From Natronobacterium texcoconense (GTDB lineage: Archaea; Halobacteriota; Halobacteria; Halobacteriales; Natrialbaceae), in the NCBI RefSeq assembly GCF_900104065.1, contig NZ_FNLC01000005.1:1-64000 (forward strand): DNA of 64,000 nt, read 5' to 3'. This document shows positions 1-64,000 of this stretch, piece by piece. A model generated the notes under the pieces. It was not told where the DNA came from, did no database searches, and saw nothing but the letters and a program-made list of their open reading frames with translations. Numbering within the stretch: position 1 is the stretch's first letter; every line of letters starts with the position of its first letter. The position numbers and the translations under genes are program-made.

Positions 1-42
1 GTTGAGCCCGCGAGCACTAACCGATCGAGCCACACACTCATA
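1..42 (+). rRNA. 23S rRNA, 3' end (partial)
   Basis: The window opens inside the last bases of a 23S rRNA. The opening GTTGAGC...GAGCACTAACCGA has the usual 23S 3' terminal pattern (GUUGAGC...ACUAA). It lies about 120 nt before the 5S gene, as expected in a haloarchaeal rRNA operon. The exact 3' end is approximate. Confidence 0.65.
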
Positions 43-162
43 CACTACATCGCATTGGATCCGTGACGCGAGAACGGGTCCGGACGCAAACTGGACTACA
101 CGTACACTACGGTCAGACCTACCGGCATTGGTATGATCGCGGTTCGATTCCGCGAGTCGGCG

Positions 163-283
163 TTAGGCGGCCAGAGCGGCGGGGTTCCTCCCGTACCCAT
201 CCCGAACACGGAAGATAAGCCCGCCCGCGTATCGGTAACTACTGGAGTGGGAGACCCTCTGGGAACGCCGATTCGCCGCCCCA
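163..283 (+). rRNA. 5S rRNA
   Basis: 5S rRNA of the large subunit. The core CCCGTACCCATCCCGAACAC followed by GGAAGATAAGCCC is the conserved archaeal 5S signature. The ends GGCGGC and GCCGCC pair to form the terminal helix. Its position between the 23S tail and tRNA-Cys matches the standard haloarchaeal operon order. Ends are accurate to a few bases. Confidence 0.93.
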
Positions 284-422
284 TTCATACTCCATTTCAG
301 TAATTCAGAGCCACAGGTACCGTCGAGGTGCCTGTGGCTTTCTGTATTTATATTACACTGTGGACGGCGTCGTCACGCCGTACCGCTATGCTTAAACGAA
401 CGCAGTAACAACATTCAGACGC

Positions 423-498
423 GCCAAGGTGGCAGAGTCCGGCCTAACGCAGCGGCCTGCAGAGCCGCCCACCGCCGGTTCAAATCCGGCCCTTGGCT
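423..498 (+). tRNA. tRNA-Cys (anticodon GCA)
   Basis: Acceptor arm GCCAAGG at the start pairs with CCTTGGC at the end. The anticodon loop reads CTGCAGA, giving anticodon GCA (Cys). The T arm GCCGGTTCAAATCCGGC is intact. No intron and no encoded CCA. It is the usual last gene of haloarchaeal rRNA operons. Confidence 0.95.
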
Positions 499-706
499 TT
501 CTGTTTCGAACAATTTCGTGAGCGACAGCCACCAATCGACCCTTAGTTCTTTGTTGGTGATTTCGATAGCGACGTCTATTGGTTCGGTCATCGAATCAAA
601 CGGACTGTAACCGTCAGGAGACCCTTTGGTCCGGTTGACTGTCCCGAAACTTTCTGCTTAGTTTCAGATTGCTGGTTGGCCTGATCACCGCGAAGTGTCT
701 CTCAGA

Positions 707-955
707 AAGCGGGCCGGGCGCGATTGTGAACTACGTCCAGAAATACTCGCTACGCTGCGCCTTTCTAGTCTACTTCAAATCGCGCTAGCCGCTTTGCTCC
801 TCGTGTAATTGCTCGGAGCAAAAGCGGGCCGGGCGCGATTTGAACACACGGTCGATCGCTTCCTCGCTCACTCCGTTCGCGAGACTGCGCTCTCCCTGCG
901 TTCAAATCCCGCCGGTTCCGTATTCGTCGCTCACGGATTTGCTCGCGACGAGAAG

Positions 956-978
<23 letters not shown>
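707..978. repeat. Three direct copies of the tRNA-Lys 3' end
   Basis: The string AAGCGGGCCGGGCGCGATT occurs at 707-725, 822-840 and 953-971. The last copy is the 3' part of the intact tRNA-Lys. The match between copies 2 and 3 extends through TGAACAC (to 847 and 978). Each of the two upstream units also carries the same T-arm sequence inverted (TTCAAATCGCGC near 768-780, TTCAAATCCCGC near 901-912). No gene is seen in 499-955. The pattern resembles att-site remnants left by integration at the tRNA gene, but no integrase is visible. Confidence 0.8.
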
Positions 979-1029
<51 letters not shown>

Positions 1030-1119
1030 TGCAGGTACACCTATCGGTGAGTACTGGTTAAACGTTTTCTTTCGTTCCGACGATACCGACCCGAGTCGTC
1101 CCTTCCTGCTCTTTCTCGA

Positions 1120-1839
1120 TCATTCGAGGTACTCTTCGAGTGCGTCGGTGACGATCTCGCCGGGGTGGACGTCGTCGATGGAGGCGCGTCGGCGGAGGTC
1201 GCGGTAGGTGGTCGGGGAGAGCGTGAGTTCGAGTTGGCCGAGGGTGACGTCGTAGTCGGCAAGGGCGTGTTCGAGTGGGGTGTCGTCGTTGGTGGCGCTT
1301 GCGACGTGTCGGACGTCCCGGACGGTGAGGTCGCCGTCGAGGATGGCCCAGGCGAGGAGGAGTCGGGCTTCGCCGCCGACGCGGGCGATGTGTTTGGCGG
1401 CGGTGGGTGCGATTTCGCCGATCGCGACCTGTTTGCGGACGGAGCGTGGGAGGTCGTGGACGCGGGCCCATTTCCGGATGAAGGAGACGGTGACGTCGCT
1501 TCCGGCGCGTTCGGCGGCGGCCTTGTAGGAGCCTTCGCCGCGAACGAGTGCGGCGCAGGCGGCGGCGCCGCGGAGCATGAAGAGGTGGTCGTCGCCGTGG
1601 CTGTCGGTGGCGAATTCGCGGACGGTTTCGGCGGCTTTCTCGAGGCTGTCGGGGTCGTCGGGATCGAACTGGACGGCTTCGCGTGCGTGGCTGCCGGTGA
1701 CCGATTCGTCGCCACGGATGACGGGGGTGCCGACGGGTGATTCGCGGTCGGTGGGGACGGGCCTGTTCTGTCCTTGAGTTTGCTTTCGTTCGGGCTCCTC
1801 GCGGCCGTCGGAAGAGTTTCCGGGCCGATCGTCAGTCAT
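1120..1839 (-). CDS. Uncharacterised haloarchaeal protein (DUF7119-like)
   Basis: A 239-residue protein with no function I can assign. The first 70 residues are a hydrophilic, low-complexity Glu/Arg/Gly tail. The remainder is helical, with a KAAAERAG...SFIRKWARVHDLP stretch that reads like a helix-turn-helix, so DNA binding is possible. I recall this as the haloarchaea-specific DUF7119 family (not verified). An upstream in-frame ATG exists at 1866, but the start at 1839 (MTDDRP) gives the normal acidic N-terminus. A small zinc-type ORF ends 35 nt upstream on the same strand. Confidence 0.7.
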   Translation of the reverse strand: MTDDRPGNSSDGREEPERKQTQGQNRPVPTDRESPVGTPVIRGDESVTGSHAREAVQFDPDDPDSLEKAAETVREFATDSHGDDHLFMLRGAAACAALVRGEGSYKAAAERAGSDVTVSFIRKWARVHDLPRSVRKQVAIGEIAPTAAKHIARVGGEARLLLAWAILDGDLTVRDVRHVASATNDDTPLEHALADYDVTLGQLELTLSPTTYRDLRRRASIDDVHPGEIVTDALEEYLE

Positions 1840-1874
1840 GAACTTCGGTATGGGCTTTGGAGGCAAAAAGGTCG

Positions 1875-2042
1875 CTACCGTGGCGAATCTCGCTGTGTAC
1901 TGGTTTCGCAGTCGGTTTCTTCGTCGGCTTCGGATCGCTTTTCAGCGAGATACTCCCAGATTTCCGTACAGCCTGCGCCCGGTTCGAGGTCTTCGAACCG
2001 ATCGACCTCGCGACCGCAGTCGTGTCTGTCATCGTCGCCCAT
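1875..2042 (-). CDS. Small acidic cysteine-containing protein (55 aa)
   Basis: A 55-residue ORF beginning MGDDDRHDCGREV with the central motif LEPGAGCTEIWEYL. Codon use (GAC, CTC, CGG) and acidic composition match haloarchaeal genes. Cysteines at residues 9, 25 and 45 could bind metal, but there is no CxxC pair. It lies 35 nt upstream of the DUF7119-like gene on the same strand and may be co-transcribed. The function is unknown; the reading frame and central motif look like a conserved haloarchaeal small protein. Confidence 0.55.
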   Translation of the reverse strand: MGDDDRHDCGREVDRFEDLEPGAGCTEIWEYLAEKRSEADEETDCETSTQRDSPR

Positions 2043-2450
2043 AGTGTGGGTTAGCGTTTCGTAGGGATACGTTCTCCAGTGCTCGCAAACGGTGCACCTA
2101 CTCCGAACTCGAGGAAGGTATTACCGTATACTTCTACGCCCGACATTCGGTTTTCCGTGAAATTCGACGTGCACAGTGAGGGTTGTGACGAGACGGTTTC
2201 GAAATTGCTGCTCGCTGTCGTTGTCGCTCTCGACGTCTGCACGTATCGTGATTCGTTCCTGGCGAAAACGTGCCACTGGTCCGATAATGTCCTGTGCGGT
2301 GTCCGTCGAATGCAGGAGTGGTCGAGAGCGTAGTTCCAGTCTGTGCCCGGGCAATCACTCGAGTCGGGTCTGAAATCTCTCCCTACGGAATCACTTTCCG
2401 TCGCAGGCTCGGCGCTTTTTCTCTCTGCCGGTGAACGTCGGGCTGGAGAC
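2043..2450. other. Intergenic region with no convincing gene
   Basis: 408 bp between divergently transcribed genes. ORFs of 77-84 codons exist on both strands (2079-2333 plus, 2121-2354 minus), but neither has the acidic composition or codon bias of its neighbours. A T-rich run (CTTTTTCTCTCTG near 2415-2429) about 25-30 nt before 2451 may be the promoter of the DUF892 gene. Confidence 0.5.
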
Positions 2451-2945
2451 ATGAGCGTAGACACCATCCAGGACCTGTTCGAGCACGGTCTCGAGGACAT
2501 CTATCACGCCGAGCACCAGCTACTGGACGCGCTGGCGGATCTCGAGGAGAACACGGAACGTGAGGAGATCGCCAGTGCGTTCGCCGAGCACCGCGAGGAG
2601 ACCCAGGAGCAGATCGATCGTCTCGAGGAGGTCTTCGAGATGTTCGGTGAGCCACCGGAGAAAGAGGAGTGTGAAGGGATCGAGGGGTTGATCGAGGAGT
2701 ACGAGGAGTTCACCGGGATGGATCCCGACCAGGAGGTGCTGGACTATCACAACATGGCCGCGGCGGAGAAGACCGAACACTACGAGATCGCAGCCTACGG
2801 CAATCTGCTCCCGCTGGCGGACCAGCTCGACATGGGCGAGGCTGCGGACCTGCTCGAGGAGAACCTCCGGGAGGAACAGGACGCACTCGAGAAACTGAAA
2901 GGGCTCACCGAGGAGTTCGAGATGGACGCGATCCCGGCGGAGTGA
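2451..2945 (+). CDS. DUF892 ferritin-like protein (YciE/YciF family)
   Basis: A 164-residue all-helical protein of the DUF892 (YciE/YciF) family, a ferritin-like four-helix bundle linked to stress responses in bacteria. The N-terminus MSVDTIQDLFEHGLEDIYHAEHQ is diagnostic. Candidate di-metal ligands include the E/H residues in YHAEHQL and in AEKTEHYEIAAY. An in-frame ATG at 2343 would add a non-conserved basic extension, so the start at 2451 is preferred. The sequence just past the stop codes for an acidic tail in another frame (see findings). Confidence 0.85.
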   Translation: MSVDTIQDLFEHGLEDIYHAEHQLLDALADLEENTEREEIASAFAEHREETQEQIDRLEEVFEMFGEPPEKEECEGIEGLIEEYEEFTGMDPDQEVLDYHNMAAAEKTEHYEIAAYGNLLPLADQLDMGEAADLLEENLREEQDALEKLKGLTEEFEMDAIPAE

Positions 2946-3089
2946 TTCCACGGCTGACGACGAGGACACCCAGACGGCGGGACCGACGACGACCATCGAC
3001 GAGGACGACGAAGACGACGAAGTGGAGGAATGAGTTCTCCCGGAGTCGTCAGCGAACGGTTCTTTTACCGTCGTCCCGTACACGCGAAC

Positions 3090-3563
3090 GTGACAGTCCA
3101 GTTCCCGGCGGACCGGAACGACGATCTCTCGATTCGACCGGCGAAGCGTGCGGATCTCCTTGCTGTCGTTCGAATCGAGAACGCGTCGTTTCCCCAGCCC
3201 TGGCCGCACGAAGCGTTCGAGCGCTTTCTCGGCGAACCCGGGTTTCTGGTCGCCGTCAGCGACGGAGCGGTCGTCGGCTACGTCGTCGGCGACGTCGTCT
3301 CGAACGTCGGCCGACAGCTCGGTCACATCAAAGACGTCGCCGTCCACCCCGATCGTCGCGGAAACGGTGTCGGATCGGCGTTGCTCTCCCGCTCGATCCC
3401 CGTCCTCGCGGCACACGGTGCCGACAGCGTCAAACTCGAGGTCAGGGAGTCAAACGACGGGGCGAAACACCTCTATCGGAAGTTCGGATTCGAGCCGCTG
3501 CGACGCGTCCCGGACTACTACGACGGCGAGGACGCGATCGTGATGATTCGGAAACTCGAGTAG
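3090..3563 (+). CDS. rimI: Ribosomal-protein-alanine N-acetyltransferase
   Basis: A 157-residue GNAT acetyltransferase of the RimI type, which transfers acetyl from acetyl-CoA to protein N-termini. The acetyl-CoA loop is VHPDRRGNGVGSALL. The C-terminal NDGAKHLYRKFGFEP motif is typical of RimI. I chose the GTG at 3090 because TTCTTTTACCG lies about 27 nt upstream, the usual spacing for a leaderless transcript; an ATG at 3030 would add 20 atypical residues. In archaea the RimI homologue often acts as a general Nat enzyme. Confidence 0.85.
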   Translation: MTVQFPADRNDDLSIRPAKRADLLAVVRIENASFPQPWPHEAFERFLGEPGFLVAVSDGAVVGYVVGDVVSNVGRQLGHIKDVAVHPDRRGNGVGSALLSRSIPVLAAHGADSVKLEVRESNDGAKHLYRKFGFEPLRRVPDYYDGEDAIVMIRKLE

Positions 3564-3603
3564 ACGACGAGGACGTTTTACCGTTCGCGACGTACGCTCG
3601 AGT

Positions 3604-3984
3604 ATGGGATACGCCTGCCCCGTCTGTGAGGCCGAACAGTCCGACGCGACACATCTCGCGAACCATCTCGCGATTACAGCCTCGCTCGGACGCGAGGACC
3701 ACGACGAGTGGCTCGCGGAACACGCTCCGGAGTGGAGTGACTGCAGTCCCGAGGAACTGGGTGAGATCGTCGCCGAGTACGCACCCGAGATCGAGACACC
3801 GGAGTTCGAGTCGGCACATGGGCACGATCATACTCCCGGCCGTCCCGACTCGCTCGAGGGTGGACTCGCCCGACAGGGCCGTGGGCCCGGCCGTGGATCG
3901 TTGACGGCCGAGACCGAGGGCGTCCTCGAGGAGGCCCGGGAGTTGACCAGACGGATGCACGAGGACGACGAAGACGACGCGTAA
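3604..3984 (+). CDS. DUF5810 domain protein
   Basis: A 126-residue haloarchaeal protein of unknown function. It begins MGYACPVCEAEQSDATHLANHLAITASL: a CxxC pair followed by HLANH makes a C2H2-like zinc knuckle at residues 5-22. The C-terminal part is Gly/Arg- then Glu/Asp-rich. It sits directly before the DUF5809 gene, the usual pairing of these two families in Halobacteria as I recall, with a 32-nt gap suggesting one transcript. Confidence 0.8.
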   Translation: MGYACPVCEAEQSDATHLANHLAITASLGREDHDEWLAEHAPEWSDCSPEELGEIVAEYAPEIETPEFESAHGHDHTPGRPDSLEGGLARQGRGPGRGSLTAETEGVLEEARELTRRMHEDDEDDA

Positions 3985-4016
3985 CTGGTAACTCCCTGCC
4001 ACTGGTACGATCTACT

Positions 4017-4427
4017 ATGCACACAGTCGGGACGTTCGCGCCGTCGTCGGTCGAGGAGGCACGGGAGCAGTTCGAGTCGATCGGCCCCGCGGCCCAGACG
4101 GTCGTCCGCGAGGTCGCGAAGGCCATGGAGTTCGACCGCGAGGAGTACGACGACCGCGTGACGGGCGAGGTCGTCGAAACTGCTCGCGACGCCCTCTTTG
4201 CGAGTTTGCTCGAGGTACAGGTCGGCACTCGCGAGGAGTACGAGTCCTGGAGCGACGCTTACGACGGCGAGATCACGGAGGTCGGCCACGAACGCGTCGA
4301 CCACGTCGTCTGGCACGCGGGTCCCGAGGACGAGGCCGTCGCAGCCACGTTCCAGGACGAGGAGGAGGCCGCGGTCGCGACGCTTCGCCGGCAGGCGTTC
4401 GGCCGGCTTTACCGGGAGCAACTGTAG
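4017..4427 (+). CDS. DUF5809 domain protein
   Basis: A 136-residue acidic helical protein with no known function. The motif GTFAPSSVEEAREQFES and the block AQTVVREVAKAMEFDREEY are what I associate with DUF5809. It follows the DUF5810 gene and precedes a NUDIX gene on the same strand; the three may form an operon. Confidence 0.8.
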   Translation: MHTVGTFAPSSVEEAREQFESIGPAAQTVVREVAKAMEFDREEYDDRVTGEVVETARDALFASLLEVQVGTREEYESWSDAYDGEITEVGHERVDHVVWHAGPEDEAVAATFQDEEEAAVATLRRQAFGRLYREQL

Positions 4428-4481
4428 TCGCACCGGCTGGCATCGCCATCTATTCGACGCTCGAGGTCACAGCTTTCTCCG

Positions 4482-5060
4482 ATGACGAACCCCGAGGAGT
4501 GGACGCACCGCGAGTCGGTCCTCGAGTACGAGACCGACTGGTACGATGGGGGGTACGACCTGGTCGAACAGCCTGACGGCAGCGAGAAACGCTACTACTG
4601 GGCGTCGTTACCGCCTGCAGTCGTCGTGGTCGCTCGCGTCGAAGGCGATCTTCTCGCGGACGGTGCCGAGACGGACGGTGGCGACGATCGACTTCTGTTC
4701 GTCGAACAGTACCGACCGCCGATCCGCGAAACGCATCTGGAACTCCCAGCCGGCATCGTCGAAGACGGGGAATCCTACACGCAGGCGGCTACGCGCGAAC
4801 TCGAGGAGGAGACCGGATTTCGTCCCTCGAGTACGGCCTTGCTTCAGGAGTACGCCGTCGCGACCGGCGTTCTCCAGCACGACCGCGGCATCGTCTACGC
4901 CGAGGGCCTCGAACCTGGTGAGCGGGAAATGGACAACAACGAGTTCCTCGAGGTGACGACGGTCCCGGTCGAGTCGGCGCTCGAGCGGGCACGGGAACAG
5001 CCGGCGAACGATTCGACGATGACGGCGCTGTTGCTGGCGAAAGAAGACGGGTTGCTGTAA
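4482..5060 (+). CDS. NUDIX hydrolase (ADP-ribose pyrophosphatase type)
   Basis: A 192-residue NUDIX hydrolase. The complete Nudix box GX5EX7REUXEEXGU is at residues 91-113 (G...E...RELEEETGF), so Mg-dependent pyrophosphatase activity is expected. The preceding VEQYRPPI and later QHDRGIVYAEGLEP resemble ADP-ribose pyrophosphatases, but the substrate is inferred only. Start is ATG 4482, 54 nt after the DUF5809 stop. Confidence 0.85.
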   Translation: MTNPEEWTHRESVLEYETDWYDGGYDLVEQPDGSEKRYYWASLPPAVVVVARVEGDLLADGAETDGGDDRLLFVEQYRPPIRETHLELPAGIVEDGESYTQAATRELEEETGFRPSSTALLQEYAVATGVLQHDRGIVYAEGLEPGEREMDNNEFLEVTTVPVESALERAREQPANDSTMTALLLAKEDGLL

Positions 5061-5061
5061 T

Positions 5062-6246
5062 TCAGTAGAGACGCTGTATCTCTTCGGTCTCGCGTCGCGA
5101 GATGAAACCCTCGATGGCGACGACGTCTCCCTGATCGTCGACGACGCTCTGTCCCTGCTCGCGGACTGGAACGACGTCGCCTCGAGCGGTTTCGATCCGG
5201 TACGCGATGTCGAACTCGCGGCGGTCCTCGAGCGCTTCCTGGACGGCGTCCCAGACCGCGTCGCTGTCGTCGTCGTGGATGACGTCGCCGCCGAGCGAGA
5301 TTTCGCCCGAGACCAGTTGCTCGCTGTCGTAGCCGGTGAGTCGCTTCGTTCCGTCGGAGGCGAAGATGACCGGCCACCCGTCTTCGTTCGCGACGCGGTA
5401 GGCCATCCCCGGCAGGTTGTCGACGTACGACGTGAGGTGGGTAACGATCTCGGCCTGTCGGTCGACCAGTGTTCCGGCTTCGTTCATCTCCCCGTTGATC
5501 CGGGCTGATCGCTCGTCGACCTGTTCGACGCTGTCTGCGATGGTTTCGACGGTCTGGGCCTGATCGTCGTTGACCGCTGCGACTTCGGTGATACCGCTTG
5601 CTGCCTCGTCGACGGTGTCGGTGATGGCCTCGAACCGATCGATGACGTCCTCGAGTTCGTTGCTGGTTTCGCGGAGCAACCGGTCGGTCTGTTCGACTTC
5701 CTCGCGGGTCGTGCTTGTCTGTTGCTGGAGTTCCGTGAGCTGATCGGAGATGTCGTCGGCGTGATCGCTGGTTTCGGTGGCGAGTGACTTGACTTCGTTC
5801 GCGATGACCGCGAACCCGTCTCCGCCGTCGCCGGTGCGTGCGGCCTCGATCGAGGCGTTCAGCGCGAGCAGGTTCGTCTCGTCTGCAACGTCGCTGATGA
5901 TCTCGATGACCGCGTCGACCTCCTCCATCTTCGACTCGAGTTCCGCCGTCGCCTCGTCGAGTCGCTGTGCGGAGTCGACGACTTCGGCCATTGTCTGCCA
6001 GACCTCCGCGCTGGTTCGATGGCCCGTCTCTGCACTTTCCCGTGCGGTTTCCGCGGCGCTCGACACTTCTTCAGAGCTCGCAGCGACTTCCTCGAGTGAC
6101 GCGCTCAGATCTTCGATTTCTCGATAGATGTCCGAGAGTTCCTCGCTCTGGACGGTCGTCAGATTGAGCGTTTCTTCGACGTGGTCCTGCAGCTTCGAGA
6201 CGTGATCGATTGCCTCCGACAGTTCGCCGTGTCCCGCGTTCGCCAT
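5062..6246 (-). CDS. Soluble methyl-accepting chemotaxis transducer with C-terminal PAS
   Basis: A 394-residue chemoreceptor with no membrane segment. Residues about 1-260 are a coiled-coil signalling domain with the conserved hairpin tip ([21 protein letters not shown]...[15 protein letters not shown]) that binds CheA/CheW. Residues about 270-394 are a PAS domain ([22 protein letters not shown]) that should sense a cytoplasmic cue. The frame is open further upstream, but the ATG at 6246 has a TATA box (CTTATTG) about 28 nt before it. The stop overlaps nothing and meets the NUDIX gene tail to tail. Confidence 0.88.
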
Positions 6247-6350
6247 ATTCCGAAGAGCAACTATACTGCAATAAGGATTTTCGCCAACCTGCCATCGGTT
6301 AGTTTTAATAACAGTACGGGCGGCATCGAGTCTCGTCCTGCCGGCTGCAA

Positions 6351-7784
6351 TCAGTGATCGTGATCGTGGCCGTGTCCCGACGACTGGCCCGTATCGCCTG
6401 GCTCGCCGCCGTCGCTTGCCGCTCCGATGTCGCCGCCGGCGACCAGCGCGTCGTGGTCGCCCTCGATCATGTCCATGTTCTTCAGGCTGTCTCGTTCCTC
6501 GAACTCTTCGACGGCGTGGAGCAGGTCCTCCTGCGTGAGGGTGGTCCGATCCTCGGTCAGTGCCTCGAGGACGGCTTCCCGGAGCACCATCCGGAGGTCG
6601 CTGCCGGTCAGCCCTTCGGTCGCCTCGGCGATCATCTGGGGGTCGAACTCCTCGATGTCCATCTGGCGAGTGATGACGCCGAGGATGTCGGCCCGCATGC
6701 CGCGGTCGGGTTTCGGGAAGTTGATGATCTCGTCGAAACGCCGCCAGGCGGCGTCGTCTAACTGGTCGGGGTGGTTCGTCGCACCGATCAACAGGACGTC
6801 GTCCTCGATTAGCGAGATGTTGTCGATGCTCTTGAGCAAGGTGTTGACGGCTCGCTTGAGTGCAGCGTGTTCGTCGCTGCGTCGCGTCTTGGCGACGAAG
6901 TCGAACTCGTCGATGAACAGAATGCACGGAGAGAGCCGTTTCGCGACCTCGAAGGTCTTGTCGACGTTTTTCGCCGTCTCACCCAGGTACTGCGAGGTAA
7001 TCATCGAGAGTTTGACCTCGACGAACGGCAGGTCCATGTCCTGGGCCAGCGCCTGTGCAGTCGACGTCTTCCCGGTTCCCGGCGGGCCGACGAACAGCAA
7101 CTTTCCGATCTCGCGTAGGCCGATCTGGGAGAGGTAATCCCGATGTTCGATCGCCTTGGCGATCTTGTCGAGTTCGTTCTCCTGGTCGTCGGTCAACACG
7201 AGGTCGTCCAGCGTCGTATCGACCTCCTCGGGAGCGCGAACGTCGACGAGGTCGAGCATCTCCTCGTCTTCCTCCTCGTCGAAATACTCCTCTAACAGGC
7301 CGTCGATCCAGACGCGGTCGGCCTGGATGGGTCGATTTTGCTCGCGGGCCGCCTCGTGGCTGACGTCGACGTCGAAATCGTCGTGTTCTTCGAAGTGTTT
7401 CGCAAGCGTCGGGTTCTCGAGCAGCCGTTCGTCGTCGACGCGTTCGACGAACCACTCCTCGGCCATGTCCTGCTGGGTGAGCGAGATCGTCCCGGAGAAC
7501 TCGTCACGCTCGGTAAACATCAGGTCGGAGACGACGCTCCAGGGCTGTTCTACGCCCGTTGCCTCGCGTGCAGTGGTGGTCGTCGCCGAGAGCGGCCGGC
7601 TGATCCCGGCGTGTCGAGGGTCGGTCGATTCGCTCCCATCCTCGTCGCTCGCATCGTGGCCGGCTCCAGTCCAGAACACCCGGCGAAACGACGGCGGGAG
7701 GTCGTTTTCGTCTAGCGTCCGGTCGTCGGAATATACGCTCGTCGTGAGCAGGAACTCGACGACATCGAGCGCCCCAGTATTCAT
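6351..7784 (-). CDS. AAA+ ATPase with His-rich C-terminus
   Basis: A 477-residue single-domain AAA+ ATPase. Residues 1-195 are a distinct haloarchaeal N-terminal region. Walker A GPPGTGKT is at 233-240, Walker B LFIDEFDF near 292, sensor-1 GATNHPD follows, then a C-terminal helical lid. It ends in a Gly/Asp/His tail HGHDHDH that could bind metal. The domain resembles the CDC48/PAN/ATAD1 class, so protein remodelling is likely, but the substrate is unknown. Start at ATG 7784 (MNTGALD) rather than the in-frame ATG at 7826. Confidence 0.82.
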
Positions 7785-7909
7785 TCGTTCGACGTACCGT
7801 CCACATGGTCTTAACAGCGTCGTCATGACTATCGTATGCGAGCCAGTCGCCCGGTCCGGCGGCCGGGATCAACACAACGACTTTCGTCCATGGGCTCGCA
7901 GGCATTCGT

Positions 7910-8278
7910 ATGGACGTACTGATGGGTCTCGGGGGCAGCGACGAATCGATGAAAACGCTCCGGCAGACGATCAGTCGTACCGAGGCGGTCGGCGACGATC
8001 TCACGATCGCAGTACTCGACAAGCCGGAGTCGAAACGATCCCAGGAAGAGATGCAAGACGAGGTGGAGACACTCCTCGCGGAGTCCGACGTCGACGCCGA
8101 GGTCGTCACCCTCGAGGGCGATCCCGGCAGTTCGCTGGTCGATTACGCCGAACAGGGCGAGTTCGACCAGCTGGTGATCGGCGGCGGCACGCTGAGCCCG
8201 ATGGGGAAGATCCAGCTCGGCCCGATCACCGAATTCGTTCTGCTGAACGCTCCGACGACCGTCAAACTGGTGCGATAA
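7910..8278 (+). CDS. UspA-family universal stress protein
   Basis: A 122-residue UspA-fold protein starting MDVLMGLGGSDESMKTL. The C-terminal GGGTLSPMGKIQLGPITEFVL corresponds to the nucleotide loop Gx2Gx9G(S/T), though the third glycine region is altered (LGPIT). ATP binding is plausible but not certain. The stop is 2 nt before the following GNAT gene, implying co-translation. Confidence 0.85.
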   Translation: MDVLMGLGGSDESMKTLRQTISRTEAVGDDLTIAVLDKPESKRSQEEMQDEVETLLAESDVDAEVVTLEGDPGSSLVDYAEQGEFDQLVIGGGTLSPMGKIQLGPITEFVLLNAPTTVKLVR

Positions 8279-8280
8279 CG

Positions 8281-8853
8281 ATGTCGGGAGCGCGCGTCTA
8301 CCCGGACGAAGCGGTTGGCTCGTTCCCATCCCCGCCGACGACCTTCGACGACGGGGCGGAACGATCGATCGAGATTCGAGGACCGGACGCGTTCGACGAC
8401 GTCATAGACGACGTCGTCGCGATGTACGACGCGTTCGATCCCACCGACCGGGCCCAGGGAATCCCACCGACGGGCGAACAGCGCATCCGTAGCTGGCTCG
8501 AGACCATCGCAGACGAGAGCATCAACGTCGTCGCACGCCACGGCGAGGACGTGATCGGTCACGCGATGCTCGTCCCCGACGCGGACGAACCGCCGACGAT
8601 CGAGGACGGAACCGTCGACGACGACGTCGAGTGGGAACTCGCTATCTTCGTCCTTCAGGAGTACCAGCGAGCCGGAATCGGGACGGCGCTGCTCGAGAAC
8701 CTGCTCGGTCACGCCAGCGACGTCGGTATCACGCACGTCTGGCTCACGGTCGAACGCTGGAACAATTCGGCGATCGCCCTCTACGAACGGGTCGGGTTCG
8801 AGGCGACCGGGTCGGAGAGTTTCGAACAGGAGATGGCGATCCTGCTAGACTGA
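8281..8853 (+). CDS. GNAT family N-acetyltransferase
   Basis: A 190-residue GNAT acetyltransferase. The acetyl-CoA binding signature is LQEYQRAGIGTALLENLL, followed by TVERWNNSAIALYERVGFE. The N-terminal 30 residues are variable. The ATG at 8281 is 2 nt after the UspA stop. The last 9 nt overlap the 3' end of the convergent UspA gene. Substrate unknown. Confidence 0.85.
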   Translation: MSGARVYPDEAVGSFPSPPTTFDDGAERSIEIRGPDAFDDVIDDVVAMYDAFDPTDRAQGIPPTGEQRIRSWLETIADESINVVARHGEDVIGHAMLVPDADEPPTIEDGTVDDDVEWELAIFVLQEYQRAGIGTALLENLLGHASDVGITHVWLTVERWNNSAIALYERVGFEATGSESFEQEMAILLD

Positions 8854-9303
8854 CAGTACCGGCTGGCTCGCGTACGAGAGGACGTACTCGGCTGCTTTCT
8901 CGAGGACCTCCGCGGAGGGTTCGGTGACCGGCTCTCGTGGGAGGACGATGAAGTCGGCGTCGATCTCGTCGGCAGTGTTGAGGACGACGTTGCCAGGGTG
9001 ACGGGTCTTGCGGGTCTGGGAGAAGCCGTCGTCGACGGAGGTCGTGAGCGTGACGTCTGCGTCGTCGGCGATCCGACTGACGTCGTCGAAAAACGCCTGG
9101 GTCTTCTCGGCGATGTCGTCTTCGTCGACCGTTCCGGCGTCCAGCCCGCGGACGACGCCGCGCCCGAGCACGAACAGGGCGTGAACGTCTGCGTCGTACC
9201 GCTCTGCGACGGCGACGGCGTACTCGACGGCGGTGGCGGACTCGTCGCTTCCGTCGACCGGTGCGAGCACGGTATCGACGGAAAACTGCTCGGTGTCGTC
9301 CAT
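8845..9303 (-). CDS. UspA-family universal stress protein
   Basis: A 152-residue UspA-fold protein. The N-terminal VDTVLAPVDGSDESATAVEYA is typical. The C-terminal part (DFIVLPREPVTEPSAEVLEKA) lacks the Gx2Gx9GS nucleotide loop, so it is probably a non-ATP-binding member. The frame stays open upstream through an inverted-repeat element, but that part is basic and unlike the family, so ATG 9303 is used. Overlaps the GNAT gene by 9 nt, tail to tail. Confidence 0.82.
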   Translation of the reverse strand: MDDTEQFSVDTVLAPVDGSDESATAVEYAVAVAERYDADVHALFVLGRGVVRGLDAGTVDEDDIAEKTQAFFDDVSRIADDADVTLTTSVDDGFSQTRKTRHPGNVVLNTADEIDADFIVLPREPVTEPSAEVLEKAAEYVLSYASQPVLSV

Positions 9304-9377
9304 ACGCGGCAGTGTGTCGCGCCGACGCAAAAAAGCTCTCCCCGCCGACCTGAATCTGCTGTCAGGATAAAGCGAAC

Positions 9378-9536
9378 ACCACGAAAGCCCCTGACACGCT
9401 CGACTCGCTCGACTCGCTGCGCTCCTCACTTCGTTGTGGTGCTTACGTCGTCGTGCTTCCTCGAGCGTGTCAGCCCCTTTCAGTCCCACCCACGATGGCC
9501 TGACCAGTCAGCCGACATGGGTGGGACTTTCGTGGT
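9378..9536. repeat. Nested inverted-repeat element (possible structured RNA or MITE)
   Basis: Three perfect helices nest within 160 nt. The outer arms are ACCACGAAAG (9378-9387) and CTTTCGTGGT (9527-9536). Inside are CTGACACGCTCGA (9391-9403) with TCGAGCGTGTCAG (9461-9473), and AGTCCCACCCA (9482-9492) with TGGGTGGGACT (9518-9528). The layout is a three-way junction. It fills the 328-bp gap between two usp genes, and no protein gene is visible there. Confidence 0.7.
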
Positions 9537-9631
9537 TGTTTCACCGAGCGGGCTAGCTACGGAGACGACTCGAGAAAATACTCGGGCATCGAGCGAGGAC
9601 GTTTAAGCCACCGGAGGGAGAACTTACGTCT

Positions 9632-10084
9632 ATGTTCGATACGGTCGTGGTTGCCACGGATGGCTCCGAAAGCGTCAAACGGGCCGTCGACGTCTCGCTC
9701 GACCTCGCTGCGCGGTTCGACGCCGACGTCCACGCGCTGTCGGTCGTCGACGCCAGCGAAGTCGACGCCTCTCCCGAACAGCTCCGAGAGGAGCTTCGAA
9801 CCGCCCTCGAGACGACAGCTGACGCTGCGATCGCGACCGTCGAGGACCGCACCGACAGGGAAATCACGACGGCCGTCCGTGAAGGTCGACCCGCAGCCGA
9901 AATCTGCGAGTACGCCCGCGAGGTCGACGCCGACGTCGTCGCGACCGGCACCCGTGGTCGCCACGGCGAGAACCGTCTGTTGCTCGGCAGCGTCGCCGAA
10001 CGTATCGTCCGCACGTCGCCCGTTCCCGTGCTCACGGTGCGACAGCTCGAGCCGACGGGTGGAGACGAGGAAGCCAGCGCCTGA
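9632..10084 (+). CDS. UspA-family universal stress protein (ATP-binding type)
   Basis: A 150-residue UspA protein starting MFDTVVVATDGSESVKRAV. The C-terminal loop GTRGRHGENRLLLGSVAERI matches the ATP-binding Gx2Gx9GS signature. It is the third usp gene within 2.2 kb and the only one with the complete loop. The upstream CGTTTAAGCC about 30 nt before the ATG is a good TATA element for a leaderless mRNA. Confidence 0.9.
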   Translation: MFDTVVVATDGSESVKRAVDVSLDLAARFDADVHALSVVDASEVDASPEQLREELRTALETTADAAIATVEDRTDREITTAVREGRPAAEICEYAREVDADVVATGTRGRHGENRLLLGSVAERIVRTSPVPVLTVRQLEPTGGDEEASA

Positions 10085-10220
10085 CCGAAGCTCTTCATGC
10101 GGATTGCTGTAACGATTTATCGGCGCAACTGCGACCCAGGCGGCGGTTACGCCGGAAATGACTTCCAGTAAGCCGTATCAGACCGGCGCTTACTTCCCCC
10201 GCCGCCCCCGAACAGGTGAC

Positions 10221-11408
10221 ATGTACGACGAACTCATCGACAGCGGCGATCTTCCGCTCGCCCGCAAGTCCGTGCTACCGGGAACCGGCTTCTTCCTTCC
10301 CGACACGCTCGAGGAGGACCTCGAGGACGAACAGACTGCAGCGGCACTCGAGGGGGCCGAGGTCGCCGTCGTCGCGGACCCGGACGCGGACGGCCTCGCC
10401 TGCGTCGCCCTGTTGCGGGAGGCCTACGACGACGTGCGGGACGTGCCGGAACCCGAGGATGACGAGGAGGAGAGCGACGAAGAGGAACCGTCCCTCGAGG
10501 AGATCGAACCGACGCCACACGAGGTCGCACTAATCCCTGCGAGCCCCCACGACGTCGAGGACGCGCTGGCTCGCGTCGCCGAGTACGGGACCGAGGGGAT
10601 CGATCTCTACGTGTGTGACCTCGCGCCGGACAAGTACGAGTACGTCGAGGACGAACTCGCGGCCGCTCTCGAGACCGCGGAGTCGGTCGCGTGGTACGAC
10701 CACCACCAGTGGGACGACGACGTCGCCGAGTCGGTTCGAGACGCTGGCGTCGACCTCGTCGTCGGCGACTCGGACGAGGAGTGTTCCGCCGACGTCGTCT
10801 ACCGGTCGCTCGAGTACGACTTCTCCCCGGTGTACGAGGAACTGGCCGCGGTCACGCGGGATCACGACCTCTGGCTGCGGGAAGACCCACGGAGCGACGA
10901 CCTCGCGGATTACGCCTACTGGACCGATCCCGCCGAGTACGTCGAGGTCGTCCGCGAGTACGGCGTCGACCTCCCCGACTGGGTTCGCGAGTTCATCGAG
11001 GAACGCCGCGTGGAGAAGGAGGCACTGATCGAGCAGGCGGTCACTCGCGCCGAGTTCCGCGAGATCGGTGACTACACGGTCGGCGTCACCTACGGCCGCT
11101 GTTCTCAGAACGAGGTCGCCGAGGCGATGCGCGAGCAGGGAGCCGACGCGTCGGTAGTCGTCAAGCCCGCGGGATCGGCCTCCATCCGGGGCACCGACGA
11201 GTTCGACCACTGCCACGAGGTCGCGGGGAAGGTAAACGGCGGCGGCCACCCGAAGGCCGCGGGCTGCAAGCCCGACATCTACGACGACATGCTCGATTAC
11301 GCCACCCACTGGACTTCCCGTGGCGCGGTGGCAAAACAGGTCATTCTGGACGCGTTCCGGGACGTCGTCGAGAACGAGGAGGACGGTGAGAACGAGTCAG
11401 AGTCCTAG
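10221..11408 (+). CDS. DHH/DHHA1 family phosphoesterase
   Basis: A 395-residue DHH-superfamily phosphoesterase. Motif I DPDADG is at residues 53-58, motif III YDHHQWDDD at 159-167, and the DHHA1 substrate motif GGGHPKAAGC lies near 350. An acidic insert separates motifs I and II. Such proteins include RecJ-like nucleases and oligonucleotide/cyclic-nucleotide phosphodiesterases; which applies here is not decided by sequence. The start at 10221 has GCTTAC about 30 nt upstream; the in-frame ATG at 10158 would span that promoter. Confidence 0.85.
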   Translation: MYDELIDSGDLPLARKSVLPGTGFFLPDTLEEDLEDEQTAAALEGAEVAVVADPDADGLACVALLREAYDDVRDVPEPEDDEEESDEEEPSLEEIEPTPHEVALIPASPHDVEDALARVAEYGTEGIDLYVCDLAPDKYEYVEDELAAALETAESVAWYDHHQWDDDVAESVRDAGVDLVVGDSDEECSADVVYRSLEYDFSPVYEELAAVTRDHDLWLREDPRSDDLADYAYWTDPAEYVEVVREYGVDLPDWVREFIEERRVEKEALIEQAVTRAEFREIGDYTVGVTYGRCSQNEVAEAMREQGADASVVVKPAGSASIRGTDEFDHCHEVAGKVNGGGHPKAAGCKPDIYDDMLDYATHWTSRGAVAKQVILDAFRDVVENEEDGENESES

Positions 11409-11421
11409 AATAGCGTAAACG

Positions 11422-11843
11422 CTACTGATCTCGGAACCACATTGCGATTTCCTGCTGGAACCGATCGATCCACTCGAGATCCTCTTGCAACACGTCGTAT
11501 ACGATATCGTGATCGACGTCACCGTACCGATATGCGAGATGGTTTCGAAAACCGACCGCCTCAGCGAGCTTCGTACCTGTTTCAGCGGAAATGATCCCTG
11601 CATCGACGAGCGCTTCGATTTCTTCGCGCGAGGTTTCGGCAGTACCGAGTTCTTCGGTGGCTCGAATATGTCCTGCCAGGTCGATACAGCACTGGATCGC
11701 GTTCATCAGTGATCGTTCGACGGCTCGCTGACGGACTATGTCGTCGATATATTCCGCTTTGGAGATCTCTCGCATATCTTTACATTCTTCGTGTACTGGT
11801 TGATCAACTCGAGTCGATCGACGACGACGTCCTCGTCTACCAT
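11422..11843 (-). pseudogene. HEPN (DUF86) toxin gene, frameshifted
   Basis: This is the HEPN partner of the adjacent nucleotidyltransferase. A normal DUF86 start (MVDEDVVVDRLELINQYTK) begins at 11843 and overlaps the MNT stop as TGATG. That frame runs into a stop after about 35 codons. The rest of the protein (REISKAEYIDDIVRQRAVER... to 11422) continues in another frame, and the switch point is at GTAAAGATATG near 11775-11785. The catalytic HEPN motif is also altered: FRNHLAYRY has Tyr where the family usually has His (Rx4H). A shorter protein could still start at the internal ATG near 11776. Confidence 0.7.
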
Positions 11844-12289
11844 CAGACGTCACCTTCGGCGAGCCGATCGATGAACTCGCGTCGCTGTTGCGTTCGCTGG
11901 TCGCTCGAGGCGTCGACGCGCTGCGTAAGTCGGCGCTCGTCTGCCGTTTTGAGATTCCCATCTCCGTACAGGAGCGTCCCGTCCTGAAGTGCGTTCAGTG
12001 CGACGGTATCCGGCAGCGCCTCGAGATCGCTGACGTCCACGAACGGTTCGGCGTAGGACTGCAGGGTACTGTCGATCCGATTCCGCTGTCGAAACCGCTC
12101 GCGTCGCGAACAGTCCTCGGCGAATCGCACGCAGATGTCGAGATCCGACGCCTCGGTTTCCGATCCGGTCGCGTACGACCCGAACACCACGGCGTAGCGA
12201 ACATCGGTGTTCTCGAGAACGGATCTGATCCCCTCGAGATCGACGCTAGCGGCTACGTCGTCGCTCGAGACGCGAGCGTCATCTCGCAT
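11843..12289 (-). CDS. MNT-type nucleotidyltransferase (HEPN antitoxin partner)
   Basis: A 148-residue minimal nucleotidyltransferase. The active-site signature GSYATGSETEASDLDI (GSx10DxD) is complete. In HEPN/MNT modules this enzyme neutralises the HEPN toxin, often by AMPylating it. A TATA element (AATATAAG near 12313-12320) lies 25 nt before the ATG, so the transcript is probably leaderless. The stop overlaps the HEPN start by 1 nt, implying translational coupling, although the HEPN gene is frameshifted. Confidence 0.85.
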   Translation of the reverse strand: MRDDARVSSDDVAASVDLEGIRSVLENTDVRYAVVFGSYATGSETEASDLDICVRFAEDCSRRERFRQRNRIDSTLQSYAEPFVDVSDLEALPDTVALNALQDGTLLYGDGNLKTADERRLTQRVDASSDQRTQQRREFIDRLAEGDV

Positions 12290-12325
12290 GGAGTCGAGTA
12301 CGTCTTACATCGCCTTATATTGTTG

Positions 12326-14296
12326 TCACCCTTTGTCGCCTATCGAAAGTTTGACCGCCGGAAGCTCGTCCGCCGGTTCGAACCCGAACACCTCGCCGTA
12401 GAACGACAGCTCGAGTTCGGACGCTCGCTTCCTCGATTCGGCCTTGCGGAACCCGTGCTGTTCGTCCTCGAAGACCACCAGTTCGTGTGGGACGTCGTTC
12501 TTCTCGAGTGCGTCGGCCATGTCTTCGGCTTGCGAGAGCGGGACGACGGGGTCGTCTTCGCCCTGGAGTAACAGGACGGGTGCGTCGATTTCGTCGGCGT
12601 GGTGGCTGGCGGATCGCTCGCGGTAGCTCGCTTCGGCCTCGGGGTAGGGGCCGACCAGCTGGTCGAGATACCGCGACTCGAACTTGTGGGTGAGTTCGGC
12701 GAGGCGCTCGAGGTCGGCGACGCCGTAGTAGCTCGTTCCGGCGGTAAAGTCGTCGTGGAAGGCCAGTGCCGAGAGGACGACGAAGCCGCCGGCGCTCCCG
12801 CCGCTTACCGCCAGTCGGTCCGGATCGACTCGTCCCTCGTCCGCGAGGTGGCGGGCGGCGTCGATACAGTCGGTGACGTCGACGTGCCCCCACTCGTCGT
12901 ACAGTGCTTCGCGGTACGCCCGGCCGTAGCCCGTCGAGCCGCGGTAGTTGACGTCCGCGAGGGCGAAGCCGCGACTGGTGAAGTACTGGATTCCGAGGTC
13001 GAACGCTGGCCCCGTCGAACTCGTGGGGCCGCCGTGGACGGTCACGAGCAGCGGCGGGGTCTCGTCTTCCGGCGGTTCGACGTCGGGGTTCGTCGGCGGA
13101 TAGACGAACGCGTGGGACTTCGCGCCGTCTCGAGTCTCGTAGGTGACGTGCTCGGGTCTCGAGAGGTAGTCGTCGTCGACGTCGGCGTCGGTTTCCTGGC
13201 GAAGCACCTCGTGGTCCCGACCGTCGCCCGGCGACCACCGCACGATACTGGTCGGCGTGGCCGGCCCGCCGGCCGGGACGACGACCGACTCGCCGTCCGT
13301 GACGAGCCGCGGCGCGTACGTGGCGGACGGGAGGTCGACGGTCTCGCGGTCGCCGTCCTCGCCCAGAACCTCGAGCGTCTTCTCCCCGTCGCGGGTGACG
13401 AGCGTCGCGACGCGGCCGTCCGCGAGGAAGCCGTACGTCGAGAAGCCGAGCAGCCACTGTGGAACGCCGTACTCGGCTTTCTCTTCGCGGTAGGAGACCC
13501 ACTCGTCGTCCTCGAGTCGGTAGAGGTTCCACCAACCGGTCCGGTCCGAGACGGCGTGAAGCGTCCCGTCGGCTCCCCATTCGGGCTGGAACACAGATTC
13601 GGCGGGGCCACCCATGACGACGCGTTCGTTCTCGAGGCCGCCGTCGTTGGCGACATCGGCGACGTGGAGTTCGGTGCCGTCCCACGGCATTCCGGGGTGG
13701 TCCCAGGTGAGCCAGGCGAGTCGGTCGCCCTCGGACGAGAGCCGGGGAGCGGCGTAGAAGTCGTGACCCGAGGCGACGATCCGTGGCTCCTCGCTCCCGT
13801 CGATAGGTATTCGGGCCAGCGTCGTCACGGGTTCGTCGGCGTCGCCGTCCTCGGCCGCCGCGTCGTGGTTCTCCCGGACGCAGTACAGGTATCCCTCGTC
13901 ACTCACTTCGAAGTCCGCGTACCGAAGACCCTGCTCGGTCTCGGGTTTCGGGGTGATCGGCTTCGGTTCCTCGCCGATCGACTGTCGGTAGAGTCGCTGG
14001 TCGTCGTCTTTCGAGAAGAAGACGACGTCGTTCCGTACCTCGAAGTCGCCGCCACCGTACTCGTGGACGAGCGTTCGGACGTCGACGTCTTCGGGAGTGA
14101 CGTCCTCGAGTTCGTCACCGTCGCGGCGAACGACGACGCCGCGGCCGCCCTCGTCCGGGCGCTGTTCTCGCCAGTAGACGGTTTCGTCGTCGACAGTCAG
14201 GTGGCCGAAGTCGATGCTCCCTTCCGCGACCATCTCCGCCGAGATGGGCGACTGCCACGTTCCGTACGGGGATCGACCCTCGTCGTTTGTTTGCAT
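12326..14296 (-). CDS. S9 family serine peptidase (acylaminoacyl-peptidase type)
   Basis: A 656-residue prolyl-oligopeptidase-family enzyme. The N-terminal ~400 residues form a beta-propeller (repeated FDxxHLTVDDETVYW-like blades). The C-terminal alpha/beta-hydrolase domain has the nucleophile elbow GGSAGG, the acid in LLQGEDDPVVP and the histidine in DEQHGF. It probably cleaves oligopeptides in the cytoplasm; no signal peptide is seen. The ATG at 14296 (MQTNDEGRSPYGTW) matches family starts better than the in-frame ATG at 14356. Confidence 0.9.
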   Translation of the reverse strand: MQTNDEGRSPYGTWQSPISAEMVAEGSIDFGHLTVDDETVYWREQRPDEGGRGVVVRRDGDELEDVTPEDVDVRTLVHEYGGGDFEVRNDVVFFSKDDDQRLYRQSIGEEPKPITPKPETEQGLRYADFEVSDEGYLYCVRENHDAAAEDGDADEPVTTLARIPIDGSEEPRIVASGHDFYAAPRLSSEGDRLAWLTWDHPGMPWDGTELHVADVANDGGLENERVVMGGPAESVFQPEWGADGTLHAVSDRTGWWNLYRLEDDEWVSYREEKAEYGVPQWLLGFSTYGFLADGRVATLVTRDGEKTLEVLGEDGDRETVDLPSATYAPRLVTDGESVVVPAGGPATPTSIVRWSPGDGRDHEVLRQETDADVDDDYLSRPEHVTYETRDGAKSHAFVYPPTNPDVEPPEDETPPLLVTVHGGPTSSTGPAFDLGIQYFTSRGFALADVNYRGSTGYGRAYREALYDEWGHVDVTDCIDAARHLADEGRVDPDRLAVSGGSAGGFVVLSALAFHDDFTAGTSYYGVADLERLAELTHKFESRYLDQLVGPYPEAEASYRERSASHHADEIDAPVLLLQGEDDPVVPLSQAEDMADALEKNDVPHELVVFEDEQHGFRKAESRKRASELELSFYGEVFGFEPADELPAVKLSIGDKG

Positions 14297-14364
14297 ACCG
14301 TACGGTAATCGAGGGTTATCTTGAATATCCCGTAATCTGTCAGAATAGTTATCCACTTCCGATA

Positions 14365-14545
14365 GTCAGTGGCCATGCCCATCTGATCGCGATCTTCTTC
14401 GGAACTGGTGTGGTCACGCAGTCGATTTTCGGTGGCGACCTCGAGCGACTGTGGTCCCAGGTGACGACCTGGTTGGGGGTTTCCTCGGGCTGGTCGCGGT
14501 ACTGACGCTACTCGTGTTCGTGGCCGATCGAAAAACGCCGGGTGA
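14365..14545 (+). pseudogene. Remnant of a membrane protein gene
   Basis: Two frames together read as one membrane-protein fragment: GHAHLIAIFFGTGVVTQSI...LERLW in one frame, then DDLVGGFLGLVAVLTLLVFVADR in the next, with the shift near 14460. No start codon and no family that I recognise. The second part runs into the 3' end of the opposing Bax-inhibitor-like gene. Probably the decayed end of an old gene. Confidence 0.4.
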
Positions 14546-14548
14546 CGG

Positions 14549-15247
14549 TTACTCCTGGGAGAGGAAGTACCGCATCACGAGCTGGAGCACGTGGACGAAG
14601 ACACCGGCGACGGCGATGTAGACGCCGATCGTCTGGAGTGCGGTCGAGGCGTTGCGATGATCGCGAACCTGCCAGATCTCGTAGCCGAGTCGGAGCATGA
14701 AGCCGAGGAAGATCAGGACGAAGCCGAGCAGCAGGAGGATCGGCAGGACGAACGAGCCGATCGCGATGACGACGACGCCGCCGATGAACGCGAAGTTGGC
14801 GAACGTCCCCCAGTGCTCGAAGGTGGCAGAGCGGGCGTAGACGTAGCCGGTGATGATGGCCGTCATAATCGCGGTGACGATGGCCGTGACTCCAAGGATC
14901 GCGAGCTGTGACTCGGGCGGAGCGAACCGGAGGACACCGGCGCCGAAGACCCCGAAGGCCAGTTGCAGGATCACCATTCCGGCGAAGGCCGTCCCCATGT
15001 CGCCGCCCTTGACGCCGCGCTCGGCGATCAGTTCACCGACGAAGATCGCCGCACCGTAGACGAGCACGCCGAGGATCGGGGCGGCCCCGAACAGGACGTC
15101 GTTGACGGCGGCGAGTGGCGTCGCCAGGAAAACGTACATCAACAGGACGTTGATCGCCATCAGGACGCTTGCGCCGCCCATCACTTTTCCTTCCCGACCG
15201 GTCAGCGTGAATCGCCCCGTGTCGTGGGACGTTTCGAACGAACTCAT
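14549..15247 (-). CDS. Bax inhibitor-1/YccA-like membrane protein
   Basis: A 232-residue integral membrane protein with about seven hydrophobic segments after a 20-residue cytoplasmic start. The pattern (GKVMGGASVLMAINVLLMYVF at TM1, IFVGELIAERG, and the charged end LGYEIWQVRDHRNASTALQTIGVYIAV) fits the BI-1/YccA family, proposed pH-gated Ca channels/leaks. Family assignment rests on topology and the C-terminal block; function is inferred. Confidence 0.7.
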   Translation of the reverse strand: MSSFETSHDTGRFTLTGREGKVMGGASVLMAINVLLMYVFLATPLAAVNDVLFGAAPILGVLVYGAAIFVGELIAERGVKGGDMGTAFAGMVILQLAFGVFGAGVLRFAPPESQLAILGVTAIVTAIMTAIITGYVYARSATFEHWGTFANFAFIGGVVVIAIGSFVLPILLLLGFVLIFLGFMLRLGYEIWQVRDHRNASTALQTIGVYIAVAGVFVHVLQLVMRYFLSQE

Positions 15248-15307
15248 TGCCCGAAACTACCCATTCCGTTCTGAAAAGGATGCCGGCAGCGTTGGCGTGG
15301 CCCGACC

Positions 15308-15760
15308 TTACTCGCCGCCGTCGGCATCGCTCGGATTCCACCGATCCGAGTACGCCACCCCACACGAACACTGAGCGTACGCGTGGATAACGTCGCCCTC
15401 CGCGTAGATGCCACCGACGTCCTCGTTTTGCTCTTCCGCAAAGGCGAAGACGAACTGGATCTCGTGGTCCTCGGCGTCGTCGCCGGGCGTCTCGGGACAG
15501 GTCCCGCCAGCGAGGTCGCCGTCGACGATTCCCTCGAGATCCATCGCCGACCGTGCGAATCCCATCGCCTCGGTACCCGTCGCAGCCTGGAACGCGTTCC
15601 GGCCACGTTCGCCGTCGACCACGATCAAGGTGCCGTCGTCGACGCGCTCCCCGAACTCCTCGAGGCGGTCGTCCGAGACGAACGAATCTGCCAGAAAGAG
15701 GGCGACGTCGTCGGGCCGGTCGCCGGCGAGAAACTCCTCACGGGCGCGCAAGTCACTCAT
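15308..15760 (-). CDS. DUF5807 family protein
   Basis: A 150-residue acidic protein known only from haloarchaea. It contains VVDGERGRNAFQAATG and near the C-terminus CSCGVAYSDRW, where the CxC plus an earlier Cys (GGTCPETPG) may bind metal. I recall it as DUF5807. Start at ATG 15760 (MSDLRAREEF), because the upstream in-frame extension is basic. Confidence 0.75.
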   Translation of the reverse strand: MSDLRAREEFLAGDRPDDVALFLADSFVSDDRLEEFGERVDDGTLIVVDGERGRNAFQAATGTEAMGFARSAMDLEGIVDGDLAGGTCPETPGDDAEDHEIQFVFAFAEEQNEDVGGIYAEGDVIHAYAQCSCGVAYSDRWNPSDADGGE

Positions 15761-15894
15761 GACCCGCTGTCGGCCCTCGAGCGGGATAAAAGCCGCGACA
15801 CCGGGCCGTCGAACCGCCGCAGATGAACGTTGTGGCCGCCGCCCGACGCCGCCGCTGCGCTGCAAAAACACTTATCTGTGTTACCTTCCCTTTC

Positions 15895-16074
15895 ATGACT
15901 ATGTCCGGAGCCGACAGGACGGCGTTTCGTTCCGGTGGAGGGCGTGGCGGTCTCCGCCCGCTCGCCGAACCGAACCTGATCGGCTCCGAACGCACTCGTC
16001 GGCCCCGTTCGAACTCGAGTTCGGGCCCGAATTCACGCTCGAGTCTCCCGACGCCGACGAACGAACGCAACTGA
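15895..16074 (+). CDS. Small upstream ORF coupled to cheW (59 aa)
   Basis: A 59-codon ORF lies between a clear TATA element (ACACTTATC at 15869-15876) and cheW. Its ATG is about 25 nt after the TATA, the leaderless spacing. Its TGA ends 2 nt before the cheW ATG. The peptide is Arg/Ser/Pro/Gly-rich and not acidic, unlike normal haloarchaeal proteins. It may be a regulatory leader whose translation delivers ribosomes to cheW rather than a functional protein. Confidence 0.45.
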   Translation: MTMSGADRTAFRSGGGRGGLRPLAEPNLIGSERTRRPRSNSSSGPNSRSSLPTPTNERN

Positions 16075-16076
16075 CC

Positions 16077-16508
16077 ATGTCTACGACGAAACAGACCACG
16101 GACGGAATACGCACGAACGTTCTCGAGTTCACGCTCGGGAAGAACCGCTACTGCGTCGACATCGGCTACGTCGCAGAGATCGTCAACACGGAGGAACTGA
16201 CGTCGGTTCCGAACACGCCCGACCACGTCGAGGGCGTCATGGATCTCCGCGGCGAGACGACGAAGATCGTCAACCTGCGGAAGATCTTCGGCGACGAGGA
16301 GTCGGACCTCGGCAGCCGAATCATCGTCTTCAAGCGCAAACGAAACTCCAAGGAACGGATCGGCTGGCTCGCCGACGAAGTCCACCAGGTCCGGGAAGTA
16401 CACACTCGAGACGTCGATACGTCCGTCGAAGGCGAGGGGATCGCCGGCGTTATTCGCCGCGACGACGAGTTCGTTCTCTGGGTCGATCCGACGGACGTCC
16501 GTATCTAG
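16077..16508 (+). CDS. cheW: Chemotaxis coupling protein CheW
   Basis: A 143-residue CheW, the adaptor that links chemoreceptors to CheA. The SH3-like fold is recognisable from VLEFTLGKNRYCVDIGYVAEI, the NTPDHVEGVMDLRGE loop and the end VIRRDDEFVLWVDP. The only promoter-like sequence is about 205 nt upstream, before a small ORF that ends 2 nt before this ATG. It opens the chemotaxis island and is transcribed away from the neighbouring transducer gene. Confidence 0.95.
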   Translation: MSTTKQTTDGIRTNVLEFTLGKNRYCVDIGYVAEIVNTEELTSVPNTPDHVEGVMDLRGETTKIVNLRKIFGDEESDLGSRIIVFKRKRNSKERIGWLADEVHQVREVHTRDVDTSVEGEGIAGVIRRDDEFVLWVDPTDVRI

Positions 16509-16652
16509 TGTGGTCTGAACTGCAGGGTCGAATCCGCGCTGTGGTTCGGTTCGACCCCGCAGTCGACGTCTGGAACGGGACTAGTTCGGTGGTCTCTCGT
16601 TTGCGTCGTCCGTCCCTTCCTGTGTCCGTATTGTCGTTCGTTCGGATCCGGA

Positions 16653-18248
16653 TCAGGTGTCGTCGGTCTGTAACTCGTCGACGCCCGCCATGAGCCGGTC
16701 GATCGTCCGTTCTTGCTGGGTGGTCGCCGTGACGACCCGCTGGGCTGCTGCCTCACTTTCGTCGGAGCGGTCGCGAACAGTTTCCATCGTCGCCGTGAGT
16801 TCTTCGACGCTGGCCGTCTGATCGTCGATCACGCGAGCGACCTCCGAGATGCCGTTCGTCGCCTCGTCGACCGAGTCCGTGATCTCCTCGAGCGCACCGA
16901 GGACGTCCTCGATCTGATCGTCGGCGTGTTCGATCCGTTCGTGGGAGTGCTCGACGGCCTCGGTCGTCTCGTCGGACTGGTGCTGTAGTTCCTCGAGGCT
17001 CGCCGTGATCTCTTCGGTGTGATCGCGCGTCTCGTCGGCAAGCGTCTTGACGTGGTCGGCTACGACCGCGAAGCCGTCGCCGCTGTCGCCCGCTCGCGCC
17101 GCCTCGATGTTCGCGTTCAGTGCGAGCAGGTTCGTCTCGTCGGCGACGTCCGAAATGACCTCGACGACGTCGACGATTTCGTCCATCTGTGCCGAGAGTG
17201 CGTCGACGCTCTCGACCAGTTCGTCACCGATCTCGACGACGTCTTTCGTCGCCTCGCGAGCGTCGGCCCCGGCCTCGAGCCCCCGTTCGACCGCGCCGCT
17301 TGCGGCTTCGGCCGCCGAATCGACCTCGTCGGCCTGTGCTGCCAGTTCCTCCATGGCGGCCGCGAACGACTGCATCTCGTTGACCGAGTCCTCGAGCAGT
17401 TCGTGTTGCTCACCGACGTTTTCGGCGATCTCGTCGGCTGCATTGGTCGTTTCGTCGACGGCGGCCTCCATCTCGCCCGCCCGTTCGGTGACACGGCCGG
17501 TCAGCGTCTCGAGGCTGTCGGCCATTTCGTTGACGTCGTCGATGACCGCCACCAGTTCCGAATCGAGCGTCTCGAACTCCTCGCTGCGCTGTGCGCGTGT
17601 GGTGAGGTCGCCGCGACTGATCTCGTTTGCCGTCGACTGGATCTCCCGGACCAGATCGGCGGTGGCGTCCCGTTCGGTGACGACGTCGGTTCGATCGACG
17701 ACCACTTCGATGACGCCGATCAGTTCGTCGCCGTCGTACAGCGGCGTCGCGGAGAAATCGATGTGTTTCTCGTCGCCGTGACGGTCGACCATCGTACTCG
17801 TATCGCCGTACCGGTTCCGGTCGGGATCGCGGCGTTCGACGCCGAACTCCTCGTGAGCGCGGTCGGGTTCCTGCAACACCTTGTCCGCGAGCGTGTCGGC
17901 ACGCCGTCCATCGGGATAGAACAGTTCCGAGACGTGGTCGTGGCCGATCGCTTCCTCGCGGGAGACGCCGGTCAGTTCGACGATCGCGGCGTTCCACTCG
18001 GCGATCTTCCCGTCCGCGTCCAGAACGAACGTCGGTATCCCCGTCCCGTCGAAAAGCTGTTGATAGCCGGCCCGCCGAAGTGCCCCCTCTTCGTCGGAGC
18101 CGTCCGCCCTCTCGAGCGAGTCGGCGTCTTCTGTCCGCTCTCCGCCGCCTTCCGCGTCGGTGGCTGGCTCGCCATCGGGCCCCGACCCGCTGGCTGGTTG
18201 CCGTGCCCCGTAGCCACCATCTGTCGCTTGTTTGCCCATTGGTACCAT
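16653..18248 (-). CDS. Soluble PAS-containing chemotaxis transducer
   Basis: A 531-residue cytoplasmic transducer. Residues 1-55 are an acidic low-complexity lead. Residues about 60-190 form a PAS domain ([25 protein letters not shown]). A HAMP-like helical link ([20 protein letters not shown]) follows, then a signalling coiled coil with the hairpin tip [25 protein letters not shown]. It resembles the Htr15-type transducer near haloarchaeal che genes. TATA sequence GATTTATC lies about 25 nt before ATG 18248; a second ATG at 18239 is possible. Confidence 0.9.
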
Positions 18249-18368
18249 GTTAAATGGTATACTGCGGGTAGATAAATCTCGCGGCGGATTCGCTCCACAG
18301 GACGGGTTCGAGCGGCCGAACCGGTCATAACCGAACCGAACGGATCGAGTCGTCGCCGAAAAGAGTCG

Positions 18369-19490
18369 CTACGCGTCGACGCTTGCCACCGTTCGCTCCG
18401 CCGAGACGCTTTCGATGATGCCGTCGATGTCGAGCCACGTGACGAGCGTCGTCCCGTCGTCTTTGGTCTTCTTGATGATCCCCTCGACGAACTCGTGATG
18501 GGTCTCGACGCTGTCGTCCATCGCCGCTGCCGTCTCGTCGATCTGGGACTCGCGGTACGTGACGGCCTGGGAGACGTCGCTCACGCGGACACCCAGTTTC
18601 TGTTTGTCGTCGGCGCGTTCGATGACGACGATGTAGTGATCGTCCGAGAGTTCGTTTCGTTCGACGTCCAGCAGCGCCGTCGGATCGAGCACGCCCGTGA
18701 TCTCCCCGCGAAGGTCGGTGACGCCGTCGATCGCCTCGGGGCCACGCGGGAACCGCGTGATGTCTTTCATCTCGACGATCGCGCTGATCCGATCGATCTC
18801 GATCGCATACCGGCTGTCCTCGAGGTAGAACTCGAGCATCTGGATCGTGTCTTCCTCGTTGTGCGTCGACGCGATCAGCGAGTCGCCTCGCTCGAGGACT
18901 TCTTTCCCGCGGCCGATCGCTGCGTCGCCGTACGTTCCGCCGCCCTCGCCGATGACCGAGGCGTCGACGGTGACTTCGTCGTCGCCGATCGATCCCTCGA
19001 CGCTGGTCCCTGCGATCGCTCCCCGGAGCGCGGGATCGAGTCCGTCGAACTCGTCGCTTTCGGCGACCGGCTCTGCCTCCGTTTCCGGTCCGGAATCCTC
19101 GTCCGTACTCGCGGTCGATGGCGTTGAATCGGCGGTCTCGTCTGTGTCGTCGGACGTCGAGTCGGTCTCCGTCGTCGTCTCGTCGGAGGTCGTGTCTTCG
19201 ACGCCGTCGACGTCTTCGGTTTCGTCGTAGGAGACCGTCTCACCCTCGGATTCTGGCTCGTTACTTTCCGTCGGCTCTTCGTCCGTTTCCTCCGACGCCT
19301 CCTCGTCGCTCCCGGCGTCGTCGGCCTCCGGCTCCGATTCGGATTCCGAACGCTCCGGCTCCGACTCCTCGTTCGAGTCGGTCGCCGACTCGGGCTCGTC
19401 CGGGCTATCGTCGGCCTCGTCTTCGGACTCACCAGTACTCTTCCCACGATTTCGCATCTCTCGGATGCGCCGTGCTCTGTCGTCGGTCAT
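18369..19490 (-). CDS. CheW-like protein with long acidic N-terminal tail
   Basis: A 373-residue protein. Residues 1-190 are an Asp/Glu/Ser/Thr-rich, presumably disordered extension. Residues about 215-365 are a CheW domain (MLEFYLEDSRYAIEIDRISAIVEM, GPEAIDGVTDLRGEITGVLDP, TTLVTWLDIDGII). Its ATG overlaps the stop of the upstream parA-like gene (ATGA), so the two are translationally coupled. It may join a chemosensory array to the ParA system. The tail is far longer than in ordinary CheW. Confidence 0.85.
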   Translation of the reverse strand: MTDDRARRIREMRNRGKSTGESEDEADDSPDEPESATDSNEESEPERSESESEPEADDAGSDEEASEETDEEPTESNEPESEGETVSYDETEDVDGVEDTTSDETTTETDSTSDDTDETADSTPSTASTDEDSGPETEAEPVAESDEFDGLDPALRGAIAGTSVEGSIGDDEVTVDASVIGEGGGTYGDAAIGRGKEVLERGDSLIASTHNEEDTIQMLEFYLEDSRYAIEIDRISAIVEMKDITRFPRGPEAIDGVTDLRGEITGVLDPTALLDVERNELSDDHYIVVIERADDKQKLGVRVSDVSQAVTYRESQIDETAAAMDDSVETHHEFVEGIIKKTKDDGTTLVTWLDIDGIIESVSAERTVASVDA

Positions 19491-20275
19491 GCCGACACCT
19501 CCTCGGTCAGCAGCTGTTCGTCGAGTTTCGCTGCCATCGAAGCAAATACTTCACTCATGTCGATTTCCTCCTCGGCCTCGAAGACCGAGTGTCCGTCCGT
19601 AAACGCACGCTGGAAGGCGACCCGCTTGCGGACCCGGTAGATCGGCGTCTCCGGCAGTGCGTCGTCGAACCACGCGAGCATCTCTGCGGCCGCGTTCGTG
19701 TTCTCGATCCGGTTCGCGACGAGTGCACGCGGTTCGATCGTCACGTCGTGATCCATCTCGAGTGCGCCCATGTAGTCGAACAGCAACTCGAGCGATCGTT
19801 TGCTCGTCGGTTCGGCGAGTGCCGGGATGACGAGGTTCCCTGCCGCACACAGTCCGTTGTCGGTGATGACTCCGAGGTGTGGCGGACAGTCGACGACGAC
19901 GACGTCGTACTCGTCTTCGAGCTGCGTCAGGAGCCGATCGAGACGCATCTCGGCGTTTTCCTCCGACGGAAGCGTCGACGAGGCGGCGTTTAGGTCGACG
20001 TTGCTCGCGACGACGTCCATCTCGGGATGTTCGTAGACGATTTCCTCCTTCGAGACGTTCTCGGGGTCGACGAGAGCGTCGAGCAGCGTCGGCGGCTCGG
20101 CGTCGTAGGCTTCGAGAAGCCCGAGTCCTTCCGTCGCATTTCCCTGTGGGTCGATGTCGACGAAGAGGACGTCCTTCCCGCGGTCGTTAAAGGCCCCGGC
20201 GAGGTTGATCGCAACGGTCGTCTTCCCGACACCTCCCTTCTGATTTGTCACACATAGCCGAGCGGGTTCCGCCAT
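19487..20275 (-). CDS. ParA/MinD-family positioning ATPase
   Basis: A 262-residue ParA-type ATPase. The deviant Walker A is NQKGGVGKTTVAINLA, switch I includes DIDPQGNATEGLG, and Walker B is VVVDCPPHLG. No parB homologue is next to it; instead it is fused by overlapping codons to a CheW-like gene. Bacterial ParC/PpfA and haloarchaeal MinD4 position chemosensory arrays, so a similar role is likely here. ATG 20275 (MAEPARLCVT) is preferred to the in-frame ATG at 20305. Confidence 0.85.
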   Translation of the reverse strand: MAEPARLCVTNQKGGVGKTTVAINLAGAFNDRGKDVLFVDIDPQGNATEGLGLLEAYDAEPPTLLDALVDPENVSKEEIVYEHPEMDVVASNVDLNAASSTLPSEENAEMRLDRLLTQLEDEYDVVVVDCPPHLGVITDNGLCAAGNLVIPALAEPTSKRSLELLFDYMGALEMDHDVTIEPRALVANRIENTNAAAEMLAWFDDALPETPIYRVRKRVAFQRAFTDGHSVFEAEEEIDMSEVFASMAAKLDEQLLTEEVSA

Positions 20276-20447
20276 TCTCCTGGGTCGTTTCAACTCTGCC
20301 CACATAACTCACACGGCCAACCTCACTCTCGAGAGCGTCTACCTGTAACTTTTCTCGCCATTCGACGATTGCAACTGTCCGCTAATTTCCAGATACGGAG
20401 TCGAATCGGCCGAATTCTTTATCAAGCGAACATCGCAATTCAGTCCC

Positions 20448-20642
20448 ATGGCAGTGAACGTATCGTCCGTTGACGACGCCGACGCGACGACTCCGTCGGC
20501 GGTCGGGTTCTTCGACGCCGACGGTTGCAGTGATCTGGACACAAAAACCGGCTGGAGCGGCGCCGACGCCGGCTCCACGACCCTATCGGAGGGGTGCGTC
20601 GATGGCTCTACTCAGCTGCCAGTAGACGGGACCCAGCTATGA
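20448..20642 (+). CDS. Small upstream ORF 1 in the cheB transcript (64 aa)
   Basis: A 64-residue ORF rich in Ser, Thr, Asp and Gly, with two Cys. A TATA element (TTCTTTATC near 20415-20423) sits about 27-30 nt before its ATG, so it is the first leaderless reading frame of the cheB-cheA transcript. Its TGA overlaps the next small ORF's ATG (ATGA at 20639-20642). I recognise no family. It could be a real small protein or a translated leader. Confidence 0.55.
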   Translation: MAVNVSSVDDADATTPSAVGFFDADGCSDLDTKTGWSGADAGSTTLSEGCVDGSTQLPVDGTQL

Positions 20643-20788
20643 GTACTATCTTCTCTCCACGTTCGACGCGGCAGGGCCAGCCGACATCCACCGTCACACC
20701 CGTTTCCGTACTCGTATCCGGCTTCGACCCCGGCTTCGAGACCGGTACGGTGCAGCAGTCGACCGACGAGTACCTCGATTGTCACTGA
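20639..20788 (+). CDS. Small upstream ORF 2 in the cheB transcript (49 aa)
   Basis: A 49-residue Ser/Thr-rich ORF beginning MSTIFSPRSTRQG. It starts inside the stop of ORF 1 (ATGA) and its stop overlaps the cheB ATG as TGATG. The continuous chain of overlaps suggests that ribosomes are handed on to cheB. No similarity to a known family can be seen. Confidence 0.5.
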   Translation: MSTIFSPRSTRQGQPTSTVTPVSVLVSGFDPGFETGTVQQSTDEYLDCH

Positions 20789-21852
20789 TGGTCCGAGCCG
20801 TTATCGCAGACGACTCCGCAGTTATGCGGGAAACCCTCGGGAAGATTCTCGAGGACGGCGGACTCGACGTCGTCGGCCGCGCCAAAAACGGCACCGAGGC
20901 CGTCGAGATGATCACGGACCTCGAACCGGACGTCGCGACGGTCGACATCCAGATGCCCGGTCTCACGGGCCACGAGGTGATCGAGCAGGTGATGGCCGAG
21001 CGGCCGACGCCGATGCTGGTCATCAGTTCGCAGACGACGAAAAACGCGGAGGCGACCTTCGAGGCGCTCGAGGCCGGTGCAGTCGACTTCATCGCGAAGC
21101 CGAGCGGCGACAACTCGGTGCCGATCTGGTCGAAACAGGACGAGATCGTCGAACAGGTTCGTGCGGTCGCAAAGGCCGACGTTTCCGGCAGTACCGATGC
21201 CGGCGACGCCCGACCGACGCGTGACGAACTGTCGACGGTCGACGTCGACGCGGCGGAGGCGTTTCCACGCCAGCCGACGCTCATCATCGGTGCATCGACC
21301 GGCGGCCCGCGCGTCGTCGAGCGGGTCCTGTCCGAACTACCCGAGAGAGCAGGGTTACGAATCCTCATAGTCCAACACATGGCTGACCATTACACGGAAC
21401 GTTTCGCGGAACGGCTCGACAAACGAACCGACTACGACATTCGAGAGGCGTCCGGTCGTGACACGATCGGTGCCGGCGAGGGCGTCCTCGCGAAAGGCGG
21501 CTACCACCTCGCCGTCTCGAGTTTCTCGGACGGTAAACTCTCCGTCAAACACGACGATGGCCCCAAACGACACAACGTCAAGCCGGCTATCGACGTGACG
21601 ATGGAGACTGCAGCGAAGAAAGTCACCGGCAACCTCGCGGGTGTCATCATGACCGGAATGGGAGCCGACGGCGCCGACGGGCTCGCCGAGATCAAGGCCG
21701 CCGGCGGCAAGGCGATCGTTCAGGACGAGGAGACCTCTCGAGTCTACGGCATGCCCAAAGTCGCTGCCGAACAGGTCGACGTCGACATGGTCCTGCCGGA
21801 GGACCGGATCGCCGAAGGCGTCGTCAACGCCTTCCAGGGGTGGTCGTCATGA
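20788..21852 (+). CDS. cheB: Chemotaxis response regulator / protein-glutamate methylesterase CheB
   Basis: A 354-residue CheB that removes methyl groups (or amides) from receptors. The N-terminal receiver has the acidic pair DD at 8-9 and phospho-acceptor D53 (TVDIQMPG). The C-terminal esterase has Ser in GASTGGP, His in VQHMAD and Asp in MGADG. Start at ATG 20788, overlapping a small upstream ORF's stop; a TTG at 20779 is less likely. Its TGA overlaps the cheA ATG (ATGA). Confidence 0.96.
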   Translation: MVRAVIADDSAVMRETLGKILEDGGLDVVGRAKNGTEAVEMITDLEPDVATVDIQMPGLTGHEVIEQVMAERPTPMLVISSQTTKNAEATFEALEAGAVDFIAKPSGDNSVPIWSKQDEIVEQVRAVAKADVSGSTDAGDARPTRDELSTVDVDAAEAFPRQPTLIIGASTGGPRVVERVLSELPERAGLRILIVQHMADHYTERFAERLDKRTDYDIREASGRDTIGAGEGVLAKGGYHLAVSSFSDGKLSVKHDDGPKRHNVKPAIDVTMETAAKKVTGNLAGVIMTGMGADGADGLAEIKAAGGKAIVQDEETSRVYGMPKVAAEQVDVDMVLPEDRIAEGVVNAFQGWSS

Positions 21853-23780
21853 GTGACGCGACTTCCACCTTCGTCCAGGAGAGCAAGGAGGACATCCGGA
21901 AGCTCAACGACGCCCTGCTCGAACTCGAGGACGACCCCGAGAGCTCCGACGCCATCGAGACGGTGTTCCGGGTCGCACACAACCTCAAGGGTAACTTCGG
22001 GGTGATGGGCTATACGAAGGCGAGCAACCTGGCACACGCGATCGAGGACCTGCTCGACTGTATCCGGGGCGGCGAACTCGCGGTCACCGGCGAGCGGATG
22101 GACCTCATCTTCAGCGGGGTCGACCTGCTCGAGCAGATGGTAAACGAGATTTCCGACGACGGGGAGACCCATACTAACCCGGAGGCGACGATCACGAAGA
22201 TTCGGTCGTCGATCGAGGAAGGTGAGGACGCCGAGGTTCTGGAAACTGACGACGACGGTGGCGTCGATTCCCGCGAGATGCCGGTCGACGAACTGGCCGA
22301 GGAACTCGACCTGGACGACGACCAGGAACTCTACCGGGCCTCTATCGCGATCGACAACGAGGACGCACCACACGTCGATGCGATGTTCGTTCTCGACTCG
22401 ACCCGAAACGAGTACGAACTCGTCCGAACCGTCCCAGACGACGAGACGATCGAGTCCGACGAGTTCGACGGCCAGTTCGACGCCTACCTACTGAGCGACG
22501 GAAGCGTCAGCAGCGCCGACATCAGCGGCTTCTACGAGGACGACCGGTACGTCGGCGGTGTCAGCGTCGAGGAAGTCTCGGCCGAACTCACCGAGGACGA
22601 CGACGAGGGAGGCGATACCGGTTCGTCCCACAGCACCCAGGAAGTCGAGTCGATCCGCGTCGACGTCGAACAGATCGACCAGCTGTACAACCAGGTCGAG
22701 GAGATGGTCACCAGCCGGATCAAACTCCGGAAGATCATCGAGGAACACGACCTCGTCGAGGCCGAAGACGAACTCGAGGAACACGGCAAGATTACCTCGC
22801 GGCTCCAGGATACCGTCCTCGAGATTCGACTCGTCCCCCTGAAGAAGATCGTCGGCAACTTCCCGCGGGTCGTCCGCGACATCTCCCGTGACCAGGGCAA
22901 GGAGATCGACTTCCAGATGGAAGGGGTCGACATCGAGATGGATCGCTCGATCCTGAACGAACTGAGCGATCCGCTGATGCACCTCATCCGGAACGCGGTC
23001 GACCACGGTATCGAATCGCCCGAAGAGCGAGAGAAGAAAGGCAAACCCCGCGAGGGGACGATCAAACTGATCGGCGAACGCGAACGCGACCGCGTCTCGA
23101 TCACCGTCGAAGACGACGGCGGCGGCCTCGACGTCGAGGAGATCCGCCAGAAGGCGGTCGATCAGGGGGTCAAGACCGAAGAGGAGGCGGCGGTGCTCGA
23201 CGACTCCGAGGTGTACGACCTCATCTTCCACCCCGGCTTCTCGACGACCGAGGAAGTCACCGAGGTCAGCGGCCGCGGCGTCGGGATGGACGTCGTCAAC
23301 CAGGTCGTCCGCGGCGTCGACGGCTCGATCAACGTCGAAAGTGCACCCGACGAGGGCACCTCGATCACGCTCATGCTGCCCGTCAGCGTCGCCATCGTCC
23401 GCGTGCTGTTCGTCACCGTCGGCGACGAACAGTACGGCGTCCCGATCAAGAACATCGACGAAATTTCCGAGTTCGACGACGTCACCGTCGAGTCGGTCGA
23501 GGGCCGGCCCACGGTGACCCACGACGACCGCGTCTACCCGCTGCTGTCGCTTGGCGACCGACTGGACGTTCCCGACACCGAGCACGCTGACGACGACATG
23601 GTCATTCGGATCAAAGACTCCGTCAGGCAGGTCTGTCTTCGCTGTTCCGACGTCGTCGGCCAGGAGGAAGTCGTCATCAAACCCTTCGAGGGCGTACTCA
23701 GCGGAACGCCAGGGATCAGTGGCGCGTCGGTCCTCGGAGAAGGCGAGGTCGTGATGATCCTCGACGTCGAGACGCTCTGA
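21849..23780 (+). CDS. cheA: Chemotaxis histidine kinase CheA
   Basis: A 643-residue class II histidine kinase. The Hpt domain has phospho-His44 (VFRVAHNLKGN). Residues about 125-260 are an acidic linker and P2-like region, followed by a dimerisation helix pair (VDVEQIDQLYNQVEEMV). The ATPase domain has the N box LIRNAVDHGIE, G1 DDGGGLD and G2 GRGVGMD; a CheW-like P5 domain ends the protein. A T-run at 23804-23809 (ATTTTTTCC) may be the transcript terminator. Confidence 0.96.
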   Translation: MSDATSTFVQESKEDIRKLNDALLELEDDPESSDAIETVFRVAHNLKGNFGVMGYTKASNLAHAIEDLLDCIRGGELAVTGERMDLIFSGVDLLEQMVNEISDDGETHTNPEATITKIRSSIEEGEDAEVLETDDDGGVDSREMPVDELAEELDLDDDQELYRASIAIDNEDAPHVDAMFVLDSTRNEYELVRTVPDDETIESDEFDGQFDAYLLSDGSVSSADISGFYEDDRYVGGVSVEEVSAELTEDDDEGGDTGSSHSTQEVESIRVDVEQIDQLYNQVEEMVTSRIKLRKIIEEHDLVEAEDELEEHGKITSRLQDTVLEIRLVPLKKIVGNFPRVVRDISRDQGKEIDFQMEGVDIEMDRSILNELSDPLMHLIRNAVDHGIESPEEREKKGKPREGTIKLIGERERDRVSITVEDDGGGLDVEEIRQKAVDQGVKTEEEAAVLDDSEVYDLIFHPGFSTTEEVTEVSGRGVGMDVVNQVVRGVDGSINVESAPDEGTSITLMLPVSVAIVRVLFVTVGDEQYGVPIKNIDEISEFDDVTVESVEGRPTVTHDDRVYPLLSLGDRLDVPDTEHADDDMVIRIKDSVRQVCLRCSDVVGQEEVVIKPFEGVLSGTPGISGASVLGEGEVVMILDVETL

Positions 23781-23942
23781 GTCTGTTCCGTCGAGCCGGA
23801 TCCATTTTTTCCACGCTCTGGAAGTTTCAGAATAGGTTCTTTTCCTCGAATTCTGTGACCACGGTTCCGTCCCTTCGTTTCCCGTGCAACGACCGCCAAT
23901 TCGGTCAACATAATTAAGTCATCTGGGTGTATTGACTCGCCC

Positions 23943-24296
23943 ATGGACGTGTTGATCACAGACGATTCCGGTTTCATGCGGGATCTTCTTCGCGAAATCC
24001 TCGAGGAGAACCACAACGTCGTTGGCGAGGCCGAAAACGGCGTCGAAGCAGTCGAACTCTACCAGCAGGAAGAGCCGGACATCGTCTTCATGGATATCGT
24101 GATGCCGATCAAAGACGGGATCGAGGCGACCGACGAGATCACTGACATGGATCCGAGCGCGACGGTCGTCATGTGTACCAGCGTCGAGCAGGCCGAGCAG
24201 ATGAAAGACTCCATCGAGGCCGGTGCCGAGGGGTACATCACGAAACCGTTCCAGAAAGAGAGCGTTCTCGAAGAGCTCAACAGCATCACCGGGTAA
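23943..24296 (+). CDS. cheY: Chemotaxis response regulator CheY
   Basis: A 117-residue single-domain receiver. Key residues are the acid pair D7/D8, phospho-acceptor D51 (VFMDIVMP) and Lys in ITKPF. Phospho-CheY changes archaellar rotation through the CheF adaptors encoded nearby. A TATA element (CATAATTAAG near 23908-23917) gives it its own leaderless promoter. The cheC gene follows after 6 nt. Confidence 0.95.
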   Translation: MDVLITDDSGFMRDLLREILEENHNVVGEAENGVEAVELYQQEEPDIVFMDIVMPIKDGIEATDEITDMDPSATVVMCTSVEQAEQMKDSIEAGAEGYITKPFQKESVLEELNSITG

Positions 24297-24302
24297 TCTG
24301 CC

Positions 24303-25517
24303 ATGGAGATCGACATTCGGGAGCTCGAGACGTACCAGGAACTCGCCCACGACGGTGCACGATCCGCGGCCGACTCCCTCTCACAGCTGACTGGCATCGG
24401 CACGAACGTCCAGGTGACGAACGTTTCGCTGATGTCCCCGTCGGACCTCGAGAACGAGTTCTTCGCCAAAGAGTTCGCCGGCGTCAGCATCGACCTGACC
24501 GGCGAAATCTCCGGCCAGGTCGCGCTCGCGTTCGACGAAGAGGGGCGAGAGGCGATCACCGACAAGCTCGTCCCGGCAGACGACCCCGAGAAGAAAAAGA
24601 GCAGCATCAAAGAAGTCGGCAACATCATGACCAGCGGGTTCGTCGACGGCTGGGCGAACTACCTGAACGCGACGATCAAGAGCTCCCCACCGACGTACAT
24701 CCAGGGGCAGGGGACCGACGTGCTCCCGACGTCCGTGTCCGAAGTCGACAGCCACCTGTTCGTGTTCCGGAGCCGCGTCGAGGTCGAGGAAGGAACCGAC
24801 GCCAACGAAGCCGTCGACTTCCGTATCCTGCTAATCCCCGACTCACACTCCCTCGAGCGGACGCTCGAGCCACAGACCGAGGACGGCATCTCCTTCGAGA
24901 AACTCGAGATCTTCACCGATATGAGCAAGGAGGGTGCCCAGAAAGCCGCCACGAACATCACCTCGATGACGAGCATCGAGACGAACGTCAACATCAGTCG
25001 GCTGACGCTCGTTCCGATCGAGGACATCCCCAAGGAGGTCGGTACGAAGCGGTACGTCGGTACGGTCATGGAGTACGAAGGGAAGATCAGCGGCTATCTC
25101 GTGATCCTGTTCGATCATCCCTCCGGGCGCGCGGTCGTCGACGCACTCGTCCCGATGGAGACCGACGAACAGTGGGGCGAGATGGAACAGGAGGCGCTCA
25201 AGGAGCTGTCGAACATCATGACGAGCGGGTTCGTCGACGGCTGGGCGAACGTGTTGAACGCCGAGATCAAACACCAGCCGCCGGACTTCGTCGCCGACAC
25301 CGGGACCTCCGTGATGCGGACGGTCACCGACCAGATCGGCCGACCGGACGACCACGCGTTCCTGCTGGACTCGAGCATCGAGACCAACACCGACCAGGTG
25401 TTCACCTGTCAGATGCTCGCGTTGCCACATCGCGACGAACTCGAGGCGGCACTCGATGATCTGCTGGTCGAGAACACGGAGAACACGCGGGTCGATCCGG
25501 ACGACCTGTTCGGCTAA
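24303..25517 (+). CDS. cheC: CheC-family CheY phosphatase, two tandem CheC domains
   Basis: A 404-residue protein of the CheC/FliY family, which dephosphorylates CheY-P. Two CheC domains are present (about 15-195 and 205-400), each with the core NIMTSGFVDGWAN. In domain 1 the active site S-x3-E-x2-N-x22-P is complete. In domain 2 the first position is Glu instead of Ser/Asp, while E, N and P are kept. Single-domain CheC is about half this length, so this is an internal duplication. The cheD partner is not in the window. Confidence 0.92.
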   Translation: MEIDIRELETYQELAHDGARSAADSLSQLTGIGTNVQVTNVSLMSPSDLENEFFAKEFAGVSIDLTGEISGQVALAFDEEGREAITDKLVPADDPEKKKSSIKEVGNIMTSGFVDGWANYLNATIKSSPPTYIQGQGTDVLPTSVSEVDSHLFVFRSRVEVEEGTDANEAVDFRILLIPDSHSLERTLEPQTEDGISFEKLEIFTDMSKEGAQKAATNITSMTSIETNVNISRLTLVPIEDIPKEVGTKRYVGTVMEYEGKISGYLVILFDHPSGRAVVDALVPMETDEQWGEMEQEALKELSNIMTSGFVDGWANVLNAEIKHQPPDFVADTGTSVMRTVTDQIGRPDDHAFLLDSSIETNTDQVFTCQMLALPHRDELEAALDDLLVENTENTRVDPDDLFG

Positions 25518-25520
25518 TTC

Positions 25521-26393
25521 TCAGGCGTTTACGTCTTCGATCTGTTCGCTTACGACGATTCGACCACGCGGCGTCAGCGATAGGTCGGTCCCGTTCTCGA
25601 CGACCAGTTGTTTTCGCTGGACCGAGTTCAACACGTTCGTCACGTACGCCGCGTCGCCGTCGAGCATGTTCGTGAAGTCGATGTCGCCGTCGGTCGCGTG
25701 AATGCTGACCAGCAGTCGCTTTTCGGGATTCGACAGCTGAATCTCCTCGATCTCCTCGCGTAACTCGTCGAACTCGAGGCGGAGATACCTGGCGAGCAGG
25801 TTCACGTGCTGGCCTTTCGCGGGTGCGATCAGGGTCGTCGTCGTCTGTCCGGTGTCGCTGTCGACGTGTTTCACGACGAGTGTAATTCGGTCGTCGTCGC
25901 CGATCTTGTTCGCACGATCGATCTGCATGACGTTCGCGACGTCGAAACTGACGCTCTGGCTCTTGGTCCTGACCGCGACCTGCTGGTTCTTGAGCCGCAG
26001 TTCGCCGATGGCGATGGACGTGTTCTTCACGCGGCCGCCGACCCGTTTCGGATGCTGAATCGCCGCCTTCTTCCCGTTGAGCAGACAGCGAAACAGGATC
26101 GCGACGAGTTTCTCGACGGTTTCACCCTTGCTCTCGATGATCGCCGTCTGCGTACTGCCGTCGGCCTTGTACGCGACCGTCACCGTATCGTCGAAAAACT
26201 GCTTGACGTGGTTCGGAACGCTCCCGACGTTGATGTCGATGATCTTCGAGAGCGCTATGGTCTCCTTTTCGTTCGAGGACGCGAAGACGAACCGTCGCTT
26301 CGTCAGAATAATCCGGCCTTTGACCGGCCGGTCGTCGTCACTCCGGTTCAGAAAGAAACGGCCGGTGATGTCGGCGACGATGTCCTCGTTCAT
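25521..26393 (-). CDS. cheF: Archaellar taxis adaptor CheF (copy 1)
   Basis: A 290-residue CheF (DUF439), the archaeal adaptor that binds phospho-CheY and the archaellum. Recognisable features are the start VADITGRFFLN, GRIILTKRRFVFAS, and the C-terminal wHTH-like end LSLTPRGRIVVSEQ. It ends 3 nt from the convergent cheC. A TATA-like TATTATGG lies about 40 nt upstream. It is one of two cheF genes here; the other is at 44.2 kb. Confidence 0.9.
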   Translation of the reverse strand: MNEDIVADITGRFFLNRSDDDRPVKGRIILTKRRFVFASSNEKETIALSKIIDINVGSVPNHVKQFFDDTVTVAYKADGSTQTAIIESKGETVEKLVAILFRCLLNGKKAAIQHPKRVGGRVKNTSIAIGELRLKNQQVAVRTKSQSVSFDVANVMQIDRANKIGDDDRITLVVKHVDSDTGQTTTTLIAPAKGQHVNLLARYLRLEFDELREEIEEIQLSNPEKRLLVSIHATDGDIDFTNMLDGDAAYVTNVLNSVQRKQLVVENGTDLSLTPRGRIVVSEQIEDVNA

Positions 26394-26491
26394 GATGAGT
26401 CGAACCGAATGTCGTACCGTAGTCGTTTCTCCATAATATTCGTTTCTATTGACCCATCACCGTCGATATACGAACGGAAGACGCGGTACCG

Positions 26492-28165
26492 TCAGTCCGG
26501 CCGGGAGACGTGGAACGGCAGTCCCTCGACGCCGTCACGCTGGAACGCATCGAGCGTCGAGTTCACCTCGTGATACTCGAGGATGTTCTCCTGAATCATC
26601 CGCTCGATGATGTCGGCCCGGAACTGCAGGTCGTCGTAGATGTCGCGGGTGTCGGCGTACCCGAGCAGTGTCGCGATCTGTTCCTCGAGCACGTAGGAGT
26701 TGTTCATCCCCTGGAAGACGATCTCGTCCTCGACGGGGTCCCAGTAGAACACCTGCCGGGTGACGACCCCGTCCATCTCCTCGGAGTAGCCTTCGATCTC
26801 CTGAACGCTCGTGACCCGTCGCAGGACGTTGTCACCCTGCTTGACGCGGTTCTGGAACAGTGCGACGTCGGCGTTGTCCATGAACGTCTCCGGGACGTTG
26901 ATCGGGTCCCCGGTAAATCGCTGGATCATCGAGACGATGTCGCTCGCGTGGAAGGTCAGCATGACCGGGTGACCAGTCTGGGCTGCCTGGAACGCCATCC
27001 GACCCTCTTCACCACGAACCTCACCCACGATGATGTACTCGGGACGGGAACGCAGTGCTGCCTCGACGAGATTGAACATACTCACGTCCGTACTGTCCTC
27101 GTCGCGACTCTCTCGAGTCAACAACTGCTGCCAGGTGTCGTGTGGTGGCAGGACCTCAGCAGTGTCCTCTGCGGTGTAAATCTTCGAGTCGCGGGGGATG
27201 AACGACATGATGGAGTTCAGCGTCGTCGTCTTCCCGGACGCCGTCTCCCCGACGACGAACACCGTTCGCTCGTTCTCGAGACACAGCCAGAGGTAGGCCG
27301 CGAGTTCGGGCGACAGCGTCCCCCAGTTGGTAATCTGGGTGACCGTCAGCGGCACCTCGTCGCCCTGACGGATGGTGAGGCTGGGCCCTTTCACGCTCAC
27401 GTCGTCGCTGTAGATCACGTTCAGACGCGAGCCATCGGGCAGCGTCGAGTCGATGATCGGGTTCGCGTCGGTCATCGGGTTGCCGATCCGCTCACCCATG
27501 TTGTTCAGCCAGCGATCGAAGTTCTCAGGCGTCCCGAAGTCGACCGACGTCTCGACCATCCCGAACACGCCGTGATCGACGTAACACTCGTTGGGGCCGA
27601 TCACGTGAATGTCCTCGTTCTCCGGGTCGCGCATGACCGGCTCGAGCGGACCCAGACCGACGATGTCCCGGTTCAGTCGGTACCGGATGTTCTCGTAGGT
27701 CTCCTGGGGAATCTCCTGGATTCCCGGATGGAACCTGACCTTTAGCTCCTCGATGATGTTATCGAGTTCCTCGTCTTTGATGTGGGTCGTCTCGTTGAGC
27801 AGTTCCTCGATTCGGTCGTCGTACTCGACGTCCTTCTCGGGGGCCTCTTTCGTCGTACTGCGGCGTAACAGCGAGTCTTTGATCTTCTCGAAGACTTCCT
27901 GTTCTTCCTCCGAGAGCGTCGGTTCGATCGCGAAGTACTGCATCTTCGTCCCGACGTCGCCGTAGACGTGACTGTAGATCGGCCCACCGACAGGATACAG
28001 GACGTTCGGATGGTCTACCTCGTGTTCGGCCGTCGGTTCGTCGATCAGGAGCGGGAACTCTCCCGTAATCTGTCTGAACTTCTTTAGATGTTCGCGGAGG
28101 TGTGGCCGCCGTGCTGCGTGCTCCTGAAGCTCGTCCGACGGCTTGGGCGTCCCCATTTCCGTCAT
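26492..28165 (-). CDS. arlI: Archaellum motor/assembly ATPase ArlI (FlaI)
   Basis: A 557-residue type II/IV secretion ATPase, the hexamer that powers archaellum assembly and rotation. Walker A is VGETASGKTTTLN, Walker B region EYIIVGEVRGEEGR, with the His box TGHPVMLTFHASD. The N-terminal region (FAIEPTLSEEEQEVFEKIKD) interacts with ArlX-type partners. It follows arlH after 15 nt. ATG 28165 is used; ATG at 28156 is also possible. Confidence 0.96.
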   Translation of the reverse strand: MTEMGTPKPSDELQEHAARRPHLREHLKKFRQITGEFPLLIDEPTAEHEVDHPNVLYPVGGPIYSHVYGDVGTKMQYFAIEPTLSEEEQEVFEKIKDSLLRRSTTKEAPEKDVEYDDRIEELLNETTHIKDEELDNIIEELKVRFHPGIQEIPQETYENIRYRLNRDIVGLGPLEPVMRDPENEDIHVIGPNECYVDHGVFGMVETSVDFGTPENFDRWLNNMGERIGNPMTDANPIIDSTLPDGSRLNVIYSDDVSVKGPSLTIRQGDEVPLTVTQITNWGTLSPELAAYLWLCLENERTVFVVGETASGKTTTLNSIMSFIPRDSKIYTAEDTAEVLPPHDTWQQLLTRESRDEDSTDVSMFNLVEAALRSRPEYIIVGEVRGEEGRMAFQAAQTGHPVMLTFHASDIVSMIQRFTGDPINVPETFMDNADVALFQNRVKQGDNVLRRVTSVQEIEGYSEEMDGVVTRQVFYWDPVEDEIVFQGMNNSYVLEEQIATLLGYADTRDIYDDLQFRADIIERMIQENILEYHEVNSTLDAFQRDGVEGLPFHVSRPD

Positions 28166-28180
28166 ATGGCGGTCACTGCG

Positions 28181-28939
28181 TTACGCAACACTCCGGTTCT
28201 CGATAACTGTACCTGTACCCGACCGGACGGAGAAACCGATCCGGTCGCCGACTTGTTCGCCCATACCCGCAAACCGCTTGATGAACAGCTGGCGACGGAT
28301 GTCGTTACCGACCTCGATCATCTCCAGTTTGATGAAGACGTCGGCGATCGACCGGAACGGACCGATCGCTTCCTCGCCGACCGTCGAGGGGTCGACCGTC
28401 AGGATGATGACCTTCCCCTGCGAGATGATGTCTCGGAAGAACGAGATGATCTCGAGGGCCGCCTGCCGCTCTTCGTTGTCACGGACCAGCGCCTCGAACT
28501 TCGGATCGTTTCGCAAGATTGCGTCGAACGTATCGATGATGATGACGTCCGCCGACCAGATCGTATCTTCCTCCATCAGATCCGTCAGGAGGTCCTGGCG
28601 GTTCTGCTCTTCCTCGTCGGAAGAGAAGACGCCACCGCTGTCGAGGTCGCCGTGAAGGAACAGCATGTTCTCGAACAGCAGGTGTTCCTCGACGTTGTAG
28701 TCGAGCGAGTCCATCTGTTCGACGAACCCTTTGACCTCGAGTTCGGTCGAGAGGAAGGTAACGGACCGGTCGGTCTCACACAGTCCGTACGCGAACCGCT
28801 GTGAGATCGCACTCTTTCCGGCACCGTAGTCACCTTCCATCAGGACGATACTCCCGGTCGGGATGCCGCCACCGAGTTCCTTGTTCAGGCGGTCCCGGTT
28901 GTCCAGTCCGAGCGAGAAGATATTGGTTCGACTACTCAT
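28181..28939 (-). CDS. arlH: Archaellum ATP-binding protein ArlH (FlaH)
   Basis: A 252-residue RecA/KaiC-like protein that sits on ArlI in the motor and binds ATP without strong hydrolysis. Walker A is [15 protein letters not shown] and Walker [12 protein letters not shown]. Its start overlaps the end of arlCE by 8 nt, and arlI follows after 15 nt, so the three form a tight operon. Confidence 0.95.
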
Positions 28940-30842
28940 AGTCTCCCTCGTCGGAAATCAGGACCGAGTTGATAAATTCGATCTGCCACGGTTCCAGATC
29001 GGTCTGTTCGTCCGGCACGAGGATCGGCTTTGCGTAGTCGTCGTGATTGGCGTAGCCGTAGTAACCCTCGTGGAGTTTGGTCCCGGACTCGGTCTCCATA
29101 ACGTCCGAGTCCACCCAGACCATCTCCCGGTCGGAGTCGACGTCGTCGTCGACGATCCACTCCTCGTGGGCGATCTGCCCGTAGCCGGAGTCGCCGCCCT
29201 CGGTTTCGGTCTCAGTTTCGGTCTCGGCGCCCGTGACGGCGACGTTGACGGCGTTGTCGGAGTCGTCGTCGGACCCCGAGGAGTCGTCGACGTCCGACTC
29301 GTGGTCGTCGTCCGGCCCGTCAGCGATCGTTTCGGTGAAGGTCAGTTCGGTATCCGACCCGAGGTCGTCCGAAGCGGACGCCTCGTCCGCCGTCGGCGCG
29401 TCGTCCGATTCGGCCGTTTCGTCGGCGTCCTCCGTTTCGGACTCGTCGGACTCGCCCGTTCCCTGGATCTCGATCGTTTTCCGGGTCGAAATTCCCTCTT
29501 CTTCCAGCCACTCGTCGAACGAGCGGCGCTTCCTGGCGGGCGTCGAGATCTGGCTGATCCGCCAGAGGCTGCGCTTGTGATCGACCCCGAGCGACGATCG
29601 TGGCTCGGGATCCTCGATGTTGGGTCCGCCGTCGAACCCGTTGAGCATCGTCTGCAGACAGTCGTCGACCGGCTGGCCGATCCAGCCGATCGTCTCGTAA
29701 AACCGGATCGTCCGTGCCGCACCGTCGAGACCGGCTTTCTCGACGAGGTACTCCAGCCAGTCCATCACGACGTACTCCGTATCGTACTCGGAGGGAATCT
29801 CCTCGAGATACGGCCGTCCGCCGTCGTCCCACGGGACGTCTTCATCCTCGGCGGCACTGGCCGAGTCTGCGGGTTCTGCGTCGCCGATCTCGGCACCTAG
29901 ATCGTCGTCGGCACCCAGGTCGGCGGGCTCGTCGTCCGCCATGCCGAGTTCGTCCTCGAGTCCATCGTCCTCGAGTCCATCGTCGACGACCGGATCGTCG
30001 CCGAGGCCGTCGTCGGCACCGTCCTCGAAGCCGTCATCCTCGTCGTACTCGGATTTCAGGTCGTCGAACGAGAGGTCTTCGTCCGCTCCGCCCGACTCGG
30101 CGTCGTCGTCGAGGCCGTCGTCACCGAAGTCGTTGTCCAGATCCCCGAACTCGTCCTCGTCGTCGATGACGCTCTCGTCGAGGAACTCCTCGGCTTCGGC
30201 GTTCGCGACGTCGTCGCCCATCTCGTCGGCGTCCTCTTCGCCCTCACCGCTGTCGAAGAGGCTCTCGCCGCCGAAGCCACCGCCGCCACCACCGGGGCCG
30301 CCACCGCCCATCATCTCGCTCATCGAGTCGCCCTCGACGAACGGGTTGACCCCCTGGGTCACCATCTCGTAGACCTCGAGCAGCTTTCGGATGTCCTCTT
30401 CGATCTCCTCGAGGGAGTCGCTGATCTTCTCGTTCTCGCTCTGGACGGTGTTGACCGTCGAAGACAGCGAGCCGACGTCGTTTTCCATCTCATCGATGCG
30501 GTTCTCGAGTTCGCTCGAGGCGCCGCCGCCGCCGCCGTCGTCCATCCCGCCGAAGGACATGTCGTCGTCGCTGGCGCCGTCGCCGAATCCGCCGTCGTCA
30601 TCGAGGAAGTCGTCACCGCCACCGCCGTCACCGAATCCGCCGTCGTCGTCGAGGAAGTCGTCACCACCGTCCATTTCCATGCCTCCTCCGGAACCGCCAG
30701 ACGAACCAGCATTGGGCATCAGCCCCTGATCGCTCGTGCTGCCGGCCCCGGAGGAGTTTCCCCCCATTAGATCATCGCCGCTATTCCCGGAACTGCCACC
30801 GTCGTTGCCTCCGAGTATGTTCCCGATTATGGATAGTAACAT
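28932..30842 (-). CDS. arlCE: Archaellum cytoplasmic protein ArlCE (FlaC/E fusion)
   Basis: A 636-residue fusion. Residues 1-105 are Gly/Asp-rich, with a duplicated [14 protein letters not shown] unit (60-90). Residues about 108-170 form the ArlC coiled coil ([33 protein letters not shown], split over 135-168). Residues 200-340 are a strongly acidic linker. The ArlD/E domain ([20 protein letters not shown]) spans 345-435. A further acidic tail ends in a globular-looking block of about 75 residues. ArlC/D/E form the cytoplasmic switch ring that receives CheF. Confidence 0.92.
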
Positions 30843-31055
30843 GCCGTATCACCCTAGGTAGCTCGATCCACTTCGCAGTCCCTCGCGGCGATTACGTGTG
30901 CGCCCGAGATGCTCGTTCGTTCGACCGGGACTGCGACGAGTAGCCATCTGTGAACCTCTTGAGTGTCGATGTATTAAGTAATTATGGCTGTTTCACCCCA
31001 CCCGAGTAGCACCGCCGTCCCGGACTCAACTTCTGTCGAACGGAGGGTAAGTCAG

Positions 31056-31748
31056 ATGAGCAAAGGTTTCTTTTCCGTTGGGCTCGAACGGGGGTACATC
31101 GGAGTGGACATGACAGATACTAACGAAGGGGGCTCCCCGAAAGAGAACGCGGACGTGCCGCCGGTCCTTCCGAACGAACAGCAGACGGCATCCGACGCCG
31201 GGGGCGTACTCTCTCCGGAAGACCTCGACATCTCCGAAAGCCCGTACGTCGACGAAATTTCGGAGGGACGATACGTGGTATCGGCGGATCGCACACCGCC
31301 GAACGTCCCGGGAAAAGGAAACGACGCGCTTCCTGCACGCCAGTCGGAGGCCCGCGACACCCGACCCGAACGACCGGGGAGAGCCGACCAGCCCGCCGCT
31401 AACTCGAGCCAGCCGGTCCAGAGCCCCGAGGCTGCACGGTCGCTTCTGGCCGACGAACTCGAGCGAGCGGACACTCGCTACGCGCTCGACATCGTCTCCC
31501 GATTCGGCGACGACACCGTCCGCCACCGGATGACGTCGAACGACGTCCTCGATACGTTCAACAGCCTCGTGTTCTGGTTCGCCCGGAACGTCGCTCGAAA
31601 CACGCGAACTGACCGGGCGGTGTCGCTGCTGTTCGCGAAGTCCGACTTCGACACGGAACTGACCACTCCCCAGCTACAGGCTGCCCTCAGAAAACACGAC
31701 CTCGACGAAACCGACACGATCGGCAACCTCCTCGAGGAACTCGAATAG
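31056..31748 (+). CDS. Uncharacterised archaellum-cluster protein
   Basis: A 230-residue acidic protein encoded in the middle of the arl genes but on the opposite strand. Residues 20-130 are Pro/Ser/Asp-rich and probably disordered. Residues about 135-230 form a helical domain (LADELERADTRYALDIVSRFGDDTVRHRM...LVFWFARNVARN). No family recognised. Start is uncertain: TATA ATTAAGTAAT (30972-30981) fits the ATG at 31056 with a short leader; ATGs at 30984 and 31110 are alternatives. Confidence 0.7.
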   Translation: MSKGFFSVGLERGYIGVDMTDTNEGGSPKENADVPPVLPNEQQTASDAGGVLSPEDLDISESPYVDEISEGRYVVSADRTPPNVPGKGNDALPARQSEARDTRPERPGRADQPAANSSQPVQSPEAARSLLADELERADTRYALDIVSRFGDDTVRHRMTSNDVLDTFNSLVFWFARNVARNTRTDRAVSLLFAKSDFDTELTTPQLQAALRKHDLDETDTIGNLLEELE

Positions 31749-31793
31749 TCGTCTGTCAGCGTCTACTCACCGTTTTTCGTCGGCCGTGGACGA

Positions 31794-31931
31794 TCAGTGA
31801 CCGGTCCCGTTGAGGAAGATAACTCCGGCCATAAACATCGTCAACACGATCGTGAAACTGAACAGGAGGACGGCAGCGTGTACGGATTCGATTCCACGAT
31901 CCAGTCGCTGAGAGGCGAGGTCGAGAGTCAT
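31794..31931 (-). CDS. One-TM microprotein next to arlJ (45 aa)
   Basis: A 45-residue ORF. Residues 1-18 are a polar start (MTLDLASQRLDRGIESV), residues about 19-41 a hydrophobic helix (AAVLLFSFTIVLTMFMAGV), ending NGTGH. A TATA element (CATTTATCCC near 31956-31965) lies about 28 nt before the ATG, so it has its own leaderless promoter rather than reading through from arlJ, whose stop is 47 nt upstream. Too short for standard gene calling. It could be an accessory subunit of the archaellum base, but this is inference. Confidence 0.6.
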   Translation of the reverse strand: MTLDLASQRLDRGIESVHAAVLLFSFTIVLTMFMAGVIFLNGTGH

Positions 31932-31977
31932 CGTTGCTAGTGAATCGACAGTGGGGGATAAATGATCTTTCGGCCGT

Positions 31978-33720
31978 CTACAGGTCGACCACGATGAGTG
32001 CGTCGATCAGCCGTTGCGTGATCGCGCCGGTGATCGCTCCCAGCCAGAGCAACGCCGTGAAGTGGATGTAGGAGTTGCCGAAGTGACCGCCGTCCGACAC
32101 GCGAATCACCATCGACGAGATGAACGCGTTGAAGATCAACACGAGGATGATCAGATACCGGAGCATGAGGATGTCGTACTGCTCGGTGTGAATCAGCTGG
32201 GCACCGACGTTCGGCCCCACCTCTGCCGCGCCCTGGGTCGCGATGTCGAACCCGGACATCATAATCGCCAGCTCGAGGCCGATGAAGAACGCGAACGACG
32301 ACGCGGCGGTGATCCCGTAAATGACACCGATGAGCGTGGTCGTCTGTTGCTTGCGCTCCTCGCGCAAGTTGACGATCTCGCTCATGTTCTTACTGATGAG
32401 TTCGCCGAGTTTCTTCGGGCTGCCACCCATGTCCCGCCCGACCAGGTACATCTCGCTGAACTTCTGGATCAGGAACGACCCCACGTCGCCGGTGAAGTAC
32501 CGCCAGGACTCCTCCGTGCTCAATCGCATGTTGAGCCGCCGGTAGAGATCGTCGATCGAATCCGTCAGCGGCCCGAAGTCCTTCTTTCTGAGCGACGACA
32601 GCACCTCGGTCGTCGTCGACTGTTTTGCACTCTCACTTGCCCCCAGCGCACGGATGAAGTTGGGGAACTCCCGGTCCCGATTGAACACCTGCCGCTCGTG
32701 ATACCAGAACACGAATCCGGGGATCAGGAGTGGTGACGTCGCGATCGGCATGTACATCAACAGCGGAATCGCCCTGATCGGAACGTGCTCCGAGCCGGGA
32801 ATCAGTTCGAAGAAGATCAGCGTCATGACGACGATGAAGATCATGCTCAGTGCGACTCCGACGACCGTCGAAATGAGCAACAGCTTCTTCCGGAACGTCC
32901 GGTACCCGTCCTCGAGATACCAGATCGGGTCGTCCGGAACGATTGCCTTGATAACGAACGTAAACCCGAGCTGGACGAACAGGAACAGGACGATGACGAG
33001 CGCGACGGTCAGGGTCGGATCGTTCCCCGTCAGCAAGGGGAGCACGACCGCGAACACGAGCGCGAACGTCATCGAAATAATCATCGCGAGATACAGGTCT
33101 TTCAGGACGTCCAGGTTGCTGAGCGACTGTCTGTAGGCAGTCGAGTACTTGTCGATCAGCACTTCCTGCTCCTGGAGCAGGAAGTCGTCGAGCCCCTGAC
33201 CGGCACCGAGCGTGTACGCCATCCGCTCGAGGAGGTCGGAGACGGATTCGCTCGGTACCTCCGACGCTCGCCGCCGACAGGCCTCGCCGAGGCTCATGTG
33301 CCAGATGTCGACCAGGTCGACGACTCGCTGGAACTCCCGTGCGAGTTCGCCGTACTCCTCTTCGGCCGCGAGTTTCCGGAGGACCTCCATCCGGTCGATG
33401 TTCGTCGTCGACAGGATCGTCATGTGGATCACGAACAGATGGAATCGATTCTCCATCTCGATCCGGCGACTGTCGACGGCCAGGCGCGGATAGCCCAGCG
33501 CCGATGCGAAGATCAGCAGGCCAAAGACGGGGATCAGCAGCCTGACCAGTAGAAACGCGTCGAGGACGATCGCAGCGACGACCGTCCCGAGAAGGATCAG
33601 AAACGCAGGACCGAGGACGAAGGGGACGTATATCTTCGTCGGCAGTTCCATCTCGTCGTACGACTGAATGATGGATTTGCTCAGGTTGGCTGCCAACGAA
33701 GCGTTTTCAGCAATACTCAT
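31978..33720 (-). CDS. arlJ: Archaellum membrane platform protein ArlJ (FlaJ)
   Basis: A 580-residue polytopic protein of the GspF/TadC/FlaJ superfamily. Hydrophobic pairs flank a cytoplasmic loop near 45-95, and more follow near 210-270, 290-345 and 460-580. The conserved FlaJ block LLERMAYTLGAGQGLDDFLLQEQEVL is present at about residues 165-190. It is the membrane platform on which ArlI acts. Unusually it lies downstream of arlD, not of arlI. Confidence 0.93.
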   Translation of the reverse strand: MSIAENASLAANLSKSIIQSYDEMELPTKIYVPFVLGPAFLILLGTVVAAIVLDAFLLVRLLIPVFGLLIFASALGYPRLAVDSRRIEMENRFHLFVIHMTILSTTNIDRMEVLRKLAAEEEYGELAREFQRVVDLVDIWHMSLGEACRRRASEVPSESVSDLLERMAYTLGAGQGLDDFLLQEQEVLIDKYSTAYRQSLSNLDVLKDLYLAMIISMTFALVFAVVLPLLTGNDPTLTVALVIVLFLFVQLGFTFVIKAIVPDDPIWYLEDGYRTFRKKLLLISTVVGVALSMIFIVVMTLIFFELIPGSEHVPIRAIPLLMYMPIATSPLLIPGFVFWYHERQVFNRDREFPNFIRALGASESAKQSTTTEVLSSLRKKDFGPLTDSIDDLYRRLNMRLSTEESWRYFTGDVGSFLIQKFSEMYLVGRDMGGSPKKLGELISKNMSEIVNLREERKQQTTTLIGVIYGITAASSFAFFIGLELAIMMSGFDIATQGAAEVGPNVGAQLIHTEQYDILMLRYLIILVLIFNAFISSMVIRVSDGGHFGNSYIHFTALLWLGAITGAITQRLIDALIVVDL

Positions 33721-33824
33721 TTTCGGTTTTCCCGGCGCCGCCGGGCGATATCAGCACGGCGAAACGTCCGATCGTACGGACTACGTAGTTATGCACGTCA
33801 TACAAAACTTCTGGCCTTTTTCCG

Positions 33825-34889
33825 TCAGGACTCCTCAGGCACAGAATCCGCCGGCTGCTCGTCGACCCCGCCCAGGAGGTCCAGCTCCGGTGCCCGCTCC
33901 GGTCTCGCGATCCAGGCGATGTACTGCAGGCTGCGTTTGTGCTCGTCCGCACTCAGCACCGACCGAGGGTCGAGATCGTCGTCGATAGACCTGTCGTCGA
34001 ACCCCTGTAGCATCGACAGGAGGTAGGTCTCGATCGGCCCCGAGATCCAGCCGATCGACTCGTAGTACGCGATCGTCTGTGCCGCACCCTCGATTCCAGC
34101 CGTCTCGATGAGATACTGTATCCACTCGAGCGTGACCAGTTCGGCGTCGTTGCGCGACGGATGCCGGACCAGGTACGGCGGCTCGTCCAGTTCGCCGTTC
34201 TCGGGGAGCTGCTCCGGCTCGGTGTCGGCGAGGCCGTCCAGATCGTCGGTACTGTCGGGTTCGTCGCCGAACTCGTCCGGCTCGTCCTCGAACGGGTCTT
34301 CCTCGACGTCGTCTTCCAGTTCGTCCTCGAGGTCGTCGGCGAACTCGTCGTCATCCTCCATGCCGAATTCGTCCTCGTCGTCGAGCCCGTCATCGAGGTC
34401 GTCGGCGAACTCGTCACCGAACTCCTCCTCGTCGTCGTCCTCCATGAGATCGTCGTCGAGGAACTCCTCGGCCTCGCTCTCCGCGAGGTCGTCGTCGAGC
34501 CCTTCACCACCCTCGTCCGGGTCGAACATCCCCTCGGTCGCCGAATCGAAGGCGTTCCCGATCTCCTGGTCGCCGACGAAGGGGTTGATACCCTGAGTGA
34601 CGATCTCGTACATCTCGACGAGCTTCTCGACGTTCTTCTCGACGGTGTCGATCGAGTTACTGATCTTCTCGTTCTCGCTGCGAACGGTCTCGATCTGTCC
34701 CTCGAGGGAGTCGACCTCCTTTTCGACTTCGTCGAGCCGATAGGTCATCTCCTGTTCGTCGCTGCCGCCGTCGTCCTCGTCGCCCTCGAACAGCGAATCG
34801 TCTCCCATCAACCCGTCGTCTGCACCGCCCAACAGGTCGTCCTCGGTCTCGTCCGGTTCGTCGTCGGCGTCGTCGAGTAGGCTACTCAT
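33825..34889 (-). CDS. arlD: Archaellum switch-complex protein ArlD (FlaD)
   Basis: A 354-residue protein with the same plan as ArlCE. Residues about 45-110 form a coiled coil (ENEKISNSIDTVEKNVEKLVEMYE, ending VTQGINPFVGD). Residues 115-235 are extremely Asp/Glu-rich. The ArlD/E domain (TLEWIQYLIETAGIEGAAQTI) lies at about 250-335. It is thought to form part of the cytoplasmic ring binding CheF/CheY signals. It lies 11 nt after arlG. Confidence 0.92.
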   Translation of the reverse strand: MSSLLDDADDEPDETEDDLLGGADDGLMGDDSLFEGDEDDGGSDEQEMTYRLDEVEKEVDSLEGQIETVRSENEKISNSIDTVEKNVEKLVEMYEIVTQGINPFVGDQEIGNAFDSATEGMFDPDEGGEGLDDDLAESEAEEFLDDDLMEDDDEEEFGDEFADDLDDGLDDEDEFGMEDDDEFADDLEDELEDDVEEDPFEDEPDEFGDEPDSTDDLDGLADTEPEQLPENGELDEPPYLVRHPSRNDAELVTLEWIQYLIETAGIEGAAQTIAYYESIGWISGPIETYLLSMLQGFDDRSIDDDLDPRSVLSADEHKRSLQYIAWIARPERAPELDLLGGVDEQPADSVPEES

Positions 34890-34900
34890 AGTTTGTCAGG

Positions 34901-35380
34901 TTAATCGACGATGAAGTCGATGCTGTCCTCGTTGTCGTTTACGATCACTGTCACACGCGTATCGCCGCTGACGTCGACGTTGTCGTCGTTGCTGACGTCG
35001 ATCGTCACCTCGACGACCCCGCCGGGTCGCCACGTATCGTCGTCGACGTCCACCCGTTCGACCGTCATATCGTCGCTCTGGATGAACCGCCCGTCCACCA
35101 GCACGTCCACCTCTGATGGATGCGCTTGCACGCTCTCTGAGCCGACGTTCTTCACGAGGACGGTCACCTCGTCGGCGGTCTCGTCGTAGATCGACTCGGC
35201 GTACGCCGCGTCGCTCGTGACCTGGATGTCCGTCGCTATCTCTTCGGAGACACTCGAGCCACGAGTCTCGACCGCGTCGCTCAACTGGTTCACCTCCACG
35301 ACGATCGTTCCGGCGACGCCCGCCGCAACGACGACGCTCGCAATGAACAGGATGATGTGAGTGGCGGAAACGCTCGCCAT
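34901..35380 (-). CDS. arlG: Archaellum stator protein ArlG (FlaG)
   Basis: A 159-residue protein. An archaellin-like hydrophobic N-terminus (THIILFIASVVVAAGVAGTIV) is followed by a beta-sandwich domain (DEVTVLVKNVGSESVQAHPSEVDVLVDG). ArlG filaments are capped by ArlF and anchor the motor to the S-layer. The ATG directly abuts the arlF stop (TAGATG), so the two are co-translated. Confidence 0.93.
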   Translation of the reverse strand: MASVSATHIILFIASVVVAAGVAGTIVVEVNQLSDAVETRGSSVSEEIATDIQVTSDAAYAESIYDETADEVTVLVKNVGSESVQAHPSEVDVLVDGRFIQSDDMTVERVDVDDDTWRPGGVVEVTIDVSNDDNVDVSGDTRVTVIVNDNEDSIDFIVD

Positions 35381-35857
35381 CTATGTTTCCTCCATTGTGG
35401 CGTCTGCAATGCCCGTCTCGGTGACGATCTTGACGCGTTCGGGATCGTCGATCCCGTTCTCGGAGAGCGTTTCCTCGTAGATCGTCAACTCGAGGGTTGT
35501 TCCCGGAACCCAGATGTCCGTCTCCGTATACACATCGTCGTCTTCGTCTTCGTTCTCGTCGACCACGGCTGTCTCGTCGGGCTGGACGAACTGTCCGTTT
35601 ACCAGGAGATCCGTGTCGGTGACGGTCAGCGAGGTCGTGCCCTCGTTTTCGACGGTCACGGTGAGGTCGCCGCCGTCCGTCTCGTATGGCAAGACGTCGA
35701 TATCGGTATTCGCCTGGTCGCGATTTTGCTCTGCTTGCGCGGCAAAGGCGTCACCCGTGTCGGCGCTCACAGTGAATATTGCAGGGAAGATTACACCGGC
35801 CGCTACCAGAAACGCGATAAGCATAATCGCGGCGGCGGCGCTGGTACTGAACCCCAT
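35381..35857 (-). CDS. arlF: Archaellum stator protein ArlF (FlaF)
   Basis: A 158-residue protein with an N-terminal membrane helix (AAAIMLIAFLVAAGVIFPAIF) and an outer beta-sandwich domain containing the ENEGTTSLTVTDTDLLVNGQF motif. It binds the S-layer and works with ArlG as the static part of the motor. ATG 35857 (MGFSTSAAAA) fits the family; the ORF continues upstream but that part is basic. Confidence 0.93.
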   Translation of the reverse strand: MGFSTSAAAAIMLIAFLVAAGVIFPAIFTVSADTGDAFAAQAEQNRDQANTDIDVLPYETDGGDLTVTVENEGTTSLTVTDTDLLVNGQFVQPDETAVVDENEDEDDDVYTETDIWVPGTTLELTIYEETLSENGIDDPERVKIVTETGIADATMEET

Positions 35858-36218
35858 TCGTCTCTGGGAAAGGGATGCCACTGGCAAAAACGCTCTGGCC
35901 ATCCGAACTGTCGCCGTCACTGATACGGACCGTTGCCTGTTACTCCGGCGCAACCGTGGCTGTCCCTCGGTACGCCGGTAAACTGTTACAGCAATCAGTA
36001 TGACTCGTCCGCTCGAGATCAGAGGGGTAGCCGTTGTGCTCGGTCTCGAACTGTGGTGACGTCTTGGTATACGATAGACGCACGGCTCAGAAGTAGTGGT
36101 GTCGGAAACGTCGGTACAAACCGGGAGTCGGCGTCGGCAAACGAACGATGGCCGACAGCGATTGTGTCCCGATCGAAACGGTTCAGTTACGAGTTACCGA
36201 AGACGGCGAGTCGCCCAG
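35858..36218. other. Non-coding region between archaellin 1 and arlF
   Basis: 361 bp without a convincing gene. A possible minus-strand TATA (AGTTTACC near 35972-35979) could drive arlF-arlG-arlD-arlJ, but would leave a leader of roughly 90 nt. A short palindrome (GGCGAGTCGCCC near 36208-36219) overlaps the archaellin 1 stop and may help end that transcript. Confidence 0.45.
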
Positions 36219-37175
36219 TTACAGGCTGACTGCGTCGTCGGTGAGCGTGGACGGAGCCATCAGGACCTCGATGGTCTGGGCACCGTCAGCCGTGGTGATC
36301 TGGAACTCGGCGGAGTCGCCGGCTTCGATCGTATTGAAGCCGTCGTCATCGCTTGCGAGGTCGATGTGGACCTGCAGGTTCTCGTCACTTTCGAGGACCT
36401 GGTTGTCGACACTCTCGCCGTCAAGGTCCTGGATCGTGAGATCGTTGAGTTCGTGTGGCTGACCGCGGACGGTCTGGTCGCCGATGAACTCGAAGGTCGC
36501 CGAGCTCAGGTCGACGGCGTCAGCGCCAGGGCCGAGCGAAACCATGATGGAAGCCGAGCGGACCTCGTCGTAAACGCCGTCGTTGACGAGGTTGTCAGGG
36601 GCAGTGAGCGAAATCTCGTCATCGCCATCATCTTCGATGGTGATGGGGAGGCCATCTTCGTGCTCGTCAATGTGGCTCTCGGTTACTCGGAGTTCAATGC
36701 TTTCCTCATCCACTATAGACTCATCATCTGCATCGAAGTCAACGGTAACTTCGGTTACACCGGTGACGTCATTAACATTGTCAATTGTATCTGTACCGTC
36801 ACCATCAAGGGCAATCTCTGTGCCGTCTTCACCGTCGATGACCTCTTCGTCGACGTCTTCTAGAGTAACCTCGACAACGTCTGCTCCCTCTACGTCGATG
36901 TCGGTGTTGAATTCAAACGTTACATCGTCGAACGTATCCTCTTCGTTCCAGTCCGGATCGACGACTTGACCAGTTGCGGAATTAACCTCGACGACGTTAG
37001 AGACCTGTGCCGTACTTTCTTCACCCGTTGCGACTGCCTGGGACTGCAGAAGACCGGCGGTGTTGATCAGGACACCTGCCGCGATTGCAGCGACAAGTAC
37101 CATCGCGATGAACACGATGAGTGTCCCGATACCTACCTGACCGCGTTCTTCCTCGTCTGTTACTCGTTCGAACAT
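36219..37175 (-). CDS. arlA: Archaellin 1
   Basis: A 318-residue filament subunit. The class III signal peptide [12 protein letters not shown] is cut before [19 protein letters not shown], giving the mature hydrophobic helix. Residues up to about 68 and the last ~130 residues are nearly identical in archaellins 1-3, while the middle (about 75-185) is unique. The end [22 protein letters not shown] (split here) is shared by all three. It belongs to the A-like group ([13 protein letters not shown]). Last archaellin of the array, nearest arlF. Confidence 0.95.
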
Positions 37176-37230
37176 TGTTGGATTAGTCTGCTCCAGCAAC
37201 TGCCTACACACCGTTTCGTGTTGGCCGATG

Positions 37231-37390
37231 CCGGAACGTGAGTACACTCTCCTGACTGTCTCGTATTAAGTCTACTCGCCAAACCGACATGACTTAACTC
37301 TCCTTGCCGACTCTTTCTATACTTAAACCTACTTGCCGTATCACACGATCTTATTTAGGCCTAACTGCCGCCCTCTCTTGGGTTTAAATA
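37231..37390 (-). promoter_or_regulatory. Archaellin 1 promoter array
   Basis: Plus-strand TTAA or TTAG tetramers at 37266, 37294, 37323, 37355 and 37384 are each (except the last) followed after exactly 10 bp by a GCC box: TCGCCA proximal, then TTGCCG, TTGCCG, CTGCCG. In gene orientation each unit is GGCAAGTAGNNTTAA, a box plus TATA. Spacing is 28, 29, 32 and 29 bp. The conserved CCGGAACGT at 37231-37239 is about 27 nt past the proximal TATA and should be the transcript start. Confidence 0.75.
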
Positions 37391-37547
37391 CATATTCAGT
37401 TTTGACTCCAGTCATTACCAGAACAGATTCTGGATTCAGTGCATGAAATTTTACCAAGATGGTGTCGAGCTAGTTATACCAAAACTGATTGTTCCACGCT
37501 ATCTCAATAATTGCCGACTGATTATACTAAACCGCGTCGAGAAAGCA

Positions 37548-37593
37548 GGGACGGTCGTAACGAGCGTCCCATTGTGGCCGCGAGATTTCGCGG
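37548..37593 (-). terminator. Paired hairpins after archaellin 2
   Basis: Two hairpins lie 30-75 nt past the archaellin 2 stop: GGGACG...CGTCCC (37548-37570) and CCGCGA-GATT-TCGCGG (37578-37593). The same pair follows archaellin 3 with altered but still pairing bases. They probably stabilise or end the mRNA. Confidence 0.5.
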
Positions 37594-37623
37594 TGTGCGT
37601 TAGTAGCGATAACTGCTGACCGT

Positions 37624-38583
37624 TTACAGGCTGACTGCGTCGTCAGTGAGCGTGGATGGGGCCATCAGGACCTCGATGGTCTGGGCACCGTCAGCCGTGG
37701 TGATCTGGAACTCGGCGGAGTCGCCAGCTTCGATCGGGTTGAAGCCGTCGGCGTCACCGGCGAGGTCGATGTAAATCTGCAGGTTCTGGTCAGATTCGAG
37801 GACCTGGTTGTCGACACTGTCACCGTCGAGATCCTGAATCTCGAGGTCGTCGAGTTCGTCCGGCTGACCGCGGACGGTCTGGTCGCCGATGAACTCGAAG
37901 GTCGACGAGCCGAGGTTAACAGCGTCAGCACCTGGGCCGAGCGAGACCATGATGGTCGCCTCACGGACTTCGTCGTAGACACCGTTGTCGACTACGTGTT
38001 CAGGAGCAGTGAGATCGATTTCACCGTCATCCTCTTCGATAGTGATAGGGATACCATCCTCGTATTCCTCTATGATTCTGTCGCTCACTCGGATGTCGAG
38101 CGTTGCAGTGTCCTCGAGCTCGTCGTCGTCGTCAACAGACACTTCAACTTCGGCTACTCCGGTGATGGGATCCACAGTGACGATGGCTTCGTCGTCTTCT
38201 CCTTCGTCGCCTGCTAGATTACTGGAGATTTCCTGGTTCTCTGTATCATCATCAACGTTCGTCACAGTAACGTCAACATCCCCCCAAGTATCTTCGTCAA
38301 CGCCCAGGTCCTCGCCATCAAACAGGAGGTCAGCCTCATACTCTGCACCTTCCTCCCAGTCAGGATCGACTACCTGGCCGGTAGCGGAGTTGACCTCAAC
38401 AACGTTGGAGACCTGTGCCGTACTTTCTTCACCCGTTGCAACTGCCTGAGACTGCAGAAGACCGGCAGTGTTGATCAGAACACCGGCCGCAATTGCTGCG
38501 ACAAGCACCATCGCGATGAACACGATGAGTGTTCCGATACCCACCTGACCGCGTTCTTCCTCGTCTGTTACTCGTTCGAACAT
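37624..38583 (-). CDS. arlA: Archaellin 2
   Basis: A 319-residue archaellin. Its first ~68 residues ([12 protein letters not shown], then QVGIGTL...) match archaellins 1 and 3 almost exactly, as does the C-terminal block from [21 protein letters not shown]. The middle (about 75-180; [21 protein letters not shown]) is unique and acidic. It carries its own tandem promoter array and hairpin terminator, so it is expressed as a single gene. A-like group. Confidence 0.95.
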
Positions 38584-38635
38584 GGTTGAATTATCTTGCT
38601 CCAGCGATCGCCTGCACTTCATTCGTGTCAGCGAT

Positions 38636-38794
38636 GCCGGAACGTGAGTACACACTCCTGACTATCCCGTATTAAGTCTACTCGCCAAACCGACATGACT
38701 TAACTCTCCTTGCCGATATTCTCTGCACTTAAAACTACTTGCCGTGATACACGATAGTATTTAGATTTGATTGCCCATTCACTTGGGTTTAAGT
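38636..38794 (-). promoter_or_regulatory. Archaellin 2 promoter array
   Basis: TTAA/TTAG at 38672, 38700, 38729, 38761 and 38789 (spacing 28, 29, 32, 28 bp). GCC boxes start 10 bp later at 38682 (TCGCCA), 38710 (TTGCCG), 38739 (TTGCCG) and 38771 (TTGCCC). The start-site motif GCCGGAACGT is at 38636-38645. Nearly superimposable on the archaellin 1 array. Confidence 0.75.
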
Positions 38795-38951
38795 GCTGAT
38801 TCTGTCCTCTCTCTAGTACTCGAAGGGATCTATCGTGCATTCTCCACATGGAATTTCATCTAAATAGTATCGGATTAGTTATATTTGGAACAGTCGATTC
38901 ACTGGAATCGATAATTGTCGGTGGATTATAGCAGAACGCGTCGAGAAAGCA

Positions 38952-39000
38952 GGGACGTTCGTGACGAACGCCCCAATACGACCGCGAGACGTCGCGGTCG
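38952..39000 (-). terminator. Paired hairpins after archaellin 3
   Basis: Hairpins GGGACGTTCG-TGA-CGAACGCCCC (38952-38974) and CGACCGCGA-GACG-TCGCGGTCG (38979-39000) lie 31-80 nt past the archaellin 3 stop. They correspond to the pair after archaellin 2, with compensating base changes in the stems. Confidence 0.5.
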
Positions 39001-39030
39001 TCTGTAGCAGCGGAACTGCTATCCGTTGGT

Positions 39031-39996
39031 CTACAGGCTAACTGCGTCGTCAGTCAGCGTGGACGGAGCCATCAGGACCTCGATGGTCTGGGCACCGTCA
39101 GCCGTTGTGATCTGGAACTCGGCGGAGTCGCCAGCTTCGATTGTATTGAAGCCGTCGTTGTCCGCGGCGAGGTCGACGTAGACCTGCAGGTTCTGGTCAC
39201 TTTCGAGGACCTGGTTGTCGACACTGTCACCGTCGAGATCCTGAATCTCGAGGTCGTCGAGTTCGTGCGGCTGGCCACGGACAGTCTGGTCGCCGATGAA
39301 CTCGAAGGTGGACGAGCCGAGGTCGACGGCGTCAGCGCCAGGGCCGAGCGAGACCATGAGAGTGGCTTCACGGACTTCGTCGTAGACGCCGTTGTTGACG
39401 ACGTGCTCGGGGGCCTCGAGTGCAATCTCGCCGTCACCATCGTCGCTGATGGTGATAGGGATGCCGCCTTCGTCCTCGAAGTCCTCTACGATACGGTCGC
39501 TCACTCGGATTTCAATGCTCTCTTCGTCATCGACGCCGTTAACGTCATTTACACTAACAGTGACAGTGGTTACACCAGTGAGGTCATCAGCAACGGTGGC
39601 TTCATCATTATCTTCTAGACTTGTACCAACATCGTGTGGGGAATCTCCTGTCTCCTCTTCGTCGTAATCCTCCACAGTGACTTGGACGTCAGCGTCAGCA
39701 GCGCCAGTAAGGTCGAGATCCTCGTTTTCGAAATGGAGATCCTCGTCATTGAACGCTTCGTCTTCCTCCCAGTCAGCATCGACTACCTGACCAGTGGCGG
39801 AGTTGATCTCGACGACGTTAGAGACCTGAGCCGTACTTTCTTCACCCGTTGCAACTGCCTGAGACTGCAGAAGACCGGCGGTGTTGATCAGGACGCCTGC
39901 CGCAATCGCTGCGACGAGCACCATCGCGATGAACACGATGAGTGTCCCGATACCTACCTGACCGCGTTCTTCTTCGTCTGTTACTCGTTCGAACAT
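39031..39996 (-). CDS. arlA: Archaellin 3
   Basis: A 321-residue archaellin of the A-like group ([16 protein letters not shown]). Shared N-terminal helix and C-terminal domain; unique middle with [21 protein letters not shown]. Unlike its relatives it has only one promoter unit upstream (TTAA 40088, TCGCCA 40098), followed by unrelated DNA, so its expression may differ. It is the last gene before the short archaellin-like gene. Confidence 0.95.
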
Positions 39997-40053
39997 TGTT
40001 GGATTGTCTTGCTCCGGCAGGCCGACACACCATTTAGGTCCGTATTGGCACCG

Positions 40054-40103
40054 CCGGAACGTGGTTAGCAGTCCTGACTGTCTCGTATTAAATCTACTCG
40101 CCA
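40054..40103 (-). promoter_or_regulatory. Archaellin 3 promoter (single unit)
   Basis: One promoter unit only: TTAA at 40088, TCGCCA at 40098 (10-bp offset) and start-site motif CCGGAACGT at 40054-40062. No further TTGCCG units follow, in contrast to the other four archaellin genes. The sequence beyond (40105-40330) is A+T-rich with no gene. Confidence 0.7.
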
Positions 40104-40330
40104 AACCGACAGTACTGGTTTTTCTTTACTGACAGGCATGGGCATCATATCTATCCTGATAGTAATCGCTATGTCTGCTTCTAAGCACTGATAGGGGCGA
40201 TCTATGTGTTTTGTATCCAATCTGTCGTCAGTTAATATTCGCACCTGATGGAGTATGGCATATCCATTACTATATGAATATCAGATTGATTAGGTTATCG
40301 CGATTGATGTCGACGGAAGAGTGGATCGAC

Positions 40331-40867
40331 TTACAGCGGAACGGACGCTCCGGCCTCGAGCTCGTACGGAACTTCCAGATCGGCGGTCGTCCGCGTTCTG
40401 TCTCCCGTAATCAGCGTCACCGACGCCTCGTCGCCTGCCTCGAGGTCCTCGACGTCGACCACGACTGTCCGTCGATCGTCGTCCGACTCGAGCACCGGTC
40501 CACCGTCGGTCACCTCTTCGATCTCGAGATACGTCTGACCGCTTCTCGTACTGTAGTCGACGACGGAACCACTGAGATTGACCGAATCCGAGCCGGAAAC
40601 CAGTCCGATCGTCATCTCGATCCGTTCGATAGTCTCACCGTCGTCGTCGGCCGTACCGATGGTCGAGTAGACGGTAAGGTCGTTTGCAACCAGAGCTGTA
40701 CTGTCTTCGCCCGTGGCTTCGGCCTGTGTTCGCAATTCTTCGGCAGCCTGAAAGAGGACGCCTGCGGCTAATGCAGCGACGAGCACCATCGCAACAAAAA
40801 GGATGAGCGTCCCCACACCCACCTGACCGCGACGATCGCGGTCGTTCTCAGCGGCCGTCACCAACAT
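40331..40867 (-). CDS. Short archaellin-like protein
   Basis: A 178-residue archaellin homologue. It has the class III signal peptide (NDRDRRG, then [22 protein letters not shown]) and a compact beta-domain ([18 protein letters not shown]). It lacks the large variable insert and the conserved archaellin end. ATG 40867 is 8 nt after the archaellin 4 stop with no promoter array, so it is co-transcribed with archaellin 4. It may be a minor, junction or cap subunit, or another type of filament pilin. Confidence 0.85.
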
Positions 40868-40875
40868 CAACTCGT

Positions 40876-41898
40876 TTACAGGCTAATTGCGTCGTCGGTC
40901 AGCGTGGACGGAGCCATCAGCACTTCGACGGTCTGTGCACCGTCAGCCGTGGTGATACGGAACTCCGCGGAGTCACCAGCTTCGATCGTGTTGAAGCCGT
41001 CGTTGTCCGCAGCGAGGTCGATGTAGACCTGCAGGTTGCGGTCGCCTTCGAGGACTTCGTTGTCGACGTCGTCGCCTTCGAGGTCCTCAATCCAGAGGTC
41101 GTCGAGCTCGCTAGCCTGACCGCGAACGGTCTGGTCACCGACGAACTCGAAGGTCGCTGCGCCGAGGTCGACGGCGTCAGCACCGGGGCCCAGCGAGACC
41201 ATGATGGACGCCTGTCGGACGTCGTCGTGGACGCCGTCCGCGAGGGCGTCACTGTCTTCGTCGGCCAGTTCAAGGTTGACCTGCATATTGTCTTCACCGT
41301 CTGGGACAATCTGAACCTCGATGTCAGTATTGTCGTCTTCGATGTCGCTATTCAGGCGAAGCTCGATGGTTGCATCATCGTTAATATCGTCGTCATCGGT
41401 ACCAACTTCCGTTGCGTCAACTTCTGCTTCAATGGTGACTTCACCCGTAAGGTGTGAGTCTTCGTGCAGCCCATTGTACGCATCAAGATCGGCAGAGTCG
41501 GATCCGTCGAGCGTTACTGTACCGCCCGCGCCGTCATCGCCATCGAGGTAGTTACCCTCGTTATCCGTAACGGTTAGAAGGATGTCCGCATCATCAATGG
41601 TTCCATCCTCTTCTGATGCCCACTCACCGTTATCGTTCGTGATGGTGAGGTCGAGATCCTCGTAGGTCTCGCCAGGATCTTCGGTCACCTGCCCCGTCGC
41701 AGAGTCGACCTGGACGACGTTGGAGACCTGTGCTGTACTTTCTTCACCCGTTGCAACTGCCTGAGACTGCAGAAGACCGGCGGTGTTGATCAGGACGCCT
41801 GCCGCAATCGCTGCGACGAGCACCATCGCGATGAACACGATGAGTGTCCCGATACCGACCTGACCGCGTTCTTCTTCGTCTGTTACTCGTTCGAACAT
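40876..41898 (-). CDS. arlB: Archaellin 4
   Basis: A 340-residue archaellin of a second group ([19 protein letters not shown]). The N-terminal helix is identical to group 1, but the middle (about 75-225) and the C-terminal end ([19 protein letters not shown]) differ consistently. It is most like archaellin 5, recalling the flgA/flgB split of Halobacterium. The short archaellin-like gene follows after 8 nt. Confidence 0.95.
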
Positions 41899-41944
41899 TG
41901 TTGTATTACGTTGCCCCGACAGCGCTACAATCGCCTGTAGCAGT

Positions 41945-42104
41945 GCCGGAACGTGGCCGTCAGTTTCGACTATCTCGTAATAAAGCTACTCGCCAACTCG
42001 ACATGTCTTGAATCTACTTGCCGATACTTCTCGATACTTAAACTGGCCGATTCTGGTATTTAGATACTGTGGCCATAATGCCGTGCTTAAGCTCTGAATG
42101 CCAC
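41945..42104 (-). promoter_or_regulatory. Archaellin 4 promoter array
   Basis: Units at ATAA 41980/TCGCCA 41990, TTGA 42008/TTGCCG 42018, TTAA 42038/TGGCCG 42044, TTAG 42060/GTGGCC 42069 and TTAA 42087/ATGCCA 42098. The distal units are more degenerate than upstream of archaellins 1 and 2. The start-site motif GCCGGAACGT is at 41945-41954. Confidence 0.65.
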
Positions 42105-42289
42105 ATCTACAAATACATAAAATACAATATCCACTGACGAATGTATTTATCTGCTTACTACAGAAAAGGCAGATAGAGTATATATCTGTCGTGCGAACGT
42201 GACGGGAACGAGTCGCCCAAAACGGGGCGTCCGTCGTGTCGTAGCACGAAGGCTACGGTCACGAAACGGCGAGCGTCACAAAGGCGACC

Positions 42290-42311
42290 CGACCGCAATC
42301 GTCAGCGGTCG
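42290..42311 (-). terminator. Hairpin after archaellin 5
   Basis: CGACCGC-AATCGTCA-GCGGTCG lies 27-48 nt past the archaellin 5 stop. It is a 7-bp perfect stem, and a second G+C-rich inverted segment (42210-42230) follows. Likely an mRNA 3' end signal. Confidence 0.4.
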
Positions 42312-42337
42312 TTCTCGTCAAATGCTACTAGCCCAGT

Positions 42338-43384
42338 CTACAGGCTCACTGCGCTGTCGGTGATCGCGGACGGAGCCATCAGCACTTCGACGGTCTGGGA
42401 GCCGTCGGCAGTGGTGATGCGGAACTCCGCGGAGTCACCGGAATCGATCGTGTTGAAGCCGTCGTTATCCGCAGAGAGGTCGATTACAATCTGCAGATTA
42501 CGGTCACCCTCGAGAACCTGGTTGTCCGTCGAATCTCCCTCGAGGTTTTCGATTTCGAGGTCGTCGAGTTCTTCGGCCTGGCCACGGACGGTGGTGTCGC
42601 CGACGAATTCGAACGTCGCTGCGCCAAGGTCGACGGCGTTAGCGCCGGGTCCGAGCGAGACCATGATCGAGGCTTCGCGGACTTCGTCGTAGACGCCGTC
42701 ATCGAGGGCGTCACTGTCGCCGTCGTCGAGGCGGATGTCGAGTTCATCGTTTTCATCACCGTTCGGTTCGATGTGGAACGCGAGTTCGTCGTTCTCTTCA
42801 CCGAGGTCGCTGTTCAAACGAAGCTCGATAGTATCATCGTCTTCCTCATCGACACCATCGGGTTCTCCCTCGAACTCGACTGTGATGGTCGTTTCACCGG
42901 TGAGGTAGACTTCTTGGGTGAAGTCGACAGTACCAAGAACTCCCTCGAGGGCATCACCGTCCTGATTTTCTCCAGCTTGGATGACTTCGTCGTTGTTATC
43001 TTCGACAGTTATGTGGATGTCTCCCTCAGTGATAGTCTCGTCCTCATCTGGGCCCCAGACATCCGGATCATCGTAGTCGGAATCAATGTCATTTACTCCC
43101 ACGTTCTCGTCACCGGGGAGAACGAACAGGAGTCCTTCCTCAAAGTTGTATGTCTGGCCAGGATCTTCGGTCACCTGACCCGTCGCCGTATTGATCTGGA
43201 CGACGTTCGACACCTGTGCTGTACTCTCTTCACCGGTCGCAACTGCCTGTGACTGCAGAAGGCCGGCGGTGTTGATCAGGACGCCTGCCGCAATCGCTGC
43301 GACAAGCACCATCGCGATGAACACGATGAGTGTCCCGATACCCACCTGACCGCGCTCTTCCTCGTCTGTTACTCGTTCGAACAT
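42338..43384 (-). CDS. arlB: Archaellin 5
   Basis: A 348-residue archaellin, the longest here and first in the array. N-terminus [12 protein letters not shown] plus QVGIGTL helix as in the others; linker [19 protein letters not shown] groups it with archaellin 4. The variable middle (about 75-230) is Asp/Glu-rich. The end differs slightly ([12 protein letters not shown]). It has its own promoter array. Confidence 0.95.
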
Positions 43385-43430
43385 GGTTGGTAATTGCTCC
43401 CCAGTGTGGGTCCACAGAGGGACCAGTGGC

Positions 43431-43562
43431 TGCGGAACGTGTCAGACATATTTGACCCTCCCGACATAAATCTACTCGCCATGCTTACATTACTTAAGCC
43501 TAATTGCCGTACACAGCCTCTATTAAATCTTATTGCCGATATGCAACGTTCCTATTTAACTA
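43431..43562 (-). promoter_or_regulatory. Archaellin 5 promoter array
   Basis: ATAA 43466/TCGCCA 43476, TTAA 43494/TTGCCG 43504, TTAA 43523/TTGCCG 43533 and TTAA 43556. Spacing 28, 29 and 33 bp. The start-site motif TGCGGAACGT is at 43431-43440. From 43563 to 43844 no further units or genes are seen. Confidence 0.7.
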
Positions 43563-43844
43563 CGATTACTAACTAATTCTCGTCTAAGTGTTGTCTCTCG
43601 AGTCCACGCCCACGATCATCATCTCACAAGAACTGACGTCACAGGCCGCTTCTCTCTAGAATTCCACGACAGCTTCTGGTCGGTCCCCGCTCGAGCACCC
43701 GCATGACGTGCGTCAGACGGGATAAACGCCGAACACCAGTCCACCGCTCGAGCCATCGGCACCGACGCTCACCATCGATAATAACGCCGCTGTTCGCTGA
43801 CGGCCGGGAGACTTATTCCATCGGTCCACCGAACCCATAGTAGA

Positions 43845-44039
43845 ATGGACATCATCGACGGCGAGAAGATCGAATGTAGTCGCTGTGGGGACGTCGTCAT
43901 GCTGGAAGACGCGAACGTCCTCGGGAAGCGAAACAACCGGACCTACGCCAAACCGATCTGTGACGACTGTCTCCAGAACGTCGGCGTCCCGCGGGGGTAC
44001 GAACTCGAGCGCGACGTCAGTTACCTCAAACACGAGTAG
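43845..44039 (+). CDS. Small zinc-ribbon-like protein (64 aa)
   Basis: A 64-residue protein with two cysteine pairs, CSRCG at residues 11-15 and CDDC at 39-42, a typical zinc-ribbon spacing. TATA-like ACTTATTCC lies about 30 nt before the ATG. It separates the archaellins from cheF2 but is on the opposite strand. Such small zinc proteins are common in haloarchaea; the partner is unknown. Confidence 0.78.
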   Translation: MDIIDGEKIECSRCGDVVMLEDANVLGKRNNRTYAKPICDDCLQNVGVPRGYELERDVSYLKHE

Positions 44040-44174
44040 CGAACGGGCAGTCGAGAACCGACCACCGACTGGTCGGCCGTGGGGGATGGTCGACGGTACG
44101 GTCGAGATCAGCTTTTATTTCTCGTCACGAAACAGTTGTCACTCTTCGACGCGAGCTACCGAATAGAAACGACC

Positions 44175-45038
44175 TTATTTGCTGCTCATCGCTTCGCTCG
44201 CGATGTTCCGGCCGCGGGGTTTCAGCGCGACCTCGCGGCGGATCCGGACCTCCTCGAGTACGTCGAGCTCGACGAGTCGCTCGTAAATCTCTTCGACCTC
44301 GTCGGTGTCGATGTCCAAAAACTCGGGCACCTCGAACGGCGATACGCCGGAGTAGATCGCCATCAGCACCTCCTCCTCTTTTCCGGAGAGGTCGATCTGC
44401 GAGGAGTTCTTCTCGGCACCGCGGTCCAGCACCGACTTCAGGATCGCACAGTTCTGGGCGCCACCGGAGAGGTAGGTCTGGACGCTCGAGCCCTCTTTGG
44501 TGTGTTCGGCCTCGATCACCGGTCGTTCCTGGCCGCGGATCTGGCGTTCGTCGCTCTCGACGGTACCGACGTCGTCGACCTCGATCTGGACGAGCGAACC
44601 GGACTCGACGGCGAAGTTCGCGACGCCCTCGTTGATCTTCACGCGGGCTTTCTCCCAGGACGTCTCCTGGACGACGCCACCCTTGACGGCCGGGTGTTTG
44701 ATCAGGACAATCTCGCCGTCGAGGATCGCCTTCTGTAACTGGAGTTCGAACTCCTCGACGTTGCCCATCGAGACGAGATAGACGTTGTTGCCGGCGTTGA
44801 TGCTGATGTAGTCCGAGACTTTCGCGACCGTCTGGTTGACGTCGTACCGGCCCCGGATCGACTGGATCTGTGGAAGCGCGATCGTCCGCTTCCCGCTGTT
44901 TGTCGCGATCACGACCCGTTTGTTCGACAGGATGATGCGACCGTTAGACCAGTCCGTATCCGAGAGCTTTCGACCGTCCCGGACCACCTGGGTGAACTGT
45001 CCGGTAACGTCCGCGAGTTTTTGCTCGGATTTGCTCAT
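44175..45038 (-). CDS. cheF: Archaellar taxis adaptor CheF (copy 2)
   Basis: A 287-residue DUF439/CheF paralogue of the gene at 25.5 kb. Shared features: VTGQFTQVVRD start, GRIILSNKRVVIAT, and the C-terminal end ALKPRGRNIASE. It corresponds to the second DUF439 gene known next to the HEAT protein in Halobacterium (OE2404R-type). Its ATG overlaps the HEAT gene stop (ATGA), so they are co-translated. Confidence 0.9.
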   Translation of the reverse strand: MSKSEQKLADVTGQFTQVVRDGRKLSDTDWSNGRIILSNKRVVIATNSGKRTIALPQIQSIRGRYDVNQTVAKVSDYISINAGNNVYLVSMGNVEEFELQLQKAILDGEIVLIKHPAVKGGVVQETSWEKARVKINEGVANFAVESGSLVQIEVDDVGTVESDERQIRGQERPVIEAEHTKEGSSVQTYLSGGAQNCAILKSVLDRGAEKNSSQIDLSGKEEEVLMAIYSGVSPFEVPEFLDIDTDEVEEIYERLVELDVLEEVRIRREVALKPRGRNIASEAMSSK

Positions 45039-46297
45039 GCGAAGTCACCACTCGGTGCTCCAGCGCCGCCGAGTTTGGACAGCGCGGAGAAGCCGCGCTT
45101 GCGCAGTCGATCGCTTTCGGTTCGGTCGACGAACCCGGAGATCCGATTCCGGGACTCCTCGCCGCCGATCTTGCCGAGGACGAAAAGCGCCTTCACGCGA
45201 GCCTCTTCGTCGCGATGTCGGTCTTCGACGATGTTCAGCAACCGCTCCTCGAGTCCGTCGCCGTCTAACATCGACAGGCTCGTCGCGGCGAACTTCGAGG
45301 TCATCTCGTCCTCGTCGGCGAGCGTATCGATCAGCGCTTCCTGGGCTTCGTCGCGGTACTCGTCGCTCGCGACCCGTCCCAGCAGCCACGCCGCGTTCCG
45401 GCGCTGTGCGGTCTCGGTACTCTTCTCGAGCAGGTCGATCAACGGCTGTTCGACCCGGCTGTCGGTGACCTGCTCGAGTTCGCCGACGATCTTCTCTCGG
45501 ATCTTGTGGCTCGCGTTCGACGGCGCTTCCGATAGCAACTGTACGAGCGAGAACATCGCCGTCCGCCGGACGACTTCGGCCTCGTCTTGCAGTCCCTCCG
45601 CGAGGACCTCGACTGCCTCGATGCTCCCGAGACGACCGAGCGCGTCGACGGCGATCCGTCGGAGTCGTTCGTCGTCGGCTTCGGCCACGTCCACGAGTTC
45701 GTGCAAGGCGTTGTTCGTCCCAATATCTGCTAACGCGTACGCGACCTCGATTCGGATGGCGTACCGATCCTCGTGGAGTCGCTGTGACAGCGCCGGGACG
45801 CACTCGGGCGACCCAATACGTCCTAACGCGCGTGCGACTCGCTTTCGAACCCGTGGGTCCGGGTCGTTCAGCTGATTGACGAGGTGTTTTACGACGTTAT
45901 CTTCGCCGATTCGTCCCAGTCCGGTCGCAGCGGCCATCCGCAGTTCGGGCCGGTCGGCGTTTAACCCCTGAGCCAGCACCTTCGCTTTCTTCCACTTTGC
46001 GACGTTGTCGATGTCCTGGCCGGACACCTCACCGATGAACTTCTCGAGTGCGTCCTGTCCGTACTGGTCGAGCGCGTCGATCGCTGCTGCTCGGACTTCC
46101 TCGTCGTCGTCGTCCTGTGACGCCTCTACGAGCGGATCGACGACGTCTTCCCGCGGAAACCTGGTCTTTTCTACCTCGGAGGCCAGACCCCCGAGGATCT
46201 CCGCCGCTCGGCGGCGAATGTCCGTGTTTGAACTCTCCTCGAGGTGGGTTACGAGCTCTTCGAATTCCGCGTTTCGCTCGAGTTCGAATAGCGACAT
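45035..46297 (-). CDS. HEAT-repeat taxis adaptor (OE2401F-type)
   Basis: A 420-residue protein built of about ten helical HEAT/PBS-lyase repeats (for example ELRMAAATGLGRIGEDN and DPRVRKRVARALGRIGS). In Halobacterium salinarum the equivalent protein OE2401F binds Che and archaellum proteins and is required for switching. Coupled to cheF2 by an ATGA overlap, it probably bridges CheF and the motor. Confidence 0.88.
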   Translation of the reverse strand: MSLFELERNAEFEELVTHLEESSNTDIRRRAAEILGGLASEVEKTRFPREDVVDPLVEASQDDDDEEVRAAAIDALDQYGQDALEKFIGEVSGQDIDNVAKWKKAKVLAQGLNADRPELRMAAATGLGRIGEDNVVKHLVNQLNDPDPRVRKRVARALGRIGSPECVPALSQRLHEDRYAIRIEVAYALADIGTNNALHELVDVAEADDERLRRIAVDALGRLGSIEAVEVLAEGLQDEAEVVRRTAMFSLVQLLSEAPSNASHKIREKIVGELEQVTDSRVEQPLIDLLEKSTETAQRRNAAWLLGRVASDEYRDEAQEALIDTLADEDEMTSKFAATSLSMLDGDGLEERLLNIVEDRHRDEEARVKALFVLGKIGGEESRNRISGFVDRTESDRLRKRGFSALSKLGGAGAPSGDFA

Positions 46298-46463
46298 ATT
46301 TCTAGATCACTTGTTCGGGACGGGACGCAAACGTCGGTATCTTGCGTTCGTGTGTACCTGTTCGGTTGCTGGATATTCAACGTTGGTTTTGAGAGCCGAC
46401 GGACGAGGGACGGTCGATCGTCGTTTCGACGGCCGCTCGGAGATATCGTCGGGGCCGATGTCG

Positions 46464-47150
46464 CTACTCACCGTCGCTTTCACTGTCGTCACCTGCTTGA
46501 TCACCGTCGCCGCCGATCTGGATGCCTCCGACTCCGTCTTCGTACCGATCTTCACCTTCGTAGACTTTCCCGTGGGTGACGATCGAGTGCCAGATGTCGT
46601 CGTCGGTTATTTCGTCCTCGTTGAGGTGCTGTTCGACCCACGCCGCGTTGATGCTCCAGCCGTCGACCTGTTCGTCGAAGCCGTCCTGCACTTCGGTGAT
46701 CAGGTACTCGATGTCCGAACCGTGATCGACGAGTTCCTTGAACGCCTCGTAGATCGTCCAGATCTCGCTGTCGGACTCCTCGAAATCGTCCGCGTTCGAG
46801 TTGTAGAACAGAAACAGTGCCTTGGAGACCTCGTCTTCGATCCGATACTCGGGATCGAGTTGCATCACGTCGACGTCGATTCCGTTTGCCTCGAGTAGAT
46901 GGTAGAACTCGCCAGGCGTCGCGTCGGGATCGTCGTCCGGCTCTTCCGGCACGATTTCTTCTCGGCCGCCGCCGAGATCCAGCGATCCCAGACAGCCTGC
47001 CGTCGTCGCAAGTGAGAGAGTTCCGATAGCGGACAGCGCCTGTCGGCGATCGAGCGTCGATCGTTCGGTTGATTCCACGACTGAGCGACTGCTGGCTTCG
47101 CGACCGGATTCGTCGGTGTCTTCGCTTCCACACCCGGGGCCCGTGCTCAT
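46464..47150 (-). CDS. Tat-exported lipoprotein, function unknown
   Basis: A 228-residue protein. A long polar lead is followed by a twin-arginine motif (DRRQAL, residues 34-39), a hydrophobic stretch and a lipobox TTAGC with Cys53, so it is exported folded and lipid-anchored. The mature part is acidic, with a domain around EANGIDVDVMQLDPEYRI...ALFLFYNSNADDF. Divergent from the giant surface protein with 141 bp between. Possibly DUF8159-like (from memory, unverified). Confidence 0.75.
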   Translation of the reverse strand: MSTGPGCGSEDTDESGREASSRSVVESTERSTLDRRQALSAIGTLSLATTAGCLGSLDLGGGREEIVPEEPDDDPDATPGEFYHLLEANGIDVDVMQLDPEYRIEDEVSKALFLFYNSNADDFEESDSEIWTIYEAFKELVDHGSDIEYLITEVQDGFDEQVDGWSINAAWVEQHLNEDEITDDDIWHSIVTHGKVYEGEDRYEDGVGGIQIGGDGDQAGDDSESDGE

Positions 47151-47291
47151 CGTTACGATATCCTCTCACCAATGAGTGAAAAACGCGTTGGCCGATTCGA
47201 TTTCGTTTCACCGTCGACGACTTAGTTCGCCCAGAGAGTATATTACGGACCCACCCAAACAGTTGCAGACACACGTACTGGTGTCGCCTGG

Positions 47292-49898
47292 ATGAACGTA
47301 AACCTGCTTACCAAGCCACTGTCCTCTCTGCGCACGCTGGCCGCCCGTATCGTTTCCTGTTCTCCCACCCAGAAAGCGAAACTAGTTCTCGCTGTCGCTT
47401 TTTCTATCTTTCTCGTTCTCATGGTCGCCGGCAGTCTGGTGTTCGTCGTCGGGAGCGCCGGGACTGTAGACGACGTGCCCGAAACCGCCACTCCCAGCCT
47501 CGAAACCTCGAGTATCGACGACTCGAACCACGCTCCCGTGCTGTCCGACCCGCCCAACGTAAATAAGCCGGACGACGAGAAGCGTATCGTTGTTCGGTTC
47601 GAGGACGATTACGTCGTAAGTGGAGAAATCGTCGACGACGACGACCTCCCTCCCGATCCGGAAGTGACTGCGGGCGGTGAGTACCTCGTGATCGACAATC
47701 ACGAAGAACACGACCGACGGGTCGTCCAGACGATGGACGATGGCGAGGTCGCGACGACCGACGACGGGAGGCCGATTCACGTCTCTTCCGGTGACGATCC
47801 CAACCTCGTCGTTTTCGAGCGGGACTCTCACGGATCGATCACCGGCACCGAATCGCTCGAGGTGAATCGCGAGGACGGGACCGTTTGGACAGAGAACGAC
47901 CACTCTCTCGATGTCAACGGCGCCCCCGTCGAGTACGAGGGCTACGACTCGTACGATCTGACGCTCGAAATCCTCGAGGCGAACGATCCCGACGAGGGAG
48001 AGACGCTCACTGTCGAGACGGAGATCGAGAACCACGACTGGGGTCACGCCCACGACACCGAGGCCGTTATTCGACTCCTCGAACGCAACGGGGAACTCGC
48101 GTCCTCGAACGAGACGATCGACATCGATGGCGATGAGTCGATCACACACACGTTCGATCTCGAAACGAGAGCGACACACTACATCGCAAACGAGTTCGAG
48201 ATCGACGTTGCCGACGGGGAAGCCGTCGAATCGCAAGACGTCAACATCGAAGCTGCCGGCGCAGCAGTTTCGATTACCGAGACGACGTCACCGACGATCC
48301 AGGGTGACGAACTCGAGGTAACGGCACAGGTTCACCGGTACGGAGACGTCCCGGAAGGGGCAGTGTCGTATCCGGTCAGTTTCTACGTCGACGGTTCGGA
48401 AGTCGGAACCGAAATCGTCGGCCTGTCGGCGGGCGAAACGCGAGAACTCACGTACACGTACGAAACCGACGATAACGACGTGCCGGAAGTCGACGTTCGA
48501 GTCGCGAGTGACACCGACTCGAGTACTGACCAGGTCGACGTAATCTCCAGGGAGGAGTACGAAGACAACATCCAGGCGTCGATTACGGACACTAACATCG
48601 ACGAACTCGGCTCCAGTGGGACGCTCGAAGTCGACGCGTCCTTCGGATACGACGGGGAGCTTCCCGCTGGAGAGACGACGTTCCCTGCGAATCTCACTGT
48701 CGACGGAACGTTCGAAGACCACCGGTACGTCACCCTGGAAGACGGAACGGACACCCAGGAGACGTTCTCCTACGACCGGGATGCGACCGATCCACCGATA
48801 ACCGACGTCACGGTCGAAACGCCGGGTGAAGACGCGACGGTCACCTTCGACCGCGACACCGATATCGCGTTCGCGGACGTGACTGATCCTGCGGCTCGCC
48901 ACGAACCGCTCGACACGACCGTCGTCGTCACCGACAACGGCGAATCGCCCGGCCAGGATACGCTCACGATCGAGATCGAGAACTCCTTTGCAGTCGAATC
49001 GAACGGAACCGAAACGCGAGAGATCCAGATCGAGCCCGGCGAATCGGTGAGCGAAGACGTCACGTTCGATCTGACCGGGAACGCGCCCCCGCAACTCGAG
49101 TTGCGTGCGTCGACGAGCGAGGCGTCGACGGCGACGACGGTCGAGGTCCGGGACAACGAGGCACAGTTCGATATCACGGACGCGTCGCTCGAGGGAGCGG
49201 AGGATCCCGAATCCGGCGTCGACGTCGTTTCCACGGTGCGAAACATGGGTGGCGTCACGGGCACCCAGGAAGTCTCGCTCGAGTTCGACGGGGAGACGAT
49301 CCACTCCGAGGAGGTCACTCTCGAGCCGGACGAGGAAGCCACCGTCACCTCGGAGGCACCGGCTTCGGAGGAAGACGGCGTGACTCACTCCTATGGTGCG
49401 TCGACCGACGACGACTCCGCCGCTAGCACCGCGACGACGGGAGCGACGGGCGACACGTTGGGTCTTCCGAACGTTCCCGGCGGAGCGACCGTCGCCGTGC
49501 TCGTCGCGTCGCTTCTCGGCCTGCTGCTGGCCGGTGCGGGCGTGATCAAGTACCGGAACGATCCGGCGGCTGTCCGTGCCCGTGTTCGGCAGTTACAAAA
49601 CGCTGCCATTGGCGCAATTCCCGGTATCGGCTCCGGAGCCGTCATCGTCCAGAACGACCTCCCACGCGAATCGCTGGTTCGCATCCGAGTCAGGGCCGGA
49701 AACGACGTCGTGTTCCTCGAGGACTTCCAGCTCGGGGAAAGCGAGCGACGGACGTTCAACACGCTGCCGGACGCGGACCGGTTCGAGGTCGGTGCCGGCG
49801 TCGACGACATCACGTCACACGAAGAAACGTTCGGTGGGGAGACGGACCAGGTCGGCGTGATCCTTCGGCCGGAAGGGATCACGATTCGAGAACTATAA
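47292..49898 (+). CDS. Large two-TM surface protein with CARDB-like repeats
   Basis: An 868-residue protein. A cytoplasmic start is followed by TM1 (about 30-54). A ~670-residue extracellular region has several beta-sandwich modules reminiscent of CARDB/COG1361 repeats (SLEGAEDPESGVDVVSTVRNMG; VTLEPDEEATVTS). TM2 is at about 730-752. A 116-residue cytoplasmic tail is predicted as beta-rich. No catalytic motif. N-glycosylation sequons occur (NETID, NLTVD, NGTET). Location inside the archaellum island suggests an envelope role; no family is certain. Confidence 0.75.
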   Translation: MNVNLLTKPLSSLRTLAARIVSCSPTQKAKLVLAVAFSIFLVLMVAGSLVFVVGSAGTVDDVPETATPSLETSSIDDSNHAPVLSDPPNVNKPDDEKRIVVRFEDDYVVSGEIVDDDDLPPDPEVTAGGEYLVIDNHEEHDRRVVQTMDDGEVATTDDGRPIHVSSGDDPNLVVFERDSHGSITGTESLEVNREDGTVWTENDHSLDVNGAPVEYEGYDSYDLTLEILEANDPDEGETLTVETEIENHDWGHAHDTEAVIRLLERNGELASSNETIDIDGDESITHTFDLETRATHYIANEFEIDVADGEAVESQDVNIEAAGAAVSITETTSPTIQGDELEVTAQVHRYGDVPEGAVSYPVSFYVDGSEVGTEIVGLSAGETRELTYTYETDDNDVPEVDVRVASDTDSSTDQVDVISREEYEDNIQASITDTNIDELGSSGTLEVDASFGYDGELPAGETTFPANLTVDGTFEDHRYVTLEDGTDTQETFSYDRDATDPPITDVTVETPGEDATVTFDRDTDIAFADVTDPAARHEPLDTTVVVTDNGESPGQDTLTIEIENSFAVESNGTETREIQIEPGESVSEDVTFDLTGNAPPQLELRASTSEASTATTVEVRDNEAQFDITDASLEGAEDPESGVDVVSTVRNMGGVTGTQEVSLEFDGETIHSEEVTLEPDEEATVTSEAPASEEDGVTHSYGASTDDDSAASTATTGATGDTLGLPNVPGGATVAVLVASLLGLLLAGAGVIKYRNDPAAVRARVRQLQNAAIGAIPGIGSGAVIVQNDLPRESLVRIRVRAGNDVVFLEDFQLGESERRTFNTLPDADRFEVGAGVDDITSHEETFGGETDQVGVILRPEGITIREL

Positions 49899-50008
49899 CG
49901 GCGATTGCGCTCGACTCGAGTGTTCGGCTAGTATCGTTTCGGGCGTCGACTGCTGGGTCGAATCAAACCCACAACGAGATTTTTTCTCTCAGATCGGGCG
50001 CTACTAAT

Positions 50009-50254
50009 CTAGTGGGTGATCAGCAGTAGTTTCTCGTCGGTCCGTGCGAGACAGAACGGCCGATCCGGAGGAGTGTCGAACGAGGTCGTCCGGTGTTCGG
50101 TGACGAACAGTCGGTCGAACGCCTGTCCACAGGACGGGCAACCGAGGTCGTCGCGGTGCTCGAGGATGCGCGTGTCGCCGTTGTCCTTCAGGAGTTTGAG
50201 CTTCGCACGGTACTCGTGCATGCTGAACCCGTCGTCGACGTCGATTCGTTCCAT
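50009..50254 (-). CDS. Small 'flagella cluster' zinc protein
   Basis: An 81-residue protein with one CxxC (LGCPSCGQAFDRL) and a Cys/His-containing tail (TEHRTT, RPFCLARTDE). Similar small haloarchaeal proteins are annotated 'flagella cluster protein' (DUF7385, from memory). ATG 50254 has a TATA (GTTATCTTC) about 30 nt upstream; a GTG at 50260 is possible. The function is unknown. Confidence 0.72.
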   Translation of the reverse strand: MERIDVDDGFSMHEYRAKLKLLKDNGDTRILEHRDDLGCPSCGQAFDRLFVTEHRTTSFDTPPDRPFCLARTDEKLLLITH

Positions 50255-50687
50255 ACGCACCGTCTCCTGTATTCGAAGATAACTGCAACGGCCCGATAGT
50301 TCGATTTCTCGACCTATCTATAGACCGATCAGAAACAACCCATGTCAAACAAATGGACGAAGATGGCCAATAGTTTATTATACTTCTTTGAATTCGTCAG
50401 TGATATAAACGTTCGTAAACCAATCGCCACCTCGATCTTCACTTCTCAATTTTACTGCTGCAAGAATACGAATCCTGGCGTGGGACACACGGGAGATGGT
50501 TATTATGTCCATCACGAGGAGTTAAAATATCGCAATTTGATTCGTTCGGTTCCCTGTCGTTTAATATGTATCAGTTCCAGTGATTGAGTAGTCGTGTGTG
50601 GTACCGCGTTTCGGACGATCGTCGGACCGGTGTGGCCGACGGTGGACGAGCGGACCCAGCCACGTAACCCCCAATCGGTGATCGTCA
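50255..50687. other. A+T-rich intergenic region before the PadR-like regulator
   Basis: 433 bp whose middle (50330-50580) is clearly A+T-richer than the surroundings. It has several TATA-like runs (ATAGTTTATTATAC, TTAAAATATCGC, TTTAATATG). An 81-codon plus-strand ORF at 50342-50587 has a TATA 25 nt upstream but is rich in Ser, Phe, Tyr, Cys and Lys, unlike haloarchaeal proteins. I treat it as mostly regulatory DNA. Confidence 0.5.
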
Positions 50688-51191
50688 ATGCGTGAGGACA
50701 CAACCAGTACGGAGTCCGTCTTCGACGAACTGTCACGGATGGCAACGACAGCCGACCAGTCGAACTCGAGAGACACTCTCGAGATTGGTCGGGAGACGGA
50801 ATCAGACGGTGGAATCGAACGCGAACTCGACGAGCTGATAGCACACGTCGACAGCGTGGTACCGGTCGACGACATCACGTTCGACGAGGACCTCGTCAAG
50901 GAGAACCTCGACGAACTACTCCTGTTGCTCATCGCCTTGCACGAGGAGACCCACGGGAAGGAACTGCTCTCGGACCTGTCGCATCTCTTCGACGCGACGC
51001 TCAGCCCGGGAACCGTCTATCCTCGTCTCCACGAACTCAACGAAGCGGACATTCTGGCGATGCAGGCGAAAGTCCAGACCAAAGAGTACTCGATCGAAGA
51101 CGAGGCCTACGTCCAGCAGGCGGTCGAACAGACGATGGTCCAGCACCTCTCGTTCGGGCTGTTGCTCTACGCGTTTCTCACCCGACTGTAG
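50688..51191 (+). CDS. PadR-like winged-helix regulator
   Basis: A 167-residue protein. Residues 1-70 are a polar lead. Residues about 78-150 form a PadR-type winged helix (LLLLIALHEETHGKELLSDL; LSPGTVYPRLHELNEADIL), then a helical end for dimerisation. PadR proteins are DNA-binding regulators. It closes the archaellum island and is a candidate for control of archaellin promoters, but its binding site is not known. Confidence 0.82.
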   Translation: MREDTTSTESVFDELSRMATTADQSNSRDTLEIGRETESDGGIERELDELIAHVDSVVPVDDITFDEDLVKENLDELLLLLIALHEETHGKELLSDLSHLFDATLSPGTVYPRLHELNEADILAMQAKVQTKEYSIEDEAYVQQAVEQTMVQHLSFGLLLYAFLTRL

Positions 51192-51251
51192 CCGGCGTTT
51201 TCGTCCCCGAACGTCGTTCTCGAGTCGTCACCCCGCAAGCGACGGCTCCGA

Positions 51252-51698
51252 CTACGTCCCGTCGCCGTCCTCGAGGCTCTTCGCGATATCGCTCAGGCTC
51301 TCGCTTGGCGGTTCGTGGGCGTCGTAGTAGGCCGTCGCCCCCGGTTCGCGAAGTCCGTAGAGAAAGTCGGGTTCGACGACGTCGACGAGTGCCGATCCAC
51401 CCGCCGACACTCCGTGATCGTCGATCCACTCCGTCAGTCGATCGGTGCCACCCGAGGGGTCCCGTGCCAGATCCGGCGTCTCGTAGACGGCCGGAATCGA
51501 CAGTTCCTCGCCCGTTAGCGCCCGCTCGACTCGAGCGAACAGCTCGTCCCCGTCCAGGACGATCCGGACGACCTCGTCGGTCGGAAACGCGTCGCGGTCG
51601 TCCGCCGGAATCGATAGTCGAACACCGGTTGCCGTTTCGGTACACGTCGTACGGACCGTCCGGACCGACGGATGGTCGCTCGAGACTCTGTCTCCCAT
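51252..51698 (-). CDS. Uncharacterised haloarchaeal protein (DUF7112-like)
   Basis: A 148-residue acidic protein with a beta-rich first half (GVRLSIPADDRDAFPTDEVVRIVLDGDELFARVE) and a tail ending SLEDGDGT. I recall it as DUF7112 (not verified). It follows rps6e on the same strand by about 30 nt in the opposite order (its start is upstream of none), so co-regulation is unclear. Function unknown. Confidence 0.7.
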   Translation of the reverse strand: MGDRVSSDHPSVRTVRTTCTETATGVRLSIPADDRDAFPTDEVVRIVLDGDELFARVERALTGEELSIPAVYETPDLARDPSGGTDRLTEWIDDHGVSAGGSALVDVVEPDFLYGLREPGATAYYDAHEPPSESLSDIAKSLEDGDGT

Positions 51699-51730
51699 GT
51701 ATGCGTTCTCGAGAAATCGTCTTCGGTCAG

Positions 51731-52123
51731 TTACTCGTCGTCTTCGCCGAGCAGTTCGTCGACGTCGGTGCTTCCGCGTTCGACGATCGAGGCGTTGACC
51801 TGTGCGACGGCGTCCGAAAGTTCGCGACCGCGCACCGTGATACGGCGACGCTCGCCGTCGCGACTCGGGTGGTATCCCGTCTGGCGCTCGCTCATGAGCA
51901 CTTCCTTCAGGTTCGCTCCGGGGACGTCTCCGTTGAGGGGACGGCCGGCTTCGTCGGAGCCACCGGTGATCTCGAGGGTGTAGCCGTCGAGTCCGACGGC
52001 GTCGCCCTCGACTTCTTCGCCGATCGACTTGCCGATAAACCGGTTTGCATCCTGTTCTTCGGCCTCGAGCTGGTAGGTCATCCCGGAGTCGGGATCACCG
52101 ACGACGACAGTGAAACTTGCCAT
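51731..52123 (-). CDS. rps6e: 30S ribosomal protein S6e
   Basis: A 130-residue archaeal S6e (short form, without the phosphorylated eukaryotic tail). The signature [17 protein letters not shown], then [29 protein letters not shown], is diagnostic. Start is ATG 52123; the ORF extends upstream across hairpin-rich DNA and is not part of the protein. Confidence 0.96.
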
Positions 52124-52189
52124 GCACGACGGAAGGCGGTCGTGGCTCAAAAGAACATCGTTTCCCAACGAACTTTTGCTCTGTCGTTC

Positions 52190-52538
52190 GGAAGACGCTA
52201 CGCGTCTTCCGTGATGACGAAAGGCGCTTCGCGCCTTTCGAACCACGGGCGCGGCTCCGCCGCGCCCTCGGCAAAATCTCGAGAGAGCGAAGCTCTCTCG
52301 GACCTCGCGGGAGCTTCGCTCCCGCTTAGCTTCGATGAAAAGCCTTCTCCCTCCGTTCCGGCCCGCGTTGCGGGCCGTCACATCGGTCGTCGGCCCGCTC
52401 GCTCGGCCTGACTCACGGCCTCCGGCCGTTCGTCGTTGCGCGGCGCGTAGCGCCGCGATTTCGGCCTCGCTCGCGGTGAGTATCGGTGAGGGCCTGCCCT
52501 CCCCCGAGTCGCGACCTCGCCGGATTCGGCGAGGTCGC
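52190..52538. repeat. Array of nine tight hairpins
   Basis: Nine perfect inverted repeats with 6-12-bp stems and 3-4-nt loops stand side by side: 52190-52210, 52219-52239, 52247-52267, 52280-52300, 52307-52325, 52359-52377, 52415-52429, 52439-52457 and 52511-52538. The stems differ from each other, but eight of nine have a 3-nt loop (TAC, TTC, TCC, GAA, GTT, GTA). No gene uses this DNA. It fills most of the gap between rps6e and the next gene. Confidence 0.8.
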
Positions 52539-52612
52539 TCCCGGCCATCGAGATGCCCTCTATTGTTGTTCCTACTCGAACAGTCAAGTACGCTGCCGTC
52601 CTACAGTTAGGC

Positions 52613-52891
52613 GTGTTCATCGATCCCGACCGCCTCGAGACGCGCCTGCGCGAGGAGTTCGACGGCACGACCGAGGAGCGACGCGTCGTCGTGCGCCAGG
52701 CCGTCGACCTCGCGGATTCGGGTCAGTACCGGGACGACGCCGGCGGTCCGCTGACGAACGACGTCGTCGTCTCGGAACTCGGTGATGCACCGGACGGGAC
52801 GCCCGCGGATCGGTGGAACTGGTGGATCGGCTCACTCGAGATTGCCTACGGCGATTACGCCCGGTTCAGGATCGATCGATATCCGGCGTAG
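52613..52891 (+). CDS. Uncharacterised conserved-type haloarchaeal protein (92 aa)
   Basis: A 92-residue protein from a GTG at 52613 (FIDPDRLETRLREEF; ends WIGSLEIAYGDYARFRIDRYPA). An ATG at 52553 would add 20 residues of non-acidic sequence. TCAAGTA about 30 nt before the GTG could be a TATA element. No family recognised; composition and codon use are normal for the organism. Confidence 0.65.
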   Translation: MFIDPDRLETRLREEFDGTTEERRVVVRQAVDLADSGQYRDDAGGPLTNDVVVSELGDAPDGTPADRWNWWIGSLEIAYGDYARFRIDRYPA

Positions 52892-52923
52892 ACAATAACG
52901 AAACGCATTTTACAGGTTCCTGA

Positions 52924-52939
52924 CCAACTATTCAGTTAG
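52924..52939 (+). promoter_or_regulatory. Palindromic operator candidate of the TetR gene
   Basis: CCAACT-ATTC-AGTTAG is an almost perfect inverted repeat. It lies between a TATA element (CATTTTAC near 52906-52913) and the GTG start at 52939, overlapping the expected transcript start. This is the position for repression of the promoter by the TetR protein encoded downstream. Confidence 0.5.
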
Positions 52940-53634
52940 TGACCGATCCGGACGTTCGCGACGCGATCATGAAAGCGACCTACGAGGCGGTGTGTGAGTA
53001 CGGGTACACCGATCTGACCGCCCAGGATATCGCCGACCGGACTGACAAGAGCAAGTCCCTGCTGTTCTATCACTATGACTCGAAGGAGGATCTCGTCGCC
53101 GACTTCGTCGACTACCTCGTCGAGTGGTTCGGCGATCGATTCGAAGAAACCGAGGAGTTACCGCCGACCCAGCGGCTGGCAACGTTCGTCGACTGGTTCC
53201 TCTACGGTTCGACCGACGCCGACGAGCGACAGTCGATTCACACGGCGATGCTCGAGATCCGAACGCAGGCGCCACACAACGAACAATACCGCGAACAGCT
53301 CCGTCGGAGCGACGATCTGTTGCGAGAGATTCTCGAAGAGATCCTGCGTGACGGCATCGAGGCCGGCGAGTTCGAGGATCACGATCCCGAAGAGACGGCG
53401 GCACTCCTGATCGCCACACTCGATGGGGCACGCATTCGCCAGCTCACGCTCGAGCGCGACGACTACGTCGAGCAGGTTCGCTCGGCGATCGTCTCGCGAA
53501 TCTTCGCGGATATACTGGCCGACGGCGTCTCGTTCCCGGCCGACTCCCCCGCTGTCGACGAACTGGACCGTTCGGCGAACACCTCCATTTCCGATGCTAT
53601 CGACGACCCGTCCGACGAGGCGAGTAGACAATGA
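52939..53634 (+). CDS. TetR/AcrR family transcriptional regulator
   Basis: A 231-residue TetR regulator from GTG 52939. The DNA-binding HTH is at residues about 25-50 (LTAQDIADRTDKSKSLLFYHYDSKEDLV). The C-terminal ligand/dimer domain is helical and acidic. A palindrome at the promoter suggests autoregulation. Its stop overlaps the next gene (ATGA at 53631), so the regulator leads a three-gene operon. Confidence 0.9.
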   Translation: MTDPDVRDAIMKATYEAVCEYGYTDLTAQDIADRTDKSKSLLFYHYDSKEDLVADFVDYLVEWFGDRFEETEELPPTQRLATFVDWFLYGSTDADERQSIHTAMLEIRTQAPHNEQYREQLRRSDDLLREILEEILRDGIEAGEFEDHDPEETAALLIATLDGARIRQLTLERDDYVEQVRSAIVSRIFADILADGVSFPADSPAVDELDRSANTSISDAIDDPSDEASRQ

Positions 53635-54575
53635 GTGAACACACCCTTTCGACCGAGACAGAACACACTGGTACTGCCTCTCCACAACTGGCGTCGCCGG
53701 TCCGACGGATCGTTTCCGATTCGGTTCCTCCGCAATCCCGTTCCGTCCCGGCAACGCTCTGTACCGTCGCGGCCGAAATCGCGGCTGGATCGACGGCCGA
53801 CTCGAGCGATCCGTCGGCCGAGATCGTCGACCCCGTCGTAAGCGCCGTCACTTCGCTCGAGGGGTACGTCCGTATCAGGCACGATCTGGTGGCGACGAAC
53901 CGGTACGCCGCCGAAACGGACGAACGTGACGCGGCACTGCTTGCAAGTGACTACCTCCACGCCGCAGCGTACGCGGCGGTCGACGACGCACCGATCTCCG
54001 ACCGTCGCTCGATCGAGTTGTACCGGATCCTGACCGGGGGATCGACCGCGCTCTCCCGTGGATTCCTCGAGTGGGGAGACACCGGGACCGACGCGGACAC
54101 TGACGACGACCATCAGCGATCACGACCGACGGCGATCCTCGCCGGTGTCGCGGCCGAACTGGGGGCGACAGCCCTCGGTGCGACGAACGAGACGCGGTCG
54201 GCGACGAAGAACTACGGTCGATCACTGGGGTCGGCGCTTGCGATTCGATCGTCGTCTTCGGACCCGATCGACGACGTCCACGGGCTAACGGCCCGCATCC
54301 TCTCCGGACACACCTCGTCCAGCGAGACTGACGGTCGCTCCGTCCACCAGGACGGCATCGAGAGTCGATCGAGTTCGTCAGCCATCGTCCCAGCCCCGGT
54401 CGAACGACATCTCGAGCAGGCACGCGAGACGCTCGAACGGCTCGAGGCGGCAGCAGACGTCGGTCTCGAGCGATCGGACGGCGATGAAACTGGACTGACG
54501 GCCGGTCGGTCCCCGTCGCCGCTGGATCGACTCGAGCGAGCGACGCGGGTTCCGTTCCAGACGATCGAACTATGA
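53631..54575 (+). CDS. Polyprenyl-synthase-like protein without catalytic Asp motifs
   Basis: A 314-residue helical protein. Its centre (DERDAALLASDYLHAAAYAAVDDA...IELYRILTGGSTALSRG) resembles trans-isoprenyl diphosphate synthases around helix D, but neither DDxxD motif is visible. I recall this as DUF7114 (unverified). It is probably a non-catalytic relative. Start overlaps tetR (ATGA), and its own stop overlaps the next gene (ATGA at 54572). Confidence 0.65.
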   Translation: MSEHTLSTETEHTGTASPQLASPVRRIVSDSVPPQSRSVPATLCTVAAEIAAGSTADSSDPSAEIVDPVVSAVTSLEGYVRIRHDLVATNRYAAETDERDAALLASDYLHAAAYAAVDDAPISDRRSIELYRILTGGSTALSRGFLEWGDTGTDADTDDDHQRSRPTAILAGVAAELGATALGATNETRSATKNYGRSLGSALAIRSSSSDPIDDVHGLTARILSGHTSSSETDGRSVHQDGIESRSSSSAIVPAPVERHLEQARETLERLEAAADVGLERSDGDETGLTAGRSPSPLDRLERATRVPFQTIEL

Positions 54576-54910
54576 TTGGATTCACGCGCCCGATCTGGCC
54601 TGCCTACCCCCTGTCGGTCTTCGTCGCCGGCCTGGGACACTGCTATCTGGGTCACTGGAAACGCGGAGTGATCTGGTTCCTGCTGTACGTGCTCTCGCTT
54701 GCGTTCCTGAGTGCCCGAACGGTTTCGGGTGCGTTCGAACTAGACGCGCCGTTCGTCGTCACCGCATTACAGTTCGAGCAGGTCGCTTTTACCGACGTCG
54801 CGCTCCCGCTTTCCGTTCTGATCGTCTGTCTGCTCGACGTCTATCTCATCGGGCTCTCGAAACGAACCGGAGCGACCGCGGGGGCAGAACCCCATTCGAA
54901 CGGCTCCTGA
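54572..54910 (+). CDS. Small membrane protein
   Basis: A 112-residue protein with about three hydrophobic segments (PAYPLSVFVAGLGHCYLGHW, GVIWFLLYVLSLAFLSA, ALPLSVLIVCLLDVYLIG). The GLGHCYLGHWKRGVIWFLL motif resembles TM2/DUF6677-type proteins. Third gene of the TetR operon with a 4-nt overlap. Function unknown. Confidence 0.78.
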   Translation: MIGFTRPIWPAYPLSVFVAGLGHCYLGHWKRGVIWFLLYVLSLAFLSARTVSGAFELDAPFVVTALQFEQVAFTDVALPLSVLIVCLLDVYLIGLSKRTGATAGAEPHSNGS

Positions 54911-55050
54911 ACGGATCGCTGCTTGGGTCGCGTCGGAACTGACTTCCAGCAGACCGTCTGAGTCGGACGTGTGACCGCCTCGAAAAGCGGATACAAGACA
55001 ACTGGTTGATAGAACGTGCTATTTTTGTAGTGGCCCGCCGAACGTCTCGT

Positions 55051-55458
55051 ATGGGCCGTCTCGGTACGCTTCTCCTCAAGGGAATCGGCGTCTTCGTTCT
55101 CGCATTCATCGTACTGAGTGTCATCGCGACGATCGTGGGCATCGCGTTCTCGATCGTTGCAACCATCTTCTCGATCCTCGTCACCGTCGTCGTACTGGGG
55201 CTGTTCGCGCTGGCTGTGCTCGGACTGGTGTCGTTGCTCCGGAGTGAGTCGTCGGCCGGCCGAACGTCCGACGTCGACGTCCCCTCGAGTGATCGATCCC
55301 GAAAGGACCCGCAGTCCCGATTGCGCGACCAGTACGTCGCAGGCGAGCTGTCCGAAGCCGAGTTCGAACGCGAACTGGACCGAATGCTCGAGCGAGACGA
55401 CACCGCCGATCGATCCGGGATCGACCGCTCGCGCGATCTCGATCGGACGAAGCGCTAG
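55051..55458 (+). CDS. SHOCT-domain membrane protein
   Basis: A 135-residue protein. Two membrane helices (about 10-60; VFVLAFIVLSVIATIVGIAFS) are followed by a polar linker and a C-terminal SHOCT motif (RLRDQYVAGELSEAEFERELDRML). SHOCT is an oligomerisation helix pair. A TATA (CTATTTTTG near 55019-55027) lies about 28 nt before ATG 55051; the in-frame ATG at 55006 precedes it. Confidence 0.82.
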   Translation: MGRLGTLLLKGIGVFVLAFIVLSVIATIVGIAFSIVATIFSILVTVVVLGLFALAVLGLVSLLRSESSAGRTSDVDVPSSDRSRKDPQSRLRDQYVAGELSEAEFERELDRMLERDDTADRSGIDRSRDLDRTKR

Positions 55459-55541
55459 GAGTTCGTCGCCTCTCTCGATCCGACCGGACATAGCGAAGTC
55501 GGAATCAACGGAGGCAAACACCTCGAGTCGTAACGCCCGCT

Positions 55542-56780
55542 ATGGACGTCGAGTTTCTCGGGGGTGCACGCGAGATCGGTCGAAGCGCGATCCTCGTCGA
55601 CGACAGTCTCTTGCTGGATTTCGGGATGGATTCGGGGAATCCACCGTCGTTTCCGATCGACGAGGTCGACCCAGAGGCCGTGGTCGTTAGCCACGGCCAC
55701 CTCGATCACGTCGGCTCGATCCCGACGCTGCTGTCGGGTGACGCTCGACCGACGATTCACTGGACGCGACCGACGAACGAACTCACGGGGGTACTCGCTC
55801 GCGATACGCTTCGACTCCACGGCGGCACCTACGACTGTCCGTTCACCGAGACCGAGGTCGCCCGCCTCGCCCAGGTCTCGGAAACCCACGGCTACCGCGA
55901 CCCCTTCGAGGCTGCCGGCTACGAGGTCACCTTCTTCGACGCAGGGCACGTGCCGGGTAGCGCACACGTTCTGATCGACGACGGCGACACCCGCTTGCTC
56001 TACACCGGCGACTTCCACACCGAAGAGCAGCGACTGCTCTCCGGAACGACCGCCCGCCCCGACGCCGACGTCGTGATCTGTGAGAGCACCTACTCCGACG
56101 TCAGTCGGCCGCCACGCGAGGAGATCGAGGCCGAGTTCGTCGAGAGCATCGAGGAGACGATCTGGGGCGGCGGTACCGTCGTCGTCCCCGCGTTCGCGAT
56201 CGGCCGCACCCAGGAAGTACTCTGTCTCTGCGAGGAACACGACCTCGAGTGTTACGTCGACGGGATGGGCAAACGCGTCACCGAAATCTTCCTACGGGAA
56301 GGCAACCGCGAGTTTCTCCGCGATCCCGACCTCCTGCGGCGAGCGAAGGGCAACGCCCGATTCGTCGACGGTCGCGACGGGCAGCGGAAACGCATCGCCG
56401 AGCAGAATACGGTGATCGTCACGACCAGCGGAATGCTCCACGGCGGCCCTGCGATGACTTACGTACCCGCAATTCGCTCCCATCCAGCCAACAAGATTGC
56501 CATGACGGGCTACCAGGTCGAGGGCACGCCCGGCCGCGAACTGCTCGAGACCGGTAGCGCGGTGATCGACGACCGCTCGATGCGCGTCAGCGCCCAGGTC
56601 GAACAGTACGACTTCTCCGCTCACGCCGACCGAGAAGGACTGCTCGACTTTCTCGACGCCTACCACGACAGCGAGGTGCTGGTCAACCACGGCGATCGAT
56701 GCGAGGCGTTCGCCGAGGAGTTACGGGCCGACGGATTCGACGCGAGCGCACCGGAACTGGGGGAGCGACTCGAGGTGTAG
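55542..56780 (+). CDS. Beta-CASP metallo-beta-lactamase RNase (aCPSF2-like)
   Basis: A 412-residue MBL/beta-CASP nuclease without KH domains, the length of aCPSF2. The Zn-binding motif SHGHLDHVG is at residues 51-59. Further ligands are in AGHVPGSAH and YTGDFH. Beta-CASP motifs A (CESTYSD), B/C (SAHADREG) and the final His (VNHGD) are present. It starts FLGGAREIGRSAILV as the family does. Likely an RNA 3'-end processing or decay enzyme. Confidence 0.9.
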   Translation: MDVEFLGGAREIGRSAILVDDSLLLDFGMDSGNPPSFPIDEVDPEAVVVSHGHLDHVGSIPTLLSGDARPTIHWTRPTNELTGVLARDTLRLHGGTYDCPFTETEVARLAQVSETHGYRDPFEAAGYEVTFFDAGHVPGSAHVLIDDGDTRLLYTGDFHTEEQRLLSGTTARPDADVVICESTYSDVSRPPREEIEAEFVESIEETIWGGGTVVVPAFAIGRTQEVLCLCEEHDLECYVDGMGKRVTEIFLREGNREFLRDPDLLRRAKGNARFVDGRDGQRKRIAEQNTVIVTTSGMLHGGPAMTYVPAIRSHPANKIAMTGYQVEGTPGRELLETGSAVIDDRSMRVSAQVEQYDFSAHADREGLLDFLDAYHDSEVLVNHGDRCEAFAEELRADGFDASAPELGERLEV

Positions 56781-56838
56781 CGGCCACCGCACGACCCAAA
56801 TGGTTAAGTTTCTGTCGTGTATCGATCGGATCGATAGC

Positions 56839-57261
56839 ATGAATCCGTACGTCCTCCCACTCTGTAGCGTCTTCGTCGCACTCGTCGCCGGCGTCCAGCG
56901 GCGATCGACCAACCTCCTCCTCGAACTGACCTCGACGGGACCGTCCACCGATTTCCAGGTCCTCCTCGGCGGCCGGTTCGCAGCGTTCGTGGCCGTCTAC
57001 GGACTGCTGTTCGGCCTCGCGTATCTGGTCGGGACCCGTTCCACGACGACTGTCGACGATGTGACGATATCACTCCTGACCGGCGCCGTCGCGGCCGTCG
57101 TCTCGCTCGTCACCACGGGCCTGATCGACTGGTCGCTCGAGCCGAACTACGCGGATCCGGTCCTCGGCACGGTAGCCCTGATCGGTTCGTCCATCGGTAC
57201 GGGCGTCCAGTTCGCAGTCGTCGCATTCGCCGGCATCGCGCTAGCCCGCCGACGGACCTGA
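56839..57261 (+). CDS. Four-TM membrane protein, unknown
   Basis: A 140-residue hydrophobic protein with about four TM segments (LPLCSVFVALVAGV, FAAFVAVYGLLFGLAYLV, LLTGAVAAVVSLVTTGLI, LIGSSIGTGVQFAVVAFAGIA). The TATA GGTTAAG (56802-56808) lies about 32 nt before ATG 56839, which argues against the ATG at 56800. No family recognised. Confidence 0.72.
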   Translation: MNPYVLPLCSVFVALVAGVQRRSTNLLLELTSTGPSTDFQVLLGGRFAAFVAVYGLLFGLAYLVGTRSTTTVDDVTISLLTGAVAAVVSLVTTGLIDWSLEPNYADPVLGTVALIGSSIGTGVQFAVVAFAGIALARRRT

Positions 57262-57302
57262 CCCCCTGTCGCTTTGATAGGGCTCGACCGCGAACGATTC
57301 GT

Positions 57303-57407
57303 ATGTCGTCGCTCGAGCACCCAGTCCGGATCGGTCTCGCCACCCTACGAGCCGCTGGCTTCAGGCAGTTGCCGTTCGAATCGACGCCCGTCAGGGGTGG
57401 TCCCTGA
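57303..57407 (+). CDS. Small upstream ORF of the flavodoxin gene (34 aa)
   Basis: A 34-codon ORF (MSSLEHPVRIGLATL...). The TTTGATAG at about 57273-57280 lies 25-30 nt upstream. Its TGA overlaps the flavodoxin ATG as TGATG. Either a leader for translational coupling or a real microprotein. Its non-acidic composition argues for the former. Confidence 0.45.
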   Translation: MSSLEHPVRIGLATLRAAGFRQLPFESTPVRGGP

Positions 57408-57955
57408 TGGCGACGGTCCTCGTCGCCTACGGCTCGAGCGAGGGTCAGACCGAGACGGTCGCCGAACGGATCGTCGAGGTTCTCGAGACGGAGGGTCTCG
57501 ACGCGACGCTCGTCGACCTGAAACGTCGCTCTGGTGCCTTCGAACCGGCAACGGTCGACAGCATCGTCGTCGGCGCGTCGATTCACGCGGGCTCACACCA
57601 GCAGTACGTCGCCGACTTCGTTCGCGACCACCGCTCGACGCTGAACCGATGTCCGTCGGCGTTTTTCTCGCTCAGCCTCTCTGCGGCTTCCGAGGACGCC
57701 GAGGCGCAGGCGACCGCCGACGACCTGCTCGAGGAGTTTCTCGAGGAGACCGGCTGGAACCCGGACGGGACGCTGGCGGTCGCAGGCGCGCTCAAGTACA
57801 GCGAGTACGGCTTCTTCAAACGGTTCGTGATGCGCTGGATCGGTGGCAGGGCGAGTGGCGATACCGATACCTCACGGGACTACGAGTACACCGACTGGGA
57901 CGAAGTCGAGTCGTTCGCACGGCAGTTCGCGACGTTGATTCGGACGGACGCCTGA
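57407..57955 (+). CDS. Flavodoxin-domain protein (HemG-like)
   Basis: A 182-residue flavodoxin fold. The FMN phosphate loop is YGSSEGQTETVAERI (residues 9-23). Later motifs VVGASIHAGSHQQYVADFV and SLSAASEDAEAQA resemble menaquinone-dependent protoporphyrinogen oxidase HemG. It could oxidise protoporphyrinogen in haem synthesis, or be a general flavodoxin. Translation is probably coupled to the small ORF before it. Confidence 0.8.
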   Translation: MATVLVAYGSSEGQTETVAERIVEVLETEGLDATLVDLKRRSGAFEPATVDSIVVGASIHAGSHQQYVADFVRDHRSTLNRCPSAFFSLSLSAASEDAEAQATADDLLEEFLEETGWNPDGTLAVAGALKYSEYGFFKRFVMRWIGGRASGDTDTSRDYEYTDWDEVESFARQFATLIRTDA

Positions 57956-58016
57956 GTGGGGTGGCTCCGTAGCACTTGCTTCCTCTATAGGCGTCGCCGT
58001 CGTAGTTCGGTGGACC

Positions 58017-58793
58017 ATGCTGGGACCGCTCCTTCATCACTTCTCGCGACGCGACCGTACCGAATCGGCAAGCGACACGACCGATGAAACCGAACGAGAG
58101 TCGGAGGACGATTCGTTGCGGCGATGGCCGTGGCTCCTTTTCACCCTCTCGCTGTTCGCCGTCTACCACACCCGCCTTCGGCCGTGGCATCGCCGCTGGG
58201 GAACGACGCCTCGAGAAGCCGTGGGTACGCTTCCCGGCGACGAATTCCTCTCGGAGCCTGCGGATCGGGTCACACACGCGGTCGAGATCGACGCGACGCC
58301 CGGTGCCGTGTGGCAGTGGCTCGTCCAGATCGGCCAGAACCGTGGCGGTTTCTACAGTTACGACGTCCTCGAGAACCTGGTCGGTGCGGACATCCACACC
58401 GTCGACCGGATCGTCCCCGAGTACCAGAACCTGTCGGAGGGCGACGTGGTCAGGCTGGCTCCCGAGGACTACCCCGTCTCACGACCCGATTCCGCACCGG
58501 AGGTCGTTCGCCTCGAGGAGGAACGCGCGCTCGTCCTCCGCCCACCGGTCGAGGGAGAGACCTGGGTGTGGGCGTTCGTCTGCCGGGAGACCGACGACGG
58601 AACGACGCGACTCGTCGCTCGAATCAGTTCACCGGCGCCGTCGTCGCGACTCGAGGCCGTCGTCGGCTACCTGTTCTGGGAGCCAGCACACTTCGTCATG
58701 GAACGGAAGATGCTCCGCGAGATCAAACGGCGTGCACAACGGTGGGGTGAAACAGAGGGGGAGTCCGTCGATATCGAAGCGAGTCGCCGGTAG
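58017..58793 (+). CDS. SRPBCC-family protein
   Basis: A 258-residue protein with one possible membrane helix (WPWLLFTLSLFAVY, about 38-51) and a START/SRPBCC-type ligand-binding domain (about 85-240; HAVEIDATPGAVWQWLVQIGQNRGGFYSYDVLENL). Binding partner unknown. The start at 58017 precedes a polar, acidic lead. Ordinary codon use. Confidence 0.78.
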   Translation: MLGPLLHHFSRRDRTESASDTTDETERESEDDSLRRWPWLLFTLSLFAVYHTRLRPWHRRWGTTPREAVGTLPGDEFLSEPADRVTHAVEIDATPGAVWQWLVQIGQNRGGFYSYDVLENLVGADIHTVDRIVPEYQNLSEGDVVRLAPEDYPVSRPDSAPEVVRLEEERALVLRPPVEGETWVWAFVCRETDDGTTRLVARISSPAPSSRLEAVVGYLFWEPAHFVMERKMLREIKRRAQRWGETEGESVDIEASRR

Positions 58794-58885
58794 TGCGTTC
58801 CAATCGTCACCCGACCACTCGCCCCGAAACCGGCAGCCATTGCCGCGCCGCCAACGACTTTTCACCAGTTCGTGGTCCGACGGCT

Positions 58886-59311
58886 ATGACGACCGATCCC
58901 GACGACCTCGAGTTGAGCGACGAGGAAGCCGACGCGCTCCACCACATGCAACTGGGAATCGAGTACGTTCACCGGGCGTACGGCTCGTTGCTCGAGTTCC
59001 ACCACCAGCTCGGACACGCGATGGATCGGATGAGCGACGCCGAGGACGAACTCCGGGCGGCCGGCCACGAGGAGTGGGCCGACAGCCTCCAGAACGACCA
59101 CCTGCCGGCGGGGGCGATCAGCGATCAGTGGACGTTCGAACTCGTCGAGGAGTTCTCGACGGAGTTCATGGACGACGTCGTCGCATTCGAGGACGCGGTC
59201 CGGGAGGAACTGGCGGACGGCCTCGATCACGTAACCGAACGCCAGCAGAAACGCCGACTGCGCGAGCGCGCCGACGGCGATGCGGCGTCGGACTCGCCCG
59301 TCGAAGAGTAA
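58886..59311 (+). CDS. DUF5828 family protein
   Basis: A 141-residue acidic helical protein; the core AYGSLLEFHHQLGHAMDRMSDAEDELR and NDHLPAGAISDQWTFELVEEF match what I recall as DUF5828. The TATA ACTTTTCACC lies about 28 nt before ATG 58886. No function known. The longer upstream frame is basic and not coding. Confidence 0.75.
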   Translation: MTTDPDDLELSDEEADALHHMQLGIEYVHRAYGSLLEFHHQLGHAMDRMSDAEDELRAAGHEEWADSLQNDHLPAGAISDQWTFELVEEFSTEFMDDVVAFEDAVREELADGLDHVTERQQKRRLRERADGDAASDSPVEE

Positions 59312-59367
59312 TCCGCTCGTTGAGCCGAGTGAGAAGTATTTTCGCTTCCCTTCACGTATCACCGCAC

Positions 59368-60495
59368 ATGACCGACCGGTACGACGCCATCGTCCTCGGC
59401 GTCGGCGGCATGGGAAGTGCGACCGTCGCCCACCTCGCCGCCCGTGGCGTCGACGTGCTCGGTCTCGAGCGCTACGACGTCCCACACGACCACGGCTCGT
59501 CACACGGCTACACGCGCCGTTTCACGTTCACCGACGCCGACGACCCGGCTGCTGTCCCGCTGCTCCAGCGAGCCGAACAACTCTGGACGGCCCTCGAGGA
59601 CGACCACGCCCGGCAGTTGTTCTACCGGACCGGTTCGATCGACGCCGGTCCAGCCGATGGCTCTCTTCTCGAGAACGCGGTAGCCGCCTGCGAGGACCTC
59701 GGCCGCGAGTACGAACGTCTCTCGAGTACGGAACTATCCGATCGGTATCCGGAATACGACCTCCCGCCCGAGTACGAGGCGATCTACCAGCCCGATGGCG
59801 GCTTTCTGGACCCGGAAGCGTGTCTCGTCGCTCACGTCGAGCGCGCACACCGCGAGGGAGCCACGATTCGTGCCCGCGAGCGAGTCGTCGACTGGTCGCC
59901 GACGGGAGACGGCGTCCGCGTCGAAACCGACTACGACGCCTACGAGTCCGATCACCTCGTGATCACCGCGGGCGCGTGGACAGCCCGGTTCGTCGACGCG
60001 CTCGAGGGAATCGCGGTACCGGAACGGCAGGTCGTCGCCCGATTCCAGCCCGACGAACCCGCTCGGTTCGAACCGAATCAGTTCCCCGTCTGGAACCTCG
60101 AGACGCCTGACGGCCGGTTCTACGGCGGTCCCGTTCACCGCGTCCCTGGCCTCGAGTTCGGCCGTCACCACCACCGCGAGGAAACCGTCGACCCCGACGC
60201 GTTCGAACGAGAACCCACCCAGGCGGACGAACGGTTCCTGCGCGAGTTCGCCGAGGAGTACCTCCCCGCCGGGACGGGACCGACACTACACATGGACACC
60301 TGCCTGTATACGAACACACCGGACGAGCAGTTCGTCCTCGATACGCTGCCGGACGACTCACAGGTCGTGGTCGGCGCCGGATTCTCGGGTCGCGGTTTCG
60401 CGTTCGCCAGCGTCGTCGGCGAAATCATCGCCGACCTGGCCGTCGACGGCGAAACGGACCACGAGATCGAGCCGTTCTCGCTGGACCGGTTCTAG
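59368..60495 (+). CDS. solA: FAD-dependent N-methyl amino acid oxidase (SolA/sarcosine-oxidase type)
   Basis: A 375-residue DAO-family flavoenzyme. FAD Rossmann motif GVGGMGSATVAHLAARG (residues 11-27), acidic end LGLERYD. Near the C-terminus DTCLYTNTPDEQFVLD contains the Cys that covalently holds FAD in monomeric sarcosine oxidase and SolA. It likely demethylates N-methyl amino acids, giving formaldehyde and H2O2. Overlaps the opposite-strand DUF5305 gene by 4 nt. Confidence 0.88.
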   Translation: MTDRYDAIVLGVGGMGSATVAHLAARGVDVLGLERYDVPHDHGSSHGYTRRFTFTDADDPAAVPLLQRAEQLWTALEDDHARQLFYRTGSIDAGPADGSLLENAVAACEDLGREYERLSSTELSDRYPEYDLPPEYEAIYQPDGGFLDPEACLVAHVERAHREGATIRARERVVDWSPTGDGVRVETDYDAYESDHLVITAGAWTARFVDALEGIAVPERQVVARFQPDEPARFEPNQFPVWNLETPDGRFYGGPVHRVPGLEFGRHHHREETVDPDAFEREPTQADERFLREFAEEYLPAGTGPTLHMDTCLYTNTPDEQFVLDTLPDDSQVVVGAGFSGRGFAFASVVGEIIADLAVDGETDHEIEPFSLDRF

Positions 60496-61970
60496 AAGAG
60501 TTCCACTTCCTCGTCCCGTTCGCTGTCGGAAGACTCTACACTCGAGTCGTCCGTCTCTTCCCGGTCGCTGGATTCCGCTGTCCGTGTATCTTCGTCGGGT
60601 CCTCGCTCGCTGTCCGGTCCGACTCCGACGTGCTCGAGCCACGAATCGACCACCGACCGGAGTTCGTCCAAACGGTCGCCGAAATCCGCCTCATCCACCG
60701 TCTCACCGCCGGATCGCAGGGCACCGGCCGACTGGAAGAACCGGAACTCGGTGTCGTCGGCCCCGTCGTCCTCGAGCACCGACTCGAGCGTCGGCGGGTC
60801 GTAGACGTACGCCGTTCCCTCGTGGCGGACGACGTATCGCTCGGTCCGACGATCGAAGACGATCCCGGTGCCGACGTCGATCCCGAACCCTGCGAGATCG
60901 GCGAGCGTGTCGACGGTTGCGTACTCGGCGGTCGGTTTTCCGTCTTCCTCGCCTGCTTCGTCCTCGTTCGCACTCTTTTCCCCGTCGCTCTCGCCTTCGC
61001 CGAACTCGAGTTCCGATACGGGGAGTCGGGCAGTCGTAATCACCTCGTCGAACCGCTCGCGGTCCTCCTGGTAGGTCAGCCACTCGCGTTCCGCCGGCGA
61101 CGGGTCCGAGAGTCGTCTCGAGGCGACGACCAGGCCGATGACACCACCCAGTCCGACCACGAGGAGCAACGGGCCACCGACGGACCGAACCGGTCCGACG
61201 GGTGCGGTCGAAGTTACCGTTTCGTACTCCTCGTCGTGGCTTTCGTCGTATGCGCCTGCTCCCGCGTCGTCGACCGCGTAGGTGCTTCCGCTGTACTCGA
61301 TCGGCACCCGGTACTGGTCGGCCGCGGTTCGGTAGTCCCCGTCGATCTCTCCTTCGATCTCGCGTTCGATCTCGAGGACGATCTCGGTCTCGCCGGGGCT
61401 GGCCCCGAGGTCGGCTTCGATCTCGTCGATCGCCGCCGCGACCTCGGTGACGTCGACGGTGAAGGCTGCGGTGACGCGTTCGTCCGGATCGACGTTCGCC
61501 TCGCTGACCGACGCGAGCGACTCTCGCTGGCTCCAGTAGACGGTCCCGTCCCCGTCACCGGGTTCGACGGCTCGATACGCGAGGTCGACGGAGACGTCCA
61601 CGTCTACGTTCCGGGCGCTGTCGGCCTCGTACCCGCCGGTGAACTCGCCGTCTAGCTCCGGCGCGATCGACGTATAGTACAGCGGTTCGTCCTCGAGAAC
61701 GGTGCCGTTCGCGTAGACCGCCGTCAGTTCGGTCACCGTCGCCTCGTGTGACAGCGTGCCTGTCGCGGTCCATGCGTCCTCCAGTCGCTGATCCGTCTCC
61801 TCGGGAGGTGCGGCGTAGGCGCCGTAACTCAACCAGCCACCGAGTACGACGAGAAGGACGAACCCGACGAGCAGTTCCGTCCGGTACTCCGCGAGCAGCG
61901 CACGGAGTTGCAGCTGTCGCTTTACGGCCGATCCCCCTCGCCCCGTATCGGTCGTGTCGATCGAGTCCAT
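60492..61970 (-). CDS. DUF5305 membrane protein
   Basis: A 492-residue protein. TM1 is near 34-54 (LLVGFVLLVVLGGWLSYGAYA). A large outer beta-rich domain (about 60-265) contains ELTAVYANGTVLEDEPLYYTSI. TM2 lies near 275-297 (GGPLLLVVGLGGVIGLVVAS). The cytoplasmic region has an acidic end. The DUF5305 assignment is from memory. Start ATG 61970 is 2 nt after the signal-peptidase stop, so the two are co-translated. Confidence 0.85.
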   Translation of the reverse strand: MDSIDTTDTGRGGSAVKRQLQLRALLAEYRTELLVGFVLLVVLGGWLSYGAYAAPPEETDQRLEDAWTATGTLSHEATVTELTAVYANGTVLEDEPLYYTSIAPELDGEFTGGYEADSARNVDVDVSVDLAYRAVEPGDGDGTVYWSQRESLASVSEANVDPDERVTAAFTVDVTEVAAAIDEIEADLGASPGETEIVLEIEREIEGEIDGDYRTAADQYRVPIEYSGSTYAVDDAGAGAYDESHDEEYETVTSTAPVGPVRSVGGPLLLVVGLGGVIGLVVASRRLSDPSPAEREWLTYQEDRERFDEVITTARLPVSELEFGEGESDGEKSANEDEAGEEDGKPTAEYATVDTLADLAGFGIDVGTGIVFDRRTERYVVRHEGTAYVYDPPTLESVLEDDGADDTEFRFFQSAGALRSGGETVDEADFGDRLDELRSVVDSWLEHVGVGPDSERGPDEDTRTAESSDREETDDSSVESSDSERDEEVELF

Positions 61971-61972
61971 GG

Positions 61973-63133
61973 TCAGTTTCGCCTCCGAAGATTCGATCGC
62001 GTCTTCTTCCGCCGATTTCGGACCCTCTTCGTTCGGGTGCGCGGATCCGCCGGTCCGAGCAGTCGCCGTCCGAGCCAGTAGAACCCGCCCCCGAGCAGCG
62101 AGACGATGGCCACGAACGGCGTCCAAGGGTGGAGGTCGTACAGTGCATCCAGCACCGGCAACGGCAGGAGATACAGGAATCGATACTCGGTGACGTAGGC
62201 CGGATAGTAGCCGGTTTCTTCGGGTGCCGTGACGGTGAGCGTCACGTCTTCGGTCTCCCGTGGGCCGACGGTCACCGGCCCGACGCCCCCGTCGACGGTC
62301 TCGCTTTCCGATTCGACGTAGGCGACGACCGGGACGACTCCACCGTTGGGTATCGGATGGGGCGTCTCGGCAGTCGTACCCTGCTCGATTATCAGCGACT
62401 GATCGGAGTCGAACTCCGCGCTGACGACATCGTAGGAGTGAGTGCCGGCGGGCGCGAGCATCGCCGCCGACGCAGCGACGACCACGACCAGGGCGAACGT
62501 TCCCGCGAGCACGCGCGGATCGATACCGTCGTCGCGGTCGTCTTCGATCGACGACCGTCGGGACGGCTGACGTCGCTCCCGAACCGTCTCGAGACCATAG
62601 AGGAGAAGCGACACTGCAAGGAGCAGGTAGGCGACTCCCGACGTCCCGAGAAACACACGGAAACCGAGCGTGGCCGCGAGCCAGCGCTGGACGCCCTCGA
62701 GTGTCTCGCCGACGGTCATCACCGCGGTTCCGAGACTCGGAATCGTGACGACCTCGTTGTTTACCTGCAGGGCAGTCGCGACGATCTGACCGTCCTGGAC
62801 AGGTGGCTCGTCCCCGTCCTGGTCCGTGAACGGGTTCGCGTCACCCCGGGTCACGTACCCCTGTCCCGTCTCGTCGACGATCCGGTGGGTAGTCAACCCG
62901 CCACCCTCGATCTCTTCGGCCTCGAAGACGACGACGTCGCCGCTCTCGGGCGGTCCAGTCAGTTCACTGGGGATTGCCACGAACCCGTCACCCGTCTCGA
63001 TCGTCGGCTCCATGCTGCCCGTCTCGACGAACCCGAGCAGAATCGGCTGTCCCAGAAGCTGGCCGGCGACCAGCGCGACGAGCACGACGAGGAGGAGTCC
63101 CTGGACCCCCTTCCCCACCCCCTGCCGGATCAT
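61973..63133 (-). CDS. Signal peptidase I, S26B (Sec11/SipW) type
   Basis: A 386-residue membrane peptidase. An N-terminal TM (about 10-30) is followed by the catalytic Ser40 in TGSMEPTIETGD, His in TTHRIVDE and Asp in TRGDAN: the ER-type Ser-His-Asp set, not Ser-Lys. It is about twice the usual length because of extra TM segments and an outer beta-domain after residue 170. Pairing with DUF5305 recalls SipW-type modules that process specific secreted fibre proteins. Confidence 0.9.
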   Translation of the reverse strand: MIRQGVGKGVQGLLLVVLVALVAGQLLGQPILLGFVETGSMEPTIETGDGFVAIPSELTGPPESGDVVVFEAEEIEGGGLTTHRIVDETGQGYVTRGDANPFTDQDGDEPPVQDGQIVATALQVNNEVVTIPSLGTAVMTVGETLEGVQRWLAATLGFRVFLGTSGVAYLLLAVSLLLYGLETVRERRQPSRRSSIEDDRDDGIDPRVLAGTFALVVVVAASAAMLAPAGTHSYDVVSAEFDSDQSLIIEQGTTAETPHPIPNGGVVPVVAYVESESETVDGGVGPVTVGPRETEDVTLTVTAPEETGYYPAYVTEYRFLYLLPLPVLDALYDLHPWTPFVAIVSLLGGGFYWLGRRLLGPADPRTRTKRVRNRRKKTRSNLRRRN

Positions 63134-63407
63134 TCGTTACCACGTGGCCCAACCATGTTCCATTATTTGTAAGTTGTGGAGAGTGATCAGTCCGAGAATC
63201 GATCGAACGTGTTCGCCAAACGTCCCGATCGGTCATCGTAACGAGACCACGGAAAGCCGACTCTGTACTGGTCGCGGGAACGCAGGATCGTCCGGAGTGA
63301 ACCACCCGAACGAACCACTCCCTCGAGTTGGGATACCGGCCACGTTCGCTATCCTCGACGCGTTACCGTGGTCGGCCGCTCGAATCCACGTTCGGCCCCA
63401 GATCGCC

Positions 63408-63833
63408 TTACTCGGCGTGGTCCTCCCCGTCGACAGCCGTCACCCACACCCGCAGTTCGGAGACGAGATCGCGTTCCTGGTCCAGGCCGTCGACGTCGTA
63501 GTCGACGTAGAGGTAGGTGAGATCCCGACGCTCGACGACGTAGGTCCGGGACTCGTCTTGCTCGCGGTAGCTGATCGTGTCCGTCTCGAGGTCGCCGTCG
63601 GCACTGGCTCGCGTGATCGAGAGCCGATCACCGACGGCAGGAAGCGCGAGTCCATCAGCGTCGTAGACCGCATCGAGGAGTTCCTCCGATCCCGACTCGA
63701 AAATATACAGCGAAATGCGGTCGCTCGTCGGTTCGATAGCCGGCTCGAGCCGGCTGTCTTGCTGTTCGAAAGCTCGTTTGTGCGTCCATTTCCGTTCGTC
63801 CGATTCACGATCTCGGTCCTGTGTGGGTTCCAT
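63408..63833 (-). CDS. Uncharacterised acidic protein (141 aa)
   Basis: A 141-residue cytoplasmic protein with a polar start and a beta-rich middle (DRISLYIFESGSEELLDAVY; RTYVVERRDLTYLYVDYDVDG). No signal peptide, TM or cysteine motif. Function unknown; codon use normal. Upstream sequence to the window end (63834-64000) holds no clear gene. Confidence 0.65.
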   Translation of the reverse strand: MEPTQDRDRESDERKWTHKRAFEQQDSRLEPAIEPTSDRISLYIFESGSEELLDAVYDADGLALPAVGDRLSITRASADGDLETDTISYREQDESRTYVVERRDLTYLYVDYDVDGLDQERDLVSELRVWVTAVDGEDHAE

Positions 63834-64000
63834 GACTGTCTCTCTCCGTGATTTGGCCGCGGTTCGCCGTCGTCTCGCCGATAGTTCCCCGACGAGTCAG
63901 ATCGATAGCTGTGGCGTCCAGTTCCAGCGCCGAATCAGGGGAGTGGAACCGGAGCCGATGCGAGTGCACTCCCTCACTTTCGCGCTGTCGCCGCCTCGTC

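Follow-up and report, generated by a model that had tools for sequence, protein, structure and literature searches.

A dispersed hairpin element of haloarchaea, usually placed directly after stop codons, that keeps its linkers and loop type while its stems vary

The cluster of short-loop hairpins beside rps6e in Natronobacterium texcoconense belongs to a dispersed, non-coding element of haloarchaea, of which it is a composite copy. The base element, which consists of a first domain (here named HP1) and further hairpins joined by conserved linkers, normally follows a host gene's stop codon immediately; the present copy measures ~380 bp and is without a transposase gene. We put at roughly 0.5 the probability that this stop-anchored element is a 3'-end structure whose arms are kept complementary mainly at the DNA level, with PATE-like insert pairs added in the copy described here. 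Somewhat more tentatively, we propose that it is an undescribed mRNA 3'-end element, anchored at stop codons and selected for shape, the stems of which would turn over by DNA template switching, such that shape may be inherited without sequence.

All nine hairpins listed in an earlier note on the window (the whole stretch of 64,000 nucleotides analysed) are present at 52189–52538, eight of them with stems of at least 8 bp and loops of 3–4 nt (Table 1). The array is thus real, and the element is longer, extending from ~52168 to 52546; rps6e, upstream of which the hairpins had been placed, lies on the minus strand and is divergent from the element. That many of the hairpins have the form stem-TTC-stem did not hold up: TTC occurs in just two loops, while TNC or GNA is found in seven of the nine. 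The count reaches nine because two additional hairpin pairs, inserts A and B, split HP1 in this copy. Clustering is clearly above chance, with neither shuffles of the window nor those of the segment ever approaching eight hairpins per 350 bp: the maximum number of hairpins with stems of at least 8 bp was three per 350 bp when the 64-kb window was shuffled 200 times (first-order Markov), and two in 2,000 shuffles of the hairpin segment itself. Our genome statistics draw on sampled stretches totalling 624 kb and on pattern searches across whole genomes. Across the 624 kb from the same genome, short-loop hairpins are about as numerous as in shuffled sequence (124 vs 108 in a shuffle), and the search for further clusters of at least three hairpins returned one other (L380:926–1069). 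The loops of this second small cluster are GAA and TAC. A CRISPR array was ruled out, as the stems differ and equal repeats are absent, and so were UUCG tetraloops, since the stem register gives a triloop.

Table 1. Features of the composite copy and its neighbours (window coordinates; hp, hairpin)
Feature	Position	Strand	Remarks
rps6e, divergent neighbour	51734..52123	-	Pfam PF01092, E 4e-44
HP1 outer stem 5' side + linker (CGAACTTTTGC TCTG)	52169..52183	+	conserved between copies; base-paired to 52270-52276 and 52331-52334
Insert A, hairpin pair TCGTTCG-hp-CGTGATGA-hp-CGAACCAC inside HP1	52184..52246 (ends approximate)	+	
Hairpin 1 (insert A), 10 bp, loop TAC	52189..52211	+	same stem with loop GTA at rpl10e of G002, a genome of the window's genus
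Hairpin 2 (insert A), 10 bp, loop TTC	52218..52240	+	
Hairpin 3 = HP1 inner hairpin, 9 bp, loop TCC	52247..52267	+	
TCGGCAAAA, HP1 outer stem 3' side	52268..52276	+	
Insert B, TCT-hp-GACCTC-hp-TTAGC	52277..52330 (ends approximate)	+	splits HP1 3' arm
Hairpin 4 (insert B), 9 bp, loop GAA	52280..52300	+	
Hairpin 5 (insert B), 8 bp, loop TTC	52307..52325	+	
HP1 outer stem end + pyrimidine-rich linker (TTCGATGAAAAGCC..CTCCCTCCGTTC)	52331..52358	+	linker conserved
Hairpin 6, 8 bp, loop GTT	52359..52377	+	
Conserved linker TCACATCGGTCGTCGGCCCGCTCGCTCGG	52378..52407	+	core motif in 64/99 copies
Hairpin 7, 6 bp, loop TCC	52415..52429	+	
Hairpin 8, 8 bp, loop GTA	52439..52457	+	
Hairpin 9, 12 bp, loop GATT	52511..52538	+	
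Conserved 3' end CTCCCGGCC	52538..52546	+	most element-carrying rps6e orthologues; 34/99 copies
Downstream ORF, no Pfam family	52553..52891 (true start maybe near 52610)	+	

The earlier note had also held that shape rather than sequence is conserved, a view strongly supported by cross-species covariation and by orthologous sites with different stems, and that the hairpins are not one repeat that multiplied. The latter is correct within the array and misleading overall, in that the linkers are conserved and copies of the arrangement at additional loci, and in additional genera, make up a dispersed family. A BLAST search of the region against its own genome, with inspection of the loci, yielded further loci with identical linkers and different stems. 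The layout of the family is AACGAANTTTTGCTCTGC-[hairpin]-TCGGCAAAANTTCGATGAAAAGCACTCCTCC..TCCGTTCC-[hairpin]-..TCAGTCGTCGGCCCGCTC..CCTGCCCTTCCCCG..CTCCCGGCC, the first domain being HP1. A pattern made from the HP1 flanks alone, with the middle left free (TTTTRCKCTGCN{14,44}CGGYAAAA), matched 27 of 61 relatives (reversed control, 0) and 140 of 391 Halobacteria genomes, or about one third (reversed control, 1); copy numbers so obtained are lower bounds, because the pattern misses composite copies like that of the window. In 179 of the 213 distinct HP1 sequences the free middle holds a near-perfect palindrome. Among the matches listed, the six with a palindromic middle were all haloarchaeal, and readable genome-contig matches from outside the Halobacteria were without one; in viral contigs the pattern gave one weak palindromic match of poor similarity. 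Rfam returned no credible match to the array or the element, and no description of the family was found in the open-access literature searched.

Where copies lie relative to host genes was profiled by counting co-oriented frames of at least 80 codons. Among copies from the window's relatives, the stop codon of such a frame ends at -14 to 0 from the HP1 TTTT in 64 of 99 cases, against 0–11 in the other 10-bp bins; in a second set drawn mostly from other families, such a stop codon lies within ~15 nt upstream of HP1 in 37 of 45 copies. The upstream proteins, named by eye from their C-terminal sequences, include ribosomal protein L10e, thermosome subunits and transcription factor S. Seven genomes of the window's family carry the element behind the rpl10e stop codon, with differing hairpins; a variant occurs in another family, other genomes lack it, and in several genera the element has the stop codon before it and a T-rich tract downstream. 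Standing directly after a stop codon, the base element would be transcribed as the 3' end of the mRNA, where it would most likely protect the transcript or aid termination. From this position and the fixed orientation, an mRNA 3'-end role appears the likeliest at typical loci. HP1 is not a classical hairpin-plus-T terminator, as its T run precedes the hairpin: TTTT stands at the start of HP1, and the inner hairpin is followed by TCGGCAAAA rather than by a T run.

Some copies depart from this placement. Arrays beside rps6e were found in the divergent intergenic region of about a dozen genomes, again with different hairpins, and were absent from the rest; in the window no co-oriented gene precedes the element. 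A composite copy on plasmid pNVE414 of Natrinema versiforme (L505:2501–2676), 88.8% identical over the first 178 bases and with several mismatches in its hairpins, adjoins an unrelated PAS-domain gene, and no co-oriented long-frame stop codon precedes it. With no co-oriented gene before either copy, a 3'-end function cannot be universal, and the rps6e copy probably only separates two divergent promoters. Presence or absence of the element at orthologous sites differs between species, with boundaries that are not fixed to the base.

Covariation within HP1 is strong. In 26 aligned sequences 96.8% of cells pair and 10 of the 18 pairs include changes on both sides; both-side-change cells number 55, vs 14.3 in shuffles, and the signal is lost when partners are slid by one to three columns. 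Cells with a change on one side (such as G-U) number zero in the same table. Among 1,626 pairs from the 213 distinct HP1 sequences, 1,590 are Watson–Crick, 15 G.T, 17 A.C and 4 others, so there is no preference for G-U, and the hairpins of insert A (68 distinct, two of them skipped) are similar, with 497 Watson–Crick, 6 G.T, 8 A.C and 9 others. An RNA constraint acting on one strand would tolerate G.T far better than A.C, and the lack of any G.T excess therefore counts against RNA selection alone. Near-identical hairpins differ on both arms in 97 changes and on one arm in 36; CG–GC flips, which cannot pass through G-U, make up 36 of the 97.

HP1 loops are mostly of three bases (TNC 87 and GNA 33, together 120 of 154), the closing pair is C-G in 165 of 179, and identical stems occur with inverted loops (TTC/GAA, TCC/GGA, TAC/GTA). 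With TNC or GNA loops closed by C-G, these hairpins present C(GNA)G on one of the two DNA strands, and C(GNA)G mini-hairpins are exceptionally stable in DNA (PMC4686876; PMC6479982). The mutation patterns suggest that such mini-hairpins form on single-stranded DNA, where template switching would recopy one arm from the other, both arms changing at once and the loop at times inverting. Template switching is known to homogenize the arms of inverted repeats and to invert loops, both-arm changes being its mark (PMC8794818, PMC8604942); given both marks here, we infer that the arms are recopied from each other at the DNA level rather than kept by RNA selection alone. The missing G-U preference and the inverted loops likewise favour a DNA-level process in shaping the stems. 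Two things limit the argument for recopying: the copies are related, so that the counts are not of independent events, and the element strand has more TNC loops (87) than GNA loops (33), an excess that speaks against a symmetrical DNA process alone.

The reverse complement of insert A matches GTGGTTCGA-hp-CGTCATCA, which was found in 28 of 37 genomes (reversed control, none). An IS605-type transposase was detected by tblastn at nine of the 38 loci fetched by the insert A and B patterns vs none of 130 base-element loci, and at several of the former a hairpin pair lies just past the 3' end of tnpB. Proximity to tnpB holds for a part of the insert A loci only. Insert B is absent from simple HP1 copies and occupies the same fixed point of HP1 in many other copies from several genera. 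In its linkers, insert B is similar to a hairpin pair within an IS200-type TnpA ORF (C1:907216). Both inserts would fit the description of PATEs, which insert A resembles and insert B probably resembles, and insert A, like the sequence beside IS605-type tnpB genes, may be a PATE-like addition to the window's HP1. At L465:2227–2269 (G000 C1, ~907226–907268), a GNA/TNC hairpin pair with insert-B-like linkers sits in an IS200-type TnpA frame, apparently as an in-frame insertion.

How far do these data bear on other explanations? Selection on the transcribed strand alone, keeping the hairpins as a terminator or 3' UTR stabilizer, would explain the position directly after stops, the fixed orientation to the gene, the conserved linkers and the strong covariation; in Haloferax, moreover, hairpins lie near termination sites, and one that was tested terminated 59% of transcripts (PMC7237163). 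We nevertheless consider a purely structured RNA unlikely: besides the missing G.T excess, the many CG–GC flips and the rps6e copy without a co-oriented upstream gene, minus-strand folding is no weaker than plus-strand folding (z = -9.7 vs -8.6), and, with both strands folding far better than shuffles, folding picks no strand. The conserved linkers, which lie on one strand, still suggest some strand-specific function. More doubtful yet is a role in double-stranded DNA, as an insulator between transcription units or, in cruciform shape, as the site of a structure-specific protein; arms perfect on both strands alike, loops of a type stable in DNA and the rps6e copy between divergent genes would suit it, but the orientation bias relative to the upstream gene is strong and no protein is known.

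The element might also be selfish, a transposase-free mobile element of PATE or REP type moved by IS200/IS605-type transposases, with the hairpins as recognition structures and any host function incidental. Its presence or absence at orthologous sites, the composite on the Natrinema plasmid, insert A near tnpB and the occurrence of PATEs in haloarchaea (PMC3119063) all point this way. We give mobility low odds as a full account: IS605-type transposases gave no hit in the 130 base-element loci, the stems vary between copies in a manner unlike a protein-recognized sequence, and a short target would hardly account for the precision of placement at stop codons.

Among described systems, we rate the element as closest to REP/BIME and PATE elements. 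REP/BIME elements are extragenic palindromes in mosaic arrays, often beside stop codons in bacteria (PMC2817692, PMC3733652), and our element likewise builds intergenic mosaics in which the linkers recur; REPs, however, conserve stem sequence and tag, whereas the haloarchaeal element conserves only loop type and linkers. Like PATEs, which are linked to IS605-type ends (PMC3119063), it is short, palindromic, dispersed and devoid of a transposase, but it differs in being anchored at stop codons, with variable stems between conserved linkers and no IS605-type hits. As to near-terminal palindromes like those of IS605-type transposons, insert A was found near tnpB at several loci and the base element was not. 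Similarly, hairpins occur 3' of tnpB, including Halobacterium omega-RNAs with a right-end hairpin (PMC12558985), and insert A is found in that position, whereas the base element sits after ordinary host genes. Hairpin-cluster intrinsic terminators also lie close after stop codons, but they are bacterial, and the accessible portion of the report describes no repeat family with conserved linkers (PMC8355165). Template-switch hairpins share the perfect arms, both-arm changes and loop inversion (PMC8794818, PMC8604942), but are isolated events in RNA or coding genes rather than a dispersed family. No terminal inverted repeats of the MITE kind were found: the 5' end ACGAACTTTTGC and the 3' end CTCCCGGCC are not complementary, and no inverted-repeat pair joins the ends. 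Integron attC sites, which also fold into hairpins behind stop codons, were considered and appear unlikely on location, since the copies are scattered among housekeeping genes instead of lying in cassette arrays.

With this family, archaea would have their own equivalent of the REP/BIME elements of bacteria, under the unusual rule that loop type and linkers are kept and stem sequence is not. With arms complementary without wobble pairs, it offers a natural test bed for the creation and maintenance of hairpins by template switching in replication. Candidate 3'-end elements would also become available by the hundreds, behind conserved genes such as rpl10e and thermosome genes, in a domain whose 3'-end formation and mRNA protection are still little understood.

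Two minor observations may be added. The window encodes, at 55542–56780 (+), a beta-CASP metallo-hydrolase with an RMMBL domain, whose family counts archaeal RNA 3'-end nucleases among its members. Another dispersed element built of hairpins, CTCGGGGTCAAGTGGTTCGA-hp-CGTCATCA-hp-CGACCCCGAG (L483 and other loci), occurs sometimes after host stop codons and sometimes beside tnpB.
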